Source: Thermoleophilaceae bacterium
GTDB taxonomy: Bacteria > Actinomycetota > Thermoleophilia > Solirubrobacterales > Thermoleophilaceae
DNA: 64,000 nucleotides
Assembly (NCBI GenBank): GCA_040901445.1
Contig: JBBDYQ010000001.1
Location: 124,001 to 188,000 of the forward strand
Reading direction: 5' to 3'
Shown here: positions 1 through 64,000 of the stretch, one piece after another
Position numbering within the stretch: position 1 is the first letter of the stretch
Layout: every line of letters begins with the position of its first letter
The notes under the pieces: model-generated
Database searches by the model: none
Seen by the model: the letters and a program-made list of their open reading frames with translations, nothing else
What the model was told of the DNA's origin: nothing
Made by a program: the position numbers and the translations under genes

Positions 1-84
1 GCGCCCCACACCGGCGGTCAGAGACGATCGCCGGGAAATCGGACGGATGTCCGCGTCCTCTGGCGCGGGCTAAGGTTGCTGCGG

Positions 85-158
<74 letters not shown>

Positions 159-229
159 TCCTCTATCGACTCGCGTTGAAGGGCGAGCCTGATGGCGACA
201 TCCGGCAGCGCGATTGCCGGTTGCTGCGC

Positions 230-511
230 TCAGCCACGTGCCGAGCCGGCACGGGCTGGATTGCGGCGGGCTTCTTCGTACAGGGGCTCCGGAGCCATCT
301 CCGTGCCGTTCGGCCACGTGATGGTGCCGGCGTCGGGATCCACTGCAACCTGGGCGAAGTACGCCGGATCGCGCAAGGGCTCGAACACCCCACGCCACGC
401 ACGCCCGGCGAAGTCGACATCGCCCACGGTCCCGTCCTCGAACGTCAGACGCAGGCCGTGCTCAGCGATGGCCTCAACCGCCGTGATGTCCACGAGGTGA
501 TCCACGGCCAC
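230..511 (-). CDS. DUF2442 domain protein
   Basis: This 93-residue protein matches the DUF2442 pattern: an N-terminal strand with RLTFEDGTVGDVDF, then a GVFEPLRDPAYFAQV segment and the typical TITWPNGTEMAPEPLY ending. DUF2442 proteins are small, uncharacterised and often paired with DUF4160 proteins in an arrangement resembling toxin-antitoxin modules. Here the stop codon of a DUF4160 remnant lies just upstream on the same strand (516-518), so this is the second gene of such a pair. The GTG at 511 is the start that best matches family length. The last dozen residues (RRNPARAGSARG) look like extra tail. No biochemical role is known. Confidence 0.75.
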   Translation of the reverse strand: MAVDHLVDITAVEAIAEHGLRLTFEDGTVGDVDFAGRAWRGVFEPLRDPAYFAQVAVDPDAGTITWPNGTEMAPEPLYEEARRNPARAGSARG

Positions 512-515
512 AATG

Positions 516-749
516 CTAGGGGAGCGGAGCGATCGCCTGGAGCGGCTCCTCCCGGCGCGCCCTCTCCCAGTTCGCCTCGAGCTCCTCGCGGTGGAGGCGC
601 GCCCATTCAGCCACGAGCGTGAGGGCGCGGCGCGGCAGCGAGCCGGCGATGAGTTCGCCGTCGAGATCGATCGAAGCGGCTGCTGCTTCTCTCTTCTCTG
701 TCGATCCAGCGGACAGGGCGGGATCGGGTGTCTTGCAGCCCTTTACCAT
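516..749 (-). pseudogene. DUF4160 remnant, N-terminus lost
   Basis: The C-terminal half of a DUF4160 protein is well preserved: ASIDLDGELIAGSLPRRAL, then LVAEWARLHREELEANWE and the PLQAIAPL end. The usual N-terminal half of about 35 residues, with its aromatic strand and the HAPPHFHA-type histidine cluster, is missing. It is replaced by low-complexity residues (EKREAAAA), and the only upstream ATG (749) sits inside the palindromic operator of the neighbouring AbrB gene. I read it as a truncated gene left by rearrangement. Its partner DUF2442 gene follows after 4 bases. A re-started short protein cannot be excluded. Confidence 0.6.
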
Positions 750-767
750 TGCGCTAATGTGGTAAAG
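741..767 (+). promoter_or_regulatory. Palindromic operator and -10 of the AbrB/VapC module
   Basis: CTTTACCA (741-748) and TGGTAAAG (760-767) form a perfect 8-base inverted repeat with an 11-base spacer, ending 2 bases before the antitoxin ATG (770). A TAATGT hexamer (755-760) inside it is a plausible -10 box 9 bases from the start, so antitoxin binding would block RNA polymerase and the transcript would be nearly leaderless. Autoregulation is inferred from the layout typical of AbrB/MazE-type antitoxins. Confidence 0.65.
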
Positions 768-769
768 CG

Positions 770-991
770 ATGAGCAGGGTCTCGAGCAAGCATCAGGTGA
801 CGATCCCCGTTCGAGTGTTGCGCGAGGCCGGCTTGGCCGCGGGCGACGATGTCGTGATCCGCGCATCTGGCCCGGGCCGGATCGAACTTGAGCGCGCGGA
901 GGACTTGGTCAGCCGCTACGCGGGCAGCCTGCCGGCGGGCACCTACCCACCGGGCCACCTCGATGACCTACGCGGCGAGTGGCAGCAGTAG
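770..991 (+). CDS. AbrB/MazE-type antitoxin
   Basis: This 73-residue protein begins with the swapped-hairpin (SpoVT/AbrB) DNA-binding fold, seen as SKHQVTIPVRVLREAGLAAGDDVVI, and ends in a short acidic tail (HLDDLRGEWQQ) of the kind that wraps round a toxin. It would neutralise the PIN-domain ribonuclease encoded next and repress the pair through the palindrome just upstream. The toxin start (979) overlaps the antitoxin end by 13 bases, the translational coupling usual for VapB/VapC pairs. There is no Shine-Dalgarno sequence, in line with the leaderless promoter. Confidence 0.85.
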   Translation: MSRVSSKHQVTIPVRVLREAGLAAGDDVVIRASGPGRIELERAEDLVSRYAGSLPAGTYPPGHLDDLRGEWQQ

Positions 992-1371
992 CGCTCGACG
1001 CTGACGTCGTCATCGCGTTCCTCGACGCCGCGGACGACCAGCACGAGCGGGCGATCGACCAACTGCGACCGCGGTTGGCAGCTGGTGATGCCGTCCTCGT
1101 GAGCGCCAGTGTCTACGCGGAAGTGATGGTGCGTCCGCTGCAGCGTGGGAACGACGTCGAGGTCGACGCGTTTCTCGACGCGATCGATGCCACGGTGGTG
1201 GCCGTGGACCGCACACTGGCGCGTCGTGCCGCGCAACTGCGCGCGCGACATCGATCGCTGCGCCTGCCAGACGCGCTGTCACTCGCGACGGCCCTCGCCG
1301 CGGACGCCGAGCTGCTCACGTTGGACCACGGACTGCGCCGTATCGCGAACCGAGAGCGCCCGGCCACGTAA
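979..1371 (+). CDS. PIN-domain toxin ribonuclease, VapC family
   Basis: This 130-residue PIN-domain protein is expected to be a metal-dependent ribonuclease that cuts tRNA or rRNA when not bound by its antitoxin. The four acidic positions of the fold are present: the N-terminal Asp in VALDADVVIAFLD, the Glu in ASVYAEVMV, the Asp in LRLPDALSLATA and a final Asp in LLTLDHGL. Length and order match VapC proteins. It starts with GTG inside the antitoxin reading frame. Which RNA it targets cannot be read from sequence. Confidence 0.88.
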   Translation: MAAVALDADVVIAFLDAADDQHERAIDQLRPRLAAGDAVLVSASVYAEVMVRPLQRGNDVEVDAFLDAIDATVVAVDRTLARRAAQLRARHRSLRLPDALSLATALAADAELLTLDHGLRRIANRERPAT

Positions 1372-1420
1372 CGCATCACTCCACGTCCACCGGGGCCGCT
1401 TCCTTGTGCTTCCCTCGTCT

Positions 1421-1439
1421 GTGCAGAGTTCTGTACACT
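1421..1439 (+). promoter_or_regulatory. Operator and -10 of the RelB/RelE pair
   Basis: An imperfect palindrome centred on GT at 1428-1429 joins CAGA (1424-1427) to TCTG (1430-1433), with outer GT/AC pairs and one mismatch. It overlaps a TACACT hexamer (1434-1439) six bases before the antitoxin ATG. The same TACACT at the same distance precedes the response regulator (24510), and at nearly the same distance purA (39513), so it is a credible -10 box. The operator role is inferred. Confidence 0.5.
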
Positions 1440-1445
1440 TTGGTC

Positions 1446-1718
1446 ATGGCCAAGGTCGTCCCGTTCACCGAAGCCCGGGCCACGCTGAGCGACCTGCTCG
1501 ACGAGGTCAACGACCGCCACGAACACGTGGTGATCACCCGCAAGGGCCGTCCTGCGGGGGTGATGCTCTCGAGTGACGAGTACGAGGCGCTCGCGGAAAC
1601 GCTGGAGGTGCTCGAGGACGACGACACGCTCCAGGCGCTTCGAGACAGCGAGACGGATGTCCGGCACGGGCGCCTGCATACCCTCGACGAGGTGAGGCGC
1701 GAGCTCGGGCTTGGCTGA
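1446..1718 (+). CDS. Phd/YefM (RelB-like) antitoxin
   Basis: This 90-residue protein has the Phd/YefM N-terminus: VVPFTEARATLSDLLDEVND, a strand, then HVVITRKGRPAGVMLSSDEYEAL. That region dimerises and binds DNA. The acidic, helical C-terminus (ETLEVLEDDDTLQAL to VRRELGLG) is the part expected to inhibit the toxin. The ATG at 1446 is preferred over an upstream GTG/ATG because the family motif begins there and because a TACACT box lies 6 bases before it. Its stop codon overlaps the toxin start (TTGGCTGA). Confidence 0.9.
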   Translation: MAKVVPFTEARATLSDLLDEVNDRHEHVVITRKGRPAGVMLSSDEYEALAETLEVLEDDDTLQALRDSETDVRHGRLHTLDEVRRELGLG

Positions 1719-1974
1719 TCTGCGGCTCACACGCCGCGCGAGAAACGATCTCGAGGCTCTTCCCGGGAAGGTGCGAGGAGCCGTTCTCGACACCCTCGGC
1801 GGGATCCAGGTTCATCCTCAGGCAGCGGGCAAGCCGCTCGTGGGGCGGCTGCGTGGCCTCTGGTCCACGCGGGTCGGGAGCTATCGGATCCTCTACACCA
1901 TCGACGACTCGGGCGGGATCGTCCGTGCGATCCGGCACCGCGCGGTGGCGTACGGCCGGCGGCGGCGGTCCTAG
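1711..1974 (+). CDS. RelE/ParE-superfamily toxin
   Basis: This 87-residue protein has the RelE fold signature: LRLTRRARNDLEALP, a helix, then PLVGRLRGLWSTRVGSYRILYTID and the IRAIRHR-type basic C-terminus. RelE toxins cleave mRNA in the ribosomal A site, and the conserved arginines in the SYRILY and RHRAVAYGRR segments fit that. It starts at TTG 1711, overlapping the antitoxin stop, so the two are translationally coupled. Substrate (ribosome-dependent or gyrase-type, as in ParE) is not certain from sequence alone. Confidence 0.88.
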   Translation: MADLRLTRRARNDLEALPGKVRGAVLDTLGGIQVHPQAAGKPLVGRLRGLWSTRVGSYRILYTIDDSGGIVRAIRHRAVAYGRRRRS

Positions 1975-2208
1975 CTTGTTCGCGACCACAGGGCAGGATT
2001 GCTCGACCTTCCGCGGCCGGCCGTCGCGGGGCGTGTCGCGGTCCTGACGGAACGAGGCCGGTACGCACTGACCCGACTATGTGGGGTCAAGTCGCCAGCG
2101 CCCAAGGGCCGCGACGAGGACGATTCGCCCGAGTTCTGGGATCCGGCGACACGACGAGTATTCCCTCTAAAGGCGCCCGGATTTAGAAGGTATGTAGCCT
2201 GTCGGGCC
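1975..2208. other. Intergenic region before the ferredoxin gene
   Basis: About 234 bases without a convincing gene. A reading frame runs in from 1999 in phase with the ferredoxin, but its first 70 codons lack any ferredoxin similarity. TGACCC (2069-2074) and GGGTCA (2084-2089) form a 6-base inverted repeat. TCTAAA (2166-2171) and TTTAGA (2182-2187) form another, just before the putative -10 box at 2195, and could be a regulator site. Confidence 0.5.
2195..2200 (+). promoter_or_regulatory. Putative -10 box of the ferredoxin gene
   Basis: TAGCCT ends 8 bases before the ATG at 2209, with no Shine-Dalgarno between, matching the leaderless pattern seen at other operon heads in this window. Confidence 0.4.
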
Positions 2209-2490
2209 ATGACCTACGTGATCGCCGGCAGCTGCATCAAGGACGACTCCTGCATCGAGGTCTGTCCGGTGGACTGCATCCACCCCAAGCCCGGGGACCC
2301 GGACTTCGAGACCGCGGAGCAGCTCTACATCGACCCCGAGCTCTGCATCGACTGCGACGCCTGCGTGGAGGCGTGCCCGGTGGATGCGATCTTCGCCGAG
2401 TTCGAGATCCCGGAGAAGTACGACTACACGCTGGACCTGAACGCGGAGTTCTTCGCGGAGCGAAGCACCGCGGAGCGGACCGCCGCCTGA
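2209..2490 (+). CDS. fdxA: 7Fe ferredoxin, FdxA type
   Basis: This 93-residue electron carrier has two cluster sites. The first uses C9, C15, C19 with Pro20, and C23. The second is the classic C46-x2-C49-x2-C52-x3-C56-Pro. The usual actinobacterial 7Fe ferredoxin has seven residues between its first two cysteines; here there are five, which may change whether a 3Fe-4S or 4Fe-4S cluster is bound. The start is placed at the conserved MTYVIAG opening. The stop overlaps the start of a ferredoxin reductase by one base, so the pair is one transcription unit passing electrons between NADPH and ferredoxin. Confidence 0.92.
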   Translation: MTYVIAGSCIKDDSCIEVCPVDCIHPKPGDPDFETAEQLYIDPELCIDCDACVEACPVDAIFAEFEIPEKYDYTLDLNAEFFAERSTAERTAA

Positions 2491-3881
2491 TGGCCTCCAC
2501 GCGACCGCGGGTGGCCATCGTCGGCGCCGGCCCCGCCGGGGCGTTCGCCGCCGCCGGGGTGCTGCGCGCGGGCGGCGACGCCGAGATCGACCTGTTCGAG
2601 CGACTGCCCACGCCGTGGGGGCTGCTGCGCGGCGGCGTGGCCCCCGACCACCAGGAGATCAAGCGCCTGGACGAGACCTTCGACCGCGAGACGCTGGGCC
2701 GGGGCTGCCGCTTCCTGGGCAACGTCGAGGTGGGCGTGGACATCTCGCACGCCGAGCTCATGCGCCACTACACGGCGGTGATCTACGCGACCGGCGCCCA
2801 GACCGACAAGTCGCTGGGGATCCCCGGCGAGGACCTGCCCGGGAGCTGGGCCGCCACGGAGTTCGTCGCCTGGTACAACGGCCATCCGGACTACCGCCGC
2901 CTCGAGTTCGACCTGTCGGCGGAGCGGGCCGTGGTGATCGGCAACGGCAACGTGGCGGCGGACGTCACGCGGATGCTCACGCTGAGCGCCGCCGAGCTCG
3001 AACGCACGGACGTGGCCGACCACGCGCTGGAGGCGCTGCGCGAGAGCCGCGTCCGGGAGGTTGTCGTGCTCGGCCGCCGGGGTCCCGCGCAGGCGGCGTT
3101 CACGAGCGCGGAGCTGCGCGAGCTGGGCAATCTCGACGGCGTGGAGCTGCGGGTCGATCCCGCGGACGTCGAGCTCGACCCTGTGTCGCGCGAGTGGCTG
3201 GCCGAGCACGGCACGTTCACCGCGCGCAAGAACGTGGAGCTGCTGCGCGGGTTCGCCGGCCGCCGGGCGCAGCCCGACGCCGGCCGGCGGATCGAGCTGC
3301 GCTTCCTGTCCTCTCCCCTGGACATCCGCGGGAACGAGCGGGTCGAGGCGGTCGTCGTCGGCCGCAACCAGATCGTGCGGTCCGATGACGGCGCGCTGAG
3401 GGCACGGGGCACCGACGAGGGCGCCGAGACCATCGACTGCGGACTCGTCCTGCGCTCGGTGGGGTATCGGGCGGTGCCGCTGCCCGATGTGCCCTTCGAC
3501 GAGCACGGCTTTGTGCTGCCCAATGAGCGAGGGCGGGTGCTCACGCCCGGCGGCCGTCCGCTCCCGGGCGTCTACGCAGTGGGCTGGATCAAGCGCGGCC
3601 CCACGGGCATCCTGGGCACCAACAAGCGCGACGCCGAGGAGACGGCGGGTTGCCTGGCCGAGGACCTCCGGGCCGGCGCGCTGCCGCCACCGGCGGAGCC
3701 GGGTCGCGAGCAGATCGACGCGCTGCTGGCCGAGCGCAAGCCCGACCTGGTCACGGCGGAGGGCTGGCGCGCGATCGACGGCCAAGAGCTCGAGCGCGGC
3801 CGCGCCGGGCAGCGCCCGCGGGTGAAGCTGGCGTCACGGGATGAGCTGCTGGACGCGGCCGCCGCCCCCCGGCCTGCCTGA
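2490..3881 (+). CDS. fprA: Ferredoxin-NADP+ reductase, FprA/adrenodoxin reductase family
   Basis: This 463-residue flavoprotein transfers electrons between NADPH and the ferredoxin encoded just upstream. The FAD-binding glycine motif VAIVGAGPAGAFAA sits at the N-terminus, followed by the family block LPTPWGLLRGGVAPDH. A second nucleotide-binding motif, AVVIGNGNVAADVTRM, near residue 150 holds NADP. The C-terminal GWIKRGPTGILGTNKRDAEET block covers the flavin. Length and order match FprA of mycobacteria. The likely role is to supply reduced ferredoxin to P450s or other ferredoxin users, but no partner enzyme is seen here. Confidence 0.92.
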   Translation: MASTRPRVAIVGAGPAGAFAAAGVLRAGGDAEIDLFERLPTPWGLLRGGVAPDHQEIKRLDETFDRETLGRGCRFLGNVEVGVDISHAELMRHYTAVIYATGAQTDKSLGIPGEDLPGSWAATEFVAWYNGHPDYRRLEFDLSAERAVVIGNGNVAADVTRMLTLSAAELERTDVADHALEALRESRVREVVVLGRRGPAQAAFTSAELRELGNLDGVELRVDPADVELDPVSREWLAEHGTFTARKNVELLRGFAGRRAQPDAGRRIELRFLSSPLDIRGNERVEAVVVGRNQIVRSDDGALRARGTDEGAETIDCGLVLRSVGYRAVPLPDVPFDEHGFVLPNERGRVLTPGGRPLPGVYAVGWIKRGPTGILGTNKRDAEETAGCLAEDLRAGALPPPAEPGREQIDALLAERKPDLVTAEGWRAIDGQELERGRAGQRPRVKLASRDELLDAAAAPRPA

Positions 3882-3902
3882 CGAGCGCGGCCCGGCCCAA
3901 GC

Positions 3903-4466
3903 CTATTCGTCACCTGTCGCGCGATCCGCGAGCTCGCGGAAGCGCTCGACCCTGTGGTCCTGGGGGGTGAGGACGCGTGTCAACCAGCCCTCGACTTCCG
4001 TGCGGTCGAGATCCTCCTCGACGGCGAGGACCTGCTCGATGTCCAGCCAGTCCTTCGCTCGATCGAAGACGGCCTTGCAGACCACCAGATGCTCGGCCGA
4101 GAGGATCGGGATGCGATCCTCTCCGAACGGGACGAGGATCACGGCCTCCCGCATGGCGTCGTGGAAGGCGTCATACGCAAAGAAGACGTCGATGGGGTTT
4201 CGGCCCCACCACCATCGGCACTGACCGTCTCGCTCGATCGCCTCGCTCCCGACACCGCGGTCCTCAACACCGAGCGGCGACAGGGCCGAGAGCACGGCGG
4301 CGTGCTCCTCGGGAGGCGTGAACACGTTGACGTCGACGTCGATGGTGGCCCTCGGCTCGGCGTAGTAGGCGAGAGCCAGGGCGCCGCCCAGGGCGTGCGC
4401 GATCCGGGCCTCGCCAAGCCCATCGTGGATCGCGAGGACCTTCTCGGGCAGCGAGGGCTCGGTCAC
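3903..4466 (-). CDS. Minimal nucleotidyltransferase of the AbiEii-like superfamily
   Basis: This 187-residue protein carries a nucleotidyltransferase core: GLGEARIAHALGGALAL, then RATIDVDVNVF with the paired acidic residues that bind metal, and the later PILSAEHLVVCKAVFDRAKDW helix typical of AbiEii/DUF6036 proteins. Such enzymes act as toxins that modify tRNA or other targets, or as solitary transferases. The GTG at 4466 overlaps the upstream stop as GTGA, so it is coupled to an unrecognised 159-residue protein. That order (small regulator first, transferase second, palindromic operator in front) is that of a type IV or type II toxin-antitoxin pair. The activity is inference. Confidence 0.75.
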   Translation of the reverse strand: MTEPSLPEKVLAIHDGLGEARIAHALGGALALAYYAEPRATIDVDVNVFTPPEEHAAVLSALSPLGVEDRGVGSEAIERDGQCRWWWGRNPIDVFFAYDAFHDAMREAVILVPFGEDRIPILSAEHLVVCKAVFDRAKDWLDIEQVLAVEEDLDRTEVEGWLTRVLTPQDHRVERFRELADRATGDE

Positions 4467-4942
4467 GGCGGCGTTGACCGGATGCGCGGGAACACGAGCG
4501 CGCCCCGGCGTGACGGGCCCGGGAACCGATCCGCGAGCAGGAGCAGGTCGCGCAGGGCGTGGCCGCGCTCCTCGGCCCCCGCTGCGATCCACGGCGCCAC
4601 GGCGCGCTCGGAGTCGCTGGGGCCCTCGTCGGAGCTCGAGACCGCCTCGCTCAGCAGGCGTGCGACTGCCGGCGGCGGACGGTGTCCCGCCGCGAGCTCC
4701 GCGAGCAGGCTCGCGGCGGCGGCGGTGACCGGAGACTTCGCGATCGGGGCCCCGGCGCATCGAGCGGCTTGCCGGACGTCGGCGTCCGAGAGCGGCCGCT
4801 CGGCCCGGCGGCGCGCGTGCTCGATGACCTCCGGTGTGAGGGTCCTGAAGCTTGCGAGCGTGCGGCTTCGCGGTCCCCGGTCCGTCATTCGCGACTCCCG
4901 CAACTCCCAGCGGCCGCCGGCTCGAGCTGTCGCGTATGCCAT
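4463..4942 (-). CDS. Unrecognised partner of the nucleotidyltransferase
   Basis: I do not recognise this 159-residue protein. It opens with a basic strand-like segment (MAYATARAGGRWELRESR), followed by a conserved-looking block TLASFRTLTPEVIEHARRRAE and then alanine-rich helices. No helix-turn-helix is evident. ATG 4942 is chosen because a TAGAAT hexamer ends 7 bases before it and is framed by a palindrome. It is coupled by a 4-base overlap to the nucleotidyltransferase downstream, so it may be its antitoxin or accessory factor. A DNA-binding role at the palindrome is inferred from position only. Confidence 0.6.
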   Translation of the reverse strand: MAYATARAGGRWELRESRMTDRGPRSRTLASFRTLTPEVIEHARRRAERPLSDADVRQAARCAGAPIAKSPVTAAAASLLAELAAGHRPPPAVARLLSEAVSSSDEGPSDSERAVAPWIAAGAEERGHALRDLLLLADRFPGPSRRGALVFPRIRSTPP

Positions 4943-4962
4943 AGTGGTTATTCTACCCACTA
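4942..4962 (-). promoter_or_regulatory. Palindrome over the -10 box of the nucleotidyltransferase module
   Basis: TAGTGG (4942-4947) and CCACTA (4957-4962) form a perfect inverted repeat with a 9-base spacer. The minus-strand TAGAAT (4955-4950) in the centre is a near-consensus -10 box 7 bases before the ATG. A protein bound here would occlude transcription, as in autoregulated toxin-antitoxin operons. Confidence 0.6.
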
Positions 4963-4976
4963 CGCCCGTCGGCAGC

Positions 4977-6269
4977 TCACTCCTCCGGCTCGCGCCGCCG
5001 GAACGCCAGCTCGCGGATGTGCGCCTCGTCGACGTCGAGCACGCGCGCGCTGTGCCCGTCGATATCGATGGTCTCGCCGGCCTCCGGCCGCCTGCCCAGG
5101 CGCTCGATCACGTGGCCGCCGATGGTGCCCTCGTGGGCCCCGTCGAAGGGCGCGCCCAGACGCTCGCCGACGGCGAAGACGGGCGCGGAGCCCTGCACGA
5201 GCAGCTCGCCGCCCTCCTCGCGGAAGAGCTCGTCCACGTGCGGGTCGAACTCGTCCTCGATCTCCCCCACGATCTCCTCGAGCAGGTCCTCGAGCGTGAG
5301 CAGGCCGATGGTGGTGCCGTGCTCGTCCACGACCAGGGCCATGTGCTGGCGCGCCGCGCGCATGTCGCGCATGACCTCCTCGACGAGCGTGCCGTCGGCG
5401 ATGCGCGGGAGCGGCCGGACGAGCTCGGCGACCGAGGAGGGGCGGTCGCCCGTCACCGCCCGCAGGAGGTCCTTGACGTGGACCATGCCGACGGGCTCGT
5501 CGAGACCCGAGGGCTCGCACACCGGCAGGCGGGTGCGGCCCGCGTCGAGCATGGCGTCCACCGCACCGGCGAGGTCCTGCTCGGTGGTGACGAACGCGAT
5601 CTCCGGGCGCGGGATCATCACCTCGCGGGCCCGGCGGTCGCCGAACGTGAGCGCGTGCTCGGCGAAGCTGCGCTCCTGAGGGTCGATCAGCCCCAGCCGG
5701 TCGCTCTCGCGGAGCAGGCTCCGGATCTCGTCCTCGGTGTGGGGCTGGGATCCGCTCTCGCGCGCGGTCGGGATCCCGAACGGCTTGAGCAGCAGGTTGC
5801 CGAGGCCGTTGAAGAGGTCCACCAGCGGCTTGGTGGCGAGGTAGAAGGCGCGCATCGGCGGCGCGAGGAACACGATCGTCCGCTCGGTGCGCGCGATCGC
5901 GAGGCTCTTTGGCGAGAGCTCACCCACGACCACGTGCAGGAGGGTGATGATGCCGAAGGCCATCGCCCCCGCCAGCCCGATCCCGCCGACGACCGCGGCG
6001 TCGCCGAGGACGGGGTGGAGCAGATCCTCGAACACCGGCTTGCCCACGACGCCGAGCCCGATGCTGGCGATCGTGATGCCGAGCTGGCATGCCGCCAGGT
6101 AGGCGTCGATCCGGTCGACGGCGTGCCGGACCGATTTCGCCCCGGGTCTTCCGCGGCGCTCGAGCGCGTCCACCTGCGTGGGCCGCATGCGGGCGATGGC
6201 GAACTCGGTGGCCACGAAGAAGCCGTTGGCCACGACGAGCGCAAGCGCGATCACGAGCTCGAACGCCAT
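4977..6269 (-). CDS. CNNM/CorC-family membrane protein with CBS pair
   Basis: This 430-residue protein has an N-terminal CNNM (DUF21) membrane domain of about 200 residues with three to four hydrophobic helices and the GELSPKSLA signature. A pair of CBS domains follows (from REVMIPRPEIAFV to LLTLEDLLEEIVGEIEDEFD), then a C-terminal CorC_HlyC transporter-associated domain. Family members are linked to magnesium or cobalt efflux and were once called haemolysins. A TAGATT box lies 6 bases before the ATG and overlaps the stop codon of the nucleotidyltransferase upstream. Transport substrate is not decided by sequence. Confidence 0.88.
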   Translation of the reverse strand: MAFELVIALALVVANGFFVATEFAIARMRPTQVDALERRGRPGAKSVRHAVDRIDAYLAACQLGITIASIGLGVVGKPVFEDLLHPVLGDAAVVGGIGLAGAMAFGIITLLHVVVGELSPKSLAIARTERTIVFLAPPMRAFYLATKPLVDLFNGLGNLLLKPFGIPTARESGSQPHTEDEIRSLLRESDRLGLIDPQERSFAEHALTFGDRRAREVMIPRPEIAFVTTEQDLAGAVDAMLDAGRTRLPVCEPSGLDEPVGMVHVKDLLRAVTGDRPSSVAELVRPLPRIADGTLVEEVMRDMRAARQHMALVVDEHGTTIGLLTLEDLLEEIVGEIEDEFDPHVDELFREEGGELLVQGSAPVFAVGERLGAPFDGAHEGTIGGHVIERLGRRPEAGETIDIDGHSARVLDVDEAHIRELAFRRREPEE

Positions 6270-6275
6270 GGGGGG

Positions 6276-6281
6276 AATCTA
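6276..6281 (-). promoter_or_regulatory. Putative -10 box of the CorC-like gene
   Basis: Minus-strand TAGATT ends 6 bases before the ATG at 6269 and includes the stop codon of the preceding nucleotidyltransferase gene. It is consistent with leaderless transcription. Confidence 0.4.
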
Positions 6282-6923
6282 CCCGGCCCTGCCCGCCGCC
6301 TCCCCCGGATCGGGCGTGCCCACCACGCGGACGCGGCCGCGGCGCGCCGCCGGGCGACCCTCACGGCGTTCCACGATCCCCAGCTCCTCCACCAGTGTGA
6401 AGAAGGCCTTGGCGAACGCCGACTCCGCCGTCTGGGCGCGCACCTGCTCCCAGTCGATCCGCTCCCGGAGTGCCCGTGCGATCTGCAGCATCGGCTCGAG
6501 GTCGAGCGAGTGCTCGTCGAGCACCAGCAGCTTCGTGGCGACCATGTCCTCGAGCGACATCACGAGCATGGGGATGGCGAAGACGTCCATCTGCTCTGCG
6601 CGCCCGAAGGCGCCGTCGTCGAGCTCGAGCCCCTTCGGGCGGAAGATGAGGTCGATCAGCGTGTGGCCGTGCCAGGCCTTGAAGAGCCAGTCCTCGGGCG
6701 GACGCTCGGTGCGCAGCCCCGCCTCGGCGAGCACCTCCAGCGCCCGTCCGGCGTCGCCGGGGGCCAGCATGAGGTCGAGGTCCTTGCGGCTCGGCGGCCC
6801 GCCGCGCACCCAGGCGGCCAGGCTGCCGCCGAGCATGAACGGCACGCCGGCGTCGCGAAGCGCGGCCGCCGACGCCTTCAGCGCCGCCTCGAGGTCCTCC
6901 GGAGCGGGCGTGCCGTGGTCCAT
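6279..6923 (-). CDS. Nucleotidyltransferase-fold protein
   Basis: This 214-residue protein has the Pol-beta-like nucleotidyltransferase opening FMLGGSLAAWVRGGPPSRKDLDLMLAP, where GGS and the DLD acidic pair form the metal site, followed by HTLIDLIFRPKGLELDD with a third acidic residue. The C-terminal half is helical and ends in a basic, disordered-looking tail. Many such proteins are annotated only as nucleotidyltransferases, and substrate is unknown. It stands alone, 9 bases ahead of the CorC-like gene on the same strand. It is not closely similar to the one at 3903-4466. Confidence 0.75.
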   Translation of the reverse strand: MDHGTPAPEDLEAALKASAAALRDAGVPFMLGGSLAAWVRGGPPSRKDLDLMLAPGDAGRALEVLAEAGLRTERPPEDWLFKAWHGHTLIDLIFRPKGLELDDGAFGRAEQMDVFAIPMLVMSLEDMVATKLLVLDEHSLDLEPMLQIARALRERIDWEQVRAQTAESAFAKAFFTLVEELGIVERREGRPAARRGRVRVVGTPDPGEAAGRAG

Positions 6924-6987
6924 GTGCGGCGTGCTACCCGCGACGAGCGCTTTTGACGCCCGCCATCAGCGGGTACGCCGAGCGCAC

Positions 6988-7740
6988 ATGCCCGACGCGA
7001 CGATCCGGATCGCCGCCGCCGGCGACATCCACTGCGACGAGCACGCCCGCGAGCGTGTGGAGGCGGCGTTCGCCCGTCTCGACGGCGAGGCGGACATCCT
7101 GCTCTTGGCCGGCGACCTCACCACCCATGGGCGTCCCGACGACGCCCGCGTGCTGGCCGGCGCCTGCCGCGGCCTGGACATCCCGGTCTACGCGGTGCTG
7201 GGCAACCACGACTGCCACTCCGAGCGCGACCGCGAGGTGGTGGCGATCGTGGAGGAGGCAGGCGTCACCGTGCTCGAGGGCAGCCATGCCACCTGCGAGG
7301 TGCGCGGCGTGGAGGTGGGCATCGTGGGGACCAAGGGCTTCATCGGCGGGTTCCCGGGCTCGCACCTGCCGGATTTCGGGGAGCCGCTGCTGCGGCGCGT
7401 CTACGCGGCCACGAGCGCCGAGGTCGCGGCCATCGACCGCGGGCTGCGCGAGGTCGCGCTCTGCCCGGTCCGCGTGGTGCTCCTCCACTACGCCCCGGTC
7501 GCGCAGACGCTGGAGGGCGAGCCGCCGGGCATCTGGGCCTTCCTCGGGAGCGACCGCCTGGGCGCGCCGATCACCGAGCACGAGCCCGACCTGGTGGTCC
7601 ACGGACACGCGCACGCCGGCCGCTTCGAGGGCGGCATCGGCGACGTGCCCGTGTTCAACGTGTCCGTGCCCGTGATGGGCCGCGACTTCTGGGTGTTCGA
7701 GCTGAGCGGAGCGGAGCGGCCGACGACGCCGATCCACTAG
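6988..7740 (+). CDS. Calcineurin-like metallophosphoesterase
   Basis: This 250-residue protein shows all blocks of the calcineurin-like phosphoesterase fold in order: GDIHCD (two metal ligands), LLAGDLTTHG, LGNHDCH, a single histidine in VVLLHYAP and the closing HGHAHAG pair. It is therefore a two-metal phosphodiesterase or phosphatase, probably cytoplasmic because it lacks a signal peptide. The start ATG 6988 fits the family length. It is transcribed away from the nucleotidyltransferase at 6923. The substrate cannot be told from sequence. Confidence 0.88.
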   Translation: MPDATIRIAAAGDIHCDEHARERVEAAFARLDGEADILLLAGDLTTHGRPDDARVLAGACRGLDIPVYAVLGNHDCHSERDREVVAIVEEAGVTVLEGSHATCEVRGVEVGIVGTKGFIGGFPGSHLPDFGEPLLRRVYAATSAEVAAIDRGLREVALCPVRVVLLHYAPVAQTLEGEPPGIWAFLGSDRLGAPITEHEPDLVVHGHAHAGRFEGGIGDVPVFNVSVPVMGRDFWVFELSGAERPTTPIH

Positions 7741-7760
7741 TACCCAACGGGGTCGGCCCT

Positions 7761-8189
7761 CTACGGCGTGTGCAGGTGGTTCTCCACGTCGCGCACGCCG
7801 GGGATGCTTCGCACCTGGGCCTCGATCTCCGTGACCTCCTCCACCCGCTCGACCTGCCCACGCAGCGACACGACCCCGTCGACGGCGTCGACGTTCATCT
7901 GCCCCTTGGGCGAGTCGGCGGGCCGGAACAGCTCGGTTCGCACTCGGTCGGCCAGCGCATGGTCGTCCGCCGGCGGGCTGTCCGGGGTGGCCGCGGCCTT
8001 GGCCCGGGCGGCCATCCCCGCCGCCTGCGCGCCGGCGGTCCGGGCGCCGCGCTCGGCCTCGCGGGCTTGGCCGCGGAAGAACGCCATCACCCGGTCCTGC
8101 GCCGTGTGACGGCGTCGGGTGCCCTCATCCGGGTCGAGAAAGTACGTGGCGATGGCCGTTCCGGCGATCGCCGTGAGGAGCTTGCGCAT
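7761..8189 (-). CDS. BON-domain protein with membrane-proximal N-terminus
   Basis: This 142-residue protein has a short hydrophobic start (LLTAIAGTAIATYFLDPDEGTRRR), a charged helical linker, and a C-terminal BON domain with NVDAVDGVVSLRGQVERVEEV and IPGVRDVENHLHTP. BON domains bind phospholipid surfaces and are found in envelope or stress proteins. The LDPDxGxRRR motif after the hydrophobic stretch is common in actinobacterial relatives. A strong Shine-Dalgarno (GAAGGAGG on the minus strand) precedes the ATG, unlike most genes nearby. Confidence 0.82.
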   Translation of the reverse strand: MRKLLTAIAGTAIATYFLDPDEGTRRRHTAQDRVMAFFRGQAREAERGARTAGAQAAGMAARAKAAATPDSPPADDHALADRVRTELFRPADSPKGQMNVDAVDGVVSLRGQVERVEEVTEIEAQVRSIPGVRDVENHLHTP

Positions 8190-8206
8190 GATCTGCCTCC
8201 TTCTCT

Positions 8207-9364
8207 CTAGAAACGTAGGACGGCCCCGACGCCGCCGTGAGGGCCGAGGTCGGGGTGACGGCGGATGACGAGCACCTCGGCGGACTGCTCCAGCGCGCGC
8301 TCCACCATCCGCTCCACGATGTCGTCGCGCCGTTGCGTGGCGGTCCCGTCCGCGGGGCAGGCCTCGACGTTCTCCGGACCGAGCCAGCCGCAGGCCGGGC
8401 AGACGACGCCCGGCACGGTGTAGCCCTCGGCGATGAGGAGCGCCTCCACCCGCTGCTCGGCGAGCGCCTCCAGCACAGTGCCCAGACCACTCGTGCCGTG
8501 CCCGTCGGGGCGGGCGACCCCGACCTGCAGGCGGTCCAGCACCTCACGCTCGCGGAGGGTCTCGCGTTCCTCGATGCGAGGGGCCGCCGCCTGGCGGACG
8601 TCGGCGGCGGTCGTGTTCTCCACGTCGATCTCCACCCGGCCGGCGAGGCGCTCGCGCAGGTACGGATGGAGCTTCTCCTCCACCTCGGTCACGAGCTCCG
8701 GAGGGGCGCCGACCAGCAAATGGTCGAACGGACGCAGGCGGTAGCGGCGGAAGAGCGCGCCGATCGTGCGGCGCACGTGCTGGGCGGCCTCGTTCTCCAC
8801 GCTCGCCTCGTAGTTGCGCTGCGACCAGCCGCCCTGGTCGTGCTGCCCATGGGTGTCGCTGGTCACGCGCGCCACCTCCTCGAGCGACCCCGCGGTCCCG
8901 CGGAACATCCGTCCCACCCTCCGGTTCACGAGCAGCACGCACCAGTCCGCGCCGGGCGCGGCCTCCACGAGCGGCTCGACGTAGGGGGTGTCGTCCACCA
9001 CGACGCGCGCCGCGGCCCGGCGACTCAGGCGCACCACGTCGAACAGGTCGGAGCTGCTGGAGCGGAACACGGCCACGGCTCGGGCGCCGTTCGCGGGCAG
9101 GCTGCCGCGCTCGAGGTAGGCGGTCACCTCGTCGAGGTCCCGCCGCAGCGCGACCTCTTCCTCGTGCGACAGCTCGGCGGCGCGCACCTGGCGCCCGGCC
9201 TCGTCCACCAGGGAACGCACCTGCGCGCTGCGCGCCGGCGGGGTGGCGAACTCCGACGGCTCGAGGTCCACGTACACGCTCAAAACCGGGCCGCTGCCGG
9301 TCTCGGCCAGCCGTCGCGCCGTGTCCGCCTCCAGATCGTAGGTACGCGGTGTCGTGGCGGCCAT
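8207..9364 (-). CDS. baeRF/Vms1-like release-factor-fold protein
   Basis: This 385-residue protein belongs to the bacterial release-factor-like (baeRF/Vms1-type) group, which shares the eRF1 catalytic fold. The N-terminal half contains VLSVYVDLEPSEFATPPAR. The middle carries HDQGGWSQRNYEASVENEAAQHV, the GGQ-like glycine-glutamine loop and the following helix. The C-terminal part ends in a small Cys motif (CPACG, then ACPADG) and RRHPDLGPHGGVGAVLRF. Eukaryotic and bacterial relatives free stalled nascent chains from tRNA on split ribosomes. ATG 9364 is preferred because the upstream in-frame sequence is low complexity. The peptidyl-tRNA role here is inferred. Confidence 0.72.
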   Translation of the reverse strand: MAATTPRTYDLEADTARRLAETGSGPVLSVYVDLEPSEFATPPARSAQVRSLVDEAGRQVRAAELSHEEEVALRRDLDEVTAYLERGSLPANGARAVAVFRSSSSDLFDVVRLSRRAAARVVVDDTPYVEPLVEAAPGADWCVLLVNRRVGRMFRGTAGSLEEVARVTSDTHGQHDQGGWSQRNYEASVENEAAQHVRRTIGALFRRYRLRPFDHLLVGAPPELVTEVEEKLHPYLRERLAGRVEIDVENTTAADVRQAAAPRIEERETLREREVLDRLQVGVARPDGHGTSGLGTVLEALAEQRVEALLIAEGYTVPGVVCPACGWLGPENVEACPADGTATQRRDDIVERMVERALEQSAEVLVIRRHPDLGPHGGVGAVLRF

Positions 9365-9445
9365 GCTCAACCGGCGGCGGAGAAGTAGAAGCGCGTGTCG
9401 GCCATGCCGGGCCGCTACCCGAGGCACCCGTGGCGAAACCGCCGC

Positions 9446-9451
9446 TACCGT
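9446..9451 (+). promoter_or_regulatory. Putative -10 box of the lipoprotein gene
   Basis: TACCGT ends 7 bases before the ATG at 9459 and no Shine-Dalgarno is present, matching the leaderless pattern of this window. Confidence 0.4.
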
Positions 9452-9458
9452 GCCCTGC

Positions 9459-10037
9459 ATGGCTCGCCGGGCCCCCATGCTGCTGCTCGCCGCGGTTGCG
9501 CTCGCCGCCACCGGCTGCGGCAAGAAGGAGGTCACCGTCATGGCCCCGGAGGCGGTGGCCGAGCGGGCCGACGCTCCCGCCGACCCGCCCAGCGGCTGGC
9601 GCACGCACGAGAACGCGCGCGCCGGCTTCACGATCGCGCTGCCGCGCAGCTGGCGCGCCGGCCTGCGCGGGGGCGCCACGCGCATCCGCTCGGGCGACGA
9701 CACCGTGATCGTCTCCCTCCAGGCCGACCGATCGGAGGCCGGGCGTACCACCCCCGCCTCCGAGTACGCGCTCGCGACCTTCGAGGCGCTCCCCGGCTAC
9801 CGCGACCTGGAGGGCAGGGGCGCGGACGCACCCGAGTCGCCATACGAGACGGCCCGCGCGAGCGGCAGCGGCACGCTGTCGGAGAGCGGCCGGCGCCAGC
9901 GCGTGTCGGTCACGGCCTTGCGCCGCGCCGGGCAGGTGACCTACGCCGCGGTGGCATTCTCGGACCCGCGGGCGCGCGCGGGGCGGGAGACGCTCGACCG
10001 CGCGCTGGCCACGCTCCGCGCCCAGCCGCCCGGCTGA
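9459..10037 (+). CDS. Secreted lipoprotein of unknown function
   Basis: This 192-residue protein begins with a classic lipoprotein signal: two arginines, a hydrophobic run (MLLLAAVALAATGC) and a lipobox ending in Cys at about residue 18. The mature part has GWRTHENARAGFTIALPRSWRAGL, a pattern seen in extracytoplasmic proteins of the DUF1795/PsbP-like type, where a small beta-rich domain begins with FTIALPxSW. It would be anchored in the outer leaflet of the cytoplasmic membrane. Function is unknown. It ends at a bidirectional terminator shared with pyrE. Confidence 0.72.
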   Translation: MARRAPMLLLAAVALAATGCGKKEVTVMAPEAVAERADAPADPPSGWRTHENARAGFTIALPRSWRAGLRGGATRIRSGDDTVIVSLQADRSEAGRTTPASEYALATFEALPGYRDLEGRGADAPESPYETARASGSGTLSESGRRQRVSVTALRRAGQVTYAAVAFSDPRARAGRETLDRALATLRAQPPG

Positions 10038-10041
10038 CGCA

Positions 10042-10089
10042 TCGAACGTCGCGGAGCATCCCCCTGGGGGGCCGGCGCGCGACGTTCGA
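10042..10089. terminator. Bidirectional hairpin terminator between the lipoprotein gene and pyrE
   Basis: A perfect 12-base stem joins 10042-10053 (TCGAACGTCGCG) to 10078-10089, enclosing a second small CCCCC/GGGGG hairpin (10060-10070). It lies between two convergent stop codons (10037 and 10096). There is no U tract, as is common in very GC-rich genomes. Confidence 0.75.
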
Positions 10090-10095
10090 GCGCTT

Positions 10096-10644
10096 TCAGC
10101 GGTCCGGGCGGTCCGGGTACACGTCGTCGATCGTGGTCAGCGCCACGTACGGCGCTCGCGCAGCGGCCTCGATGGCCTCGCCGCCGCCCGCGAGGCGGTC
10201 CAGCACGCTGACCACGCCGGCGACCTCGAAGCCCTCCTCGCGCACCCGCTCGATCGCGGCGAGCGTGGAGCCGCCGCTGGTGACGACGTCCTCCACCACC
10301 AGGCAGCGCTCTCCCGGCTCGAGGAGCGGGCCCTCCACCCAGCGCTGGAGGCCGTGCTCCTTGCGCTCCTTGCGGACGAAGAAGGCCTTCACGTCCGCCC
10401 CTGCCGCCAGCGCCGAGCAGGCCACCGGGTCGGCGCCCATCGTCATGCCGCCAACGGCCGTGACGCCGCGCTGGGCCGCCTGCGCAGCCACCAGCTCGCC
10501 GAGCGCCATGAAGCCCTCGCGGCGCAGGATGGCGCGCTTGGCGTCCACGTAGTACTGGGCGGTGGCGCCGCTCGTGAGCGTGACCTCGCCGACGACCAGC
10601 GCGTGCTCGCGCAGCCCCTCCACGAGCCGCTCGTGGGCGCTCAT
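10096..10644 (-). CDS. pyrE: Orotate phosphoribosyltransferase
   Basis: This 182-residue enzyme makes orotidine 5'-phosphate from orotate and PRPP in pyrimidine synthesis. It shows the family blocks GEVTLTSGATAQYYVDAKRAIL, a GGMTMGADPVACS loop, the FFVRKERKEHGLQRWVEG flexible loop with its conserved lysines and His, and the PRPP-binding motif CLVVEDVVTSGGSTL. Start ATG 10644 overlaps the stop codon of a small membrane protein gene upstream by four bases (ATGA), so the two are coupled. No other pyr genes are near. Confidence 0.93.
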   Translation of the reverse strand: MSAHERLVEGLREHALVVGEVTLTSGATAQYYVDAKRAILRREGFMALGELVAAQAAQRGVTAVGGMTMGADPVACSALAAGADVKAFFVRKERKEHGLQRWVEGPLLEPGERCLVVEDVVTSGGSTLAAIERVREEGFEVAGVVSVLDRLAGGGEAIEAAARAPYVALTTIDDVYPDRPDR

Positions 10645-10973
10645 CCGCGCGCCCGCGCGCCGCGCCGGACGCCCAGCCACAGCCACAGCGGGTAGGTGGC
10701 GAAGATCAGCAGCGCCACGACGTGGGTTCCCGCGCCCACCCTCTGCTCGTCGATGCGCAGCACGCCCGAGTTGATCATCCAGTCGCGCCCGCTGCGAGCC
10801 CGGCACGCCCGCCACAGCGGTCGCGTCCAGGCCTGGTTGAGATAGAGCGCCCCGCTCACCACCCAGAACACCGCCACGGTGGCGGCTCCGAGCTCGCGTT
10901 CGCGCCCCGGCGCCGCGCGCGCGTAGGCCTGTCCGTTCAGATAAAGCAGGGGCGGGTCGATAAGGAAGGACAT
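10641..10973 (-). CDS. Small membrane protein of unknown function
   Basis: I do not recognise this 110-residue protein. It has two hydrophobic stretches, one near residues 28-46 (LGAATVAVFWVVSGALYL) and one near 82-103 (VVALLIFATYPLWLWLGV), and a basic C-terminus, suggesting two membrane passes. It is coupled to pyrE by a 4-base overlap, but nothing in its sequence points to pyrimidine metabolism. A minus-strand CATAAT hexamer 8 bases before the ATG is a likely -10 box. Confidence 0.65.
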   Translation of the reverse strand: MSFLIDPPLLYLNGQAYARAAPGRERELGAATVAVFWVVSGALYLNQAWTRPLWRACRARSGRDWMINSGVLRIDEQRVGAGTHVVALLIFATYPLWLWLGVRRGARARG

Positions 10974-10981
10974 GGCGCGCG

Positions 10982-10987
10982 ATTATG
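10982..10987 (-). promoter_or_regulatory. Putative -10 box of the small membrane protein-pyrE operon
   Basis: Minus-strand CATAAT ends 8 bases before the ATG at 10973. The 15-base gap to the divergent gene at 10989 must hold the promoters of both. Confidence 0.45.
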
Positions 10988-10988
10988 C

Positions 10989-11375
10989 ATGCGCGGCCCG
11001 ATGATCGGCGGGCTGCTTCGACTCGCCTCGACGGCGGCCACGGTGCTCGTGGTCGTCGGCTTCGCGCTGTTCGCCCTCGACGAGACCCGCGAGGGCTCGG
11101 CCGCCACGGTGTCGCGGATCGCCGATGCCTCGGGGGGCGCGGCCGAACGTGAGCGCGAATCCCACAACGGCGGCGTCCGCGAAGCGATCGACGACGTGAA
11201 CGACGTCCTGCTCACCCCCTTCGAGGGGATCGTGTCCGGCACGGACAGCGAGTGGGTGCGCCACGGGGTGCCGGCGCTGCTCGGCTTCCTGCTCTACGGC
11301 CTGGCGCTGCGACTCCTGGCCAACATCCCTCAGGGCCGGCGGCCCGAGCCGCTGGGCTGGGACGTGCCGCGCTAG
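10989..11375 (+). CDS. Membrane protein with N- and C-terminal helices, unknown
   Basis: This 128-residue protein has a hydrophobic helix near residues 10-30 (LASTAATVLVVVGFALFAL), a polar and charged middle section of about 60 residues, and a second helix near 90-110 (VPALLGFLLYGLALRLLANI). The middle part would lie outside or inside the membrane as one loop. I do not recognise the family. A second ATG lies at 11001. The stop codon overlaps the stop of the convergent L,D-transpeptidase gene in the sequence CTAG. Confidence 0.65.
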   Translation: MRGPMIGGLLRLASTAATVLVVVGFALFALDETREGSAATVSRIADASGGAAERERESHNGGVREAIDDVNDVLLTPFEGIVSGTDSEWVRHGVPALLGFLLYGLALRLLANIPQGRRPEPLGWDVPR

Positions 11376-12340
11376 CGATATACGTCGATGCGGTCCCCGC
11401 GGTCGATCCAGCGGTCGATCGACCTGGCGTTGGGGATGGGCACCCGCAGGCAGCCGTGGCTGGCGGGGTGGGTGGGCACGGACTTGTAGCCGTGGATGGC
11501 ATAGCCGCGGATGAAGTAGTTCGAGTGCACCATGCCGAGCGAGTTGGTGCCGGGCTGCTTGCGGTAGAAGCGGAAGGAGCCGAGCACGGTGGGCGTGGCC
11601 GACGTGCCCGACGAGGTGGGGTAGATCCGCACCGGCTCGCCGTCACGCGCCAGGACGAGCACCTGGCGCGAGAGGTCGGTCTCGACGTGCTTGCCGTGGT
11701 TCGGGTACTTGAGCCTGAATCCGCCGCGGCCGCGCAGCAGCATCTCGAAGACCTCGCGGGTGGCGCGGGTGGTGCGGGCCATCCGGTTGGTCTTGCGGAA
11801 GGCGAGCACCGCGCGGCCGGTGGCGGCGTCGTAGCGCCCGCCGCGGGAGGTGACGAACGCGAGGCGGTCGAGGCCGCGCTGGAGCACCCGCACCCTGGCG
11901 CCGCGCTGGCCGGGCCGCGCGCTCCACGACACGGCCGTGACGGCCTCGCGCTCGAACAGCGCCACCTGCTCGGGCGTCTCCTCGTGGAAGGCGCGGATGA
12001 GGTAGCGGCCGCTGCGGCGCGCCGTGAAGCGGTAGGTGAAGCGGCCAACGTCGTCGTCCTTGCGGATGAGCATGCGCCGCCGGCGCGCCTCGCGCCCGCC
12101 GCGGGTGATGGTGACGACGACGTACTGGCGGGGCGCGTACTCGCTGAGGGCGCCGCGCACCTCCACCCGCTGACCCTTCGCCACGTACGTGCGGTTGCGG
12201 TCGTCGATGCCGGAGTCCACCCGCAGCACGAGCCGCCCGCGGGCCTGCTCCGCCTCCTCGGCGGGCTCCTCCTCCTGGGCGAGAGCGGGCGGGGCGAGCA
12301 GTGCAGGGAGGAGCAGCAGCGGGGCGGCGGCGCGCTTCAT
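11372..12340 (-). CDS. L,D-transpeptidase with signal peptide
   Basis: This 322-residue secreted enzyme forms 3-3 peptide cross-links in peptidoglycan or links proteins to it. It has a signal peptide (KRAAAPLLLLPALLAPPALA), a beta-rich domain of about 100 residues, a peptidoglycan-binding-like helical section (RVLQRGLDRLAF and ATGRAVLAFRKTN), and a C-terminal YkuD domain with the catalytic HPASHGCLRVP motif; the Cys is near residue 297. The start ATG overlaps the stop of a CAAX protease gene (ATGA), placing it last in an envelope operon that begins at the mannosyltransferase (15049). Confidence 0.9.
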   Translation of the reverse strand: MKRAAAPLLLLPALLAPPALAQEEEPAEEAEQARGRLVLRVDSGIDDRNRTYVAKGQRVEVRGALSEYAPRQYVVVTITRGGREARRRRMLIRKDDDVGRFTYRFTARRSGRYLIRAFHEETPEQVALFEREAVTAVSWSARPGQRGARVRVLQRGLDRLAFVTSRGGRYDAATGRAVLAFRKTNRMARTTRATREVFEMLLRGRGGFRLKYPNHGKHVETDLSRQVLVLARDGEPVRIYPTSSGTSATPTVLGSFRFYRKQPGTNSLGMVHSNYFIRGYAIHGYKSVPTHPASHGCLRVPIPNARSIDRWIDRGDRIDVYR

Positions 12341-13158
12341 GGCCGCCACTGTACGCGACGCTGGAGACGCGGCACCATTACGCAAGCGAGAATCATGGGC
12401 GCCCCGAAGGCCGCCGCCAGCGCCGGGCTCGCGTCGGTGGTCACCGCGTAGGCGAGCGTGTTGTTGATCACGTGGAGCGCGATGCAGGGGTAGAGCGACC
12501 CGGTGCGCTCGTACACGAGGCACAGCACCACCCCGAGCGCGGCGAGCACCGGGACCGCCTCCCATCCCGTGAAGATGTGGATGGCGCCGAACACGCCGCC
12601 GCCGACCAGCGCGGCGCTCCAGACGTTCATGCTGCCCCGCAGCGCGCGGTAGAAGAAGCCGCGGAAGAACAGCTCCTCGCCGATCGGCGCGATCACCACG
12701 AACAGCAGTCCGGCGTTGATCAACCCGAAGGTGCCCTCGTCCGCCCCGACGTCCTCGGGCGTGGTCTGCTCCTCCGGCGTGCCCACGATCAGCCCGTAGG
12801 CCACGACGAAGGTGATGTAGGCCACGTAGCCGAGGGCCGACCAGCCCACGGCCGGCCAGAAGCGCGTCCCGGTGAGCCCGAAGTGCCAGGCGCGGGGCCG
12901 CGAGGTCATCCACGCGAAGCCCACCGCCGTGCCCACCAGCACCGCGTTGAGGATAAGCGTGCTGAGCAGCGCCCCGGCCGGCGTGAGGTCGCCGTCGTCG
13001 GAGGCGAGGATGATGACCGGGGTGGCGAGGATGTTCGAGCCGATGAAGCCGGCGGCGAAGCCCGCGAACGCGTACCACCAGGGCCAGCGCGGGCGCGGGT
13101 CGGCGCCCTCGGGCAGCTCGGGCGGCTGCGGCGGCGCGGGGTGTGCGAGCGTGCTCAC
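12337..13158 (-). CDS. CPBP-family (CAAX-like) membrane protease
   Basis: This 273-residue membrane protein has about seven hydrophobic segments after a proline-rich, charged N-terminus. The CPBP/Abi family motifs are intact: GEELFFRGFFYRAL with the EE pair and Arg, a GGGVFGAIHIFTG segment carrying the third-motif His, and LHVINNTLAY at the end. Bacterial relatives cleave membrane proteins or provide self-immunity. GTG 13158 overlaps the upstream stop as GTGA. It lies between a HAD hydrolase and an L,D-transpeptidase, and its substrate is unknown. Confidence 0.85.
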   Translation of the reverse strand: MSTLAHPAPPQPPELPEGADPRPRWPWWYAFAGFAAGFIGSNILATPVIILASDDGDLTPAGALLSTLILNAVLVGTAVGFAWMTSRPRAWHFGLTGTRFWPAVGWSALGYVAYITFVVAYGLIVGTPEEQTTPEDVGADEGTFGLINAGLLFVVIAPIGEELFFRGFFYRALRGSMNVWSAALVGGGVFGAIHIFTGWEAVPVLAALGVVLCLVYERTGSLYPCIALHVINNTLAYAVTTDASPALAAAFGAPMILACVMVPRLQRRVQWRP

Positions 13159-13826
13159 CGGGATGAGATTAGGGAGGGCAGCTCGCCGAGCGAGCGGATG
13201 ACCTCGGCGCCGCCCGGCTCCTCGCCGTCGCGGGCCAGCAGGACGGCTCGGATGCCGCAGGCCGCGGCGCCGCGCACGTCGTTCTCCAGCGAGTCGCCCA
13301 CGAACACGGCCTCCTCCGGCGTGCAGCCGGCCAGCTCGAGCGCGGCGACGAAGACCGCGGGGGCGGGCTTGGCCGCCCCCGCCACGGCGGAGGAGACGGC
13401 GCCGTCGAGCTCCGCCGCCAGGCCGGCGCGCCCGAGCGCCTCCGGGAGCGAGCAGTCCCAGTTCGACGCCGCGACGAGCGTCAGGCCGTCCGCGCGCAGC
13501 GCCCGCAGGGCCGGCGCGGCGTCCTCGAACGGGGTGAAGACGAGCGCGGCGAGCATTGCCTCGCGCACCTCCGGATGCCGCTCGGCCGGGAGCGCCAGGC
13601 TGCGGACGATCTCGCGGGCGCACCGGTCCCGCAGGTCGTCCAAGCCCTCGGGCGTGACGCCGTCCATGTGGTGGTCGAGGTAGTAGCCGATCTCCGCGCC
13701 GATCGCGGCAGCGGACTCGTGCTCCTCCACCTCGATCCCGCGCGCGGCGAGCTCGGCCCGCAGCGCCGGCGCGGGATCCTCCAGCCGCAGGAGCGTGCCG
13801 AGCACGTCGAGGAGGACCGCGCGCAC
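13155..13826 (-). CDS. HAD-superfamily hydrolase
   Basis: This 223-residue protein follows the haloacid dehalogenase order: motif I near the start as VLLDVLGTLL, motif II as LVAASNWD, a lysine in VAGAAKPAPAVF, and motif IV as VFVGDSLENDVRGA. Motif I normally reads DxDGT; here the second Asp is Leu (DVLGT), which is common in dehalogenase-like members. A helical cap fills residues 15-90. It is probably a small-molecule phosphatase. The start GTG is two bases after the stop of the mannosyltransferase gene, so it is in the same operon. Confidence 0.82.
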   Translation of the reverse strand: MRAVLLDVLGTLLRLEDPAPALRAELAARGIEVEEHESAAAIGAEIGYYLDHHMDGVTPEGLDDLRDRCAREIVRSLALPAERHPEVREAMLAALVFTPFEDAAPALRALRADGLTLVAASNWDCSLPEALGRAGLAAELDGAVSSAVAGAAKPAPAVFVAALELAGCTPEEAVFVGDSLENDVRGAAACGIRAVLLARDGEEPGGAEVIRSLGELPSLISSR

Positions 13827-13828
13827 GG

Positions 13829-15049
13829 CTACGCCACCCACTGCCAGGTGGCGAACCAGGTCGTGAGCAGCCCGAGCAGCACGGCCGAGACAGCCACCGC
13901 CCGGTCGGTCAGCCGCCGCTCCTCGCAGACCACCGCGAGCCACATGAAGACCGGGAAGAGCACGGCCACGAAACGGCCGAGCGACATCAGCGGCTCCCCC
14001 GACACGGGGAACGACAGCGGCAGCAGGAGCGCCGCGGTCACGTACGCGCCGTAGGCGGGCGGCAGCCGCCGCCACACTCCCGCGGCCGCCACCGCCGCGA
14101 AGACGAGGAAGCCGAAGTCCACGAGGTTGCGGCGGGCCAGCTCGCCCACGCCGCCGCCCTCCCCGAGCGCGCCGGCCCCCTCCCAGGCCGCGTCCAGACC
14201 GTGCCAGGCGCCCACCAGCGGGCCCGCGAACGAGCGGTCCCAGGCCTCCTGGAGACCGAGGTAGGCGAACGGGTCGTCCTGGGCGATCCAGAGGTAGGCG
14301 GTGTAGGCGGCGATGCCCGCCGGCGCCAGGCCGAGCCACAGGACGTCACGGCTCCTGCGCGGCGAGCGCCACCAGAGGATGAGCAGCGGCACGAGCAGCA
14401 GGATCCCGGCGCTGCGCGTGGCCGACGCGGCCCCGGCGAGCGCGCCCGCCCACGCCCAGCTCCCCGTGCGGGCGGCGTAGAAGGCGCCCACGGACACGAG
14501 CAGGAACAGGCTCTCCGAGTACGGGGCGCCGAAGAACAGGGAGGCGGGGAAGAACGCGAGCAGCGCCAGGGTGGGACGTGCGTAGGTGCGCCCGAGCTCG
14601 AGCTCCACGAGCCGGTGGAGCAGGTAGAGGGCGCCCAGGAAGGCGACGAGGGAGACCGCGTAGGAGGCCACCAGCAGGGCCCCGGGCGACGCACCGGCGC
14701 CGGCGACGAACACGAGCAGTGGGTAGAGCGGGAAGAAGGCGGCGTCCACCCCGCTGGCGCCGTAGCCGTTCCAGGCGATCGACAGGTACCAGACCGCGTC
14801 CCAGTGGGCGAGCGGCGAGAACAGCTGCTCGGCCAGGCCGTCGAACGGGCGCGTGAGCCCCGGGGCGTCGAAGCGCTCGCGGTTGCCCGTGGCCTCCAGC
14901 GACACCGCCGCGAAGACCGCCACCCCGAGGACGACGAGGCGGCTGGCGAGCAGCACCCGCCACGCCGCGCCCAGCGCGACGCGGCGCTCGGCGACGGGCA
15001 GGGCGCGGGCCGTGGCCCCCGCGCCGATGGCGTGATCGGCGGCTTTCAT
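13829..15049 (-). CDS. PIG-V-like membrane mannosyltransferase
   Basis: This 406-residue protein has roughly nine hydrophobic helices. After the first helix comes HWDAVWYLSIAWNGY and then DAAFFPLYPLLV, the aspartate and FPLYP features of GPI mannosyltransferase 2 (PIG-V) relatives in bacteria. Such GT-C enzymes use polyprenyl-phosphate-linked mannose to extend glycolipids or glycoproteins at the outer membrane face. It is the first gene of an envelope operon and is divergent from the class A PBP gene. The acceptor is unknown. Confidence 0.8.
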   Translation of the reverse strand: MKAADHAIGAGATARALPVAERRVALGAAWRVLLASRLVVLGVAVFAAVSLEATGNRERFDAPGLTRPFDGLAEQLFSPLAHWDAVWYLSIAWNGYGASGVDAAFFPLYPLLVFVAGAGASPGALLVASYAVSLVAFLGALYLLHRLVELELGRTYARPTLALLAFFPASLFFGAPYSESLFLLVSVGAFYAARTGSWAWAGALAGAASATRSAGILLLVPLLILWWRSPRRSRDVLWLGLAPAGIAAYTAYLWIAQDDPFAYLGLQEAWDRSFAGPLVGAWHGLDAAWEGAGALGEGGGVGELARRNLVDFGFLVFAAVAAAGVWRRLPPAYGAYVTAALLLPLSFPVSGEPLMSLGRFVAVLFPVFMWLAVVCEERRLTDRAVAVSAVLLGLLTTWFATWQWVA

Positions 15050-15075
15050 CGTGGGGTGCAGGATGACCGCTGCTC

Positions 15076-15106
15076 TATCCTCAGGTCGCGACGGCTGACG
15101 AGCCGT
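15076..15106 (+). promoter_or_regulatory. Putative promoter and inverted repeat upstream of the PBP gene
   Basis: TATCCT (15076-15081) is a possible -10 box in the 62-base divergent gap. ACGGCT (15091-15096) and AGCCGT (15101-15106) form a 6-base inverted repeat with a 4-base spacer just before the ATG, which could be an operator or a 5' leader hairpin. Confidence 0.35.
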
Positions 15107-15111
15107 CCCCC

Positions 15112-17328
15112 ATGACGCACCGCCAGCGACAGATGCGGCGCCGCCGGAGGCGTGGCCGTGGACGAGGAACCCTCCTCAGCGTGGGTGTGGTGGGCCTGCT
15201 CGTGGTGGTCGCGGCGATGTCCGGCGTGGGCTACATCGTGGCCATCGCCGCCACCGCCCCGGACCTCGACGAGCTCCAGCCCATCGACAAGGGGGCCACA
15301 TCCGTGATCTACGCGGCCGACGGCTCGCGGCTGGGCTACGTGCAGTCGGACATCATCCGCGACCCGATCGCGTGGCGGGACATGCCGATCGAGCTCAAGC
15401 GCGCCACGGTGGCCATCGAGGACGAGCGGTTCTACGAGCACGAGGGCGTGGACTACGAGTCGATCGTGCGCGCCGCGATCAAGAACGTCGAGTCCGGCAA
15501 GAGCCTCCAGGGCGGCTCCACGATCACCCAGCAGCTCGTGCGCGCCCTCTACATCAAGGACCCCGAGCGCGACCTCAACCGCAAGATCCGCGAGGCCAAG
15601 CTGGCCTCCGAGCTCGAGCAGAAGCGCTCCAAGCGCTGGATCCTGCGCGAGTACCTGAACTCGGTCCCGTTCGGCACCGTCAAGGGCCGCACCGCCGTCG
15701 GCATCGCGGCGGCGGCGTCGGTGTTCTTCGGCAAGCGCCCGGAGCGGCTCGAGCTGCACGAGGCGGCTCTGCTCGCCGGCCTGCCACAGGCGCCCTCGCA
15801 GTACAACCCGTTCCGCAACCCCACCGCCGCCATCGAGCGCCGCAACGAGGTGCTCCAGGCGATGGTGGACAACGGCCACATCTCGCCGGGACGCGCCGAG
15901 CGGGCCATGGCCGAGGAGCTCGGGCTCAACCCCGGTCGCCGCTACACCAGCCGCCGCGAGCCGTACTTCTTCGACTTCGTCCAGGAGCTGCTGATCGAGG
16001 AGTACGGGGTCAACGTGTACCGCCAGGGCGGGCTCAAGATACACACGACGATCGATCCCGATCTGCAGAAGGCGGGCAAGGAGGCCATCGACTCGCGCCT
16101 GAACCTGCCCGGCGACCCCAGCGGCGCGGTCATCGCCATCGACCCGTCCAACGGCCACATACGGGCGATGGCCAACAGCGGCAGCTACAGCGACCGCACC
16201 TTCAACCTCGCCGGGCAGGGGCATCGCCAGCCCGGCTCGGCCTTCAAGACGATGGCGCTGGTCACCGCGCTGCGCCAGGGCGTGAACCCGCGCTCCACCA
16301 CCTACGTCTCGAAGAAGCTGGACCTCCAGATCCCGGGCTATGGCAACTGGAGCGTCTCGACGTACGACAACTCATACGGCGGGCGCATGGACCTCGTGCG
16401 GGCCACGCTGAAGTCGGACAACACCGTCTACGCCCAGCTCGCGCTCGACCTGGGGCCCGAGAACGTGGCGGAGACCGCGCACCTGCTGGGCATCAAGTCC
16501 AAGCTCGACTCGGTTCCGTCGGAGACGCTCGGCGGCCTCACCAGGGGCGTGTCCCCGCTGGAGATGGCCTCGGCGTACGCCACCCTCGCGGCCGGCGGCA
16601 TGCGCTCCGAGCCCAAGGCCATCACGAAGGTGGAGTTCCCGGACGGCAAGTCGGACGAGCTCGGCGAGCCGGAGCGCAAGCGGGTGATCTCCGACGGCGT
16701 GGCATACGAGGCCACGCGGATCCTGCAGCAGAACGTGCAGAGCGGCACCGGCGGCAACGCGCAGATCGGCTGCCCGGCCGCCGGCAAGACCGGCACCACC
16801 GACAACTTCGCGGACGCGTGGTTCGTGGGCTACACGCCCGAGCTCGCCACCGCGGTCTGGGTGGGCTATCCGAACGCGCGCAAGCCGATGCGGGGCGTGC
16901 ACGGGATCAACGTGGCCGGGGGGACCTTCCCCGCTCAGATCTGGGGCGGCTTCATGAACTACGCCAAGGGCAGCTTCTGCGGCGGCTTCGCGCAGCCGAG
17001 CGAGCCGGTGCAGTTCAAGCCGTTCTTCGGCAAGTACTCGAGGACGGGCACCTCATCCGACCGTGACTACAGCTACACGCAGCCGCAGCGGCAGCAGGGC
17101 CAGGGCAACGAGAACGGCGGGACGTCGCCCGACGACGGGGGCGAGGACTTCGACCCGCGCCTGTACGAGTCGCCGCCGCAGGACGAGCCCGAGTCGCCGC
17201 CCGAGCGCGACCGCGGCAATGGAGACGGCAACGGGCGCGGCAATGGCAACCGCGGCGGTGAGGACGGTGGCGGCCCGGTGGACGGCGGCCCGGGCGGCGG
17301 TGCCCCGGCCGCGCCCGGAGACGCCTAG
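15112..17328 (+). CDS. Class A penicillin-binding protein
   Basis: This 738-residue bifunctional enzyme polymerises glycan strands and cross-links peptides in peptidoglycan. A very arginine-rich N-terminus precedes a membrane helix near residues 21-46. The GT51 domain has EDERFYEHEGVD (catalytic Glu near 103), GGSTITQQLVRALY and LLAGLPQAPSQYNP. The transpeptidase domain has the active serine S376 in SAFK, S435 in SDN and K559 in the KTG triad. The last 90 residues are a glycine-, asparagine- and proline-rich tail, probably disordered. It is followed 12 bases later by an MptB-like gene. Confidence 0.95.
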   Translation: MTHRQRQMRRRRRRGRGRGTLLSVGVVGLLVVVAAMSGVGYIVAIAATAPDLDELQPIDKGATSVIYAADGSRLGYVQSDIIRDPIAWRDMPIELKRATVAIEDERFYEHEGVDYESIVRAAIKNVESGKSLQGGSTITQQLVRALYIKDPERDLNRKIREAKLASELEQKRSKRWILREYLNSVPFGTVKGRTAVGIAAAASVFFGKRPERLELHEAALLAGLPQAPSQYNPFRNPTAAIERRNEVLQAMVDNGHISPGRAERAMAEELGLNPGRRYTSRREPYFFDFVQELLIEEYGVNVYRQGGLKIHTTIDPDLQKAGKEAIDSRLNLPGDPSGAVIAIDPSNGHIRAMANSGSYSDRTFNLAGQGHRQPGSAFKTMALVTALRQGVNPRSTTYVSKKLDLQIPGYGNWSVSTYDNSYGGRMDLVRATLKSDNTVYAQLALDLGPENVAETAHLLGIKSKLDSVPSETLGGLTRGVSPLEMASAYATLAAGGMRSEPKAITKVEFPDGKSDELGEPERKRVISDGVAYEATRILQQNVQSGTGGNAQIGCPAAGKTGTTDNFADAWFVGYTPELATAVWVGYPNARKPMRGVHGINVAGGTFPAQIWGGFMNYAKGSFCGGFAQPSEPVQFKPFFGKYSRTGTSSDRDYSYTQPQRQQGQGNENGGTSPDDGGEDFDPRLYESPPQDEPESPPERDRGNGDGNGRGNGNRGGEDGGGPVDGGPGGGAPAAPGDA

Positions 17329-17340
17329 CCCGCAACCTCG

Positions 17341-18618
17341 ATGAGGGGTCTCGTCGCGCTGGCGGGGCTCTGCCTCGTCTACGTCGCACTCGCCGCGCTG
17401 TGGGCCGAGCCGGGCTCGGACGTGGTGCTCGCCACGGCGGGCGGGTCGCCGGACTGGCTGCTGGGACCGCTGCGCTTCGCCGGCCTCCCTTTTGCGGATG
17501 GCTCCCTCTCGGGCCCGCTGTTCTATGCGGGGCTGTGGCTCGCACTGCTGCTGTACGGCGCGGTGCTGCTGCGCTCGGCCGACATCTCCCGGCGCGTGGC
17601 CTTCGGCTCGATCGCCGCCCTCCACGGGCTGTTCCTGCTGGCGCCGCCGCTGCTCTCGCAGGACGTGTTCTCCTACATCGCCTACGCGCGGCTCGGAGTG
17701 GAGCACGGCCTGGGCCCGTACACCCATGCCCCGCTCGACATCCCGCTCGACCCGGTCTTCCCCTTCGCGGGGTCCAAGGACGCCGTGTCCGTCTACGGGC
17801 CGGTGTTCACGCTGCTCACCTACCCGCTCTCCCCGCTCGGCGTGCCGGGCGCGCTGTGGGTGTTGAAGGTGGTGGCGGCCCTCGCCTCGCTCGGGGTGGT
17901 GGCGCTCGTGTGGCGCGGCTGCGAGCGGCGCGGGCGCGATCCGGTGGCGCCGGCGCTGTTCGTGGGCCTCAACCCGCACGTGCTGGTGCACGTGGTGGGA
18001 GGAGCGCACAACGAGGCGCTGGTCATGCTCGCTGCGATGGGGGGCGTGGTGCTGTTCGTCGCGGGCAGCGAGCGGGCGGGGCCCGCCGTGGCCACCGCGG
18101 CGGCAAGCCTCAAGGCGTCCGCCGGGCTCGTGGTGCCGTTCCTCGTGCTGGGGGCGCGCTCCTGGGCGCGCGCGCTCGCGGCGGCCGTGGCCGCGGCGGT
18201 GGCGATCGCCCTGGTCGCGCTGGCCGGCTTCGGCGCGGACGCGCTTGATGCGCTCGGCCTCCTCAGCTCCAACCAGGAGCGCACGTCGCGCTTCAGCTTC
18301 CCCTACAAGACCGCGGAGCTGCTGGGCACGATCCTCCCCGGCGAGCGGCTGGACTACCGCTCGGCGGTACGCGTCGCCTACGCCGCGGCCTTCGGCGGCG
18401 TGGCCCTGTGGCTGCTCCACCGCACCTGGCGCGGGCGCATCGACCCCGTGGCCGCGGCTGCCTGGACGACTGTGGCGATCCTGGTGGCCTCGGCCTGGCT
18501 CGTGCCCTGGTACGCACTCTGGCTGCTGCCGCTCGCGGCGCTGGTCGATGACCGCCGCCTCTGGATCGCCTCGTTCGGGCTCAGCGGCTGGATGCTGGCG
18601 ATCGCGGTCCCGCTGTAG
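17341..18618 (+). CDS. MptA/MptB-like polyprenol-phosphomannose mannosyltransferase
   Basis: This 425-residue polytopic protein (about ten helices) resembles the alpha-1,6-mannosyltransferases MptA/MptB, which use polyprenyl-phosphate mannose to elongate a mannan core outside the membrane. Typical features are SQDVFSYIAYARLG after the second helix, where Asp is the likely catalytic residue, then VYGPVFTLLTYPLS, and later NPHVLVHVVGGAHNEAL. It is the second gene of the PBP transcript and its 3' end overlaps the convergent flippase-like gene by 38 bases. The exact acceptor is not known. Confidence 0.82.
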   Translation: MRGLVALAGLCLVYVALAALWAEPGSDVVLATAGGSPDWLLGPLRFAGLPFADGSLSGPLFYAGLWLALLLYGAVLLRSADISRRVAFGSIAALHGLFLLAPPLLSQDVFSYIAYARLGVEHGLGPYTHAPLDIPLDPVFPFAGSKDAVSVYGPVFTLLTYPLSPLGVPGALWVLKVVAALASLGVVALVWRGCERRGRDPVAPALFVGLNPHVLVHVVGGAHNEALVMLAAMGGVVLFVAGSERAGPAVATAAASLKASAGLVVPFLVLGARSWARALAAAVAAAVAIALVALAGFGADALDALGLLSSNQERTSRFSFPYKTAELLGTILPGERLDYRSAVRVAYAAAFGGVALWLLHRTWRGRIDPVAAAAWTTVAILVASAWLVPWYALWLLPLAALVDDRRLWIASFGLSGWMLAIAVPL

Positions 18619-19603
18619 GCGGTGCCCCGCGGCGGCCGATCAGCGTGGCCACTCCGAGGTACACCAGCTCCGCCAGGGTCTGGAAGATGCGGAAGGCGAC
18701 CGCTATCGCGATCGCCACGCTCCCCGGCAGCACCACGTCCAGCGCCGCGGCGATCGTGGCGTCGCGCGTGCCCAGACCGGCGGGCACCACGAACGTGAGC
18801 ACGGCCACGCAGAAGCCCACCGAGTAGGAGGCGGCCACATACGGGAGGTCCTCCACCCCCACCGGGTGCAGCGCGGCGGCAAACGCGAAGAGGGAGACGC
18901 CCACCAGCAGCCACAGCATCACGTAGACGAGGACGAACCCGAGCACGCGCGAGAACGGCAGCGAGCGGGGCAGCGGCTCCCGGCCAAGCTTGCGCAGGCC
19001 CCGGTCGGCGAGCGGGTGGAAGACGCGCGGGTGCAGCGCCCCGAGCGCCAGCGGCACCAGGGCGAAGACCGCGAAGCGCGCGGGCACGTCCTCGAGCGGC
19101 GGCAGCGTGACCACGAAGTAGGACCCCACCACCACCGCGGCGGCCAGCGAGCAGCCCACCTCGTACACGACGCTGGCAAAGCAGGCCCGCTTGCCCACCC
19201 CGTGGCGCTCCGCGAGCACCAGCCGGCCGACGAGCGACAGCACGCTCGTGGGCACGTAGCGCGCCACCAGCGCCTTGGTGAAGACGGCATGGCCGGGCGC
19301 CGGGTCCAGGCGCTCGCCGAGCGAATGGAGGATCGCGAGCCAGGCCTGCCCGCTGGCCGCGTAGAAGAGCGCGGCGGACGCCACGGCCAGCGCGAGCCAG
19401 CCCGGCTCGAAGCGCCAGTCGTGGTCGGGCAGCTTCCCGAGCTGGGTGGCGAGGAAGACACCGACGAATGCCACCACGAGCACCACGACCACGGCCTTGA
19501 CCGCGCGCCCGCGGGGCGAGTCGCCGGAGCCGAGCTCGCCGATCCCCGCGGCTGCCCTGCCGGCGCGCTCGAGCAGCGTGGACGGCCGGGGGGCCTCAGG
19601 CAT
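18581..19603 (-). CDS. LPG synthase TM-domain (UPF0104/AglD-like) membrane protein
   Basis: This 340-residue protein has about eight hydrophobic helices and lacks a soluble catalytic domain. The pattern TKALVARYVPTSVLSLVGRLVLAERHGV and later PAGLGTRDATIAAALDVVLP fits the membrane domain of lysylphosphatidylglycerol synthase and the UPF0104 group, in which members may act as lipid flippases or AglD-like factors for polyprenyl glycolipids. It is next to MptB- and PIG-V-like enzymes that use polyprenyl-mannose, so a role in moving a lipid-linked sugar is a reasonable inference. A TAGAGT box 7 bases before the ATG points to a leaderless message. Confidence 0.78.
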   Translation of the reverse strand: MPEAPRPSTLLERAGRAAAGIGELGSGDSPRGRAVKAVVVVLVVAFVGVFLATQLGKLPDHDWRFEPGWLALAVASAALFYAASGQAWLAILHSLGERLDPAPGHAVFTKALVARYVPTSVLSLVGRLVLAERHGVGKRACFASVVYEVGCSLAAAVVVGSYFVVTLPPLEDVPARFAVFALVPLALGALHPRVFHPLADRGLRKLGREPLPRSLPFSRVLGFVLVYVMLWLLVGVSLFAFAAALHPVGVEDLPYVAASYSVGFCVAVLTFVVPAGLGTRDATIAAALDVVLPGSVAIAIAVAFRIFQTLAELVYLGVATLIGRRGAPPTAGPRSPASSR

Positions 19604-19610
19604 GTGGTGG

Positions 19611-19616
19611 ACTCTA
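19611..19616 (-). promoter_or_regulatory. Putative -10 box of the flippase-like gene
   Basis: Minus-strand TAGAGT ends 7 bases before the ATG at 19603. The divergent thiL GTG is at 19621, so two promoters share a gap of 17 bases. Confidence 0.45.
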
Positions 19617-19620
19617 GGGC

Positions 19621-20586
19621 GTGGCCGAGCTGGAGCTGATCGCGGCGATCGAGCGCATGCTGGGCGTGCGCGGCGAGCGGATGGTGCGCCCGCCGGGCGA
19701 CGACGCGGCCGTGGTGCGGGCCCGCCCGCTCGCCGTCACCTCGATCGACACCGTGGTCGAAGGCGTGCACTTCCACCTGGCCACCCACTCCCCCGCCGAC
19801 GTGGGCCACACCGCGCTCGCCACGGCGCTGTCGGACCTCGCGGCCATGGGCGCCGACCCCGGCGAGGCATACGTGGGCCTCACGCTGCCTCCGCACGTGG
19901 ACTCCGGCGGCGCCCTGGCGCTGGTGGAGGCCATGGAGGAGCTCGCCGCCCGCTGCGAGACCACGATCGCGGGCGGCGACGTCACGAGCGGGCCCGTGCT
20001 GAGCGTGACCGTGGCCGTGACCGGCTGGGCCGACGCCGAGGACGAGCTCGTGGGGCGCGACGGCGCCCGCCCACACGACCTGGTGGGCGTCACCGGCGAC
20101 CTGGGGGCGTCTGCCGCGGGATTGCTGGGGCTGCGCGGCACGGCGGCCCCGAACGAGGCGCTGGTGGCCCGCCACCTGCGCCCCGAGCCGCGGCTGGCGG
20201 CGGGCCGCGCGCTCGCGCGCGCGGGGGCGAGCGCGATGATCGACCTCAGCGACGGCCTGGCCACCGACGCGGGACACGTGGCGGCCCGCAGCGGTGTGGA
20301 GCTGGCGATCGGGCTCGGCGAGTTGCCGCTGGCGGCGGGCGTCGCCGAGGTGGCGCGGGACACGGGGCGCGAGCCATCCGAGCTCGCGGCCACGGGCGGC
20401 GGCGACTACGAGCTGCTCGTGACCTTCCCGCCGGAGGCGCGCGAGCGGGCAGAGGCCGCCGCGGCGTCCGCCGGCAGCGCGCTGACCTGGCTAGGAGAGG
20501 TCCGGGCTGGAGCGGGCGCGCAGCTTCTCGATGCTGCGGGGCACCCGGTCCGGCTCGCCGGCTTCGAGCATCTCCGCGAGGCGTGA
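19621..20586 (+). CDS. thiL: Thiamine-monophosphate kinase
   Basis: This 321-residue enzyme phosphorylates thiamine monophosphate to the pyrophosphate cofactor. It shows the ThiL/PurM fold blocks: [43 protein letters not shown], the [10 protein letters not shown] loop, [16 protein letters not shown] and the closing [11 protein letters not shown]. Acidic residues in the DD and SD motifs bind magnesium. It starts with GTG divergent from the flippase-like gene. Its last 96 bases overlap a small gene on the other strand. No other thi gene is nearby. Confidence 0.92.
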
Positions 20587-20703
20587 GCCGAGGAACCAAT
20601 CGGTGCGGCCGCGCCGCACGATGGCTTCGGCGATCGCCTCCGCATCGATCACGTACTCCCCGCGCTCGAGGCGACGGGCAAGGTCGGGCTGGTGCTCGCT
20701 CAC
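20491..20703 (-). CDS. FlgM-like small protein
   Basis: This 70-residue protein contains [24 protein letters not shown], close to the C-terminal sigma-28-binding helix pattern of the anti-sigma factor FlgM (AIxxGxYxVDxxxIAxxxI). The rest, [22 protein letters not shown], is helical. No flagellar genes are in the window, so either the flagellar locus lies elsewhere or the protein serves another sigma factor. Its 3' end overlaps the tail of thiL by 96 bases on the opposite strand. It lies 43 bases downstream of the sortase reading frame on the same strand. The assignment is tentative. Confidence 0.55.
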
Positions 20704-20746
20704 AGGGACGCTCCACTCCGCCTATCGGGTGGTGGGCACGGGGGCA

Positions 20747-21436
20747 TCACGAAGAGCGCCGCCCGCTAGAACGCCCGTCCACGGTGAGCTCCGATTCCAC
20801 CTGCCGGGCGAAGACGACGATCCGCTCGGCCGCGCTGTACTTGGGGTGGCACGCGGACAGCACGAGCCGGTCGTAGCTCACGCGCCGCACCACCTCGACC
20901 GCCGTCGGCGGCACGATCCGCGCGCCCTCGACGCGGTAGGTGAAGCGGCCGTAGGGCATCTCGACGGTGATCCGGTCGCCCTTCTCGAGCTTGTCGACCT
21001 CGTTGAATGGCGCGCCGTAGGTGGTGCGGTGGCCGGCGACCCCCACGGTGCCGCGCATGCCGGGCAGGGACGTCCGCGGGTAGTGCCCCGGGCCCTCGCG
21101 CAGCTCTCCGGCGTCGGTGCCCTCGACGATCACGCGGCTAACGCCGATGCCCGGGATGCGGATGCGCCCGATCGCGTCGCCCTCGTCCGTGCGCCGGCGC
21201 AGCGAGCGGGCCAGGAAGGCCAGTTTCTCGCGATCCTCGGCCAGCCGGGCCAGCGCCCGGGCCTCGGCGGCCGTCAGCCCGTCGAGGCGGTCGAGCTCGT
21301 CCTCCAGCGCAGCCTGTCGCAGCTCGGCGTAGATAGCCGAGAACGGCTCCTGCCAGGCCAGGGTGACCCCCACATCGGCGAGGAGGAGGACCCCGGCCGC
21401 GATCAGGACGGTGGACAGCCCTCGCAGCCAGCGCAT
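20747..21436 (-). CDS. Class E sortase
   Basis: This 229-residue membrane-anchored transpeptidase should attach or process surface proteins or pili. A single N-terminal helix (STVLIAAGVLLLADVGVTLA) anchors it. A helical spacer leads to the sortase barrel: IGRIRIPGIGVSRVIVEG, the catalytic His in TVGVAGHRTTYGAPF, the Cys in LVLSACHP and the Arg in AERIVVFA. The position of all three catalytic residues fits class E. Start ATG 21436 precedes the anchor; an in-frame GTG two codons earlier is possible. No LPxTG/LAxTG substrate gene is visible next to it. Confidence 0.88.
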   Translation of the reverse strand: MRWLRGLSTVLIAAGVLLLADVGVTLAWQEPFSAIYAELRQAALEDELDRLDGLTAAEARALARLAEDREKLAFLARSLRRRTDEGDAIGRIRIPGIGVSRVIVEGTDAGELREGPGHYPRTSLPGMRGTVGVAGHRTTYGAPFNEVDKLEKGDRITVEMPYGRFTYRVEGARIVPPTAVEVVRRVSYDRLVLSACHPKYSAAERIVVFARQVESELTVDGRSSGRRSS

Positions 21437-21451
21437 CGTCACTCTGACCTT

Positions 21452-21514
21452 AGAGGCTGTCTCAGAATCCCGCGTGTGCGGCTGGCATGCGCGGGGGGTT
21501 CTGAGACAGCCTCT
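21452..21514. repeat. 63-base palindrome after the glycosyltransferase gene
   Basis: A perfect 16-base inverted repeat, 21452-21467 (AGAGGCTGTCTCAGAA) and 21499-21514, continues with an imperfect CCCGCG/CGCGGG inner stem and a small loop. It begins at the stop codon of the glycosyltransferase on the minus strand and ends before the sortase gene. It may be a terminator, but the unusual arm sequence resembles transposon-terminal repeats, so a miniature mobile element is also possible. No second copy was seen in this window. Confidence 0.65.
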
Positions 21515-22716
21515 TACCCAGGAGGGCGCCCGGCCGAAGCAGGTCCGCCGCGGAGGCGGGCGTGGAGGTCGCGCAGCTCGGCCGCGGCCGAGGCCGGCGA
21601 GTGGCGGTCCCGTACGGAGTCGAACCAGGCGCGGGCGCGGTCGTGGGCCCGGGGGTCGGCCGCCAGACGCAGCACCGCGGCGGCCAGGGTGGCGGGCTCG
21701 GCGTCCGCGCACAGGACGCCGGCCTCGCCGCTCTCGAGCAACTCGACCGCGGCGTTGTCGGGCTCTTGCACGAGCACGGAAGGCAGCCCGTGGGCGGCCG
21801 CCTCGAGCACCACGAGCCCGAAGCCCTCGCGGGTGGTGGGCAGGACCAGTGCCCGCGCGCGCAGCATCGCCGCGCCCAACTCCTCCTCTCCCACGAAGCC
21901 GGGCACCTCCACCGCTCCCTCACCAAGCGCCGCGGCGGCGCTCTCCACGCGCTCCCGCTCGGGGCCGTCGCCGTACACCACGCCGCGCCAGGACGGGTCG
22001 TGGCGGCGCAGCTCCGCCACCACCGCCGGGAGCAGGTGCGCGCGCTTCTGCGGCACGAGCCGGCCCGCGAACAGCACGAGCGGCTCGCGGCCCTCGGCGC
22101 CGGCCCGCCCGGGCGGAGCGCCCGCCGGGGGGAACTCGGGGACCACCGTGGCGCGGCCCCCCAGACGGGCGGCGTGGAGTCGCGAGAACGTGACCGCGGC
22201 GTCTCCCGTGCGCATGGCCAGCCCCTGCACGAGCCGCCCGAGCGCGCCTCCGAGCCGGCCGCGGCGATCGCGCCAATCCTCCGGCGACAGCACCTCGTGC
22301 CAGTCGGCCACCAGTGCGGTGCGGCGATGCGGCAACAGCCCGACCCGCGCCGCCAGTATCGCCAGGCCCTGAGGAAACGAGCACACGTGCACGACCTCGT
22401 AACGCCCGCCATTCCAAAGCAGGTGACGGGCCAGGGCCAGCGGGAAGCCCAGCCGCCCACCGCGCCCGAGGCCCACGATCTCCACGCCCGAGGGGGTCAG
22501 GTCTTGCGATGCAGCAACAGAACTCGAGCCGAAGGCTCCTGGTGCTGCATTGCAAGACCTGACCCCCTCCGAGCCGCCGGAGACAGTCCGGCTCACCAGC
22601 GTCACGGGCTGCCCGTCCCGCCCCATCTCGGCCGCGATCGCCGCATACCACCGCTCCGCGCCGCCGATCGTGTGCGGCCACAGGTGGTCGTAGACGAGCG
22701 CGACGCGTCCGCTCAA
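21514..22716 (-). CDS. GT4-type glycosyltransferase with an in-frame palindromic insertion
   Basis: This 400-residue enzyme has the GT-B retaining glycosyltransferase layout. The N-domain begins VALVYDHLWPHTIGGAERWYAAIAAEMGRDGQPV. The C-domain has LVLFAGRLVPQKRAHLL, a GDGPERERVE segment and the donor-binding EGFGLVVLEAAAHGLPSVLV with the E-x7-E pair. Between residues 50 and 76 a stretch of low family character is encoded by an 80-base palindrome (22490-22569) that keeps the frame open. The TTG start overlaps the upstream stop as TTGA. Donor and acceptor are unknown; it follows an M28-like gene and precedes a sortase gene. Confidence 0.85.
   Translation of the reverse strand: MSGRVALVYDHLWPHTIGGAERWYAAIAAEMGRDGQPVTLVSRTVSGGSEGVRSCNAAPGAFGSSSVAASQDLTPSGVEIVGLGRGGRLGFPLALARHLLWNGGRYEVVHVCSFPQGLAILAARVGLLPHRRTALVADWHEVLSPEDWRDRRGRLGGALGRLVQGLAMRTGDAAVTFSRLHAARLGGRATVVPEFPPAGAPPGRAGAEGREPLVLFAGRLVPQKRAHLLPAVVAELRRHDPSWRGVVYGDGPERERVESAAAALGEGAVEVPGFVGEEELGAAMLRARALVLPTTREGFGLVVLEAAAHGLPSVLVQEPDNAAVELLESGEAGVLCADAEPATLAAAVLRLAADPRAHDRARAWFDSVRDRHSPASAAAELRDLHARLRGGPASAGRPPG
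22490..22569. repeat. 80-base REP-like palindrome inside a glycosyltransferase gene
   Basis: Arms 22490-22507 and 22552-22569 pair perfectly over 18 bases (GAGGGGGTCAGGTCTTGC against its complement). The stem then continues for about 12 more pairs with one G-T and one mismatch. The centre holds a separate GAGCC/GGCTC hairpin (22526-22538). GGGGTCAGGTCTTGC resembles the REP sequences that accompany REP-associated (RAYT) transposases in other genomes, as I remember them. It is read through in frame by the glycosyltransferase gene. A 17-base piece recurs in hemL (56859-56875). Confidence 0.8.
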
Positions 22717-24497
22717 CGCTCCGGCCCCAGCGCCGACTTCGTGCCCCCGAGCGAGCCGGGCCCCTTGTAGCTCGAGGGGCCGCGCAGCCTGGGTCCGGCG
22801 GGCGGCGGGGCGTCGCCCGCGCGCAGCCGCGCGATCACCACCACCAGCACCGTGCCGAAGAGCCCGAGCAGCAGCGCGCCGAGGATCGACGTGAGGAAGC
22901 CCACGTGGCCGCCCGTGACGAGCAGGAAGAGGTACCAGAGGCCCTCGAGCGGATCGAGGCCGAGGCGGGCGAGGTAGTAGATCGTGACCCCCGCGGGGCC
23001 GATGAGCCCGGCCGCCACCAGCGCCGCGCTCACGCCGGGGCGGGCGTCGGCCACCATGGCGAGCATCCACAGGTGCACCGCGGGCACGAGCACGAGCGCG
23101 GCGAACGGGTTCACGAACCACACCACCACGCCCGCCGCGCTGAGCGCGAATGCCGTGGCGGCCCCCGCGCCCGGCGAAGCCGGACGGCCGGTGGCGCCCG
23201 CTCGCCGCGCCAGCAGCGGCCGCACCAGCAGCCACGCGAGCGCCACGGCCGCGGCCACGAGCAGCAGCGTGACCACGGCCGACCCGTCGAAGGCGAGCGA
23301 GCTCGGCGGCGTCGGAGCCGGCGGCGCCTCGGGCGCCTGGCCCACGAGCACGAGGAACTCGGCCACCACGAAGCCGATGAGGAACGGAGCCGCCGCGGCC
23401 AGGGTCCACACCCACCAGCCGGCCAGGCGCTCCTTGCGCCGGCGCGCGCGGGCGGCGGCGTCCACCGAGGCGATGAGCGGCGGCAGCAGCAGGGCCGCGG
23501 CCAGCAGGGCGAGCGCCCACGCGGGCATGACGTTGCGCGCGCCGATCACGTAGGCCTGGGGCCCGTGCTCGAGGTCGCGGCCGCTGTCGAGGGCGGTGGC
23601 CGTGCGCAGGACGGCGCGGCCCAGTTCGCCGAGGCGCTCCCCGTCCGCGTCCTCGACTTCGCGCGAGCCGGGGGGCGGGGGCAGCTCGCCGCTGCCGGAG
23701 ATGCGCACGGCGGGCGCCCCGTCCTCGATGAGCACGCCCTGCGCCCCGATGCCGATGGGGAACGACAGGCGGGCGACCTGGCCCAGCGAGCCCTCGTCGT
23801 CGGGAATGCCGCCCAGCTCCTGCCGCAGGGACGAGGCCGCCGTGCGCTGCAACCCGATCGATCCGCGCGAAGCGTCGTTGGACCACTGCACCACGAGCGG
23901 GCCTCGCGATCGCGAGGCCGCCAGGTTCGACAGCACGACGATTCCCCGCACCGGCCCCTGCTCGCGCACGGTGCGCAGCAGCCGCTCGGCCCCGGCGTCG
24001 CCCACGCTCGAGCCGTCAATCGAGGCGAGCACCACGGTGGCCTCGGCGGATCGCCCCTCGTAGATGCGCGCCAGCTCGAGCAGCGCGGCGGTGTCCGCCG
24101 CGCTGCCGACGGCGTCCGGGCCCTCGTCCGCGGTGTCGCGCGCGGCGGCGATCACGATCTGGTCGCGCACCGAGCCGGGCTTCCGGGCCACGACGTTCTC
24201 GAGCCGCGCGCCGTCGGCGCTGAAGCGCCGGCGCACAACGGGGTCGAATCCGCGTGCGGCGAACTGGCGCGCCACGAGGTCCGCCACGGCCTGGTTGCCC
24301 AGCGATCCCGGCCGCCGGTCGGGGTTGCTCTGGGCGATGTCGCGCATGGTGACCGCGGCGGCGTCCCCGTCGAACAGCACGTCCGCCGCCAGCCCCTGGG
24401 GGAGCGGTGCCGGCCGGCTCTCCAGCGAGAACATCGCCACGACGACGGCGAACAGCGTCGGGAGGAAGGCCGCGCGGTAGATCCGCGGCTCGATCAT
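22713..24497 (-). CDS. M28-peptidase-like membrane protein with lost metal ligands
   Basis: This 594-residue protein has one N-terminal helix, a periplasmic M28-like domain of about 300 residues and six or more C-terminal helices. The fold is seen in SLGNQAVADLVARQFAARGFD, LENVVARKPG, QIVIAAARDTADEGPD, SAADTAALLELARIYEG and ATVVLASIDGSSVGDAGAERLL. In active enzymes the second, third and last of these positions carry the His, Asp and Glu-Glu that bind two zinc ions. Here they read Ala, Ser and Ser-Ser, so it should not be a peptidase. A TAGATT box lies 8 bases before the ATG, divergent from the response regulator gene. Confidence 0.75.
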   Translation of the reverse strand: MIEPRIYRAAFLPTLFAVVVAMFSLESRPAPLPQGLAADVLFDGDAAAVTMRDIAQSNPDRRPGSLGNQAVADLVARQFAARGFDPVVRRRFSADGARLENVVARKPGSVRDQIVIAAARDTADEGPDAVGSAADTAALLELARIYEGRSAEATVVLASIDGSSVGDAGAERLLRTVREQGPVRGIVVLSNLAASRSRGPLVVQWSNDASRGSIGLQRTAASSLRQELGGIPDDEGSLGQVARLSFPIGIGAQGVLIEDGAPAVRISGSGELPPPPGSREVEDADGERLGELGRAVLRTATALDSGRDLEHGPQAYVIGARNVMPAWALALLAAALLLPPLIASVDAAARARRRKERLAGWWVWTLAAAAPFLIGFVVAEFLVLVGQAPEAPPAPTPPSSLAFDGSAVVTLLLVAAAVALAWLLVRPLLARRAGATGRPASPGAGAATAFALSAAGVVVWFVNPFAALVLVPAVHLWMLAMVADARPGVSAALVAAGLIGPAGVTIYYLARLGLDPLEGLWYLFLLVTGGHVGFLTSILGALLLGLFGTVLVVVIARLRAGDAPPPAGPRLRGPSSYKGPGSLGGTKSALGPER

Positions 24498-24505
24498 CCG
24501 GGCCG

Positions 24506-24515
24506 AATCTACACT
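24506..24515. promoter_or_regulatory. Overlapping divergent -10 boxes between the M28-like gene and the response regulator
   Basis: On the plus strand TACACT (24510-24515) ends 6 bases before the response-regulator GTG. On the minus strand TAGATT (24511-24506) ends 8 bases before the M28-like ATG. The whole gap is 24 bases, so the two promoters overlap and must compete, and both messages should be leaderless. Confidence 0.55.
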
Positions 24516-24521
24516 CTCCGT

Positions 24522-25223
24522 GTGTCCCCGCAGCCACCCAGGATCCTGTTGGTGGACGACGAGCAGTCGCTCCAGAAGCTGCTCGCCTACCCGCTGCGCA
24601 AGGAGGGCTACGACGTCGTCCCCGCCCTCGACGGCGAGCAGGCGCTCGCCCAGCTGAGAGCCGGGAGCTTCGACCTCGTCGTGCTGGACGTGATGCTGCC
24701 CAAGGTCGACGGCTTCGAAGTCTGCCGCCGCATGCGCGCCCGCAGCGGCGTGCCGATCATCATGCTCACGGCCAAGGACGACGAGTTCGACAAGGTGCTC
24801 GGGCTCGAGCTCGGCGCGGACGACTACATCACCAAGCCGTTCTCGGTGCGCGAGTTCCGCAGCCGGGTGAAGGCGGTGCTCCGGCGCGCCGAGATCTCCC
24901 GCGGCGCGGACGTGGACGAGGAGCCGTTCGAGGACGACGACCTGCGGGTCGACTACGCCAAGCGGACCGTGGAGGCCCGCGGGGAGGAGGCTCGGCTCAC
25001 CTACGTGGAGTTCGAGATCCTCGCGGCGCTCACGCGCGCGCCCGGCCGGGTCTTCAGCCGCACGATGCTGCTCGAGGCGGTCTGGGGCGACGCCTCCTAC
25101 CGCGACCCGCGCACGATCGACGTGCACATCCGGCACCTCCGCGAGAAGCTCGAGCAAGACTCCAAGGAGCCGGGCTTCCTCCTCACCGTGCGCGGCGTGG
25201 GCTACCGCTTCCGCGACCGCTGA
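24522..25223 (+). CDS. OmpR-family response regulator
   Basis: This 233-residue transcription factor has a receiver domain beginning RILLVDDEQSLQKLL, with the phospho-acceptor Asp56 in LVVLDVMLPK, Thr in IIMLTAKDD and Lys in DDYITKPFS. A winged-helix domain follows, with RLTYVEFEILAAL, RTMLLEAVWG and the RTIDVHIRHLREKLE recognition helix. It is coupled by one shared base (TGATG) to the sensor kinase gene downstream. Together with an HtrA-like protease it forms a three-gene unit likely to respond to envelope stress. The GTG start follows a TACACT box, fitting leaderless transcription. Confidence 0.95.
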   Translation: MSPQPPRILLVDDEQSLQKLLAYPLRKEGYDVVPALDGEQALAQLRAGSFDLVVLDVMLPKVDGFEVCRRMRARSGVPIIMLTAKDDEFDKVLGLELGADDYITKPFSVREFRSRVKAVLRRAEISRGADVDEEPFEDDDLRVDYAKRTVEARGEEARLTYVEFEILAALTRAPGRVFSRTMLLEAVWGDASYRDPRTIDVHIRHLREKLEQDSKEPGFLLTVRGVGYRFRDR

Positions 25224-26641
25224 TGCACGCGCCGCGGCGCCCGCGCTCCCTGCGCAACAAGCTCGCCCTGCTGTTCTTCGGCATCACCGCCGCCGCGTTC
25301 GCCGTCCTCTACTTCGTCGTGGTCCCGCAGCTCGAGTCGCGGCTGATCGACCGCCGCCTCGACGACCTCCGGCGCGCGTCGGCCGCGACGCTCACCCGGC
25401 TCGAGGACATCACGGAGCTGCCGGTCCCGGACGTGGACGAGCGCGTGCGCGCCGTGGCCGACGACGCCGACGCCACCGTGACGCTGTTCGGCCCGCAGAT
25501 CTCTGGCGTCAACACCGTCGAGAACATCCGCACCTACGTGATCTCGGACTCGCGCGCCGAGAGCCGGGTGCCCGAGCCGACCGGGATCGCAGAGCGCGCC
25601 TTCTCCAGCAAGACGATGGAGAGCGGCGTCATCACGGTGGACGGCGAGCGCCTGGCACGGGTGGCCCAGCCCGTGGTCATCGGGGAGGACGTCCCCCGCG
25701 TGGCCGTGTACACGAGCAGCGTGGAGGACATCGCCGACTCGGTGAGGCTCATCCGCACACAGGTGATCCTCGCCACGGCGCTGGCGCTGCTCGTGGCGCT
25801 GGTGGGCGGCTACCTCGTGGCGCAGGCGCTCTCGCGGCGGGTGCGCCGCCTCGAGGGGGCCGCCGAGGACGTTGCCGCCGGCCGCTTCACCGGCCCACTG
25901 CCCGTGGACTCCGACGACGAGCTGGGGCAGCTCACGCGCACGTTCAACGCCATGCAGGCGCAGCTCGCGCAGGTAGACCGTGCGCGCAAGGACTTCATCG
26001 CCACGGCGTCGCACGAGCTGCGCACGCCGCTGATGTCGCTCGGCGGGTTTGTGGAGCTGCTGCAGGACGAGGACCTGGACGCCGCCACCCGCGAGGAGTT
26101 CCTCGCCACGATGCGCGAGCAGGTGGAGCGGCTGCAGAAGCTGTCGGTGAACCTGCTCGACCTCTCGCGGCTCGACTCCGGGGCCGTGCGGCTCACGCCC
26201 GAACGGGTGGACCTTGCGAAGGTCGCGGCCGCGGTGGCGAAGGAGTTCGAGCCCGCCACGCGCGATCGGCCGGGCGCGGTGGTGCTCGAGGGCGGCGACG
26301 CGCCCGTGTCCGCCGTGTGCGACCGTGAGCGGGCCGCACAGATCATGCGCATCCTCCTCGACAACGCGCTCCGCCACACCCCGGCGGGCACCCCGGTGAC
26401 CGTCACCACCTCACGCCGCGACGGGGTGGCCAGCGTGAGCGTGGCCGACCGCGGTCCCGGACTGGACGCCGAGGCCGCGGAGAAGGTCTTCGAGCGCTTC
26501 TACACCGCCGACGCCGCGCGCGGGTCTGGCCTCGGGCTGGCGATCGCGCGCGAGCTGGCGGAGCTCATGCGCGGGCGCATCGCCGTCTCCTCACGTCCCG
26601 GGCAGACCGTGTTCACCGTCCACCTCCCCGCGGCGGAATGA
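25223..26641 (+). CDS. Sensor histidine kinase
   Basis: This 472-residue membrane kinase partners the response regulator upstream. It has an N-terminal helix (LALLFFGITAAAFAVLYFVVV), an extracytoplasmic sensor segment of about 150 residues, a second helix (VILATALALLVALVGGYLV), a HAMP domain, the H-box IATASHELRTPLM with His264, an N-box IMRILLDNALRHTP, and the G boxes VADRGPGL and GSGLGLAIARELAEL. The stop overlaps the start of the HtrA-like gene by four bases. A specific stimulus is not evident, though the protease neighbour suggests envelope stress. Confidence 0.94.
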   Translation: MHAPRRPRSLRNKLALLFFGITAAAFAVLYFVVVPQLESRLIDRRLDDLRRASAATLTRLEDITELPVPDVDERVRAVADDADATVTLFGPQISGVNTVENIRTYVISDSRAESRVPEPTGIAERAFSSKTMESGVITVDGERLARVAQPVVIGEDVPRVAVYTSSVEDIADSVRLIRTQVILATALALLVALVGGYLVAQALSRRVRRLEGAAEDVAAGRFTGPLPVDSDDELGQLTRTFNAMQAQLAQVDRARKDFIATASHELRTPLMSLGGFVELLQDEDLDAATREEFLATMREQVERLQKLSVNLLDLSRLDSGAVRLTPERVDLAKVAAAVAKEFEPATRDRPGAVVLEGGDAPVSAVCDRERAAQIMRILLDNALRHTPAGTPVTVTTSRRDGVASVSVADRGPGLDAEAAEKVFERFYTADAARGSGLGLAIARELAELMRGRIAVSSRPGQTVFTVHLPAAE

Positions 26642-27813
26642 GGCGCGCGCTCGCAGCGGGGGCGCTGGTCGCGCTGACCTTCGCCGGCTGCTCGCTCGGC
26701 GACGGCGACGGCTCCGAGGAGGAGGCGGCGGAGACCACACGCAGGGTGGAGACCACCCGCGTGGAGGTCGTGGAGAACCTGGGCGAGGACGGCAGCTTCG
26801 ACCCCGCGCAGATCTACGAGCGCCTGTCCCCAGGGGTCGTGACCGTGATCTCGCAGTTCCCCGGCGGCGGCTCGCTCCTCGACGACGACGGCGAGGGCGG
26901 GCTGGGCAGCGGCTTCGTGATCGACGACGAGGGGCGCATCGCCACGAACGCGCACGTGGTGACCACCGGCGACGGCGACCGCATCCGCCGCGCCGAACAG
27001 GTGTACGTCGAGTTCGGCGACGGCAACCGGGTGCCCGCGGAGATCGTGGGGCACGACCCCAACTCCGACGTGGCGCTGCTCGAGGTCGATCCCGGCGGCC
27101 TGTCGCTGACCCCGCTGCGGCTGGGCAGCTCGCGCGGGCTCACCGTGGGCGCGCCCGTGGCGGCCATCGGCAGCCCGTTCGGCGAGCGCCGCTCGCTGTC
27201 GATCGGCGTGATCTCGGCGGTGGACCGCGACATCCGCTCGCTCACCGACTTCTCGATCGGCAACGCGATCCAGACGGACGCCGCCATCAACCAGGGCAAC
27301 TCGGGCGGGCCGCTGCTCAACGCCGAGGGCGACGTCATCGGCATCAACGCCCAGATCAGGACCGCCAGCGGCGGCGGGGAGGGTGTGGGCTTCGCGATCC
27401 CCGCCGACGTGGTCAGACGCTCGCTCGGGGAGCTGCGGGAGAAGGGCCGGGTGGACTACGGCTTTCTCGGCGTCACCACGCAGGCGCTGTACCCGCAACT
27501 CGCCGAGCACCTCGACGTGGCTACCCGCGACGGCGCGCTCGTGGTGGAGGTCGTGGACGGCGCGCCGGCCGACGACGCCGGGATCGAGCCGGGCGACGGG
27601 CGCACCTCGTTCCAGGGCCAGGACGAGATCCCGCGCGGCGGCGACGTGATCGTGGCCGTGGACGGAACCGCGCTGCGCGGGCAGGACAACCTGGCCGACC
27701 TCATCTCCCTCCACGGCCCCGGAGACGAGGTGGAGCTCGAGGTGGTGCGCGGGGACGACCGGCGCACGGTCACCGTCGAGCTCGGCCGGCGCCCGCGCCG
27801 GACCGCGGAATAG
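26638..27813 (+). CDS. HtrA/DegP-type serine protease lipoprotein with one PDZ domain
   Basis: This 391-residue protease is tethered by a lipobox (LVALTFAGC) near residue 18 and an acidic linker. Its trypsin-like domain holds His106 (ATNAHVV), Asp144 (NSDVALLEV) and Ser222 (NQGNSGGPLL). A C-terminal PDZ domain follows with YGFLGVTTQALYPQLA and GGDVIVAVDGTALRGQ. It would degrade misfolded proteins outside the membrane. It is translationally coupled to the histidine kinase gene, so the kinase/regulator pair probably controls it, as in other envelope-stress systems. Confidence 0.94.
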   Translation: MRRALAAGALVALTFAGCSLGDGDGSEEEAAETTRRVETTRVEVVENLGEDGSFDPAQIYERLSPGVVTVISQFPGGGSLLDDDGEGGLGSGFVIDDEGRIATNAHVVTTGDGDRIRRAEQVYVEFGDGNRVPAEIVGHDPNSDVALLEVDPGGLSLTPLRLGSSRGLTVGAPVAAIGSPFGERRSLSIGVISAVDRDIRSLTDFSIGNAIQTDAAINQGNSGGPLLNAEGDVIGINAQIRTASGGGEGVGFAIPADVVRRSLGELREKGRVDYGFLGVTTQALYPQLAEHLDVATRDGALVVEVVDGAPADDAGIEPGDGRTSFQGQDEIPRGGDVIVAVDGTALRGQDNLADLISLHGPGDEVELEVVRGDDRRTVTVELGRRPRRTAE

Positions 27814-27816
27814 GGT
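27811..27816 (+). promoter_or_regulatory. Putative internal -10 box before the anti-sigma-like gene
   Basis: TAGGGT ends 8 bases before the ATG at 27825 and overlaps the stop codon of the protease gene. It could give a separate, leaderless message for the next gene. Confidence 0.35.
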
Positions 27817-27824
27817 TCGCCGGC

Positions 27825-28184
27825 ATGCCCGCGTCCACGATCTCCCTCACGATCCCCGCCAAGGGCGACTACGTCGTGCTCGCCCGGCTCGCCCTCTCCG
27901 CCGTCTGCCGGCTCACTCCGCTGCGCGCCGAGGACGTGGCCGACCTCAAGCTGGCGATCACCGAGGCGGCGGGGGGGCTGGTGGGGGGCGACCCGCAGCA
28001 GCGGCTCGCGTTCGAGTACCGGGTGGACGGCGAGCGCCTGGTGCTCGAGATCGCCGGGCCCGGAGGGGACCTCGCGGACGACGAGCGCGAGCTGGGCCGC
28101 GCGATCGTGGCGGCCACCGTCGACGAGCACGACGAGGAGCACGACAGGGTGCGCCTCGTCAAGTACCTGCGCCCGGTTGAGTAG
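27825..28184 (+). CDS. RsbW-like anti-sigma regulatory protein with degenerate ATP site
   Basis: This 119-residue protein has the GHKL (HATPase) layout of anti-sigma factors such as RsbW/SpoIIAB: a basic first strand, LARLALSAVCRLTPLRAEDVADLKLAITEAAGGLV, then FEYRVDGERLVLEIAGPGGD and a C-terminal VRLVKYL strand. The helix that normally carries the catalytic N-box Asn (as in VTEACTNAV) reads ITEAAGGLV, so the key Asn is missing and the second glycine box is acidic. It may bind a sigma factor or STAS protein without kinase activity. A STAS protein is encoded at 48311-48664, but a link is only inference. Confidence 0.68.
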   Translation: MPASTISLTIPAKGDYVVLARLALSAVCRLTPLRAEDVADLKLAITEAAGGLVGGDPQQRLAFEYRVDGERLVLEIAGPGGDLADDERELGRAIVAATVDEHDEEHDRVRLVKYLRPVE

Positions 28185-28187
28185 GCT
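28182..28187 (+). promoter_or_regulatory. Putative -10 box of the trehalose operon
   Basis: TAGGCT ends 8 bases before the GTG at 28196 and overlaps the stop of the anti-sigma-like gene. The treT-otsA pair may therefore start its own leaderless message. Confidence 0.35.
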
Positions 28188-28195
28188 CCCGCGCC

Positions 28196-29437
28196 GTGCT
28201 GCAACCGGTCGGAGTCGGTCACAAGAGCCTCGCCGATTACACGCATCTCGTCGGGCGCCCGCTCGTCGCCGAGATCCGTGAGCTCGCCGAAGCACTCCAG
28301 GGCCTCAAGGTCCTGCACCTCAGCGCCACCGCTTTCGGTGGCGGCGTCTCCGAGATCCTCTACACGCTCATCCCGCTCATGCGCGACGCCGGCATCGAGG
28401 CGGACTGGCAGGTGATCGTCGGGCGCGAGGAGTTCTTCAACGCCACGAAGATCATGCACAACGCCCTCCAGGGCAACCCGCAGGACCTCACGCCGGACGA
28501 GTGGGAGGTGTACGAGCGCTACAACGCGATGAACGCGAAGGAGCTCAGCAGCGGCTGGGACGTGATCATCGTGCACGACCCGCAGCCGGCGCTGGTGCAG
28601 CATCAGGTGCCCGAGAAGGCGCGCCACTGGGTCTGGCGCTGCCACATCGACCTCTCCACCCCCAACCCCGCCACGATCGACCGGGTGGTGCCGTCGCTGC
28701 ACGGCTACGACGGCTCGCTCTTCCACATGCAGCAGTACGTCCCGGAGGCCCTGACCCGGAACTCCGGCCCCGACGTGCACATCGTGCCGCCGGCCATCGA
28801 CCCGCTGTCGCCGAAGAACATGGCGCTGTCACCCGAGGACGCCGCCTTCGTCTGCGACCAGTTCGGGATCGACGTGGACCGGCCGCTGATCTGCCAGGTG
28901 TCGCGCTTCGACCCCTGGAAGGACCCGCTCGGGGTGATCGACGCCTACCGGATCGTCAAGGAGCAGCAGCCGGACGTGCAGCTCGCCCTGGTCGGCTCCA
29001 TGGCCACCGACGACCCCGAAGGGTGGGAGTTCTTCAACTCCACCCAGCGCCACGCCGGCAGCGACCCCGACGTCCACATCCTCAACAACCTCAACAACGT
29101 GGGCGCCATCGAGGTCAACGCCTTCCAGTCCCAGGCCGACGTGCTCATCCAGAAGTCCACCCGCGAGGGCTTCGGGCTCACGGTGTCGGAGGCGCTCTGG
29201 AAGGCGCGGCCGTTCATCGGCGGCGACGTGGGCGGCATCCCCCTCCAGGTTGAGGACGGCCGGACCGGGTATCTCGTCTCCTCACCCGAGGACTGCGCGC
29301 GCCGGTGCCTCGAGATCCTGCGCGACCCGGAGCTGGGCAAGATGCTCGGCCGCGCCGGCAAGGAGCACGTGCGCACGCACTTCCTCACCCCCCGCCTGCT
29401 CCGCGACTGGCTGCGGATCTTCACAGAGCTCGAATGA
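28196..29437 (+). CDS. treT: TreT-like trehalose glycosyltransferring synthase
   Basis: This 413-residue GT4 enzyme should join NDP-glucose to glucose, giving trehalose in one step. The N-terminus VLHLSATAFGGGVSEILYTLIPLMRDAGIEADWQVI and the later WVWRCHIDLSTPNPAT and ICQVSRFDPWKDPLGVIDAYR are typical of TreT proteins. The donor site appears as STREGFGLTVSEALWKARPFIGGDVGGIPLQV. It starts with GTG after a TAGGCT box and its stop is overlapped by the start of an OtsA-like gene. TreT is best known from archaea and Thermus or Rubrobacter relatives; finding it with OtsA suggests redundancy in compatible-solute supply. Confidence 0.85.
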   Translation: MLQPVGVGHKSLADYTHLVGRPLVAEIRELAEALQGLKVLHLSATAFGGGVSEILYTLIPLMRDAGIEADWQVIVGREEFFNATKIMHNALQGNPQDLTPDEWEVYERYNAMNAKELSSGWDVIIVHDPQPALVQHQVPEKARHWVWRCHIDLSTPNPATIDRVVPSLHGYDGSLFHMQQYVPEALTRNSGPDVHIVPPAIDPLSPKNMALSPEDAAFVCDQFGIDVDRPLICQVSRFDPWKDPLGVIDAYRIVKEQQPDVQLALVGSMATDDPEGWEFFNSTQRHAGSDPDVHILNNLNNVGAIEVNAFQSQADVLIQKSTREGFGLTVSEALWKARPFIGGDVGGIPLQVEDGRTGYLVSSPEDCARRCLEILRDPELGKMLGRAGKEHVRTHFLTPRLLRDWLRIFTELE

Positions 29438-30936
29438 CATCGGACACCCCCCTCGTACTCGTCTCGAATCGCGGCCCGGCCACGTTCGGGCGGGACGAGC
29501 AGGGCGAGATCGAGGTGTCCCGCGGCGGCGGCGGGCTGGTGACCGCGCTCACCGGGCTCGTGAACCATCGCGACGCGCTCTGGGTGGCGTCGGCGATGAC
29601 CGACGAGGACGTGGAGGTCAGCCGCTCGCACGGCGGGCGCGGCTTCGAGTGCGTGGTGGACGGCACGCCCTACCGGATCAAGCTCGTGGAGTCCGAGGCG
29701 GAGGCGTACGACCGCTTCTACAACATCGTCGCCAACCCGCTCATCTGGTTCATCCAGCACTACCTCTGGGACCTCTCGAACGCGCCGGACATACGCACCG
29801 TCGAGGTGGAGGCCTACGAGCGGGGGTACCTCGTGGTGAACGAGGACCTGGCCGCCGCGGTGCTGGAGGAGATCGAGGGCGAGGACGCCGTGGTCATGCT
29901 CCACGACTACCACCTCTACGGCGCCCCGCGCGCGATCCGCCGCGCCCGGCCCGACGTCTTCCTCCACCACTTCGTGCACATCCCGTGGACCCAGCCGGAC
30001 GCCTGGATGGTGCTGCCGCGGGACATCCGCGAGGACATCTACGAGGGCATCCTCTCCAACGACATCATCGGCTTCCACACGCGCGCCTACCGGCGCAACT
30101 TCCTGCTCTGCTGCCGCGAGCTGTTCGGGATGGAGGTGGACGAGAAGCAGGGCATCGTGCACTTCGAGGGGCGCGAGGTGTGGGTGCGGGCCTACCCGCT
30201 GCCGATCTCGGCCGCGGGCTTCGAGAAGCTCGCCGCGCGCCCGGCGGTGCAGGACTACGAGCGCGAGGTGCTGCGCCGCCGCCGCGAGCACCTGATCCTG
30301 CGCGTGGACCGCGCCGACCTCTCCAAGAACGTGCTGCGCGGCTTCACCGCGTTCGACATGTTCCTGGACCAGCATCCGGAGTTCCGCGAGAAGGTGACCT
30401 TCGTCGCGCACCTCATGCCGTCGCGCCAGGACGTGCCGGAGTACGTCGAGTACCTGGAGAAGATCGAGGCGCTCGTGGCCGTGGTCAACCACCGCCACGG
30501 CACCACCGACTGGATGCCCATCGACCTGCGCCTGCGCGAGAACCTCGACGAGGCCATCGCCTACTACAAGCACTACGACCTGATCATGGTCAACGCGCTG
30601 TTCGACGGGATGAACCTCGTGGCGAAGGAGGGGCCGCTCGTGAACGAGCACGCCGGCGTCTCGCTGCTGTCGGAGAACACGGGCGCCCACGAGGAGCTCG
30701 GGCAGTTCGCGCTGTCGGTCAACCCGTTCGACGTGCAGGAGCAGGCCGACGCCATCCACCGCGCGCTCACGATGTCGGCGGAGGAGCGCGCGTGGCGCTC
30801 GGAGGGGCTCGAGCGGATCGTGCGCGAGCGCAACCCCGGCGACTGGATCGACGACCAGCTCGCCGACATCGAGGCCAAGCGAGCCGGGCGGCCGCCGCGC
30901 GGCGTCGGCACGGAGCCGGCGGCGGCGAACACCTAG
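29434..30936 (+). CDS. otsA: GT20 trehalose-6-phosphate synthase-like enzyme
   Basis: This 500-residue GT-B enzyme belongs to family GT20. It starts PLVLVSNRGPATFGRD with a GGGGLVTALTGLV loop. It also has DAVVMLHDYHLY, LHHFVHIPWTQPDAWMVLP and IIGFHTRAYRRNFL. The donor site is near LRVDRADLSKNVLRGF, and the end of the domain has VNALFDGMNLVAKEGPLVN. The spacing resembles OtsA/GgpS; specificity for glucose-6-phosphate versus glycerol-3-phosphate is not certain from sequence. It overlaps treT by four bases (ATGA). No phosphatase (OtsB) follows, so a separate one must finish the product. Confidence 0.8.
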   Translation: MTSDTPLVLVSNRGPATFGRDEQGEIEVSRGGGGLVTALTGLVNHRDALWVASAMTDEDVEVSRSHGGRGFECVVDGTPYRIKLVESEAEAYDRFYNIVANPLIWFIQHYLWDLSNAPDIRTVEVEAYERGYLVVNEDLAAAVLEEIEGEDAVVMLHDYHLYGAPRAIRRARPDVFLHHFVHIPWTQPDAWMVLPRDIREDIYEGILSNDIIGFHTRAYRRNFLLCCRELFGMEVDEKQGIVHFEGREVWVRAYPLPISAAGFEKLAARPAVQDYEREVLRRRREHLILRVDRADLSKNVLRGFTAFDMFLDQHPEFREKVTFVAHLMPSRQDVPEYVEYLEKIEALVAVVNHRHGTTDWMPIDLRLRENLDEAIAYYKHYDLIMVNALFDGMNLVAKEGPLVNEHAGVSLLSENTGAHEELGQFALSVNPFDVQEQADAIHRALTMSAEERAWRSEGLERIVRERNPGDWIDDQLADIEAKRAGRPPRGVGTEPAAANT

Positions 30937-30948
30937 CTCCTAGCGGGC

Positions 30949-31374
30949 TCAGCCCAGCGGTGCGAACTCCAGCTGCTCGGGAGTGGGGCGCGCGGGTGGC
31001 CGCCACACCGGAGGGGGAGGCGGCGCCGGGACGACAGGGGTGACGGGCGCCGGCGGGCGCGCCGCGCGCCGGCGCTTCGGGCGGCGCCTGCGGGAGCGGG
31101 GGCGCCCGCTCGGCGGGCGGCGGGCGAAGCAGGCCTCCGGCTCGGCCGCCGAGTCCGGCTGCATGGCGGGTGGCCGCGCGGCGGGGGGCTGCTCCAGCGA
31201 CTCCACCGGCTCCAGGGCCGCCGGCTGGGCCGGGACCGCCCCCTGCGGGGCGGCGGGTTCCCGCGGCGGGCGCGGCTCGACCAGCAGGAGCGCGCCCGCC
31301 ACGACGATCACCACGAAGGGGGCCACGTTCCCCCAGCGCACGCGCCGCAGCAGGTCGCTCCATGCCGGTGCCAT
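30949..31374 (-). CDS. Single-pass membrane protein with proline/arginine-rich tail
   Basis: I do not recognise this 141-residue protein. It has one hydrophobic helix near residues 16-32 (VAPFVVIVVAGALLLVE) and a long tail of proline, alanine and arginine, with a cluster of more than a dozen arginines and lysines around residues 86-105. The basic stretch could contact nucleic acid or phosphate head groups. It is convergent with otsA and ends 12 bases away. Codon use and base composition fit a real gene, but there are no homology-level clues, and part of the tail could be spurious. Confidence 0.5.
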   Translation of the reverse strand: MAPAWSDLLRRVRWGNVAPFVVIVVAGALLLVEPRPPREPAAPQGAVPAQPAALEPVESLEQPPAARPPAMQPDSAAEPEACFARRPPSGRPRSRRRRPKRRRAARPPAPVTPVVPAPPPPPVWRPPARPTPEQLEFAPLG

Positions 31375-31429
31375 GCGTCGTGAAGGCCGCGACGGCGCGA
31401 AGCTCGCCCCCGGCGCCGCGGGCGCGCTG

Positions 31430-31435
31430 CTAACG
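31430..31435 (+). promoter_or_regulatory. Putative -10 box of rpsF
   Basis: TAACGT ends 10 bases before the ATG at 31446. No Shine-Dalgarno is seen in that gap, so the S6 operon may start as a leaderless message. Confidence 0.4.
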
Positions 31436-31445
31436 TGGCGCGCTG

Positions 31446-31841
31446 ATGTCGGCCCTGTACGACCTCATGATCCTGCTCGACCCCACCGCTCCCGAGGAGC
31501 GCCAGGACGAGATCCTCGCCGGCGTGAAGTCCATGATCGAGAGCTCGGGCTCGATCGAGGCCGAGCACGACTGGGGCACGCGCCGGATGGCGTACGAGAT
31601 CGACCACCGGCCGGACGCCGCCTACCGGCTCTACCAGATCCAGGCCGACCCCCAGCTGCTCGAGCGGCTCCGCCACCACCTCAAGATCACCGACGGCGTG
31701 CTTCGCGCGCGAACCATCCGCGTGAAGCCGGGCGCGCCGCCGCCGCCCACCCCTCCGCCCGCTCGCCCGGAAGGCGCACGCGGGCGTGAGGAGGAAGAGG
31801 GCGACACGCAGGTGGCGCCGCGCGCCGCCGCGGACGCCTAG
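31446..31841 (+). CDS. rpsF: 30S ribosomal protein S6
   Basis: This 131-residue protein is ribosomal protein S6, which binds S18 in the small subunit. It has the ferredoxin-like fold opening ALYDLMILLDP, then GSIEAEHDWGTRRMAYEI (the HDWG-like helix contact) and the YRLYQIQADPQLLERLRHHLKITDGVLR end. The C-terminal 35 residues are an extra proline-rich, acidic tail. In most bacteria rpsF is followed directly by ssb and rpsR. Here about 4,150 bases holding a UvrA-like and an exporter gene separate it from ssb. Confidence 0.96.
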   Translation: MSALYDLMILLDPTAPEERQDEILAGVKSMIESSGSIEAEHDWGTRRMAYEIDHRPDAAYRLYQIQADPQLLERLRHHLKITDGVLRARTIRVKPGAPPPPTPPPARPEGARGREEEEGDTQVAPRAAADA

Positions 31842-31933
31842 GATGGGCGGACTCCGAGTGGTCCCGCGGGCAACCTGATCCGCATCCAGGAGCTGCGCTG
31901 AGCCGTCGGGCGATCGCAGCAGATGGAGACACG

Positions 31934-34324
<2,391 letters not shown>

Positions 34325-34356
34325 CCGAGGCGCAAGGGCCCGCTCGACCGCTTCGG

Positions 34357-34362
34357 TACGGT
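34357..34362 (+). promoter_or_regulatory. Putative -10 box of the MFS exporter gene
   Basis: TACGGT ends 6 bases before the ATG at 34369. A separate leaderless message for the exporter is therefore possible in addition to readthrough from the UvrA-like gene. Confidence 0.35.
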
Positions 34363-34368
34363 GCCCGG

Positions 34369-35940
34369 ATGAGCAGCGGCGGGGTCGCCTTCGCCTCCTC
34401 CGAGGGACGCTGGGTCCTCGGGGCCACGGTGCTGGGCTCGGCCGTGGTCTTCCTCGAGGGCACGGTCGTCAATGTCGCGCTGCCGGAGATCGGGCGCGAC
34501 CTCGACGCCGGCGTCGCCGGCCTGCAATGGACGCTCAACGGCTACCTGCTCACGCTCGCGGCGCTGATCCTCGTGGGCGGGTCCCTGGGGGACCGCTACG
34601 GCCGGCGCCGGCTCTTCGAGATCGGGGTCGTGTGGTTCACCGCCGCGTCCGTCCTGTGCGCCGCGGCGCCCAATGTCGAGCTGCTGGTGGTCGCGCGCGT
34701 GCTCCAGGGCATCGGCGGGGCGCTGCTCACCCCGGGAAGCCTGGCGATCATCCAGGCCACCTTCCGCGAGGAGGACCGCGCGCGGGCGATCGGGGCGTGG
34801 TCGGCGCTCGGCGGGATCGCGGCCGCGGTGGGGCCGCTCGTGGGCGGCTGGCTCGTGGACACGGTGAGCTGGCGCTGGATCTTCCTCATCAACCTGCCGC
34901 TCGGGGCGCTCGTGCTGTGGGTGTCGCGGCGCCACCTGCCGGAGTCACGCGATCCCCGCGCCGGGGGCCGGCTGGACCTCACGGGCGCGCTCCTGGCCGC
35001 GGTGGCCCTCGCCGGGATCACCTATGCGCTCATCCAGGGTCCGGAGCAGGGGGCCGGCTCGCCGGCGGTGGTGGGGTTCGCGCTGATCGGGCTCGCGGCC
35101 GCAATGGGCTTCGTGGCGGCCGAGCGGCGCAACCCGCGGCCGATGCTGCCGCTGGACATCTTCAGCTCGCGCCAGTTCACCGGCGCCAACCTCGTCACGT
35201 TCGCGGTCTACGCGGCGCTCGGCGGCGTGTTCTTCCTGTTCGTCGTGTTCCTGCAGGTGTCGCTGGACTACTCGGCGGTGGCTGCGGGGGCCGCGTCGCT
35301 GCCGATCACGATCCTGATGCTGTTCCTGTCTGCGCGGGCGGGCGCGCTCGCCCAGCGCATCGGGCCGCGGATCCCGCTGACCATCGGGCCACTCGTGATC
35401 GCCGCGGGAATGGTCCTGATGGGCGGCATCGACCCGGGCGACTCCTACGTCGCCGGAGTGCTGCCCGCGGTGGTCGTGTTCGGGCTCGGCCTGTCCGCGG
35501 TGGTGGCCCCGGTCACGTCGACGGTGCTCGCGGCGGCCGACCCGCGCCATTCCGGGCTCGCCTCCGGGGTCAACAACGCGGTCTCGCGCACGGCGCAGCT
35601 GCTTGCGGTCGCGGTGCTGCCGGTGGCCGCCGGCCTGTCGGGGGGAGACTTCCAGGACCCCGTGGCGCTCGCCGACGGCTTCCGCACCGCGATGTTCATC
35701 GCCGCCGGCCTCTGCGTAGCCGGCGCCCTGCTGGCCTGGACCACGATCAGCAGCGACGTGCTGGAGGATGCCGAGCGTCCGGAGCGGGGCGAGTGCAAGC
35801 GGGCGCTGGAGCAGGCGCCGGAGCATCACTGCGCCGTCGCGGGGGCGCCGATGCACGCCGCGCCGCGGGCCTCCGTGACGAACACCGTGCAATCTGCGCG
35901 CGAAACCGTAACCCGCGCGTCGTCAGATGAGCGGTTCTAG
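34369..35940 (+). CDS. DHA2-family (14-helix) MFS drug exporter
   Basis: This 523-residue transporter has about 14 hydrophobic helices. It shows the MFS loop motif GGSLGDRYGRRRLF between helices 2 and 3, the WTLNGYLLTLAALIL start, the RVLQGIGGALLTPGSLAI helix and GPLVGGWLVDTVSWRWIFLINLP, all features of the DHA2 drug:H+ antiporter group. The C-terminal tail carries the common HHCAVAGAP-type motif and then an extra 25 polar residues. It lies 44 bases after the UvrA-like gene and 54 bases before ssb. Substrate could be a DNA-active compound, by association. Confidence 0.9.
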   Translation: MSSGGVAFASSEGRWVLGATVLGSAVVFLEGTVVNVALPEIGRDLDAGVAGLQWTLNGYLLTLAALILVGGSLGDRYGRRRLFEIGVVWFTAASVLCAAAPNVELLVVARVLQGIGGALLTPGSLAIIQATFREEDRARAIGAWSALGGIAAAVGPLVGGWLVDTVSWRWIFLINLPLGALVLWVSRRHLPESRDPRAGGRLDLTGALLAAVALAGITYALIQGPEQGAGSPAVVGFALIGLAAAMGFVAAERRNPRPMLPLDIFSSRQFTGANLVTFAVYAALGGVFFLFVVFLQVSLDYSAVAAGAASLPITILMLFLSARAGALAQRIGPRIPLTIGPLVIAAGMVLMGGIDPGDSYVAGVLPAVVVFGLGLSAVVAPVTSTVLAAADPRHSGLASGVNNAVSRTAQLLAVAVLPVAAGLSGGDFQDPVALADGFRTAMFIAAGLCVAGALLAWTTISSDVLEDAERPERGECKRALEQAPEHHCAVAGAPMHAAPRASVTNTVQSARETVTRASSDERF

Positions 35941-35953
35941 CTGCGACGCTGCC

Positions 35954-35983
35954 TACGCTTACAGGCAACCAGAGCAGAAGGAG
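35954..35983 (+). promoter_or_regulatory. Own promoter and Shine-Dalgarno of ssb
   Basis: TACGCT (35954-35959) fits a -10 box 35 bases before the ATG. AAGGAG (35978-35983) is a strong ribosome-binding site 11 bases ahead of the start. This gives ssb-rpsR-rplI transcription independent of the inserted genes. Confidence 0.45.
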
Positions 35984-35994
35984 CACGAGACTTC

Positions 35995-36456
35995 ATGAAT
36001 CTCAATCGCGTCGTGGTCACGGGTAACCTCACCAGGGATCCCGAGCTGCGCAACACCTCGGGCGGCACGCCGGTCTGCAGCCTGCGCATCGCCGTCAACA
36101 CGCGCCGCAAGAGCGGCGACGAGTGGGTCGAGAAGCCCAACTACTTCGACGTCACCGTCTGGGGCAAGCAGGGCGAGAACTGCGCCACCTACCTGGAGAA
36201 GGGGCGGCCCGTGGCCATCGACGGGCGCCTGGAGTGGCGCGAGTTCGACGACCGAGAGGGCAACAAGAGGCAGGCCGTCGAGATAGTCGCCGACTCCGTG
36301 CAGTTCCTCGGCGGGCGCGAAGGTGGCGGCGGCAACGGCAGCCGCTTCACGCCGCAGAGCGACGTCCCGGCGGACACCGGCGACTTCTCGCCCGCTCCCG
36401 CGAGCGGGGGCGGCGGTGGCGGTGGCGGCGGGGCCGACGACGACATCCCGTTCTAG
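35995..36456 (+). CDS. ssb: Single-stranded DNA-binding protein
   Basis: This 153-residue protein coats single-stranded DNA at replication forks. The OB fold is seen in NRVVVTGNLTRDPELRNT, VCSLRIAVNTRR, NYFDVTVWGKQGENCATYLEKGRPVAIDGRLEWREF and AVEIVADSVQFLGG. A glycine-rich linker leads to the acidic tip DDDIPF, the docking peptide for other replication proteins. It has its own Shine-Dalgarno and likely promoter, probably because the upstream operon was split. The next gene encodes S18. Confidence 0.96.
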   Translation: MNLNRVVVTGNLTRDPELRNTSGGTPVCSLRIAVNTRRKSGDEWVEKPNYFDVTVWGKQGENCATYLEKGRPVAIDGRLEWREFDDREGNKRQAVEIVADSVQFLGGREGGGGNGSRFTPQSDVPADTGDFSPAPASGGGGGGGGGADDDIPF

Positions 36457-36652
36457 GCGCCTGACCGGTAGAAGGGGCCCGTCCCGTGCATGATGAGCCG
36501 CGCGAGCGGCGGGTCCCGTCGCGGACGAATCCTGGAGCGAGTCGCTACAGTGTTTCGGCTCGCGCGACGAGCGCTGCAGCAGTGCTGCACGCCGGCCGGG
36601 AACAGCATCCCGGCTCTGCGCGATCCGGACACGAACCAGGAGCCCATCACCA
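36457..36652 (+). promoter_or_regulatory. Structured leader of rpsR
   Basis: This 196-base gap contains GCAGCA (36576-36581) with TGCTGC (36583-36588) and a 7-base hairpin, GCCGGGA (36595-36601) with TCCCGGC (36608-36614) around a 6-base loop. The Shine-Dalgarno-like CAGGAG follows before the GTG. The S6:S18 complex is known to bind leader RNA of this operon in other bacteria; here such a role is only inferred, and the leader sits in front of rpsR instead of rpsF. Confidence 0.4.
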
Positions 36653-36925
36653 GTGGCAAAGCAGCGAAGCCGGCCGACCACGCGCCGGCGCGACAAGCGA
36701 GGACCGGGAGGCGGCGGCCGGCGCAAGTCCTGCCCGTACTGCAAGGACAAGCTCGACGTCGTCGACTACAAGGACATCGCCACCCTTCGGCGCGCGGTCA
36801 GCGACAAGGGCAAGATCCGCTCCTCGCGCGTCACGGGCTGCTGCCGGCGGCACCAGGCTCAGCTCGCCCGCGCCGTCAAGCGCGCCCGCGAGCTCGGCTT
36901 CCTGCCCTACGTCTCCGACCGATGA
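36653..36925 (+). CDS. rpsR: 30S ribosomal protein S18 with zinc-ribbon cysteines
   Basis: This 90-residue protein is S18, which forms a pair with S6. After a basic start (RPTTRRRDKRGPGGGGRRKSCPYCKDKLDVVDYKDIATLRR), it has GKIRSSRVTGCCRRHQAQLARAVKRARELGFLPYV. The paired CPYC and CC/H residues suggest the zinc-binding (C+) form of S18, which in zinc limitation is often replaced by a cysteine-free paralogue. The gene starts with GTG after CAGGAG. Confidence 0.95.
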   Translation: MAKQRSRPTTRRRDKRGPGGGGRRKSCPYCKDKLDVVDYKDIATLRRAVSDKGKIRSSRVTGCCRRHQAQLARAVKRARELGFLPYVSDR

Positions 36926-36947
36926 CCCTGCAAACCGTCGGCTGGCT

Positions 36948-37008
36948 GCGTCATCGGGACGCTCGCGTGCGGAGCACGCGTCGCGACCCTCTTCCTTGCC
37001 ATCCTCGG
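36948..37008 (+). repeat. Palindromic repeat, copy 1, between rpsR and rplI
   Basis: A sequence of about 61 bases aligns with 41822-41881 (minus strand) almost end to end. Its core is a perfect 7-base stem CGCGTGC/GCACGCG (36964-36970 and 36974-36980) with a GGA loop. In the other copy the stem reads CGTGTGC/GCACACG, a compensatory change. Shared flanks such as GCGTC and TCCTTG extend beyond the stem. Both copies lie on the transcribed strand just before a gene. Confidence 0.75.
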
Positions 37009-37035
37009 TTTTCGGGCCATCGGAGGCTCGGGTAG

Positions 37036-37488
37036 ATGGCCAAGGCCATTCTGCTGCAGCCGGTCGAGTCGCTCGGGGCGCGCGGGGACGTCGTGGACGT
37101 GTCCACGGGCTATCTCCGCAACTACCTGGTCCCGCGCAGGCTCGCGGAGGCCGCCACGACCGGCAGCATCGAGCAGGCGCAGAGGCGCCGCGAGGCCGCC
37201 GAGCGTGCCGAGCGCGAGGCGGAGGAGAAGGCCGGCGAGACCGCCGCGCTGCTGTCCAAGACCGTGCTCACGATCCCGCATGCCGCGGGGGACGACGGTC
37301 GTCTGTTCGGCTCGGTCACGGCTCAGGAGATCGTCGACGCCATCAAGCAGGCGCGCGGCCTGAAGCTCGACAAGCGCAAGGTTCAGCTCGAGCAGCCCAT
37401 CAAGACGACCGGCTCGCACATGGTCACCGTGGAGGTGCACGACGGCGTCACGGCCGACGTGAAGACCATCGTCACGGCGTCCGCCTAG
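37036..37488 (+). CDS. rplI: 50S ribosomal protein L9
   Basis: This 150-residue protein is L9, a two-domain ribosomal protein linked by a long helix. The N-domain reads AILLQPVESLGARGDVVDVSTGYLRNYLVPRRLA, and the alanine/glutamate-rich connecting helix and C-domain with GRLFGSVTAQEIVDAI and HMVTVEVHDGVTADVKTIV match the family. It follows rpsR after a 110-base gap holding a palindromic repeat, and dnaB follows after 42 bases, the usual S18-L9-DnaB order. Confidence 0.96.
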   Translation: MAKAILLQPVESLGARGDVVDVSTGYLRNYLVPRRLAEAATTGSIEQAQRRREAAERAEREAEEKAGETAALLSKTVLTIPHAAGDDGRLFGSVTAQEIVDAIKQARGLKLDKRKVQLEQPIKTTGSHMVTVEVHDGVTADVKTIVTASA

Positions 37489-37530
37489 CGGCGCCTCCGC
37501 ACCTCCTTCACCTCCGAGCCGGGTAGCCGG

Positions 37531-39489
37531 ATGGCCGTCTCAGTCCCGCCCGACCCCACCGCCGGCGGAAGCCTGCCGCCTCAGAACCAGGAGGCCGAGG
37601 TCTCGGTCCTCGGGGCGATCCTCATCAACGAGCGCCTGTTCGACCGCGTGCTCATCGACGCGAAGCTCCAGCCCGGCGACTTCTACCGGGACCGGCACAC
37701 GCTCATCTTCCAGGCCATGCGCAGGCTCAAGGAGAAGGCGTCGCCCGAGCCCATCGACGTGCTCACCGTCTGCGAGCAGCTCCAGCGCAGCGGGGAACTC
37801 GACGCCGCCGGCGGCAGCTCCTACGTCCACTCCCTGCCCACCCTCGTGCCCGCCACGGCCAACGCGCCGCACTACGCGCGCATCGTCAAGGAGCACTCGC
37901 TCCTGCGCCGTCTCCTCCACGCCAGCATCGAGATCCGCGAGCGCGTCCTCGCCTTCAGCGGCGACCCTCAGGAGCTGGTCGACCAGGCCGAGCAGACCCT
38001 CTTCAAGGTCGCGCACGAAGAGCGCACAGGCGACGTGCGCTCCATCGGCGACGTCCTGCACGACGAGGTCGACAAGCTCGAGAAGGTCTCCCGGGAGGGC
38101 GTGGAGCTCACCGGGACACCGTCCGGCTTCCGGGACCTCGACAGCCTGACCGGAGGATTCCAGCCCGGCAACCTCATCGTCCTCGCAGCCCGGCCGGCCA
38201 TGGGAAAGAGCGCGATGGTCGTGAACATCGCCGAGAACGCGTCCGTGGACAAGCAGCGCCCGGTGGCCCTCTTCTCGCTCGAGATGTCCGAGGCCGAGCT
38301 CGCCCAGCGCTTCCTCGCGTCGCGCGCGCGCCTCGATGGTGACGACCTGCGCAAGGGCCGTGTCAAGTCGGATCGGTGGCCGAAGATCCTGAAGGCCGCC
38401 GAGAAGTACTCCTCGGCGCCCCTCTACGTCGACGACTCGAGCGACCTCGGCATCCACGAGCTGCGCGCCAAGGCCCGCAGGCTGCAGAGCAGGCACGACC
38501 TCGGACTGGTCATCGTCGACTACCTGCAGCTCATGCGCCCGGAAAACGGCTCGGTCAGCCGCGTCGAGCAGATCGGGCACATGAGCCGGGGACTCAAGAT
38601 CCTCGCGCGCGAGCTCGACGTGCCGGTGATCGCGGTCTCGCAGCTCTCGCGCGCCGTGGAGTCCCGGCCGGACAAGCGCCCGCTGCTGTCGGATCTCAGG
38701 GAAAGCGGCTGCCTCACGGGCGAGTCACGCGTGTATCTGCCGCGCACCGGTGAGCAGGTCGCCATCGCCGACGTCGTGGGTCGCGAGGGCTTCGAGGTGC
38801 TGGCCATGAACACCGACACGTGGCGGCTCGAGCCTCGACAGGTCACGCGCGCCTTCGCGACCGGGCGGAAGCGCGTCCATCGCCTGACGACGGGACTCGG
38901 CAAGCAGATCCGGGCGACCGCCAATCACAGGTTCCTCACTGTCGAAGGCTGGCGCCGGCTGGACGAGCTCGAGCCGGGAAACCACGTGGCGCTGCCCCGC
39001 GAGCTGCCCGGCCCGTCCGTGCGGTCCGGTATCACCACGCGTGGCCTCCAGGCCGGGCTGGGCACGAACCTGAGCCGCGAGCGTGCCGGACAAGTGGCGG
39101 AGCTCGTGGAATGCGAGCAGCTGCGAACGCCCGCGGCCGGCGACGCCTACTGGGACCGGATCGTCTCGATCGAAGCGGACGGCGTCGAGGAGGTGTACGA
39201 CCTCACGGTCGAGGGTCTGCACAACTTCGTGGCCGACGGGATCGTGGTCCACAACTCGATCGAGCAGGACGCGGACCTCGTCTGCTTCATCTACCGCGAC
39301 GAGTACTACAACAAGGAGTCCGAGCGGCCGGGGGAGGCCGACATCATCCTCGCGAAGCACCGCAACGGGCCCATCGGCGACGCGGTGCTCACGTTCATGC
39401 CGCGCTACCCGAAGTTCGCCAACCTGTACCGCGACCACGGCACCGACGGCGGGGCCGCCGGGGGCAACGGGCACGACCCCGTCCCGTAG
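37531..39489 (+). CDS. dnaB: Replicative DNA helicase DnaB with an intein
   Basis: This 652-residue precursor contains the replicative helicase that unwinds DNA at forks. The N-domain starts with QNQEAEVSVLGAILINERLFDRVL. The RecA-like motor has ARPAMGKSAMVVNIA (Walker A), SLEMSEAELAQRFLASRA and VIVDYLQLM (Walker B). The host protein would be about 470 residues after splicing. The inserted intein occupies residues 394-575 between SDLRESG and SIEQDADLV, the same junction that carries the well-studied cyanobacterial DnaB intein. The first host residue after the intein is Ser. Confidence 0.95.
   Translation: MAVSVPPDPTAGGSLPPQNQEAEVSVLGAILINERLFDRVLIDAKLQPGDFYRDRHTLIFQAMRRLKEKASPEPIDVLTVCEQLQRSGELDAAGGSSYVHSLPTLVPATANAPHYARIVKEHSLLRRLLHASIEIRERVLAFSGDPQELVDQAEQTLFKVAHEERTGDVRSIGDVLHDEVDKLEKVSREGVELTGTPSGFRDLDSLTGGFQPGNLIVLAARPAMGKSAMVVNIAENASVDKQRPVALFSLEMSEAELAQRFLASRARLDGDDLRKGRVKSDRWPKILKAAEKYSSAPLYVDDSSDLGIHELRAKARRLQSRHDLGLVIVDYLQLMRPENGSVSRVEQIGHMSRGLKILARELDVPVIAVSQLSRAVESRPDKRPLLSDLRESGCLTGESRVYLPRTGEQVAIADVVGREGFEVLAMNTDTWRLEPRQVTRAFATGRKRVHRLTTGLGKQIRATANHRFLTVEGWRRLDELEPGNHVALPRELPGPSVRSGITTRGLQAGLGTNLSRERAGQVAELVECEQLRTPAAGDAYWDRIVSIEADGVEEVYDLTVEGLHNFVADGIVVHNSIEQDADLVCFIYRDEYYNKESERPGEADIILAKHRNGPIGDAVLTFMPRYPKFANLYRDHGTDGGAAGGNGHDPVP
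38710..39255 (+). other. DnaB mini-intein (182 residues)
   Basis: The intein begins with Cys (CLTGESRVYLPRTGE) and ends VVHN before a +1 Ser, so all four splicing residues are present. Block B is seen as RATANHRFLTVEGWRRLDEL and block F as YWDRIVSIEADGVEEVYDLTV, with the penultimate His of VHN. The middle (from ALPRELPGPSV to TPAAGDA) is only about 45 residues and has no LAGLIDADG motif, so there is no homing endonuclease. The sequence is close to the cyanobacterial Synechocystis DnaB intein in the block regions. It should splice, but can no longer home. Confidence 0.92.
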
Positions 39490-40860
<1,371 letters not shown>

Positions 40861-40879
40861 TAGGCGTGTCGCTGGGTCA

Positions 40880-40940
40880 CTTTGCCCCGACAGGTTCTGG
40901 GTAAAGCGCTCCAGCGCCCCTCCGCACGGCCCGGCGGGCC
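40880..40940. terminator. Bidirectional terminator candidates between purA and phzF
   Basis: CTTTGCCC (40880-40887) pairs with GGGTAAAG (40899-40906), with one G-T pair and an 11-base loop. GGCCCG (40928-40933) pairs with CGGGCC (40935-40940). They lie in the 92-base gap between convergent stop codons. Confidence 0.45.
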
Positions 40941-40952
40941 ATCGGCGTCCGT

Positions 40953-41834
40953 CTAGAGCGCTCCTCCCGGCGCGAGCGGCGGCACGCCCGGGGCCAGGCG
41001 CCCCTCCATCACGAGCACGGCGTGGCCGCCCACGCGCGGAGCGGACGGCGCTCCGGGCGAGCCGCCCACCTCCACGTGGATCCGGCTGGGGCGACCGAGC
41101 TCCGCTCCCTGCTGGATCACGATCGGCCCCGGCTCCGAGCCCTGCAGTACGCGCAGCGCGCCGACGGCGCCCGCCGCCACGCCGGTGGCCGGGTCCTCCA
41201 CGATGCCCATGCGCGGCGCGAACATCCGCTGCGCCACCGAGCCGTCCTGCTCCCACCAGGCCACGAGCCCCAGGGCCGGGTCGTCCATGGCGGCGATCCC
41301 CTCCTGGTCGGCGCTCACGCCCGCGAGAGTCGCGCGGTCGCGCACCCGGGCGCAGACGAAGCGCACGCCCGTGGAGAACGGCACCGCCGGGCCTTCGAGA
41401 TCGGCGGCCTCCACGCCGAGCAACGGCGCCACCATGGCAGGCTCGAGCTCGGGCCAGGCCTCGGGCTCGGCCTGGGTCATCGTGGCCATCCCGCCGCCCA
41501 GCTCAACCGGTGTGTCACCCACGCCGGTGGCGAAGGTCCACGTGCCCTCCGCCGGGATTCGCCCGCGGCGCGCCAGCTCGATCGACGCGCCCACCACCGG
41601 ATGCCCGGCCAGCGGCAGCTCCACGCCGGGCGTGAAGATGCGCAGCCGGCGCGCGTCGTCGAGCACGAAGATCGTCTCCGACAGCCCGATCTCGGCCGCC
41701 AGCGTCTGCATCGCGTCCGTGGGGAGGGCGTCGGCGTCGAGCACCACCGCCAGCGGGTTGCCGCCGAAGGGGCGCTCCGTGAAGACGTCGAGCCAGGCGA
41801 CCTCCAGGCCGCCGGCGAGAGCCGAGCTACCCAA
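40953..41834 (-). CDS. PhzF-family epimerase/isomerase
   Basis: This 293-residue protein is a member of the PhzF family, which share a diaminopimelate-epimerase-like double fold. The opening LDVFTERPFGGNPLAVVLDA, the catalytic Glu in GLSETIFVL, TPGVELPLAGHPVVGAS and EDPATGVAAGAVGALRV are all typical. Members isomerise various small acids; the substrate here is unknown and no phenazine genes are near. The TTG start (41834) lies inside the tail of a palindromic repeat, so the true start could differ by a few codons. Confidence 0.82.
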   Translation of the reverse strand: MGSSALAGGLEVAWLDVFTERPFGGNPLAVVLDADALPTDAMQTLAAEIGLSETIFVLDDARRLRIFTPGVELPLAGHPVVGASIELARRGRIPAEGTWTFATGVGDTPVELGGGMATMTQAEPEAWPELEPAMVAPLLGVEAADLEGPAVPFSTGVRFVCARVRDRATLAGVSADQEGIAAMDDPALGLVAWWEQDGSVAQRMFAPRMGIVEDPATGVAAGAVGALRVLQGSEPGPIVIQQGAELGRPSRIHVEVGGSPGAPSAPRVGGHAVLVMEGRLAPGVPPLAPGGAL

Positions 41835-41881
41835 GGACGCAGGGAGCGACGTGTGCTCCGCACACGAGCGACCGAGGACGC
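41822..41881 (-). repeat. Palindromic repeat, copy 2, at the phzF start
   Basis: This 60-base segment on the minus strand aligns with the copy between rpsR and rplI. The central stem is CGTGTGC/GCACACG (41850-41866) with a TCC/GGA loop. The base pair next to the stem end differs from copy 1 on both sides (C-G there, T-A here). The repeat ends within the first codons of phzF and lies downstream of the RDD gene on the same strand, so it is transcribed. Confidence 0.75.
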
Positions 41882-41894
41882 CGGACGACGGCTC

Positions 41895-42497
41895 TCACGC
41901 CTTGACTACGTGGCTCGACACGGCCATGTCGTGCAGCGCCCGGTTCTGGTCGTCCCACAGCGGCCAGAAGTAGTTCAGGAACCAGGGGATGAACGGGATG
42001 ATCGAAGAGGCGATGCCCACCGCGAGGTTCTTCATGACCACCTCGCGCAGTGCCGCAGAGCCGAAGGACCAGGGCTGGCCGTTGTCGCGCACCGCGCGGA
42101 TGTCGAGGAGCTGCTTGCCGATGGTCTGCCCGTTGTTGGCGCCCTGGCGCATCATCAGCAGCGGCGCGTAGAGGAAGGCCACCACCACGATCACAAGGAT
42201 CGTGAGAATGGCGGCGCCGACCAGTGCGAAGAAGCCGCCGTCGCCGTCGTCGCCCGTGGCGAACAGCCCGCCGCCGATGATGGCGAGGATGATGAGGGAC
42301 GGCACGATGACGATCAGCCCGTCGATGATCCAGGCGCCGAGGCGGCTGCCCCAGCCGGCGAGCTGGCCCGAGACCACCGGCTGCGGCGCCTGCTGCCAGC
42401 CGCCTGGGGGCACCGGGCCGCCGTACTGCTGAGGCGGGGCGCCCGGCGGCGGGCTCTGTGGGCTCTGCGGGCCTTGGGGCTGCTGTGGGCTCTCCAT
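41895..42497 (-). CDS. RDD-family membrane protein
   Basis: This 200-residue protein starts with a 50-residue proline- and glutamine-rich segment, then an RDD domain with GSRLGAWIIDGLIVIV (Arg and Asp of the name), a second helix region LAIIGGGLF and AAILTILVIVVVAFLYAPLLMM, and GQTIGKQLLDIRAVRDNG. RDD proteins are small membrane proteins linked in some cases to ion or osmolyte transport. ATG 42497 is chosen over GTG 42506 because a TAGAGT box lies 7 bases before it and overlaps the other candidate. Confidence 0.82.
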   Translation of the reverse strand: MESPQQPQGPQSPQSPPPGAPPQQYGGPVPPGGWQQAPQPVVSGQLAGWGSRLGAWIIDGLIVIVPSLIILAIIGGGLFATGDDGDGGFFALVGAAILTILVIVVVAFLYAPLLMMRQGANNGQTIGKQLLDIRAVRDNGQPWSFGSAALREVVMKNLAVGIASSIIPFIPWFLNYFWPLWDDQNRALHDMAVSSHVVKA

Positions 42498-42504
42498 GCG
42501 CGGC

Positions 42505-42510
42505 ACTCTA
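42505..42510 (-). promoter_or_regulatory. Putative -10 box of the RDD gene
   Basis: Minus-strand TAGAGT ends 7 bases before the ATG at 42497, which supports that start. Confidence 0.4.
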
Positions 42511-42529
42511 CCCGCGCCGGTGGCGGCTC

Positions 42530-43216
42530 CTACACCGCGCTGGGCAGCGGCGCGACTGTGGGCGGCGTGAGAGGAAGCACGATGCGCTCGCCGCGCCGCG
42601 TGAAGCGCAGGCCGATGGCCAGCGCGGCGAGGACCGCCATGACACCGAGGGCGATCTGCGCCCCCACGACGCCCTCCTCGGTCCAGTAGACGTCCTCGAG
42701 CTCGAGCAGCAGCGCCGACTCGTCGAGGGTGAGTCCCATGCCGGCGCCGAAGGGGATCGCCAACACCGGTTCGATGCGCTCGTTGTCGGTGAGGATCGCT
42801 ATCGATCCCGCGACGAATGCCATGACGATGCCCGGCACGAAGTGGTGGATGTGGCGGCGCCCGAGCCGCATGCTGCGGAAGGGACCCACCGCCGCGCGGG
42901 TGCGAAGGCGGTAGGCGATCCCGCGCGACAGCCCGAGCGAGGTGACGAAGCTCACGAGCAGGTTGAAGGTGGCGTTCTCGCGCCGGCTGCCCTCCCGGTA
43001 GCCGGTGATGACCGTCTCCACGGTCTCGGCCACGGCCTCCTCCGCGGCCACCAGGAGCCCGCCGGGCTCGCCGGGGAGCGAGGCCGAGCCGTGCCGCCAG
43101 ACGCGGGCCACCTCGGCCGCCAGCGCCGCGACCGTCGTGGCCACGGCCACGCCGCCGATGGCGATCGTGGCGCGGTCGGTGAGCCGGAAGCCGCGGCGGC
43201 GGGGCAGACGCCCCAT
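42530..43216 (-). CDS. Membrane protein with HIHHF motif
   Basis: This 228-residue membrane protein has about four helices: residues 14-35 (TIAIGGVAVATTVAALAAEVARV), a region near 85-95, 122-142 (FVPGIVMAFVAGSIAIL) and a C-terminal helix. Between the second and third is RLGRRHIHHFVPGI, a histidine-rich motif seen in uncharacterised actinobacterial integral membrane proteins, then DNERIEPVLAIPFGAGMGLTLDESALLLELEDVYW, an acidic loop. The histidines and acidic residues could bind a metal, but no function is known. It begins at 43216, sharing one base with the stop of the acetyltransferase gene upstream. Confidence 0.65.
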   Translation of the reverse strand: MGRLPRRRGFRLTDRATIAIGGVAVATTVAALAAEVARVWRHGSASLPGEPGGLLVAAEEAVAETVETVITGYREGSRRENATFNLLVSFVTSLGLSRGIAYRLRTRAAVGPFRSMRLGRRHIHHFVPGIVMAFVAGSIAILTDNERIEPVLAIPFGAGMGLTLDESALLLELEDVYWTEEGVVGAQIALGVMAVLAALAIGLRFTRRGERIVLPLTPPTVAPLPSAV

Positions 43217-43926
43217 CAGCGCCAGCGCTCCAGCAGGTCCTCGTCCGGCACGTCCCGGACGTGGCGGGCGGGCGCCCCCATCACGAGCGCGCGCGCCGGC
43301 ACGTCGCGGGTGACCACGGAGCCGGCGGCCACGAACGCCTCCTCGCCCACCTCGACCCCCGGCAGCAGGACCGCGCGGCCGCCGATGCGGCAGGCGCGGC
43401 GCAGCGTGGCTCCCACGACCGGGTAGCCGGGCCCGTGGCGGCCCGCGGCGTTGTCGTTGGTGGTGAACACCCCGGGAGCCACGAACACATCGTCCTCGAC
43501 CGTGCTGTAGGCGGTCAGGTAGCAGCCCGTCTGGATCTTCACCCGTGCCCCGATGATCACGTCGTTGTCGACGGCCGACCCGCGGCCCACCACGCTGTCC
43601 TCGCCGACCATCGAGCGCTCGCGCACGTGCGACTGGTCGCCCACCAGCGCGCCGGGGCCGATGCGCGCGCCGGCCACCACGATCGCGCCGGCCGCCACCG
43701 TGGCGCCCGCGCCGATCTCGGCCGGCAGCGGCGCCTCACGGCTGGCCGTGGAGTGCCTGCCGAGCGCCACGGGCTTGCCGAGAACCACCCCGTCCTGGAT
43801 GCGCGCACCGCCGCCCAGGCGCGTGCCCTCGTGGATCACCACGTTCGCACCGAGCTCGACGTCACCGGGCAGCTCCACGCCCTCGCCCAGCAGCAGCCCG
43901 GGGGCGCGCTCAGACGGCCGCAGCAC
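43216..43926 (-). CDS. Hexapeptide-repeat N-acetyltransferase, WbpD/WlbB type
   Basis: This 236-residue protein is built from left-handed beta-helix hexapeptide repeats (VELGANVVIHEGTRLGGGARIQDGVVLG and later IGPGALVGDQSHVRERSMVGEDSVVGRGSAVDNDV). The C-terminal part has GCYLTAYSTVEDDVFVAPGVFTTNDNAAGRHGPGYPVVGATL, typical of enzymes that acetylate the 3-amino group of UDP-2-acetamido-3-amino-hexuronate. Its start overlaps the Gfo/Idh gene by 17 bases. With the three genes upstream it forms part of a diacetamido-hexuronic acid pathway. Confidence 0.82.
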   Translation of the reverse strand: MLRPSERAPGLLLGEGVELPGDVELGANVVIHEGTRLGGGARIQDGVVLGKPVALGRHSTASREAPLPAEIGAGATVAAGAIVVAGARIGPGALVGDQSHVRERSMVGEDSVVGRGSAVDNDVIIGARVKIQTGCYLTAYSTVEDDVFVAPGVFTTNDNAAGRHGPGYPVVGATLRRACRIGGRAVLLPGVEVGEEAFVAAGSVVTRDVPARALVMGAPARHVRDVPDEDLLERWR

Positions 43927-44920
43927 GCCTGTGCCCGCCAGGGTGCGAGCTCCCCTCGAGCGATCGCTGCAGCTCCTCCAGCACCCTCACCACGCGCAGG
44001 CCGGACTCCGCGCCGGAGCGCGGCTCCGCCCCCTCGCGGATGGCCTCCACGAAATGCGCGCACTCCAGGCGCAGCGGCTCGTCGTTGGGCACCTTCGGGC
44101 TCCAGACGTCGCCCGAGCGCTGGATGTACTCGCCGAAGCTCTCGTAGTCCTCGTCGAAGCCCTTGTCGTAGACCGTGAGCTTGCGCTCGGAGTCCATGTC
44201 GTCGAACGTGGCCATCCGCTTCGCGCCCACCACGGTGAAACGGCGCTCCTTGTGCGGGTCGAGCCACGACAGATGCAGGTGCGCGGTCAGGCCCGAGGGA
44301 AAGCGCAGGAACGCGAACACCACGTCCTCCACGCCCTCGCGCATGTACGACTCGCCGACCGCGGTGCACTCGGTGGGCTCCTCGCCGGCCAGGCGCAGCA
44401 CCACGGACACGTCGTGGGCGCCCAGCGACCAGAGCGCGTTCTCGTCCGCTCGCAGCTTGCCGAGGTTGAGGCGGTTGCCGTAGATGTAGAAGAGGCGGCC
44501 GAGCTCGCCGGCGTCCGCCATCTCCTTCAGCCGCTCCAGCCCCGGGTGGTACTCGAGCAGGTGCCCCACCATCAGCGTGCGGCCCGATCCCCTGGCCGCG
44601 GCCACCACCTCCTCCGCCTCGGAGACCGATCGTGCCAGCGGCTTCTCCACGAAGCAGTGCTTGCCGGCCTCGAGCACCTCGCGGGCAAGCTCCGCGTGCG
44701 TGGGCACCGGCGTGGCCACCACCACTGCGTCGGTGTCGGCATCCGCCAGCACCTCGCCCAGCGACTCGGTGGTGCGCGCCCCCGGGAAGCGCGGGCGCAT
44801 GCGCTCGAGCTGCTCGGCCGAGCCGTCGCAGATCCAGCGCAGCTCGGCGCCCGGAAGCCCGTCGAAGTTGCGCGCCAGGTTCGGTCCCCAGTAGCCGAGC
44901 CCGACGACCGCCACCCTCAC
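43910..44920 (-). CDS. Gfo/Idh/MocA-type NAD oxidoreductase, WbpB-like
   Basis: This 336-residue enzyme has a Rossmann start, VRVAVVGLGYWGPNLARNFDGLP, and the family signature ELAREVLEAGKHCFVEKPLARSVSEAEEVV with the EKP motif. The C-domain includes LGAHDVSVVLRLAGEEP, where His may act in catalysis. In WbpB-type proteins it oxidises C3 of UDP-GlcNAcA to a 3-keto form that is then aminated. Placement between WbpA-like and WbpD-like genes supports that, but the aminotransferase is missing here. GTG 44920 is the start at the Rossmann strand. Confidence 0.82.
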   Translation of the reverse strand: MRVAVVGLGYWGPNLARNFDGLPGAELRWICDGSAEQLERMRPRFPGARTTESLGEVLADADTDAVVVATPVPTHAELAREVLEAGKHCFVEKPLARSVSEAEEVVAAARGSGRTLMVGHLLEYHPGLERLKEMADAGELGRLFYIYGNRLNLGKLRADENALWSLGAHDVSVVLRLAGEEPTECTAVGESYMREGVEDVVFAFLRFPSGLTAHLHLSWLDPHKERRFTVVGAKRMATFDDMDSERKLTVYDKGFDEDYESFGEYIQRSGDVWSPKVPNDEPLRLECAHFVEAIREGAEPRSGAESGLRVVRVLEELQRSLEGSSHPGGHRRAAAV

Positions 44921-44946
44921 CGGGCCACCCTCACGGGCGCAGGCGC

Positions 44947-46194
44947 TCACAGGCGCACCAGGTTGCCCGCCTCGATGCCGCGTGTCACGCCGCGGAAGTC
45001 CACGACGAGCGGGGCGTTCTCCACCACCGTGTGCAGGTCGAGGCCCGGGTGGGCGGTGACGATCACGGCGCAGTCGACGCCATCGAGGACGGCGTCCAGC
45101 GGCTCGGAGCGCAGGCCGTGCTCGGGGACCTCGGGCACGTGCTCGTCGTGGTAGACCACCTGCCCGCCGCGTCCCGACAGCAGCTCGATGATCTTCAGCG
45201 CCGGCGATTCCCGGAGATCCCCCACGCCGGCCTTGTAGGAGACGCCGAGGATCGCGATCTTCGATCCCCGCACCGCCTTGGAGTGCTCGTTGAGCGCGCG
45301 GGTGACCTTCTCCACGCAGAAGTAGGGCATGTGCTGGTTGACCTCGCCCGCCAGCTCGATGAAGTGCGCGGTGACGTCGAACTCGCGGGCGCGCCAGGCG
45401 AGGTAGAAGGGGTCCACCGGCAGGCAGTGGCCGCCCATCCCCGGGCCGGGGTCGAAGCGCATGAAGCCGTAGGGCTTGGTGGCGGCGGCGTCCACCACCT
45501 CCCAGATGTCGATGTCCATCCGGTCGGCGAGGATCGCAAGCTCGTTGACCAGCGCGATGTTCACCGAGCGGAAGATGTTCTCCAGCAGCTTGCTGAGCTC
45601 CGCCGACTCCGGGTTGGAGACCTCGATCACCTGGTCGCAGACCTGGCGGTACAGGGCCACGGCGCGCTCGAGGCACGCGTCCGTGAGGCCGCCGACCACC
45701 TTGGGGGTGGTGCGCAGCGTGAAGTCGGTGCGGCCCGGGTCGACCCGCTCGGGCGAGAAGGCCACGTTGAAGTCCTCCCCGGCGGCCAGGCCCGACTCCT
45801 CCAGCAGCGGCACCAGCCGCTCGCGGGTCGTGCCCGGATACGTGGTGGACTCGAGGATCACGAGCTGGCCCTTGCGCAGCACGCTGGCGAGCTTGGTGCC
45901 CGAGGCCATGAGCGGGCCCAGGTCGGGCTCGCGGTTCTCGGTGAGCGGGGTGGGCACCGCGATGAGCACGGCATCGCAGTCCGGCAGCGCCGCGTAGTCG
46001 GTGGTCGCCGAGAGGCGGTGGCCGATCGCCGCGAGCTGCTCCGAGGGCACGTCCTCGATGTAGCTCTCCCCGCGCTCCAGCGCCTGCGCGCGGCGCGCGT
46101 CGGTGTCCACGCCCACGACGTCGTGGCCCGCCTCGCAGAACGCGACGGCCAGCGGCACGCCCACGTACCCGAGCCCGATGATCCCGATCTTCAT
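44947..46194 (-). CDS. UDP-N-acetylglucosamine 6-dehydrogenase, WbpA-like
   Basis: This 415-residue enzyme oxidises a UDP-hexosamine to its uronic acid in two NAD-dependent steps. It shows KIGIIGLGYVGVPLAVAFCEAGHDVVGVD, VPTPLTENREPDLGPL, LESTTYPGTT, AFSPERVDPG, ELSKLLENIFRSVNIALVNELA and the active-site block GPGMGGHCLPVDPFYLAW with the catalytic Cys. The C-domain has GVSYKAGVGDLRESPALKII. The stop-start overlap (ATGA) with the 2-epimerase gene upstream couples the two. The family is clear; whether it acts on GlcNAc or ManNAc is not. Confidence 0.88.
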   Translation of the reverse strand: MKIGIIGLGYVGVPLAVAFCEAGHDVVGVDTDARRAQALERGESYIEDVPSEQLAAIGHRLSATTDYAALPDCDAVLIAVPTPLTENREPDLGPLMASGTKLASVLRKGQLVILESTTYPGTTRERLVPLLEESGLAAGEDFNVAFSPERVDPGRTDFTLRTTPKVVGGLTDACLERAVALYRQVCDQVIEVSNPESAELSKLLENIFRSVNIALVNELAILADRMDIDIWEVVDAAATKPYGFMRFDPGPGMGGHCLPVDPFYLAWRAREFDVTAHFIELAGEVNQHMPYFCVEKVTRALNEHSKAVRGSKIAILGVSYKAGVGDLRESPALKIIELLSGRGGQVVYHDEHVPEVPEHGLRSEPLDAVLDGVDCAVIVTAHPGLDLHTVVENAPLVVDFRGVTRGIEAGNLVRL

Positions 46195-47270
46195 GGGTCT
46201 GGAGTGTATGAGGACAGCACGTCCCGGATCCGGCTCCCGGCCTGGCCGCGGCCGTAGAGATCGGGGCGATCGCCGTCCGGGCGCGGACGCGCCAGGGCGG
46301 CCAGGGCGGCGTCTCTGTCGAGGTCCACGAGCACGTTCCAGCCCGCGTCGACAGTCTCGATCCACTCTGTGGTGTCGCGCATCGTCACGCACGGCGTGCC
46401 CAGCAGGTACGCCTCCTTCTGGACGCCGCCGGAGTCCGTGAGCAGCACGCGGGCGTGCCGCGCCAACTCCAGGAAGTCGAGGTAGCCGATCGGGGGCGCC
46501 AGCCGCAGCCGCTCGGCGGCCTCCAGCCGCCGGATCAGGCCACCGGCCTCGAGTCGCGCGCGCGTGCGCGGGTGCACGGGGAAGACGGTCGGCTCCGGCA
46601 GCGCCTCCAGCAGCTCCACGAGGCGGACGAGCCGCCGCGGGTCGTCCACGTTGCCGGCGCGGTGGGCGGTGGCGAGCAGGAAGCCCCCGGGCTCCACGCC
46701 GTGCTCCTCGAGCGCGCGCGAGCGCTGCTGCGCCACCCCGGCGAAGCGCAGCGACACGTCGGCCATCACGTCGCCCACGAGATGCACGCCCTCGTGGATG
46801 CCCTCGCGCGCGAGGTTCTCGACCGCGGTCTGAGTCGAACACAGCAGCAGGTCGCTGGCGTGGTCGGTCAAGACGCGGTTGAACTCCTCGGGCATCGCGC
46901 GGTCGAACGAGCGCATGCCCGCCTCCACGTGGGCCACCGGCACCCGCGCCTGCGCAGCGGCGAGGGCGCCGGCGAGAGTCGAGTTCGTGTCCCCGTAGAC
47001 GAGCACCAGGTCCGGCGAGGTGTCCCCGATCACGTGCTCCAGCGCGGCGACGATGCGGGCCGTCTGCTCCGTGTTCGTGCCGCCCCCGGCTCCCAGCTGG
47101 CGATCCGGCTCGGGCACGCCCAGCTCGTCGAAGAAGATCCGTGAGAGCTCGTCGTCGTAGTGCTGGCCGGTGTGGACCAGCACCTCCTCGTGGAGCTCGC
47201 GCAGCAGCAGCGAGACCGCCGCGGCCTTGACGAACTGCGGTCGGTTGCCGACTATCGTGAGGATTCGCAT
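46191..47270 (-). CDS. UDP-N-acetylglucosamine 2-epimerase-like enzyme (WecB/WbpI type)
   Basis: This 359-residue enzyme interconverts UDP-GlcNAc and UDP-ManNAc, or the matching 2,3-diacetamido-uronic forms. Typical blocks are RILTIVGNRPQFVKAAAV, EVLVHTGQHYDDELSRIFFDELGVPEPD, LVYGDTNSTLAGALAAAQARVPVAHVEAGMRSFD, MPEEFNRVLTDHASDLLLCST and LLTDSGGVQKEAYLLGTPCVTMRDTTEW. In pathways with WbpA/B/D enzymes the epimerase acts last (WbpI). The ATG abuts the ATG of a tiny gene on the other strand (47271). Confidence 0.9.
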   Translation of the reverse strand: MRILTIVGNRPQFVKAAAVSLLLRELHEEVLVHTGQHYDDELSRIFFDELGVPEPDRQLGAGGGTNTEQTARIVAALEHVIGDTSPDLVLVYGDTNSTLAGALAAAQARVPVAHVEAGMRSFDRAMPEEFNRVLTDHASDLLLCSTQTAVENLAREGIHEGVHLVGDVMADVSLRFAGVAQQRSRALEEHGVEPGGFLLATAHRAGNVDDPRRLVRLVELLEALPEPTVFPVHPRTRARLEAGGLIRRLEAAERLRLAPPIGYLDFLELARHARVLLTDSGGVQKEAYLLGTPCVTMRDTTEWIETVDAGWNVLVDLDRDAALAALARPRPDGDRPDLYGRGQAGSRIRDVLSSYTPDP

Positions 47271-47375
47271 ATGGGACTCGTGGGAAAGATCGCCGGTCTG
47301 GCCGCCGGCCTCGTGAAGCACGCCGCGTGGTACGTGAGCTACCACGTCGGCGGCGGCACACGCCGGGAAGACTAG
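47271..47375 (+). CDS. Possible 34-residue small protein
   Basis: A reading frame of 34 residues, MGLVGKIAGLAAGLVKHAAWYVS followed by a short YHVGGGTRRED tail, begins at an ATG that directly abuts the start of the epimerase gene. A GAGG motif lies 8 bases upstream. The first half is hydrophobic and could lie in the membrane. Its stop codon overlaps the stop of the aminotransferase gene. It may be a real small protein filling this narrow gap, but nothing is conserved that I recognise. Confidence 0.4.
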   Translation: MGLVGKIAGLAAGLVKHAAWYVSYHVGGGTRRED

Positions 47376-48184
47376 GTGGCCAGGGCCTCCTGGATGTAGG
47401 CGCCGACTCGCTCGGCCGCCTCCCTCGTGCGCGGCCCGGGCTCGCCGAAGTCGCGCCCCTCGATGACCGCCACCGGCTGCACCTCGCGCGTGGTGGACGC
47501 CAGGAACGCCTCGCTCGCGCCCGCGAGCAGGTCGTCCAGCGCAACCGGGGCCTCGCGCACGTCGCACTCCTCCATCACGATCCGGCGCGTGATCGAGGCG
47601 AGGATGTGGTCGTCCAGCGGCGGCGTGGACAGGTGGCCGTCGCCATCCGCCCAGAAGAAGCTCGACGTGGGCGCCTCGAGAACACGGCCGTGCGGCGTGA
47701 CCAGCAGCGCCTCGTCGAAGCCGCGCTCGCGGGCCAGGCGGCCGGCCAGCATGTTGCCCGCGTAGGAGAGCGATTTGATGCCGTCGAGCACGCGCGTGGG
47801 CGCGTAGGACACGGCCCCGAGCCGGATGCGGTCCGCGACGGGCGGCAGCTGCTCGGTGACCAGCAGCCGGCGCCCGCCACGGGTTATCACGAGCCGCAGG
47901 CAGCCGTCGAACGCCTCCCCCCCACGCTCGGCCAGCAGCTCGCCGGCCTCCTGGCCGAACGCGCGCCGGTCCACCTCCACACCCAGGCGCAGGTTGTGCG
48001 CGGAGCGCTCCATGCGGTCGAGGTGCTCGGCGAGAGCGAAGGGGCGACCGTCGTACACGCGCAGCACCTCGAAGACCCCGTCGCCGCGCAGCAACCCCTC
48101 GTCGGTGACGGGGAGGAAGGTCTCGCCGGCCGGCCCGATGCGGCCGTCGAGGCAGGCGAGCTCAGCGCTGGAGGTGTCGGCCAC
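47372..48184 (-). CDS. Class IV PLP-dependent aminotransferase/PabC-like lyase
   Basis: This 270-residue enzyme belongs to fold-type IV PLP enzymes, which include branched-chain aminotransferases, D-amino acid transaminases and 4-amino-4-deoxychorismate lyase. It has LLRGDGVFEVLRVYDGRPFALAEHLDRMERSA, the catalytic Lys in LDGIKSLSYAGNMLAGRLA, and ALLVTPHGRVLEAPTSSFFWADGDGHLSTPPLDDHILASITR. The gene starts with GTG 9 bases downstream of a tRNA-Lys gene and may be co-transcribed with it. PabC is the most likely function because of its length, but no pab gene is near. Confidence 0.82.
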   Translation of the reverse strand: MADTSSAELACLDGRIGPAGETFLPVTDEGLLRGDGVFEVLRVYDGRPFALAEHLDRMERSAHNLRLGVEVDRRAFGQEAGELLAERGGEAFDGCLRLVITRGGRRLLVTEQLPPVADRIRLGAVSYAPTRVLDGIKSLSYAGNMLAGRLARERGFDEALLVTPHGRVLEAPTSSFFWADGDGHLSTPPLDDHILASITRRIVMEECDVREAPVALDDLLAGASEAFLASTTREVQPVAVIEGRDFGEPGPRTREAAERVGAYIQEALAT

Positions 48185-48193
48185 TGGGAAACA

Positions 48194-48266
48194 TGCCCCC
48201 GCCAGGGATCGAACCTGGAACCTTGGGATTAAGAGTCCCCTGCTCTACCAATTGAGCTACGGAGGC
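48194..48266 (-). tRNA. tRNA-Lys (anticodon CTT)
   Basis: A complete 73-base tRNA on the minus strand. Acceptor arms GCCTCCG and CGGGGGC pair with one T-G wobble. The D arm is GCTC/GAGC and the T arm CCAGG-TTCGATC-CCTGG. The anticodon loop CTCTTAA gives CTT (lysine, AAG). The first pair of the anticodon stem is G-A, and the rest is regular. No CCA is encoded. The class IV aminotransferase gene follows 9 bases downstream. Confidence 0.95.
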
Positions 48267-48310
48267 GCGCGGGAGGCGGAATTGTAGAACGACGCGGGAC
48301 TCCCGGACCG

Positions 48311-48664
48311 CTACCCGCCCGAGGCCACGCCCGAGAGCGCGTCCTCGCGGGACTCGTGGATCGGGAAGACCCGGTCGAGCCCCGTGATCTCGAAGATCTT
48401 GAGGATGTTCTGATCGCTGCACACGAGCGCGAGCGAGCCGCCGACCGGGCGCAGGCGCTTGACGCCACCCACCAGCACGCCGAGCGTGGTGGAGTCGATG
48501 AAGGTGGCCTTGGAGAGGTCCACCACGACCTGCTTCTTTCCGCCGTCGATGACCTGGACCATCCGCTCCTTGAACTCGGGCGCGGTGTAGAGGTCCACCT
48601 CGCCGCCGAGCTCGATCACGTGCGTCTCGGCGTCGACCTCTTCATCGTGGATGTGGAAGTTCAC
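48311..48664 (-). CDS. STAS-domain anti-anti-sigma factor
   Basis: This 117-residue protein has the STAS fold of SpoIIAA/RsbV. It has a first strand (NFHIHDEEVDAETHVIELGGEVDLYTAPEFKERM), then the phosphorylatable serine in KATFIDSTTLGVLVGGVKRL, and ends with LALVCSDQNILKIFEITGLDRVFPIHESREDAL. Dephosphorylated protein would bind an anti-sigma kinase and free a sigma factor. GTG 48664 is preferred for its GGGAGCCAG leader and family length, with TACGAT (48726-48721) as a possible -10 box. An anti-sigma-like protein is encoded at 27825-28184, but pairing is not shown. Confidence 0.88.
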   Translation of the reverse strand: MNFHIHDEEVDAETHVIELGGEVDLYTAPEFKERMVQVIDGGKKQVVVDLSKATFIDSTTLGVLVGGVKRLRPVGGSLALVCSDQNILKIFEITGLDRVFPIHESREDALSGVASGG

Positions 48665-48738
48665 CTGGCTCCCTCGGTTCGTGGTTCGCTTGCCGCCGGG
48701 ACCAGACAGCAGCGACCGGAATCGTAGGCGGTCGGGGC

Positions 48739-49431
48739 TCATTCGCCCGCCGCACCGTCTCCCTGCTGGCCTCCCTGGGCCTGCTGGATGGCGCTGGCGG
48801 CCTTCGCCTGTTCCACCTGGTCTGTGACGGTACTACGTTGGTCGCGCGGAGCGAGCTCGATGGCCCGCTGGCCGGCGAGGTCGGCCGTCCGCGTGTCTCC
48901 GGCCAGCGAGGCGTACTGCACGAGGCGGAGGTAGGACTGGGACGTCTCGTCCGCGCGCGCGAGTGTCTGCGCGGTGTCCACCGCCTTGTCGAGCTGGTTG
49001 AGCGCCCCGGGGCCATACGCCTGGAGCATCAGGTTGGCCAGGCTCTCGTCGATCGGATCGGGGTCGGTCGCGAGATAGCGCTCCCATGCGGCCGCGGCCG
49101 CGCGCAGCTCGTCCTGGGACTCGGGCGGGAAAGTGGTGGCCTGGCCGGCCGAGGAGCTGGCGAGCTGGTAGTTGGCCCGCACGAGCGCCTTGAGCGCCTC
49201 CTCGTCGCGCGGGTTGCGCTCGAGGCGCTCCTGCGCCTGAGTGCGGCGGTCCTCGAACGTGTCGTCGGCGTTGGAGACGTTGCCCTGACGGTCGCTGAAC
49301 GCGTCGAACAGGCCGCCCGACACGTCGCCGCCGATGCCGAACAGCACGAGGCCGCCGCCCATGAGGACGGCGAGCGTGAGGTAGACGACCTGGACGAGCC
49401 GGCGCCGCTTGCCTTTGAGGTCGAAGAGCAT
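48739..49431 (-). CDS. Membrane-anchored TPR-like protein
   Basis: This 230-residue protein has an N-terminal membrane helix (VQVVYLTLAVLMGGGLVLFGI) and a glycine-rich spacer, then a helical repeat region of TPR type, seen in NPRDEEALKALVRANYQLASS, AAAAWERYLATDPDPIDESLANLMLQAYGPGALNQLDKAV and SYLRLVQYASLAGDTRTADLAGQRAIELAPRD. The end is glutamine- and glycine-rich. TPR domains bind other proteins. It sits directly behind tatC (8 bases), so it might aid export or membrane complexes, but its role is unknown. Confidence 0.72.
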   Translation of the reverse strand: MLFDLKGKRRRLVQVVYLTLAVLMGGGLVLFGIGGDVSGGLFDAFSDRQGNVSNADDTFEDRRTQAQERLERNPRDEEALKALVRANYQLASSSAGQATTFPPESQDELRAAAAAWERYLATDPDPIDESLANLMLQAYGPGALNQLDKAVDTAQTLARADETSQSYLRLVQYASLAGDTRTADLAGQRAIELAPRDQRSTVTDQVEQAKAASAIQQAQGGQQGDGAAGE

Positions 49432-49439
49432 GTCGGTGG

Positions 49440-50210
49440 TCAGGGGCCTTCGGTGGACGCGCGTTCGTCGTCGCCCGCCTCGTCGGGCGGCCGGCCGAAG
49501 GCGGCAGCGAGGAGGATAGACACCTCGTACAGGATGATCAGCGGGACCATCTCCAGCAGCAGCGTCACCGGGTCGATGGTGGGCAGCAGGGCCGCCACCA
49601 CGGCCATGCCGAGGATCGCGTAGCGGCGGTTCTTCCTGAGCTGGGCGACGCTGACGATGCCCAGCCGCGTGACGGCCAGGACGCCCACCGGCACCTGAAA
49701 CAGGACTCCCATCGCGGCGAGCAGCAGCGCGGCGAAGCTGTAGTAGTCGCGCGCCCGCAGCTGCGTGTTGAACTCGTCGGCGTTGAAGCCGAGCAGGAAG
49801 TCGATCGCCGGGCCCAGGATCACGAAGTAGGCGAACACGACGCCGCCTATGAAGAGCACCGGTACCAGCAGCAGCAGCGGGAACGCCACCCGCCGCTCCG
49901 CCGGGCTGAAAGCGGGCAGGACGAACGCGTAGATCTGGTAGAGGATCAGCGGCAGCGCGAGGACGATGGCCGCGTACAGCGCGATCGTGATGGTGGTGAG
50001 GAAGGGCTCGGTGGGCCCCAGCGTGATGGGCTCCTGCCCATCGGGGAGGGGCTCGTTCAGCAGGTCGAGGATCGCGTGGTTCTGCCAGCCGCAGAGAGCG
50101 AACGCCACACCCAGGCCGAGCAGCGAGATGACGATGCGGGAGCGAAGCTCGTCGAGATGGTCGACGACGCTCAGGCGGTCGTCGTGGGAGACCGGCTTGA
50201 TCTTGGCCAC
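49440..50210 (-). CDS. tatC: Twin-arginine translocase subunit TatC
   Basis: This 256-residue membrane protein has six helices and recognises twin-arginine signals in the Tat system, which moves folded proteins. Family blocks are DRLSVVDHLDELRSRIVISLLGL, the loop EPFLTTI, ALPLILYQIYAFVLPAFSPAERR and PAIDFLLGFNADEFNTQL. It lies 18 bases after tatA on the same strand and is followed by a TPR-like protein. The bc complex Rieske protein encoded nearby has a Tat-type signal (TRRGLFTGG) and could be a client. Confidence 0.95.
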   Translation of the reverse strand: MAKIKPVSHDDRLSVVDHLDELRSRIVISLLGLGVAFALCGWQNHAILDLLNEPLPDGQEPITLGPTEPFLTTITIALYAAIVLALPLILYQIYAFVLPAFSPAERRVAFPLLLLVPVLFIGGVVFAYFVILGPAIDFLLGFNADEFNTQLRARDYYSFAALLLAAMGVLFQVPVGVLAVTRLGIVSVAQLRKNRRYAILGMAVVAALLPTIDPVTLLLEMVPLIILYEVSILLAAAFGRPPDEAGDDERASTEGP

Positions 50211-50228
50211 GGGCGGCGGGAGGAGCGG

Positions 50229-50471
50229 CTAGGAGGCGTCCGCGGAGCTCTTCTCGCGACGCTCGGCGGATGCCTGCTCGTCGGACTCCGCCTTGGTCAG
50301 CTCCGGCCGGTCCTCGTCCTCGTCATCGGAGTCCTTGCCGGTGACGGAGTCCTTGAACTCGCGCATGCCCCTGCCCAGGGACCTGCCGAGGTCGGGCAGG
50401 CGCTTGGGCCCGAAGATGATCAGGACGATCACGAGAACGATGACTATTTCGAGTGGGCCGATGTTGGGCAT
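50229..50471 (-). CDS. tatA: Twin-arginine translocase subunit TatA
   Basis: This 80-residue protein has a short N-terminal membrane helix (PLEIVIVLVIVLIIFGPKRLPDLGRSLGRGMREFKDSV), with the FGPKRLP hinge and amphipathic helix of TatA, and an acidic, charged tail. It forms the pore-like part of the Tat system with TatC, encoded just downstream. A GAGGAACC Shine-Dalgarno lies 7 bases before the ATG. GATCCG (50497-50502) and CGGATC (50512-50517) form an inverted repeat between this gene and dcd. Confidence 0.93.
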   Translation of the reverse strand: MPNIGPLEIVIVLVIVLIIFGPKRLPDLGRSLGRGMREFKDSVTGKDSDDEDEDRPELTKAESDEQASAERREKSSADAS

Positions 50472-50496
50472 GGCGGTTCCTCAGCGTCTGGTTTCG

Positions 50497-50517
50497 GATC
50501 CGATGGTAGACCGGATC
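50497..50517. terminator. Inverted repeat between dcd and tatA
   Basis: GATCCG (50497-50502) and CGGATC (50512-50517) form a 6-base stem with a 9-base loop across the dcd stop codon. It may attenuate readthrough into tatA. Confidence 0.35.
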
Positions 50518-51085
50518 ACTTCTCCCGCTCGAAGTTGAGGTAGAAACGGCTGGGCGTGGGCTCCGCCTGACCCTGGTACTTCGACCCCTTCCCGGTGCCA
50601 TAGGGGTGCTCCACGGGCCCGTCCATGCGCATGAACGAGAGCTGCCCGATCGGCATGCCGTGATAGATCGTGATCGGGAGGTTGGCCACGTTCGAGAGCT
50701 CGAGCGTGAGGTTGCCTGAGAAGCCCGCGTCCACGAAGCCGGCGGTGGAGTGGATGAGCAGGCCCAGGCGGCCGAGCGAGCTCTTGCCCTCCAGCCGCGC
50801 CACGAGGTCGTCGGGCAGCGTGACGCGCTCGAGTGTCTGACCGAGAACGAACTCCCCCGGGTGCAGGATGAACGCCTCGTCGCCGTTGACCTCCACCAGC
50901 TCGGTGAGGTCATCCATCGGCTGCCGGACGTCGATGTAGGGGTGGCGCGCGTTGTGGAACACGCGGAACTGCCGGTCCACCCGGACGTCGATGCTCGAGG
51001 GCTGGACCAGGCCCGGGTCATACGGATCGATGACCACCCTCCCGGCCTCGATCTCGCTGCGAATCGTGCGGTCGCTGAGCACCAC
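50516..51085 (-). CDS. dcd: dCTP deaminase
   Basis: This 189-residue trimeric enzyme makes dUTP (or dUMP) from dCTP, feeding thymidylate synthesis. It shows [14 protein letters not shown] at the N-terminus, [58 protein letters not shown], with the Ser, Arg and Glu that act in catalysis, and [11 protein letters not shown] at the end. A minus-strand TAGACT box 9 bases before the GTG suggests a leaderless message. Confidence 0.95.
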
Positions 51086-51094
51086 GGCCGGCGG

Positions 51095-51100
51095 AGTCTA
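51095..51100 (-). promoter_or_regulatory. Putative -10 box of dcd
   Basis: Minus-strand TAGACT ends 9 bases before the GTG at 51085. The same hexamer precedes hemB (59377-59372). Confidence 0.4.
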
Positions 51101-51166
51101 GCGCCGGCCCTCCCCCTCAAGTTCGCCCCCACGATGCCGATACCGGGGGCAGGGAGAGGCATTCCG

Positions 51167-51607
51167 ATGGACAGCACCGACAGCCGAGACCATCACATCA
51201 AGCGCATCGTGCTGCCGAGCGGGAAGACGATCGAGGTCGTCTACTTCTCGGACGAGCTGCCGGACGCGGTCGACCATGCCACCGAGGCCGTCGCCGAGGC
51301 CGCCGAGGCGCCCACCTCCGGGCTTCACGTCTGCCCCCGCTGCGAGTCCAGCTTCGTGCATCCGACCGAGTGGTCGGAGGCCGGCCAGGAGCGCTGGCGC
51401 GTGGCGCTGCGCTGCCCCAACTGCGAGTGGCACGGATCGGGCGTCTTCAACCAGGAGCTCGTGGACTGGTTCGACGAGCAGCTCGACCACGGCACCGACG
51501 CCCTCGTCCGCGACCTGAAGCGGCTCACGCGGGCGAACATGGAGAGCGAGATCGACCGCTTCGTCGACGCGCTCGCGGCCGACGCCATCCTCCCCGAGGA
51601 CTTCTGA
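51167..51607 (+). CDS. Zinc-ribbon protein of unknown function
   Basis: I do not recognise this 146-residue protein. It begins with a charged DSTDSRDHHIKRIVLPSGKTIEVVYF strand pair, then a zinc-ribbon with CPRCESSFVHPTEW and, about 25 residues on, CPNCEWHGSGVF. The C-terminal half is helical and acidic (VDWFDEQLDHGTDALVRDLKRLTR). The Cys pairs suggest a structural zinc. A GGGAGAGG Shine-Dalgarno precedes the ATG. It stands alone between dcd and the polyprenyl synthase gene, which converges. Confidence 0.72.
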   Translation: MDSTDSRDHHIKRIVLPSGKTIEVVYFSDELPDAVDHATEAVAEAAEAPTSGLHVCPRCESSFVHPTEWSEAGQERWRVALRCPNCEWHGSGVFNQELVDWFDEQLDHGTDALVRDLKRLTRANMESEIDRFVDALAADAILPEDF

Positions 51608-51634
51608 CCCGCATTCTCAGGTTCGAGCGGGCGC

Positions 51635-51649
51635 CGGGCGGTCAGCCCG
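51635..51649. terminator. Small hairpin between the zinc-ribbon gene and the prenyl synthase gene
   Basis: CGGGC (51635-51639) and GCCCG (51645-51649) pair around a 5-base loop in the 69-base gap between convergent stop codons. This is a weak terminator candidate. Confidence 0.3.
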
Positions 51650-51676
51650 TCCCTTCGTCAAAGGAGGCGCGCGGTA

Positions 51677-52675
51677 TCAGGCGTAGCGCGCCACCACCGC
51701 GTCGGCCACCAGCTCCAGTGCCTTTCGCGGGCGGTCCGGGAGGTGCGCGGCCTCCAGCGACGCCTTGGCGGCCGCCACGTGCTCCAGCGCCCTCTCGCGG
51801 GCAGTCTCCAGCGCGCCCGTGGCCGCGATGTGGTCGCACACGCACTTCGCCTCCCCAGGCGTGGTGACCTCGGCGCGGAGGTCCAGCGCGCGCAGCCGCT
51901 CGTCGCTGCGGCGGGCCAGGATCAGCGGGAGCGTGACGGTGCCGTCGAGCAGGTCGGTGCCCCGGTCCTTGCCGGTGCGCGCGGCGGGGCCGGACACGTC
52001 GAGCACGTCGTCGAAGATCTGGAAGGCCAGCCCCACGCCGGCGCCGAAGTCGCCGAGCGCCTCGGCGGCCGGCGGGCCCGGATCGCCGAGGCGGGCGCCG
52101 AGCCGGCAGGCGGCCTCGAACAGGCGGCCGGTCTTGAGCCCGCAGCGCGTCAGGTAGCGCTCCTCGCCCACGTCGGGCGACCATGCGTCCTCGCGCTGCA
52201 TGAGCTCGCCGCGGGCCAGCGCCGAGGACGCCTGGGAGAGGTCGCGCACCGCGTCGGGGCTGCCGCCGCGGACGAGCTCCGCGAACGCGCGCGAGAACAG
52301 GAGGTCGCCGGTGGCGGTGGCCGCCCCGCGGCCGTCGCTGGCGAAGACGGTGGGGCGCCCGCGGCGCAGCGGCGCGCGGTCGAGCACGTCGTCGTGCACG
52401 AGCGTGGCCATGTGCAGCAGCTCCACGGCGGCGGCGGCCCCCACCAAGTCGTCGCTCGCGCGATCGCCGGCGCAGAGGAACACGAGCATCGGGCGCAGCC
52501 GCTTGCCCCCTGCCGCCAGCGTGGCGCCCGCGTGGGAGCCGAGCGTGGCGCCGTGACCCCGCGCAACCGCGGCGAGCCGCGTCTCCGTGCGCTCGAGCAG
52601 GCCGCCGAGCTCGGGGCCACCGGCCGCCAGCACCTCGGCGAACCCGGCCGCCGCAGCTCCCGCCTCGGCGCTCAC
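51677..52675 (-). CDS. Polyprenyl diphosphate synthase (menaquinone side chain)
   Basis: This 332-residue enzyme builds a long isoprenyl chain by adding C5 units. The first aspartate motif lies in AVELLHMATLVHDDVLDRAPLRRGRPT and the second in VGLAFQIFDDVLDVSGPAARTGKDRGTDL. Upstream is the LAAGGKRLRPMLV block. The pair of DDxxD motifs and length fit a heptaprenyl- to decaprenyl-type synthase. It is coupled by a GTGA overlap to a menG gene, so it most likely makes the menaquinone side chain used by the bc complex encoded next. Confidence 0.9.
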   Translation of the reverse strand: MSAEAGAAAAGFAEVLAAGGPELGGLLERTETRLAAVARGHGATLGSHAGATLAAGGKRLRPMLVFLCAGDRASDDLVGAAAAVELLHMATLVHDDVLDRAPLRRGRPTVFASDGRGAATATGDLLFSRAFAELVRGGSPDAVRDLSQASSALARGELMQREDAWSPDVGEERYLTRCGLKTGRLFEAACRLGARLGDPGPPAAEALGDFGAGVGLAFQIFDDVLDVSGPAARTGKDRGTDLLDGTVTLPLILARRSDERLRALDLRAEVTTPGEAKCVCDHIAATGALETARERALEHVAAAKASLEAAHLPDRPRKALELVADAVVARYA

Positions 52676-53367
52676 GCCCGTACGGTCCCGGCGTGCAGCG
52701 CGATGATGCCGCCCGCCGTGAGCACCCAGCGTACGTCGTCGAGACCGGCTCGGTGCATGGCGGCGCCGAGCTCCCGCGGGCCTGGGAAGCGGCGCACCGA
52801 GCTCGGCAGGTAGTCGTAGGCGTCGGGGTCGCCGGCCACGCGCCCCAGCAGCGGCACCACGCGGTCGAACCAGACGCGGAAGAACCACGACAGCGGCGGC
52901 CGCTGCGGCGTGGTGATCTCGAGGATCACCACGCGGCCTCCTGGCCGCACCACGCGCGCCATCTCTGCCAGCCCCCGCTCGAGGTCGGCGAAGTTGCGCG
53001 CGCCGAAGCCGACGGTGGCGGCGTCGAAGCTGCCGTCCTCGTAGGAGAGCTCCAGCGCGTTGCCCCACTCGAACGCCAGCCCGGGGGCCTTGCGCCGCGC
53101 GAGCGCCAGCATCTCCTCGGAGAAGTCCATCCCGACCACCTCCGCCCCGCGCCCGGAAAGCGCCACGGCCAGGTCGCCGGTCCCGGTGGCCACGTCCAGC
53201 GCCCGAGAGCCCGGCCGCACCCGCGCCAGGTCCGCCGCGCGCGAGCGCCAGCGATGGTGCATCCCCGCCGTCATGACGGAGTTCATGAGGTCGTAGACGC
53301 GCGCGATGCGGTCGAACATCGCCCGCACCTGCTGCTCGGGGAGGGTCCCCGTGCCGGGTGCGTCCAC
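52672..53367 (-). CDS. menG: Demethylmenaquinone methyltransferase
   Basis: This 231-residue SAM-dependent enzyme adds the last methyl group to menaquinone (UbiE/MenG family). It shows QVRAMFDRIARVYDLMNSVMTAGMHHRWR, the SAM-binding ALDVATGTGDLAVALSGRGAEVVGMDFSEEML, GNALELSYEDGSFDAATVGFGARNFADLERGLAEMARVVRPGGRVVILEI, and the KIP-type end. It shares one base with the stop of the cytochrome gene upstream (TAGTG) and four with the prenyl synthase, so quinone and quinol-oxidising genes form one operon. Confidence 0.93.
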   Translation of the reverse strand: MDAPGTGTLPEQQVRAMFDRIARVYDLMNSVMTAGMHHRWRSRAADLARVRPGSRALDVATGTGDLAVALSGRGAEVVGMDFSEEMLALARRKAPGLAFEWGNALELSYEDGSFDAATVGFGARNFADLERGLAEMARVVRPGGRVVILEITTPQRPPLSWFFRVWFDRVVPLLGRVAGDPDAYDYLPSSVRRFPGPRELGAAMHRAGLDDVRWVLTAGGIIALHAGTVRA

Positions 53368-54077
53368 TACTTCAGGGAGGCGAGGAAGTCCACCAGCTCC
53401 TGGAACTTCTCGGGCTCTTCCTGCTGCAGCGCCGCGTACGACGGCATCGGCGCGGTGGGGTTGACCAGCGTGCGCTCGATGGCCGGCGCGGGCAGGCGCT
53501 CGCCGATGCTCGTGAGCGCGGGCCCGGGCCCGTGGTTGCCGTTCTCGCCGATGTTGTGGCAGGCCAGGCAGCCGGCGGAGGCCGCCACGGCCTTGCCCTC
53601 CTCGTACTGCGGCGCCACTTCCAGATCGATCTCGGTGGGCGAGCCGGCGAGCGCGCCGAGGAGCGTGAGGTAGAGCATGGCGCCGATCACCGTGATGCCC
53701 GACAGCGTGGCGATCGGGCGGCGCATCGGATGGCGTTCCGGCCCCCGGTCGAGGAAGGGGAGCAGGAGGAGCAGCACCATGCAGACAGTGGGGATGCCGA
53801 CGCTCGCGAGGAACACGAGCTCCGGCGGCTTGATGACCCGCAGCAGCTCGAAGAGGAAGAAGAAGTACCACTCGGGACGCGGCGTGTAGGTGGTGGTAGT
53901 CGGGTCCGCCTTGGGCCCGAGCTCGGCGCCGAGGAACAGCGCCATCACGATGATCACCCCGAGCACGATGGCCGCCATCGCCGAGTCCTTCAGGACGGCA
54001 TAGGGGAAGAACGGCTTGCCCTTGTTCTTCAGGATCGAGTACTCGCGGAGGTACTGCTCCTTCTGGCGGGCGTCCAC
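53367..54077 (-). CDS. Cytochrome b C-terminal half fused to cytochrome c (bc complex)
   Basis: This 236-residue protein joins a subunit-IV-like membrane half of cytochrome b to a cytochrome c domain. The first 130 residues have three hydrophobic helices, with RPEWYFFFLFELLRVI, the PEWY quinol-site motif. The last 90 residues carry one haem c site, AGCLACHNIGENG, with a distal Met in PMPSY. This is an alternative to the separate QcrC seen in mycobacteria. It follows the cytochrome b N-terminal half by one base, and the Rieske gene precedes both. Confidence 0.9.
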   Translation of the reverse strand: MDARQKEQYLREYSILKNKGKPFFPYAVLKDSAMAAIVLGVIIVMALFLGAELGPKADPTTTTYTPRPEWYFFFLFELLRVIKPPELVFLASVGIPTVCMVLLLLLPFLDRGPERHPMRRPIATLSGITVIGAMLYLTLLGALAGSPTEIDLEVAPQYEEGKAVAASAGCLACHNIGENGNHGPGPALTSIGERLPAPAIERTLVNPTAPMPSYAALQQEEPEKFQELVDFLASLK

Positions 54078-54078
54078 G

Positions 54079-54888
54079 CTAGATCTTCTCCTCGGACAGC
54101 GCCTTGTCCTTCTCCGCCTTCAGCCACGGCGGCGCGGTTGTCCCGAGCTTGGCCACGAGATACAGGTGCGCGCCTATCAGCGCCGCGATGAGGCCCGGGA
54201 TGAGCAGCATGTGGAGTGAGTAGAAGCGCGCGAGCGTGGTGGCGCCGAACTCCGGCCCGGCGCGCAGGAAGTCCGCGAGATAGGGGCCGACCAGCGGGCC
54301 CGACGCGTTGATGTTCACGCCCACGATCGTGGCCCAGTAGGAGCGCTGGTCGAACGGCAGCAGGTAGCCCGTGAAGCCCATGGCCAGGGTGAGGATCAGC
54401 AGCACCACGCCGATCACCCAGTTCAGCTCGCGCGGGTACTTGTACGCGCCGAAGAAGAAGGTCCTGCCCATGTGCAGGAAGATCAGGACGACCATCACGG
54501 TGGCGCCCCAGCGGTGCATGCCGCGCACCAGCTCGCCGAGGAAGACGTCGTTGGTGATGTGCTGCACCGACTGGTAGGCCTCGTCGGCCGAGGGCCTGTA
54601 GTACATCGCGAGGAACACGCCGGTCACGGCCTGCGAGACGAACGCGAACATGGTGGCCGAGCCCAGGGTGTAGAACCAGTTGGTGCCCTTGGGGACCTTG
54701 CGGAAGAGGAAGCCGCGCAGGAACGGGCTCGCGCCGCTGCGCTCGTCCAGCCAGCCGACGGCGGAGGCGCCGGCCTCGGCGGCCTGATCCCCGACGGTCG
54801 GCTTGGCGGTGCTGCCGTTGCCGTTGGCGCCGGGCCGGCCGGGACGCGGGGTGAGGGCGCGCGGGAGCGGAGGCCTGGGGAGCTTCAT
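54079..54888 (-). CDS. Cytochrome b N-terminal half (bc complex)
   Basis: This 269-residue membrane protein is the haem-binding half of cytochrome b in a quinol-cytochrome c reductase. A glycine- and asparagine-rich N-terminal stretch leads into helices carrying the haem histidines, in RGMHRWGATVMVVLIFLHMGRTFFFGAYK and ARFYSLHMLLIPGLIAALIGAHLYLVAK, with GFTGYLLPFDQRSYWATIVG between. Start ATG 54888 overlaps the Rieske stop as ATGA; an earlier in-frame start (54921) is less likely. The C-terminal half is the separate downstream gene. Confidence 0.92.
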   Translation of the reverse strand: MKLPRPPLPRALTPRPGRPGANGNGSTAKPTVGDQAAEAGASAVGWLDERSGASPFLRGFLFRKVPKGTNWFYTLGSATMFAFVSQAVTGVFLAMYYRPSADEAYQSVQHITNDVFLGELVRGMHRWGATVMVVLIFLHMGRTFFFGAYKYPRELNWVIGVVLLILTLAMGFTGYLLPFDQRSYWATIVGVNINASGPLVGPYLADFLRAGPEFGATTLARFYSLHMLLIPGLIAALIGAHLYLVAKLGTTAPPWLKAEKDKALSEEKI

Positions 54889-55550
54889 GTGCTGGGCCTC
54901 GACGGATACAGGTACTGCCACAGCCCGTCGAGGTGGTTGGACGGGTCACGCGGGCTGAAGCGGTCGAGCTTGGCGTTGAGCGAGAAGCGCTCGCCCACCA
55001 TCACGCGGCCGTTCTCGACCCTCGTGTAGAAGCGGTCGAGCGGGCGGACCGGCGGGCCGCCGGTGACCTCGCCCTCGAATCCGTACACGCCGCCGTGGCA
55101 CGGGCAGATGAAGCGCTGCGAGGCCTGCACGTAGCGCACCGGGCAGCCGAGGTGCGCGCAGCGCGTGGAGATGGCCACGTAGGGCAGGTCGTCGTTGGTG
55201 GGGTCGTCGCGCTGCTGATTGAAGCGCCGCACGTAGATGGTCGTCTTCCCGGCCTCGCCCACTTCCGGGACGATGTCGATGACCTTCGAGACGTAGGTGT
55301 CGGCGTTGAAGTCGCTCTCCGCGCCGACGTCCTGGAAGCGCTCCGGGAGCTGGTCCTCGAAGATCGGGCCGAGCGCGAAGCCGAGCGCCGGCAGGCCGAA
55401 TGCCGCCGACGCCACCCCTCCCGCGGCGAGCGCGCCGCCCGTGAACAGGCCGCGCCGCGTGACCGTCTCGCCCTCGAACGCGCCGGGCATGCCGCGGTCG
55501 GCGGTGTAGGGCGACTTGCGCTTCTTGGGGGGCTTGGGATCTCGGGCCAT
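54885..55550 (-). CDS. qcrA: Rieske iron-sulfur subunit (QcrA-like) with Tat-type signal
   Basis: This 221-residue protein carries the Rieske [2Fe-2S] cluster of the quinol-cytochrome c reductase. Cluster ligands are Cys and His in STRCAHLGCPV and CPCHGGVYGFEG. The N-terminal part, ETVTRRGLFTGGALAAGGVASAAFGLPALGF, has a twin-arginine motif and a single helix, so it may be inserted by Tat (tatA and tatC lie at 49440-50471). It is the first gene of the bc operon. The 104-base upstream gap shows a TAGAGT box about 43 bases from the ATG. Confidence 0.93.
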   Translation of the reverse strand: MARDPKPPKKRKSPYTADRGMPGAFEGETVTRRGLFTGGALAAGGVASAAFGLPALGFALGPIFEDQLPERFQDVGAESDFNADTYVSKVIDIVPEVGEAGKTTIYVRRFNQQRDDPTNDDLPYVAISTRCAHLGCPVRYVQASQRFICPCHGGVYGFEGEVTGGPPVRPLDRFYTRVENGRVMVGERFSLNAKLDRFSPRDPSNHLDGLWQYLYPSRPST

Positions 55551-55654
55551 GAGCGTGAGTCGGCGCCGCGCGCGGGCGCGCGATCGGCGCGGAACTCTAG
55601 CGTCATGAAGGGTACGGGCGCTGGGACACCCGTTCACATCGCAATCGCGCCAAA

Positions 55655-56083
55655 TCAGGCCGGTGAGGCCAGGCGCTGCGCCACCGCGGCGCGAGCTCCG
55701 TCCCCCTCGCCCGCGCCCAGCTTGGCGCCGGCGGCGTCCCAGGCGGCGTCGGCCAGGTCGGGCCTGCCGTCGGCCTGGGCCCAGGCGCAGAGCGAGATGA
55801 GGTCCGACAGCTCGGCCACCGCCGCCACGTCCCCGGCGTCGGCGAGCCGCGCCAGGCCGAGCGCGTAGAGCGTGTCGCCCGCCAAGAGGCGCAGATCGCC
55901 GTCCATCCCACTGAACGCGCGTGGCTCGCCATAGTGCATGAGATAGCCCTCGTGGACGGCCTCGAGCACGAAGGCGCGGTCGGGGTCGGCCACCTGGTCG
56001 AAGCGGCCGGGGCCGGGATCGAGCCGCGCGTGCGCGGCGAGCGCCGGCTCGGCAGCCTCCGCGACGCGCGCCAGGACGCTCAC
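55655..56083 (-). CDS. Conserved hypothetical protein next to hemL
   Basis: I do not recognise this 142-residue protein. It is alanine-rich and mostly helical, with one conserved-looking block, DRAFVLEAVHEGYLMHYGEPRAF, and another, LLAGDTLYALGLARLADAGDVAAVAELSDLISLCAW. Its GTG start overlaps the stop of hemL as GTGA, so it is translated with hemL. Being last in the hemB-ahbAB-hemL transcript suggests a link to tetrapyrrole supply, but nothing in the sequence proves it. Confidence 0.65.
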   Translation of the reverse strand: MSVLARVAEAAEPALAAHARLDPGPGRFDQVADPDRAFVLEAVHEGYLMHYGEPRAFSGMDGDLRLLAGDTLYALGLARLADAGDVAAVAELSDLISLCAWAQADGRPDLADAAWDAAGAKLGAGEGDGARAAVAQRLASPA

Positions 56084-57324
56084 GTGGAAAGCGCCTCCCG
56101 GGCGGCGGCCAGCGTGCGGTCGACCTCCTCCTCCCCGTGGGCCAGTGACGGGAACCAGGCCTCGAACTGCGATGGCGGGAGGTAGACGCCGCGCGCGAGC
56201 ATGACGCGCCAGAAGCGGGCGAAGGCGTCGAGGTCGCAGGCGGCCGCGGCCGCGTAGTCGCGCGGGGGCTCCGGCGCGAAGAAGACGGTGAGCAGGCCGG
56301 GCCGCCAGACCACCGACACCGGCGCGCCCACCGCCTCGAGGCCGGCGGCGAGGCGCGCGGTGGTGGCCTCGAGGCGCGCGTAGGCACTGCCGTCGAGCAG
56401 CCCGAGGGTGGCGAGGCCGGCGGCGGTGGCCAGCGGGTTGCCCGAGAGCGTGCCGGCCTGGTAGACGTCGCCGGCGGGCGCCACGCGCTCCATCAGCTCG
56501 CGGGGGCCCGCGAAGGCCGCGGCCGGGAGGCCCCCGCCGATGACCTTGCCGAGGATCGTGAGGTCGGGCGTGACACCCTCGCGCTCCTGGGCGCCGCCGC
56601 GCGCCACGCGGAAGCCCGTGATCACCTCGTCGAACACGAGCAGCGCGCCGCTCGCGTGGGCGGCGCCGCGCAGGAAGGGCAGGAAGCCCTCCTCCGGCGG
56701 CACCACCCCCATGTTGCCCGGGTAGGGCTCGCAGACGATGGCCGCGACCTCCCGCTCCGCCAGCGCGCGCTCCACTGCCTCGCGGTCGTTCCAGGGAGCC
56801 ACGATCGTGTCGGCCACCTGCGCGGCCGTGACGCCCGCACTGGCCGGGAGCTGCTGGGTTGCAAGACCTGACCCCGCCTCCGCGAGCAGGCCGTCCACGT
56901 GACCGTGGTAGGCGCCCGCGAACTTGAGGATCGCGTCGCGGCCGGTGGCCGCGCGGGCCAGGCGCAGCGCGCTCATCGACGCCTCGGTCCCCGACGAGGT
57001 CATCCGCACCATCTCCGCCGACGGGATGCGGGCGACCACCTCCTCGGCCAGCTCCACCTCGGCAAGCGTGGGCGCGCCGAAGCTCGTGCCCCGCGCCGCA
57101 GCCGCCTGCACGGCCTCCACCACCTCCGGGTGGGCGTGGCCGGCGATGAGCGGCCCCCAGGAGCAGACCCAGTCGACGTAGGAGTTGCCGTCGACGTCCT
57201 CGATCGAGGCGCCCTGCCCGCCGGCGATGAAGATCGGATCGCGCCCCACCGCCCGCATGGCCCGGACGGGGGAGTTCACACCGCCCGGCAGCAGCGCGAC
57301 GGCGCGCTCGTACGGCGTGCTCAC
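56080..57324 (-). CDS. hemL: Glutamate-1-semialdehyde 2,1-aminomutase
   Basis: This 414-residue PLP enzyme makes 5-aminolevulinate, the start of haem and sirohaem synthesis by the C5 route. It has PYERAVALLPGGVNSPVRAMRAVGRDPIFIAGGQG, WVCSWGPLIAGHAHPEVVEAV, MVRMTSSGTEASMSALRLARAATGRD, ALLVFDEVITGFRVARGG and the PLP lysine in LTILGKVIGGGLPAAAFAG. A 17-base stretch in codons for GLATQQ matches the arm of a REP-like palindrome at 22550-22566; the encoded residues still resemble the family loop. It begins 4 bases after the AhbA-AhbB-like gene. Confidence 0.94.
   Translation of the reverse strand: MSTPYERAVALLPGGVNSPVRAMRAVGRDPIFIAGGQGASIEDVDGNSYVDWVCSWGPLIAGHAHPEVVEAVQAAAARGTSFGAPTLAEVELAEEVVARIPSAEMVRMTSSGTEASMSALRLARAATGRDAILKFAGAYHGHVDGLLAEAGSGLATQQLPASAGVTAAQVADTIVAPWNDREAVERALAEREVAAIVCEPYPGNMGVVPPEEGFLPFLRGAAHASGALLVFDEVITGFRVARGGAQEREGVTPDLTILGKVIGGGLPAAAFAGPRELMERVAPAGDVYQAGTLSGNPLATAAGLATLGLLDGSAYARLEATTARLAAGLEAVGAPVSVVWRPGLLTVFFAPEPPRDYAAAAACDLDAFARFWRVMLARGVYLPPSQFEAWFPSLAHGEEEVDRTLAAAREALST
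56859..56875. repeat. 17-base REP-arm match inside hemL
   Basis: TTGCAAGACCTGACCCC is identical to the right arm of the palindrome in the glycosyltransferase gene (22550-22566). No opposite arm is present here. It could be a half element, or chance in a GC-rich genome. Confidence 0.35.
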
Positions 57325-57328
57325 GGCC

Positions 57329-58402
57329 CTAGATTCGCTCCCGCTCCCAGCTCGCGTGGTCGTCGGTGAAGTAGAGGAGGCGGATCTTCTTGAACTCGGT
57401 GGAGGAGTAGAGCGTGGCGCGCTCGTCCACGCCGGTGTGCTCGGCGATGGCGTCGAGCACGGCGTCGCACTCCTCCTTCGAGCGCCCGTGGGCCATCGTG
57501 AAGACCGAGTAGGGCCAGTCCGCGTAGGTGGGGCGCTGGTAGCAGTGCGAGACGCCGCGGAAGGCCGCCATGCGCGGGCCGAGGTCCATGACCTGGTCCT
57601 CGGGCACCTTCCACACGCCCATGCCGTTGGCGGAGAAGCCGGCGCGGCGGTGGAAGAGGATCGCCGCCACGCGGCGGAGGATGCGGCGCTCGCGCTGGGA
57701 CTCGAGCTGCTCCAGCAGGCGCTCCTGGGTGATGCCGAGCTCGGCCGCGGCGGGCGCGTAGGGCTCGGGGATCACCGGCATGTCGCCCTGCAGCGCGCGG
57801 ATGAGCGGCACGTCGAGGTCGTCGAGCTGCGCGGGCTCGGGATCCTTGGGCTCCTCGACCTGCGCGACGGCCGAGAGCGCGTCGGTGCCCCCCTCCATCT
57901 CGAGGTTCATGTTGATCTTGAAGAGCCGCAGCGTGGGCAGCTGGCGCACGGACTCCGCGCCGGCCTCCGCGGCGAGCGCCTCCAGCGTGCCGTCGAGCCC
58001 GAGCTTCGACCCCGGCTCGGTGGCGATCGTGAACCAGATGTTGAAGTCGTGGTTGCGCAGGTAGTTGTGCGAGACGCCGGGATGCGCGTTGATGATGTCC
58101 GCCGCTCGCCACGGGTTGTCCGGGTCGACCTTGGCCGCCACCAGCATCGACTGGTAGCCCAGCACCCGCGTGTCGAAGATCGGCGTGACCTGGCGGATGA
58201 TGCGCTCGTCGAGCAGTCGCTGCACGCGGCGCAGCACCTCGTCCTCCTCGACCCCGGCAAGCTCGGCCACCCGCAGGTACGGGCGCGGCTCCAGCGGGAA
58301 GCGCGACTGCATGAGGTTGAGCAGCTGCCTGTCGAGCTCGTCGAGTGCGATCGCGGCGCCGTCCTTGCGCGCACGCGTCTTCAGTCCGAAGTTGCCAGCC
58401 AA
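57329..58402 (-). CDS. AhbA-AhbB-like fusion (sirohaem decarboxylase / AsnC family)
   Basis: This 357-residue protein has two tandem AsnC/AhbA-B modules. The first begins ALDELDRQLLNLMQSRFPLEPRPYLRVAELAGVEEDEVLRRVQRLLDERIIRQVTPIFDTRVLGYQSMLVAAKV. The second starts LDDLDVPLIRALQGDMPVIPEPYAPAAAELGITQERLLEQLESQRERRILRRVAAILFHRRAGFSANGMGVWKVPEDQ. In AhbA/AhbB these domains form a heterodimer that removes two carboxyl groups from sirohaem. The position between hemB and hemL supports tetrapyrrole work and not simple regulation. Start TTG 58402 follows a GAAGGA sequence; a CTG at 58384 is the alternative. Whether AhbC/D or a coproporphyrin route completes haem is not visible. Confidence 0.82.
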   Translation of the reverse strand: MAGNFGLKTRARKDGAAIALDELDRQLLNLMQSRFPLEPRPYLRVAELAGVEEDEVLRRVQRLLDERIIRQVTPIFDTRVLGYQSMLVAAKVDPDNPWRAADIINAHPGVSHNYLRNHDFNIWFTIATEPGSKLGLDGTLEALAAEAGAESVRQLPTLRLFKINMNLEMEGGTDALSAVAQVEEPKDPEPAQLDDLDVPLIRALQGDMPVIPEPYAPAAAELGITQERLLEQLESQRERRILRRVAAILFHRRAGFSANGMGVWKVPEDQVMDLGPRMAAFRGVSHCYQRPTYADWPYSVFTMAHGRSKEECDAVLDAIAEHTGVDERATLYSSTEFKKIRLLYFTDDHASWERERI

Positions 58403-59364
58403 TTCGCTACGTCCTTCGCGTGGTAGGTGATCACGATGTCGGCGCCGGCGCGGCGGACGCCGGTGAGCGCCTCGAGCACGGCCGCGCGCTCGTCGAGGTG
58501 TCCGGAGGCAGCCGCCGCCTTGATCATGGCGTACTCCCCGCTCACGTTGTATGCAGCCACCGGCAGCCGCGTGGCGTCCTTGATCCGGCGGATGACGTCG
58601 AGATAGGGCAGCGCCGGCTTGACCATCACCACATCGGCGCCCTCCTCCACGTCGAGCAGCGCCTCGCGCACCGCCTCGTCGGCGTTGGCGGGGTCCATCT
58701 GGTAGCTGCGGCGGTCGCCGAACGCGGGCGCGGAGTCGGCCGCCTCGCGGAACGGCCCGTAGAAGGCGGAGGCGAACTTGGCGGAGTAGGCGATGATCGG
58801 CGTGTCGGTGTGGCCCTCGGAGTCGAGCTGGGTGCGCAGCGCGCCCACCCGGCCGTCCATCATGTCGCTCGGCGCGACCGCGTCCGCGCCCGAAGCCGCG
58901 TGCGAGATAGCCGTCTTCGCGAGCAGCTCGAGCGTGAGGTCGTTGTCGATGGTGCCCGCGTCGGTGACCACGCCACAGTGGCCGTGCGACGTGTAGCTGC
59001 ACAGGCACACGTCGGTGAACACGAGCAGCTCGGGGTGGACGTCCTTGATGGCGCGCACGGCGAGCTGCACCACGCCCTCGTCGTCCCAGGCGCCCGAGCC
59101 GGACTCGTCCTTCTCCGCCGGCACGCCGAACAGCAGCACGGCCGGGATGCCGAGCGCATGCGCCGAGCCGGCCTCCTCGACCGCGTTCGCGATCGACACG
59201 CGCTCGATCCCCGGCATGCCGGGGACGGGGGTGCGCTCGTCGGAGCCGAGCTGCACGAACATCGGGTACACGAGGTCGGAGGCCGAGAGCTCGGTCTCGC
59301 GCACCAGGTCGCGCAGGACCCCGGTCTTGCGCAGCCTGCGCAGGCGCGTCTGCGGAAAGGCCAT
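58381..59364 (-). CDS. hemB: Delta-aminolevulinic acid dehydratase (porphobilinogen synthase)
   Basis: This 327-residue enzyme condenses two aminolevulinates to porphobilinogen. It starts RLRRLRKTGVLRDLVRETELSASDLVYPMFV. The metal-binding block DVCLCSYTSHGHCG has three cysteines, the zinc-dependent type. Catalytic lysines lie in IAYSAKFASAFYGPF and VMVKPALPYLDVI. The end is NVSGEYAMIKAAAASGHLDE. A TAGACT box lies 7 bases before the ATG. The downstream AhbA-AhbB-like and hemL genes overlap or nearly abut. Confidence 0.95.
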   Translation of the reverse strand: MAFPQTRLRRLRKTGVLRDLVRETELSASDLVYPMFVQLGSDERTPVPGMPGIERVSIANAVEEAGSAHALGIPAVLLFGVPAEKDESGSGAWDDEGVVQLAVRAIKDVHPELLVFTDVCLCSYTSHGHCGVVTDAGTIDNDLTLELLAKTAISHAASGADAVAPSDMMDGRVGALRTQLDSEGHTDTPIIAYSAKFASAFYGPFREAADSAPAFGDRRSYQMDPANADEAVREALLDVEEGADVVMVKPALPYLDVIRRIKDATRLPVAAYNVSGEYAMIKAAAASGHLDERAAVLEALTGVRRAGADIVITYHAKDVANWLATSD

Positions 59365-59371
59365 CGGAAGG

Positions 59372-59377
59372 AGTCTA
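59372..59377 (-). promoter_or_regulatory. Putative -10 box of the hem operon
   Basis: Minus-strand TAGACT ends 7 bases before the hemB ATG at 59364. It should drive hemB, the AhbA-AhbB-like gene, hemL and the 142-residue protein. Confidence 0.45.
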
Positions 59378-59391
59378 GGCGGGCGGTCGCG

Positions 59392-60267
59392 TCACGCCGC
59401 GACCTGGGGCGTGGGCCTGCCGCGCTCGATGCGCCGCCGCTCCGTGCTCGCCACCAGGTCGAAGTAGCGCGTGCAGTAGCCGCGCGCGAGCGGCTTGGGC
59501 GTGACCGGGCGGGCGGCGCGCATGGCCCGGACCACGGCGCGGTGGGCCATCTCCTGCCGCGGCGACCAGGACAGTCCGTACAGCACGCGCACGCGCGCGG
59601 GAAGGCTGCCGAGCATGATCAGGTCGTGCACCCGCTTGGCGGGCTGCAGGTGGGTGGGCATCGGGATCTCGAATGCGGTGAAGGCACCCACCACCTTGGC
59701 CTCCGGCGTCAGGTGCAGGTCCTCGCCGGACAGCTGCTCGTCCCACCAGGCGCGGAAGTCCGGGTAGGTGGGCGGCGCGACGTCGCGCGGCATGCCGAAC
59801 AGCTCGGCGAAGCGGATGTAGTCCTGCCAGAACGACTCGCGCTCGGCGGGCTCGAGGCGGCGCACGAAGAGGTCGTAGAAGTGCTCTGCCGAGTCGGCGG
59901 CGACCGCCACCGTCCAGAGCATGAGCTGCGGGTCGAACGCGTCGTAGCGGGTGCCCCTGGGATAGTGCGGCCCGGCGTCCTCGGGCAGTGCGCCGTTCAC
60001 GCGCTCGTGCATCCTGTGGACCATGGCCAGCACGCGGTCGGCCTCCTCGCGCGTGCCGAAGAAGATCGTCTCGAACATCTTGCCCGTGTGGGCGAGGCGC
60101 CGGAACGGCGTGAGCTTCTGGCGCGTGTGCTCGGCGGTTCCGACGTAGTTGAGCGGCTTGAGCGCGCCGATGCAGAGTGCGCGCTGGCCGTAGTGGAGGC
60201 CCACGAGCCGTTCGCCGTGGACGCGCCGCAGCACCGACCTGCCGCGGGGAAAGTAGCCCTCGTCCAT
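59392..60267 (-). CDS. MpaB/latex-clearing-like (DUF2236) oxygenase-family protein
   Basis: This 291-residue helical protein resembles the DUF2236/MpaB group, in which members bind a b-type haem and include rubber oxygenases. It has RRVHGERLVGLHYGQRALCIGALKPLNYVGTAEHTRQKLTPFRRLAHTGKMFETIFFG, REEADRVLAMVHRMHERVNG, DPQLMLWTVAVAADSAEHFYDLFV and SFWQDYIRFAELFGMPRDVAPPTYPDFRAWWDE. The HRMHERVNG His is the likely haem ligand. It is divergent from a TetR gene with which it shares one promoter region. The substrate is unknown. Confidence 0.78.
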   Translation of the reverse strand: MDEGYFPRGRSVLRRVHGERLVGLHYGQRALCIGALKPLNYVGTAEHTRQKLTPFRRLAHTGKMFETIFFGTREEADRVLAMVHRMHERVNGALPEDAGPHYPRGTRYDAFDPQLMLWTVAVAADSAEHFYDLFVRRLEPAERESFWQDYIRFAELFGMPRDVAPPTYPDFRAWWDEQLSGEDLHLTPEAKVVGAFTAFEIPMPTHLQPAKRVHDLIMLGSLPARVRVLYGLSWSPRQEMAHRAVVRAMRAARPVTPKPLARGYCTRYFDLVASTERRRIERGRPTPQVAA

Positions 60268-60277
60268 GTGGAAACGG

Positions 60278-60294
60278 ATGTTATCAGATACCCT
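60278..60294. promoter_or_regulatory. Shared divergent promoter and TetR operator candidate
   Basis: On the minus strand TAACAT (60283-60278) ends 10 bases before the MpaB-like ATG. On the plus strand TACCCT (60289-60294) ends 7 bases before GTG 60302. The central TATC-A-GATA (60282-60290) is a short perfect palindrome and a possible TetR half-site pair. Confidence 0.45.
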
Positions 60295-60301
60295 CGTGCC
60301 C

Positions 60302-60940
60302 GTGAGCGTCTATGCCGGGGTGTCAGCCGAGGACCGCCGCGCCGGGCGGCGCGCGCGGCTGCTCGAGGCCGGACTGGACCTCGTGGGCAGCGACGGCTGG
60401 CAGGCGGCCGGCGTGCGGGCCATCTGCTCGCGCGCGCGGCTCACGCCGCGCTACTTCTACGAGAGCTTCGAGAACCGGGAGGCGCTGCTCGTGGCCATCT
60501 TCGACTCCATCTCCGAAGAGGCCGCCGGGCGCGTGGTCGAAGCCGTGGTGGCGGCCCCCGAGGACGCGGAGGCCAAATCGCGCGCGGCGGTCGAGTCCTT
60601 CGTGGACCTGCTCGTGGAGGACCCGCGCAAGGCGCGCGTGATGTTCGTGGAGGCCATGGGCATCGAGGCGCTCGAGCGCCGCCGGCACGAGGTGCTGCGG
60701 ATGTTCGCCCGGCTCATCCGCGACCAGGGCCGGGAGTTCTACGGCCGGCCCGCCGGGTCGGACCGCATCCTCGACACCACGGCGTTCCTCCTCGCGGGCG
60801 GTCTGGCCGAGCTGCTGCTGGCGTGGCTGGACGGCGAGCTGTCATCGAGCCGCGACGAGCTGGTGGACGACTGCGCCGCGCTGCTGGCGGCGACCGGCGA
60901 GGCCGCCGCGGCGATCGCGCGCGAGCGGACGCGGACCTAG
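60302..60940 (+). CDS. TetR-family repressor
   Basis: This 212-residue protein has a helix-turn-helix at the N-terminus (RAGRRARLLEAGLDLVGSDGWQAAGVRAICSRARLTPRYFYESFENREALLVAIFDSI) and a helical ligand domain. The start is set at GTG 60302 because a TACCCT box lies 7 bases before it; ATG 60266 would overlap the divergent MpaB-like start and would put the promoter inside the coding region. It most likely represses the divergent MpaB-like gene. The inducer is unknown. Confidence 0.85.
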   Translation: MSVYAGVSAEDRRAGRRARLLEAGLDLVGSDGWQAAGVRAICSRARLTPRYFYESFENREALLVAIFDSISEEAAGRVVEAVVAAPEDAEAKSRAAVESFVDLLVEDPRKARVMFVEAMGIEALERRRHEVLRMFARLIRDQGREFYGRPAGSDRILDTTAFLLAGGLAELLLAWLDGELSSSRDELVDDCAALLAATGEAAAAIARERTRT

Positions 60941-60970
60941 GCGAACCATGCCGGCTCGTGCCGGCACCCT

Positions 60971-61005
60971 CCTGCCCTGAGCACCCATACGGTGCCCAAG
61001 GCAGG
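60971..61005. terminator. Bidirectional terminator after the TetR and ABC permease genes
   Basis: CCTGCC (60971-60976) pairs with GGCAGG (61000-61005), and inside it GCACC (60981-60985) pairs with GGTGC (60991-60995). This two-part hairpin lies in the 87-base gap between convergent stop codons. Confidence 0.65.
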
Positions 61006-61027
61006 ACGCTCGCCCACGGCCCCTGGC

Positions 61028-62365
61028 CTACGCGAAGCGGCGCAGCGCGAGGCGACCCGCCAGGCCGAACGCCAGCGCGAGCGCGCCCAGGTGCAGCAGC
61101 GGCACGCCGATGCCGCCCTCGGCGCCGAGCGCCGCCTCCATCGCGTCGAGCGTGGGCTTGAAGGGGAAGAGCGCGGCCACCACGCGCAGCACGTCATAGA
61201 GGCCGCCGGACACCGAGCCGGACGGCACGAGCGAGACCACCGCCACCGGCAGCGAGAGCATGAACGCAAGCAGTGACGCCGCCCGCACCTCGCGCGTGAG
61301 CGCGCCGATGGCCAGCCCCATGGCCGCAAAGGCCAGCGCGCCCGCGACGGCGGCCACGATCCACAGCGGCACGCGGGTGAAGTCCAGGCCCACGAAGAGC
61401 CCGATGCCGATCAGCATCAGCACGCCCACGGGCGCCGCCATCGCGGCCGCCACCAGCGCCTTCTCCACCAGCAGCGCGGTGCGCGAGACCAGCCCGCGCA
61501 CCAGCCGCAGGAAGACGTTCTCCTCCCGCTCCAGGGCGAGGATGCCGGCGGCCAGGAGCATGGCCACGAACATGAGCGACACGGTGACCGCGATGGCGGC
61601 CGCGAACGACGCGAGCGGCGCGTCGCCGCCCTCGACCACGGTCTGCTCCACGCGGATCGGCGTGCCCACCGACGACAGGACCTCGTCGGAGAGGTCGAGG
61701 TTCTCGCGCGCGAGGCGGGCGAAGCTGATCACCTGCTCCACGCGATCGCGCACGGGCGAATCGCCCGGCAGGTCCCGCAGGGTGTCCTCGAGGATGGCCT
61801 GCGCCCGCTCCAGGCCGAGCACGTCGAAGTCGCGGCCCAGGAACGAGAACTCGCCGCCGGTGACGATCAATCCGAGGTAGTCCAGCGCGACCTCGGTGAA
61901 GCGCTCCGTGAGGGCGGCGTTGGCATCCGCCACCTGCGACTTGATCGTGTTCTCGACGAACTCCCGCTTGACCGGGTCCTCGGCGTTGTAGAAGACCTCG
62001 ACCGTGGCCGGCTCGAGCCCCGAGGACAGCTTCTGCGTGATGTCGGGCGGGATGATCAGCGCGCCGAGGACCTCGCCCTCGCGCACCATCTCGATGGCCT
62101 CCTCCCGGCTCGACACCGGCACGGTCTCGAGCGCCTCGAAGAGCTGGCTCGCCTGCCCCACCGCGTCGATCTCCTCTCCGCCGATCGAGATGACCTCCGC
62201 GGCCTCGGGCACCTGGTTGAGGAAGGCCACCCGCGGCTCCCCCGGTCCGCGCGTGAGCGCGAAGCCCACGATCACGGCGATGATCACCGGGTAGGCCACC
62301 AGCAGCGCCAGCAGCAGCGGCGAGCGCCTGAGGATGCGGATGTCCTTCGCGAAGAGGTGGCGCAC
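61028..62365 (-). CDS. ABC-2-type transporter permease
   Basis: This 445-residue membrane protein has a first helix near residues 15-38, a large extracytoplasmic loop of about 190 residues with SLEPATVEVFYNAEDPVKREFVENTIKSQV, and five or six more helices at the end (ILALEREENVFLRLVRGLVSRTALLVEKALVAAAMAAPVGVLMLIGIGLFVGL). This is the layout of YhgE/ABC-2 membrane proteins used for drug or lipid export. It follows the ATPase by 17 bases on the same strand. Substrate is unknown. Confidence 0.85.
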   Translation of the reverse strand: MRHLFAKDIRILRRSPLLLALLVAYPVIIAVIVGFALTRGPGEPRVAFLNQVPEAAEVISIGGEEIDAVGQASQLFEALETVPVSSREEAIEMVREGEVLGALIIPPDITQKLSSGLEPATVEVFYNAEDPVKREFVENTIKSQVADANAALTERFTEVALDYLGLIVTGGEFSFLGRDFDVLGLERAQAILEDTLRDLPGDSPVRDRVEQVISFARLARENLDLSDEVLSSVGTPIRVEQTVVEGGDAPLASFAAAIAVTVSLMFVAMLLAAGILALEREENVFLRLVRGLVSRTALLVEKALVAAAMAAPVGVLMLIGIGLFVGLDFTRVPLWIVAAVAGALAFAAMGLAIGALTREVRAASLLAFMLSLPVAVVSLVPSGSVSGGLYDVLRVVAALFPFKPTLDAMEAALGAEGGIGVPLLHLGALALAFGLAGRLALRRFA

Positions 62366-62382
62366 GGGTCAGGTGGCCATCT

Positions 62383-63129
62383 CTAGTGACCGCGCTGGCG
62401 CAGGAACGCCACGAACGCGCTCTCGAAGTCCAGCCCGGTCGTGCCCACCGCGTGCTCGAGCTCGCGCGGCGATCCGGTGAACAGCCGCTCGCCGTCGGCC
62501 AGCACCACGAGCTGGTGGGCGTGGCGGTCGGCCTCCTGCACGTTGTGGGTGGAGTACACGACCGTCGTGCCCGCGTCCGACAGCCCGAGGATGAACTCCC
62601 AGAGCCGCTCGCGCTGGCGCGGGTCGAGCGCGGCGCTGGGCTCGTCGAGCAGCAGCACCGGCGGGTCGGCGAGCAGGCCGATGGCGATGTTCACCCGCTG
62701 CCGGTTGCCGCCCGACAGCACGCCGACCTGGTCGTGCGCGCGGTCCTCCAGGCCGGTCTGGGCCAGCATTCGCGCCACCACGCCGTCCACGTCGGGGCAG
62801 CCTTCGAGCTTGGCGAACAGGCGCAGGTTCTCGTCCACCGTGAGCTTGCCGTACAGCGCGGCCTGCTGGGGAACCCAGCCCACCTCGCGCGGCACGCGGT
62901 TGACGCCGCCGTCGTCGGGGCGCTGGATGCCCGCGAGGATCGAGAGCAGCGTGGTCTTGCCGGCGCCGTTGGGCCCGATGACGGCCACGAGCTCGCCCCG
63001 TCCCGCGCGCAGCGACACGTCCTTGAGCGCCACCCTCTCCCCGTAGCGCTTCACGAGTCCCGTGGCCTCGAGCACGGGAGTGGCCGGCTCTGCCGCGCCG
63101 GTCGCGGCGGCGGTGGCGGGACGGGCCAT
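62383..63129 (-). CDS. ABC transporter ATP-binding protein
   Basis: This 248-residue ATPase drives the ABC-2 permease encoded downstream. It shows Walker A (VIGPNGAGKTTLLSILAG), the Q-loop region EVGWVPQQAALYGKLTVDENL, signature LSGGNRQRVNIAIGLLADP, Walker B LLLDEPSAALDPRQRERLWEFI and switch His in VVYSTHNVQEADRH. The N-terminal 18 residues are alanine- and threonine-rich. ATG 63129 is the start. The divergent gene begins at 63158. Confidence 0.92.
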   Translation of the reverse strand: MARPATAAATGAAEPATPVLEATGLVKRYGERVALKDVSLRAGRGELVAVIGPNGAGKTTLLSILAGIQRPDDGGVNRVPREVGWVPQQAALYGKLTVDENLRLFAKLEGCPDVDGVVARMLAQTGLEDRAHDQVGVLSGGNRQRVNIAIGLLADPPVLLLDEPSAALDPRQRERLWEFILGLSDAGTTVVYSTHNVQEADRHAHQLVVLADGERLFTGSPRELEHAVGTTGLDFESAFVAFLRQRGH

Positions 63130-63157
63130 GCGGGCAAGGGTGACAGAATCGCCCGCC

Positions 63158-63940
63158 GTGAAGCTTCTGTTCGTGGGTGACGTGGTGGGCGGCATCGGGC
63201 GGCGCGCCCTTGCCGGGCTGCTGCCCGGGATCCGCGAGCGCCACGCGCCCGACTTCGTGGTCGTGAACGGCGAGAACGCGGCCGGCGGCGTGGGCATCAC
63301 CGAGCGGGTGGCGCGCGAGCTGCTCGACCTCGACGTGGACGCAATCACTCTCGGCAACCACGCCTACCGCCACCGCGACGTGTACGGGCTGCTCGACACC
63401 GAGACGCGGATCGTGCGCCCGGCCAACTACCCGAAGGGCAATCCGGGCCGCGGGGTGACGGTGGTCGAGCGCGGCGGCGCACGGCTGGCCGTGGTCAACC
63501 TCTCGGGAATCGTGTTCATCGAGGCCGCGCGCTCGCCGTTCCCCGAGGCCGACGCCATCGTGGCCGGCCTGCGCGGGCGCGCCAACCACGTGCTCGTGGA
63601 CTTCCACGCCGAGGCCACCAGCGAGAAGGTGGCCATGGGCTGGCACCTCGACGGGCGCGTGACCGCCTGCGTGGGCACCCACACCCACGTGCCTACCAGC
63701 GACTTCCGCGTGCTGCCGGGCGGCACCGCCTACATCAGCGACGTGGGGATGACCGGGCCGCGCGGCGGCGTGATCGGCATGAAGCGCGAGCCGGCACTCG
63801 AGCGCTTCCGCACCCAGATGCCGGTGAAGCTGGAGACCTCGGACGAGGATCCGTGGCTCAACGCGGTGCTGATCGAGGCGGGCGACGACGGCCGGGCGAC
63901 GGGGATCGAGCAGCTGCTGCTGCCGGCGGACGGCGCGTAG
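63158..63940 (+). CDS. YmdB-like metallophosphoesterase (cyclic nucleotide phosphodiesterase)
   Basis: This 260-residue protein fits the YmdB family, which acts on 2',3'-cyclic nucleotides and other cyclic nucleotides. The metal-binding blocks are KLLFVGDVVGGIGRRAL, VVVNGENAAGGVGITERVARELL, AITLGNHAYRHRDVYGLL, HVLVDFHAEATSEKVAMGWHLDGRVTACVGTHTHVPTSD and DVGMTGPRGGVIGMKREPALERF. The canonical members have GNHTWD where this has GNHAYR. The GTG start follows a CAGAAT-like box. In several bacteria ymdB is linked with RNase Y; rny is not in view. Confidence 0.88.
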   Translation: MKLLFVGDVVGGIGRRALAGLLPGIRERHAPDFVVVNGENAAGGVGITERVARELLDLDVDAITLGNHAYRHRDVYGLLDTETRIVRPANYPKGNPGRGVTVVERGGARLAVVNLSGIVFIEAARSPFPEADAIVAGLRGRANHVLVDFHAEATSEKVAMGWHLDGRVTACVGTHTHVPTSDFRVLPGGTAYISDVGMTGPRGGVIGMKREPALERFRTQMPVKLETSDEDPWLNAVLIEAGDDGRATGIEQLLLPADGA

Positions 63941-63943
63941 GCC

Positions 63944-64000
63944 CTACGCGCAGCAGCCCTCCCCGCGCCACGCCTCCAGCCCCTCCCGGACGGCCACGGC
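63944..64000 (-). CDS. Partial reading frame at the window end
   Basis: A minus-strand frame open to the window edge ends AVAVREGLEAWRGEGCCA with a TAG stop. Only the last 18 residues are present, so function and reality cannot be judged. It would converge with the YmdB-like gene after 3 bases. Confidence 0.3.
   Translation of the reverse strand, partial: AVAVREGLEAWRGEGCCA

Follow-up and report, generated by a model that had tools for sequence, protein, structure and literature searches.

How did a long, near-perfect palindrome come to lie in frame within a gene for a GT4-family glycosyltransferase, and what kind of element does it represent? The question is raised by a locus in the window analyzed here, a stretch of 64,000 nt from the genome of a Thermoleophilaceae bacterium (Table 1). 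The palindrome consists of two 31-nt arms (22490-22520 and 22539-22569) that are 94% complementary and separated by an 18-nt spacer. As single-stranded DNA, it is predicted to fold with -41.2 kcal/mol compared to a mean of -16.95 for shuffled sequences (z = -10.0), and none of 200 shuffles folded equally well, which bears out the near-perfect 80-base hairpin reported in a preliminary description of this DNA.

The frame of the GT4 gene, which likely starts with a TTG codon at 22716, stays open across the palindrome, and the encoded protein has Pfam domains on both sides of the hairpin segment (PF13439 at residues 17-185 and PF00534 at residues 208-360), as expected from the earlier claim of an in-frame position. 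The peptide of the hairpin region includes SSSVAASQDLTPSGVEIVGLGR. In the alignment with homologues that the preliminary description had proposed, the hairpin-encoded residues are absent from nine of nine same-family homologues found by BLAST and from a paralogue in the same genome (43% identical), where the boundaries of the insert are approximate and the relatives compared are of the same family, none of the same genus. The palindrome had also been described as adding about 27 residues. The hairpin does encode about 27 residues, but the VT..RLGF segment, as read from the alignment, comprises 54 residues in the window protein, whereas the closest homologue has 39 and a typical one 46, and some native loop residues are gone. 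The net gain is therefore 8-15 residues, which does not correspond to a clean 80-bp insertion. Moreover, neither the 74-nt hairpin core nor the full 80-nt span is divisible by three, so that further sequence must have been gained or lost at the site. Four of the six reading frames of the hairpin are open, and the copy may be tolerated because of these open frames and because the segment of the N-terminal domain that receives it varies in length. It would then be translated, in a working enzyme, as an extra loop segment with the above net gain; PDB alignments of the protein reach the C-terminal half only, and thus the loop is not placeable on a solved structure.

Table 1. Coordinates of the palindrome, its host gene, the lone arm in hemL, and loci in other genomes where the arm flanks transposase genes. 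Positions in the first eight lines are those of the window; L numbers denote loci in other genomes.
Feature	Position	Strand	Basis or remark
GT4-family glycosyltransferase gene	21514..22716	-	Pfam PF00534/PF13692/PF13439; homologues 39.9-49.2% identical
Whole palindrome	22490..22569	.	Codes EGVRSCNAAPGAFGSSSVAASQDLTPS
Arm 1, TIR-type end, GGGGTCAGGTCTTGC + GATGCAGCA	22493..22516	+	15-mer 38x in genome; R1 model match
Arm 2, inverted, GGGGTCAGGTCTTGC + AATGCAGCA	22543..22566	-	15-mer count; arm-pair comparison; R1 model
Unpaired AACTC bulge	22521..22525	+	Same in all 9 long-form copies aligned
Tip hairpin GAGCCGAAGGCTC	22526..22538	.	Folding and pair counts
hemL, glutamate-1-semialdehyde 2,1-aminomutase	56083..57327	-	PDB GSAM matches to 2e-133; orthologues 65-78%
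Lone 26-nt arm in hemL, ungapped	56850..56875	-	Codes AGSGLATQQ
L218 (Aminicenantes)	15-mers 1368 and 2036	+ and -	Gene 1465-2025 between
L222 (Actinomycetota)	15-mers 1419 and 2351	+ and -	Flank transposase gene
L234 (Hydrogenophilales)	15-mers 226, 272 and 1184, 1217	+, + and -, -	Flank transposase gene
L147 (Deltaproteobacteria)			Exact 15-mer flanks NF047646 gene
L221, L230			Near variants of 15-mer flank transposase genes

A dispersed family of palindromes

The proposed genome search recovered the arm in many places: the 15-mer GGGGTCAGGTCTTGC has 38 exact and 14 one-mismatch occurrences in the 3.54-Mb genome. The reversed 15-mer, used as a control, has no match in the same genome, which rules out a chance origin of the arm copies. 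The arms make up about 27 dispersed palindromes (approximately 23-75 bp, mostly about 50-75) and several lone arms. Model matches at C2:10039 and C17:55993 are weak and look like chance. The outer 15 nt of the arm are near-constant, and the following 9 nt differ between elements, but the two arms of one element resemble each other, with an agreement of 7.9 out of 9 within an element compared to 5.28 out of 9 between elements (reached in 0 of 20,000 permutations). The window copy belongs to the longer form of the element, whose members share a tip hairpin and an unpaired AACTC bulge that does not vary. Among nine copies of this long form, 98.4% of the pair cells are paired, compared to 88.7% in shuffled copies, and nine stem pairs show compensatory changes on both sides; shuffled and slid structures are clearly inferior on these measures of pairing and compensation. 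The flanks of intergenic copies are unrelated to one another, and no clean target-site duplication and no target motif was found in the 21 full copies examined.

A codon-usage scan, self-trained and rough, places most copies between coding stretches, with several near stop codons. At least five full palindromes, including the GT4 copy, are located inside or at the end of ORFs. A DUF455 gene (C6:18926) and a membrane-protein-like ORF without a Pfam match (C6:40200) each contain one in frame, and an MFS transporter (C10:56559) and a radical-SAM CofG/H-like gene (C25:184023) each read one in frame at the C terminus. Other copies yield WGQVLQ/LQDLTP-type peptides in unrelated proteins. PMC3733652 reports in-gene REP dimers coding 20-30 amino acids, as well as REPs in genes of O. 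terrae, Thauera, Xanthomonas, S. maltophilia, and others. An intragenic position alone is accordingly neither new nor mainly rickettsial, contrary to the earlier statement that coding palindromes are known mainly in Rickettsia, and the argument from rarity is weak.

The arm as a transposase-flanking end in other genomes

None of the 40 nearest other genomes searched contains the exact 15-mer. Within the class, 19 of 399 genomes (own genome counted) have it, in a patchy distribution, and a search across genome contigs found it in many phyla, with the Thermoleophilia MAG SHVL01000034.1 among the matches. The match in one of the 19, G191 (contig position 3376), agrees in sequence and position with that MAG, which suggests a place in Thermoleophilia for the window's genome. 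Elsewhere, the genes that lie between copies of the 15-mer are about 190-300 codons long and begin with MARP[LMI]R (Table 1). Six of the flanked genes match NF047646 (REP-associated tyrosine transposase), five of them above the curated cut-off, and the flanked transposases fit NF047646 better than NF033573. The association of the arm with RAYT transposases, which the preliminary description had suggested, is thus observed in other phyla. The RAYT gene that might have been expected alongside it was not recovered: the profile search found no match to PF01797 or NF047646 in the window's genome (completeness given as 100%), by which a resident RAYT is dismissed at HMM sensitivity, and no match to NF047646 in 30 same-family genomes. 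The papers returned by a literature search with the arm sequence were all unrelated to bacterial repeats.

The two arms probably represent two head-to-head terminal inverted repeats (TIRs) of a TIRYT/RAYT-type element, in which a Y1 HUH transposase would lie between GGGGTCAGGTCTTGC ends, after loss of the transposase gene. As single-stranded DNA, such a dimer would fold into a hairpin, those of the family being of the GGGGTCAGGTC type, and the copies would most likely owe their spread to a RAYT-family transposase acting in trans, since lost or never settled. We infer this mobilization from the relatives in which the ends flank a transposase gene. Several observations count against a transposon-end dimer, namely that no RAYT or Y1 gene was found in the genome, that neither a clean target-site duplication nor a target motif was found for the copies, that the event at GT4 was not clean, and that no same-genus empty site exists among the genomes compared. 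On balance, the feature is probably a non-autonomous, REPIN-like dimer of TIRYT/RAYT-type transposon ends, tolerated in frame in the GT4 gene.

Further arrangements of the arm were observed in other genomes. At the Deltaproteobacteria locus L147 (1194-2952), the ends that flank the RAYT gene seem to supply C-terminal codons of an adjoining uvrC-like ORF. In two genomes of the same class, the arm spacing is near-fixed at 117-140 bp (G160 contigs C102, C133, and C252; G366 contigs C16, C17, and C96), which suggests longer element forms there. Burkholderiales contigs (L094, L095, L099, L105, L111, L128, L136, and others) contain many lone copies of GGGGTCAGGTCTTGC followed by unrelated sequence, the carriers being Pelomonas, Roseateles, Mitsuaria, and Paucibacter. 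At the same-class loci L338 and L342, ORFs over lone arms carry Pfam domains.

Lone arms in conserved genes and alternative explanations

Three lone arms of the window's genome are located within conserved domains with little or no change in length. The arm in hemL is identical to the palindrome at C4:103393 in 25 of 26 positions and matches the family-arm sequence in 24 of 26, compared to 11-18 of 26 in 19 orthologues, all 19 of which align without gaps and have nearly the same peptide, AGSGLATQ. The codons TCA, GGT, CTT, and GCA of this arm are rare in the window, and the joint codon probability given the amino acids is about 3e-8, where the best synonymous choice would have 4.6e-3. The arm in a methyltransferase gene (C25:556955; L036 2006-2032) matches the palindrome at C25:78520 in 33 of 34 positions, which take in 7 bases of that palindrome's own flank (AACGGCC); most orthologues are gapless and match the arm in 11-16 of 27 positions. 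The arm in a gene for an ATP-dependent DNA ligase (C15:231284; L042 about 1980-1999) matches the palindrome at C6:18926 in 27 of 29 positions, with most orthologues gapless and matching in 7-11 of 20. The ligase is the weakest case because one orthologue naturally carries GACCTGACCCCG at the arm site. A possible fourth lone arm is located in a gene for an FAD-dependent oxidoreductase (DAO; L334 1473-1491, C10:165372).

These tracts look like replacement rather than insertion; an insertion followed by an exact compensating deletion would account for them less simply. The chances seem evenly balanced that palindrome arms donate templated overwrites of about 26-34 nt to conserved coding sequence at partly similar sites. 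Transposon-end codons would in that case be gained without insertion and spread by conversion or template switching, for which, with three cases in one genome, we would put the prospects at roughly half. The overwriting of coding sequence would be the novel part of the finding, as judged from the sequences of these three cases. Higgins proposed in 1988 that REPs evolve by gene conversion (as cited in PMC3116915 and PMC8266576), and a literature search on template switching returned nothing on REPs.

The same processes may be extended to the whole family, in that replication template switching or short gene conversion would copy arms, and also entire hairpins, wherever short stretches of flank match, free of any transposase, and the GT4 copy would be a templated replacement of the loop rather than an insertion. 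This is a possible but rather unlikely origin. It would explain the close matches of the gapless lone arms to palindromes, the transposase not found in the genome, and the native loop residues lost from the GT4 segment, but a complete new hairpin is not easily made at an unrelated site, the intergenic copies have unrelated flanks, and the arm is found on either side of RAYT genes in several phyla. A further alternative is that the hairpin is retained because it acts in the GT4 transcript, for instance by stabilizing the mRNA or through pausing or attenuation. The coding-strand RNA fold is very stable (z = -8.7) and the tip stem is terminator-like on the coding strand; however, the terminator-like match has a weak T run and is mid-gene, the hairpin is missing from every homologue compared, and the same family is present in many unrelated contexts, which makes such a function improbable. 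An adaptive protein segment of the GT4 enzyme, as might be suggested by the kept frame and the intact catalytic-domain sequence, is less probable again, since the residues are encoded by the repeat and other copies give the peptides named above in unrelated proteins. Assembly artefact or contamination is hardly credible despite the draft genome of 25 contigs and its estimated contamination of 2.66%, as the copies are spread over more than 10 contigs, some of more than 300 kb, with differing inner stems and flanking genes.

Comparison with known systems

Non-autonomous derivatives of IS200/IS605 elements have single-strand hairpin ends recognized by Y1 HUH enzymes, and the feature resembles them in having hairpin ends of the Y1 HUH type. 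In contrast, the ends here are palindromic, inverted, and of the RAYT/TIRYT type, and the transposases of relatives match NF047646, not NF033573. An IS200/IS605 element with its own TnpA was rejected, as the 74-nt core is too short for a gene and no Y1 gene was found in the genome. The palindromic elements of Rickettsia (RPE) are likewise in-frame genic palindromes of 20-30 codons; unlike these, the copies here are mostly intergenic and an origin from transposon ends is traceable.

Similar to REPINs (PMC3116915), the family consists of inverted pairs that form one hairpin in many dispersed copies, with variable spacers and ends conserved together, and it is mainly extragenic according to the rough coding calls. 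It differs from REPINs in that a GTAG-type tag is missing, the copies number only about 27, no RAYT was found, and several members are intragenic. E. coli genomes that keep REPINs without a RAYT gene are known (PMC8049555). A canonical REP was rejected, as the aligned arms and flanks have no conserved GTAG/CGTC tetranucleotide at the stem foot. The label "REP-like" of the preliminary description is thus appropriate for a dispersed arm that flanks RAYT genes, but not for its ends, which lack the tag and have the TIRYT motif GGGGWSAS.

According to PMC3733652, some TIRYT genes have terminal repeats that share GGGGWSAS, with many of the repeats present as dimers, and GGGGTCAG, present in nearly all arms, fits this motif. 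The likeness to these TIRYT/TIRtron elements extends to ends that flank Y1 tyrosine transposases, here in other genomes, and to TIR dimers in dispersed families, whereas no transposase was found in this genome and some of its copies are within coding sequence. Lone arms that overwrite conserved genes are not among the descriptions of TIRYT elements in the available part of PMC3733652. The locus would link a coding palindrome that lacks the tag with the ends of Y1 elements of a widespread but little-studied class, here in a Thermoleophilia genome from which the transposase is gone, and the gapless arms in hemL, the methyltransferase, and the ligase provide specific sites at which the conversion proposal of 1988 can be tested against transposition.
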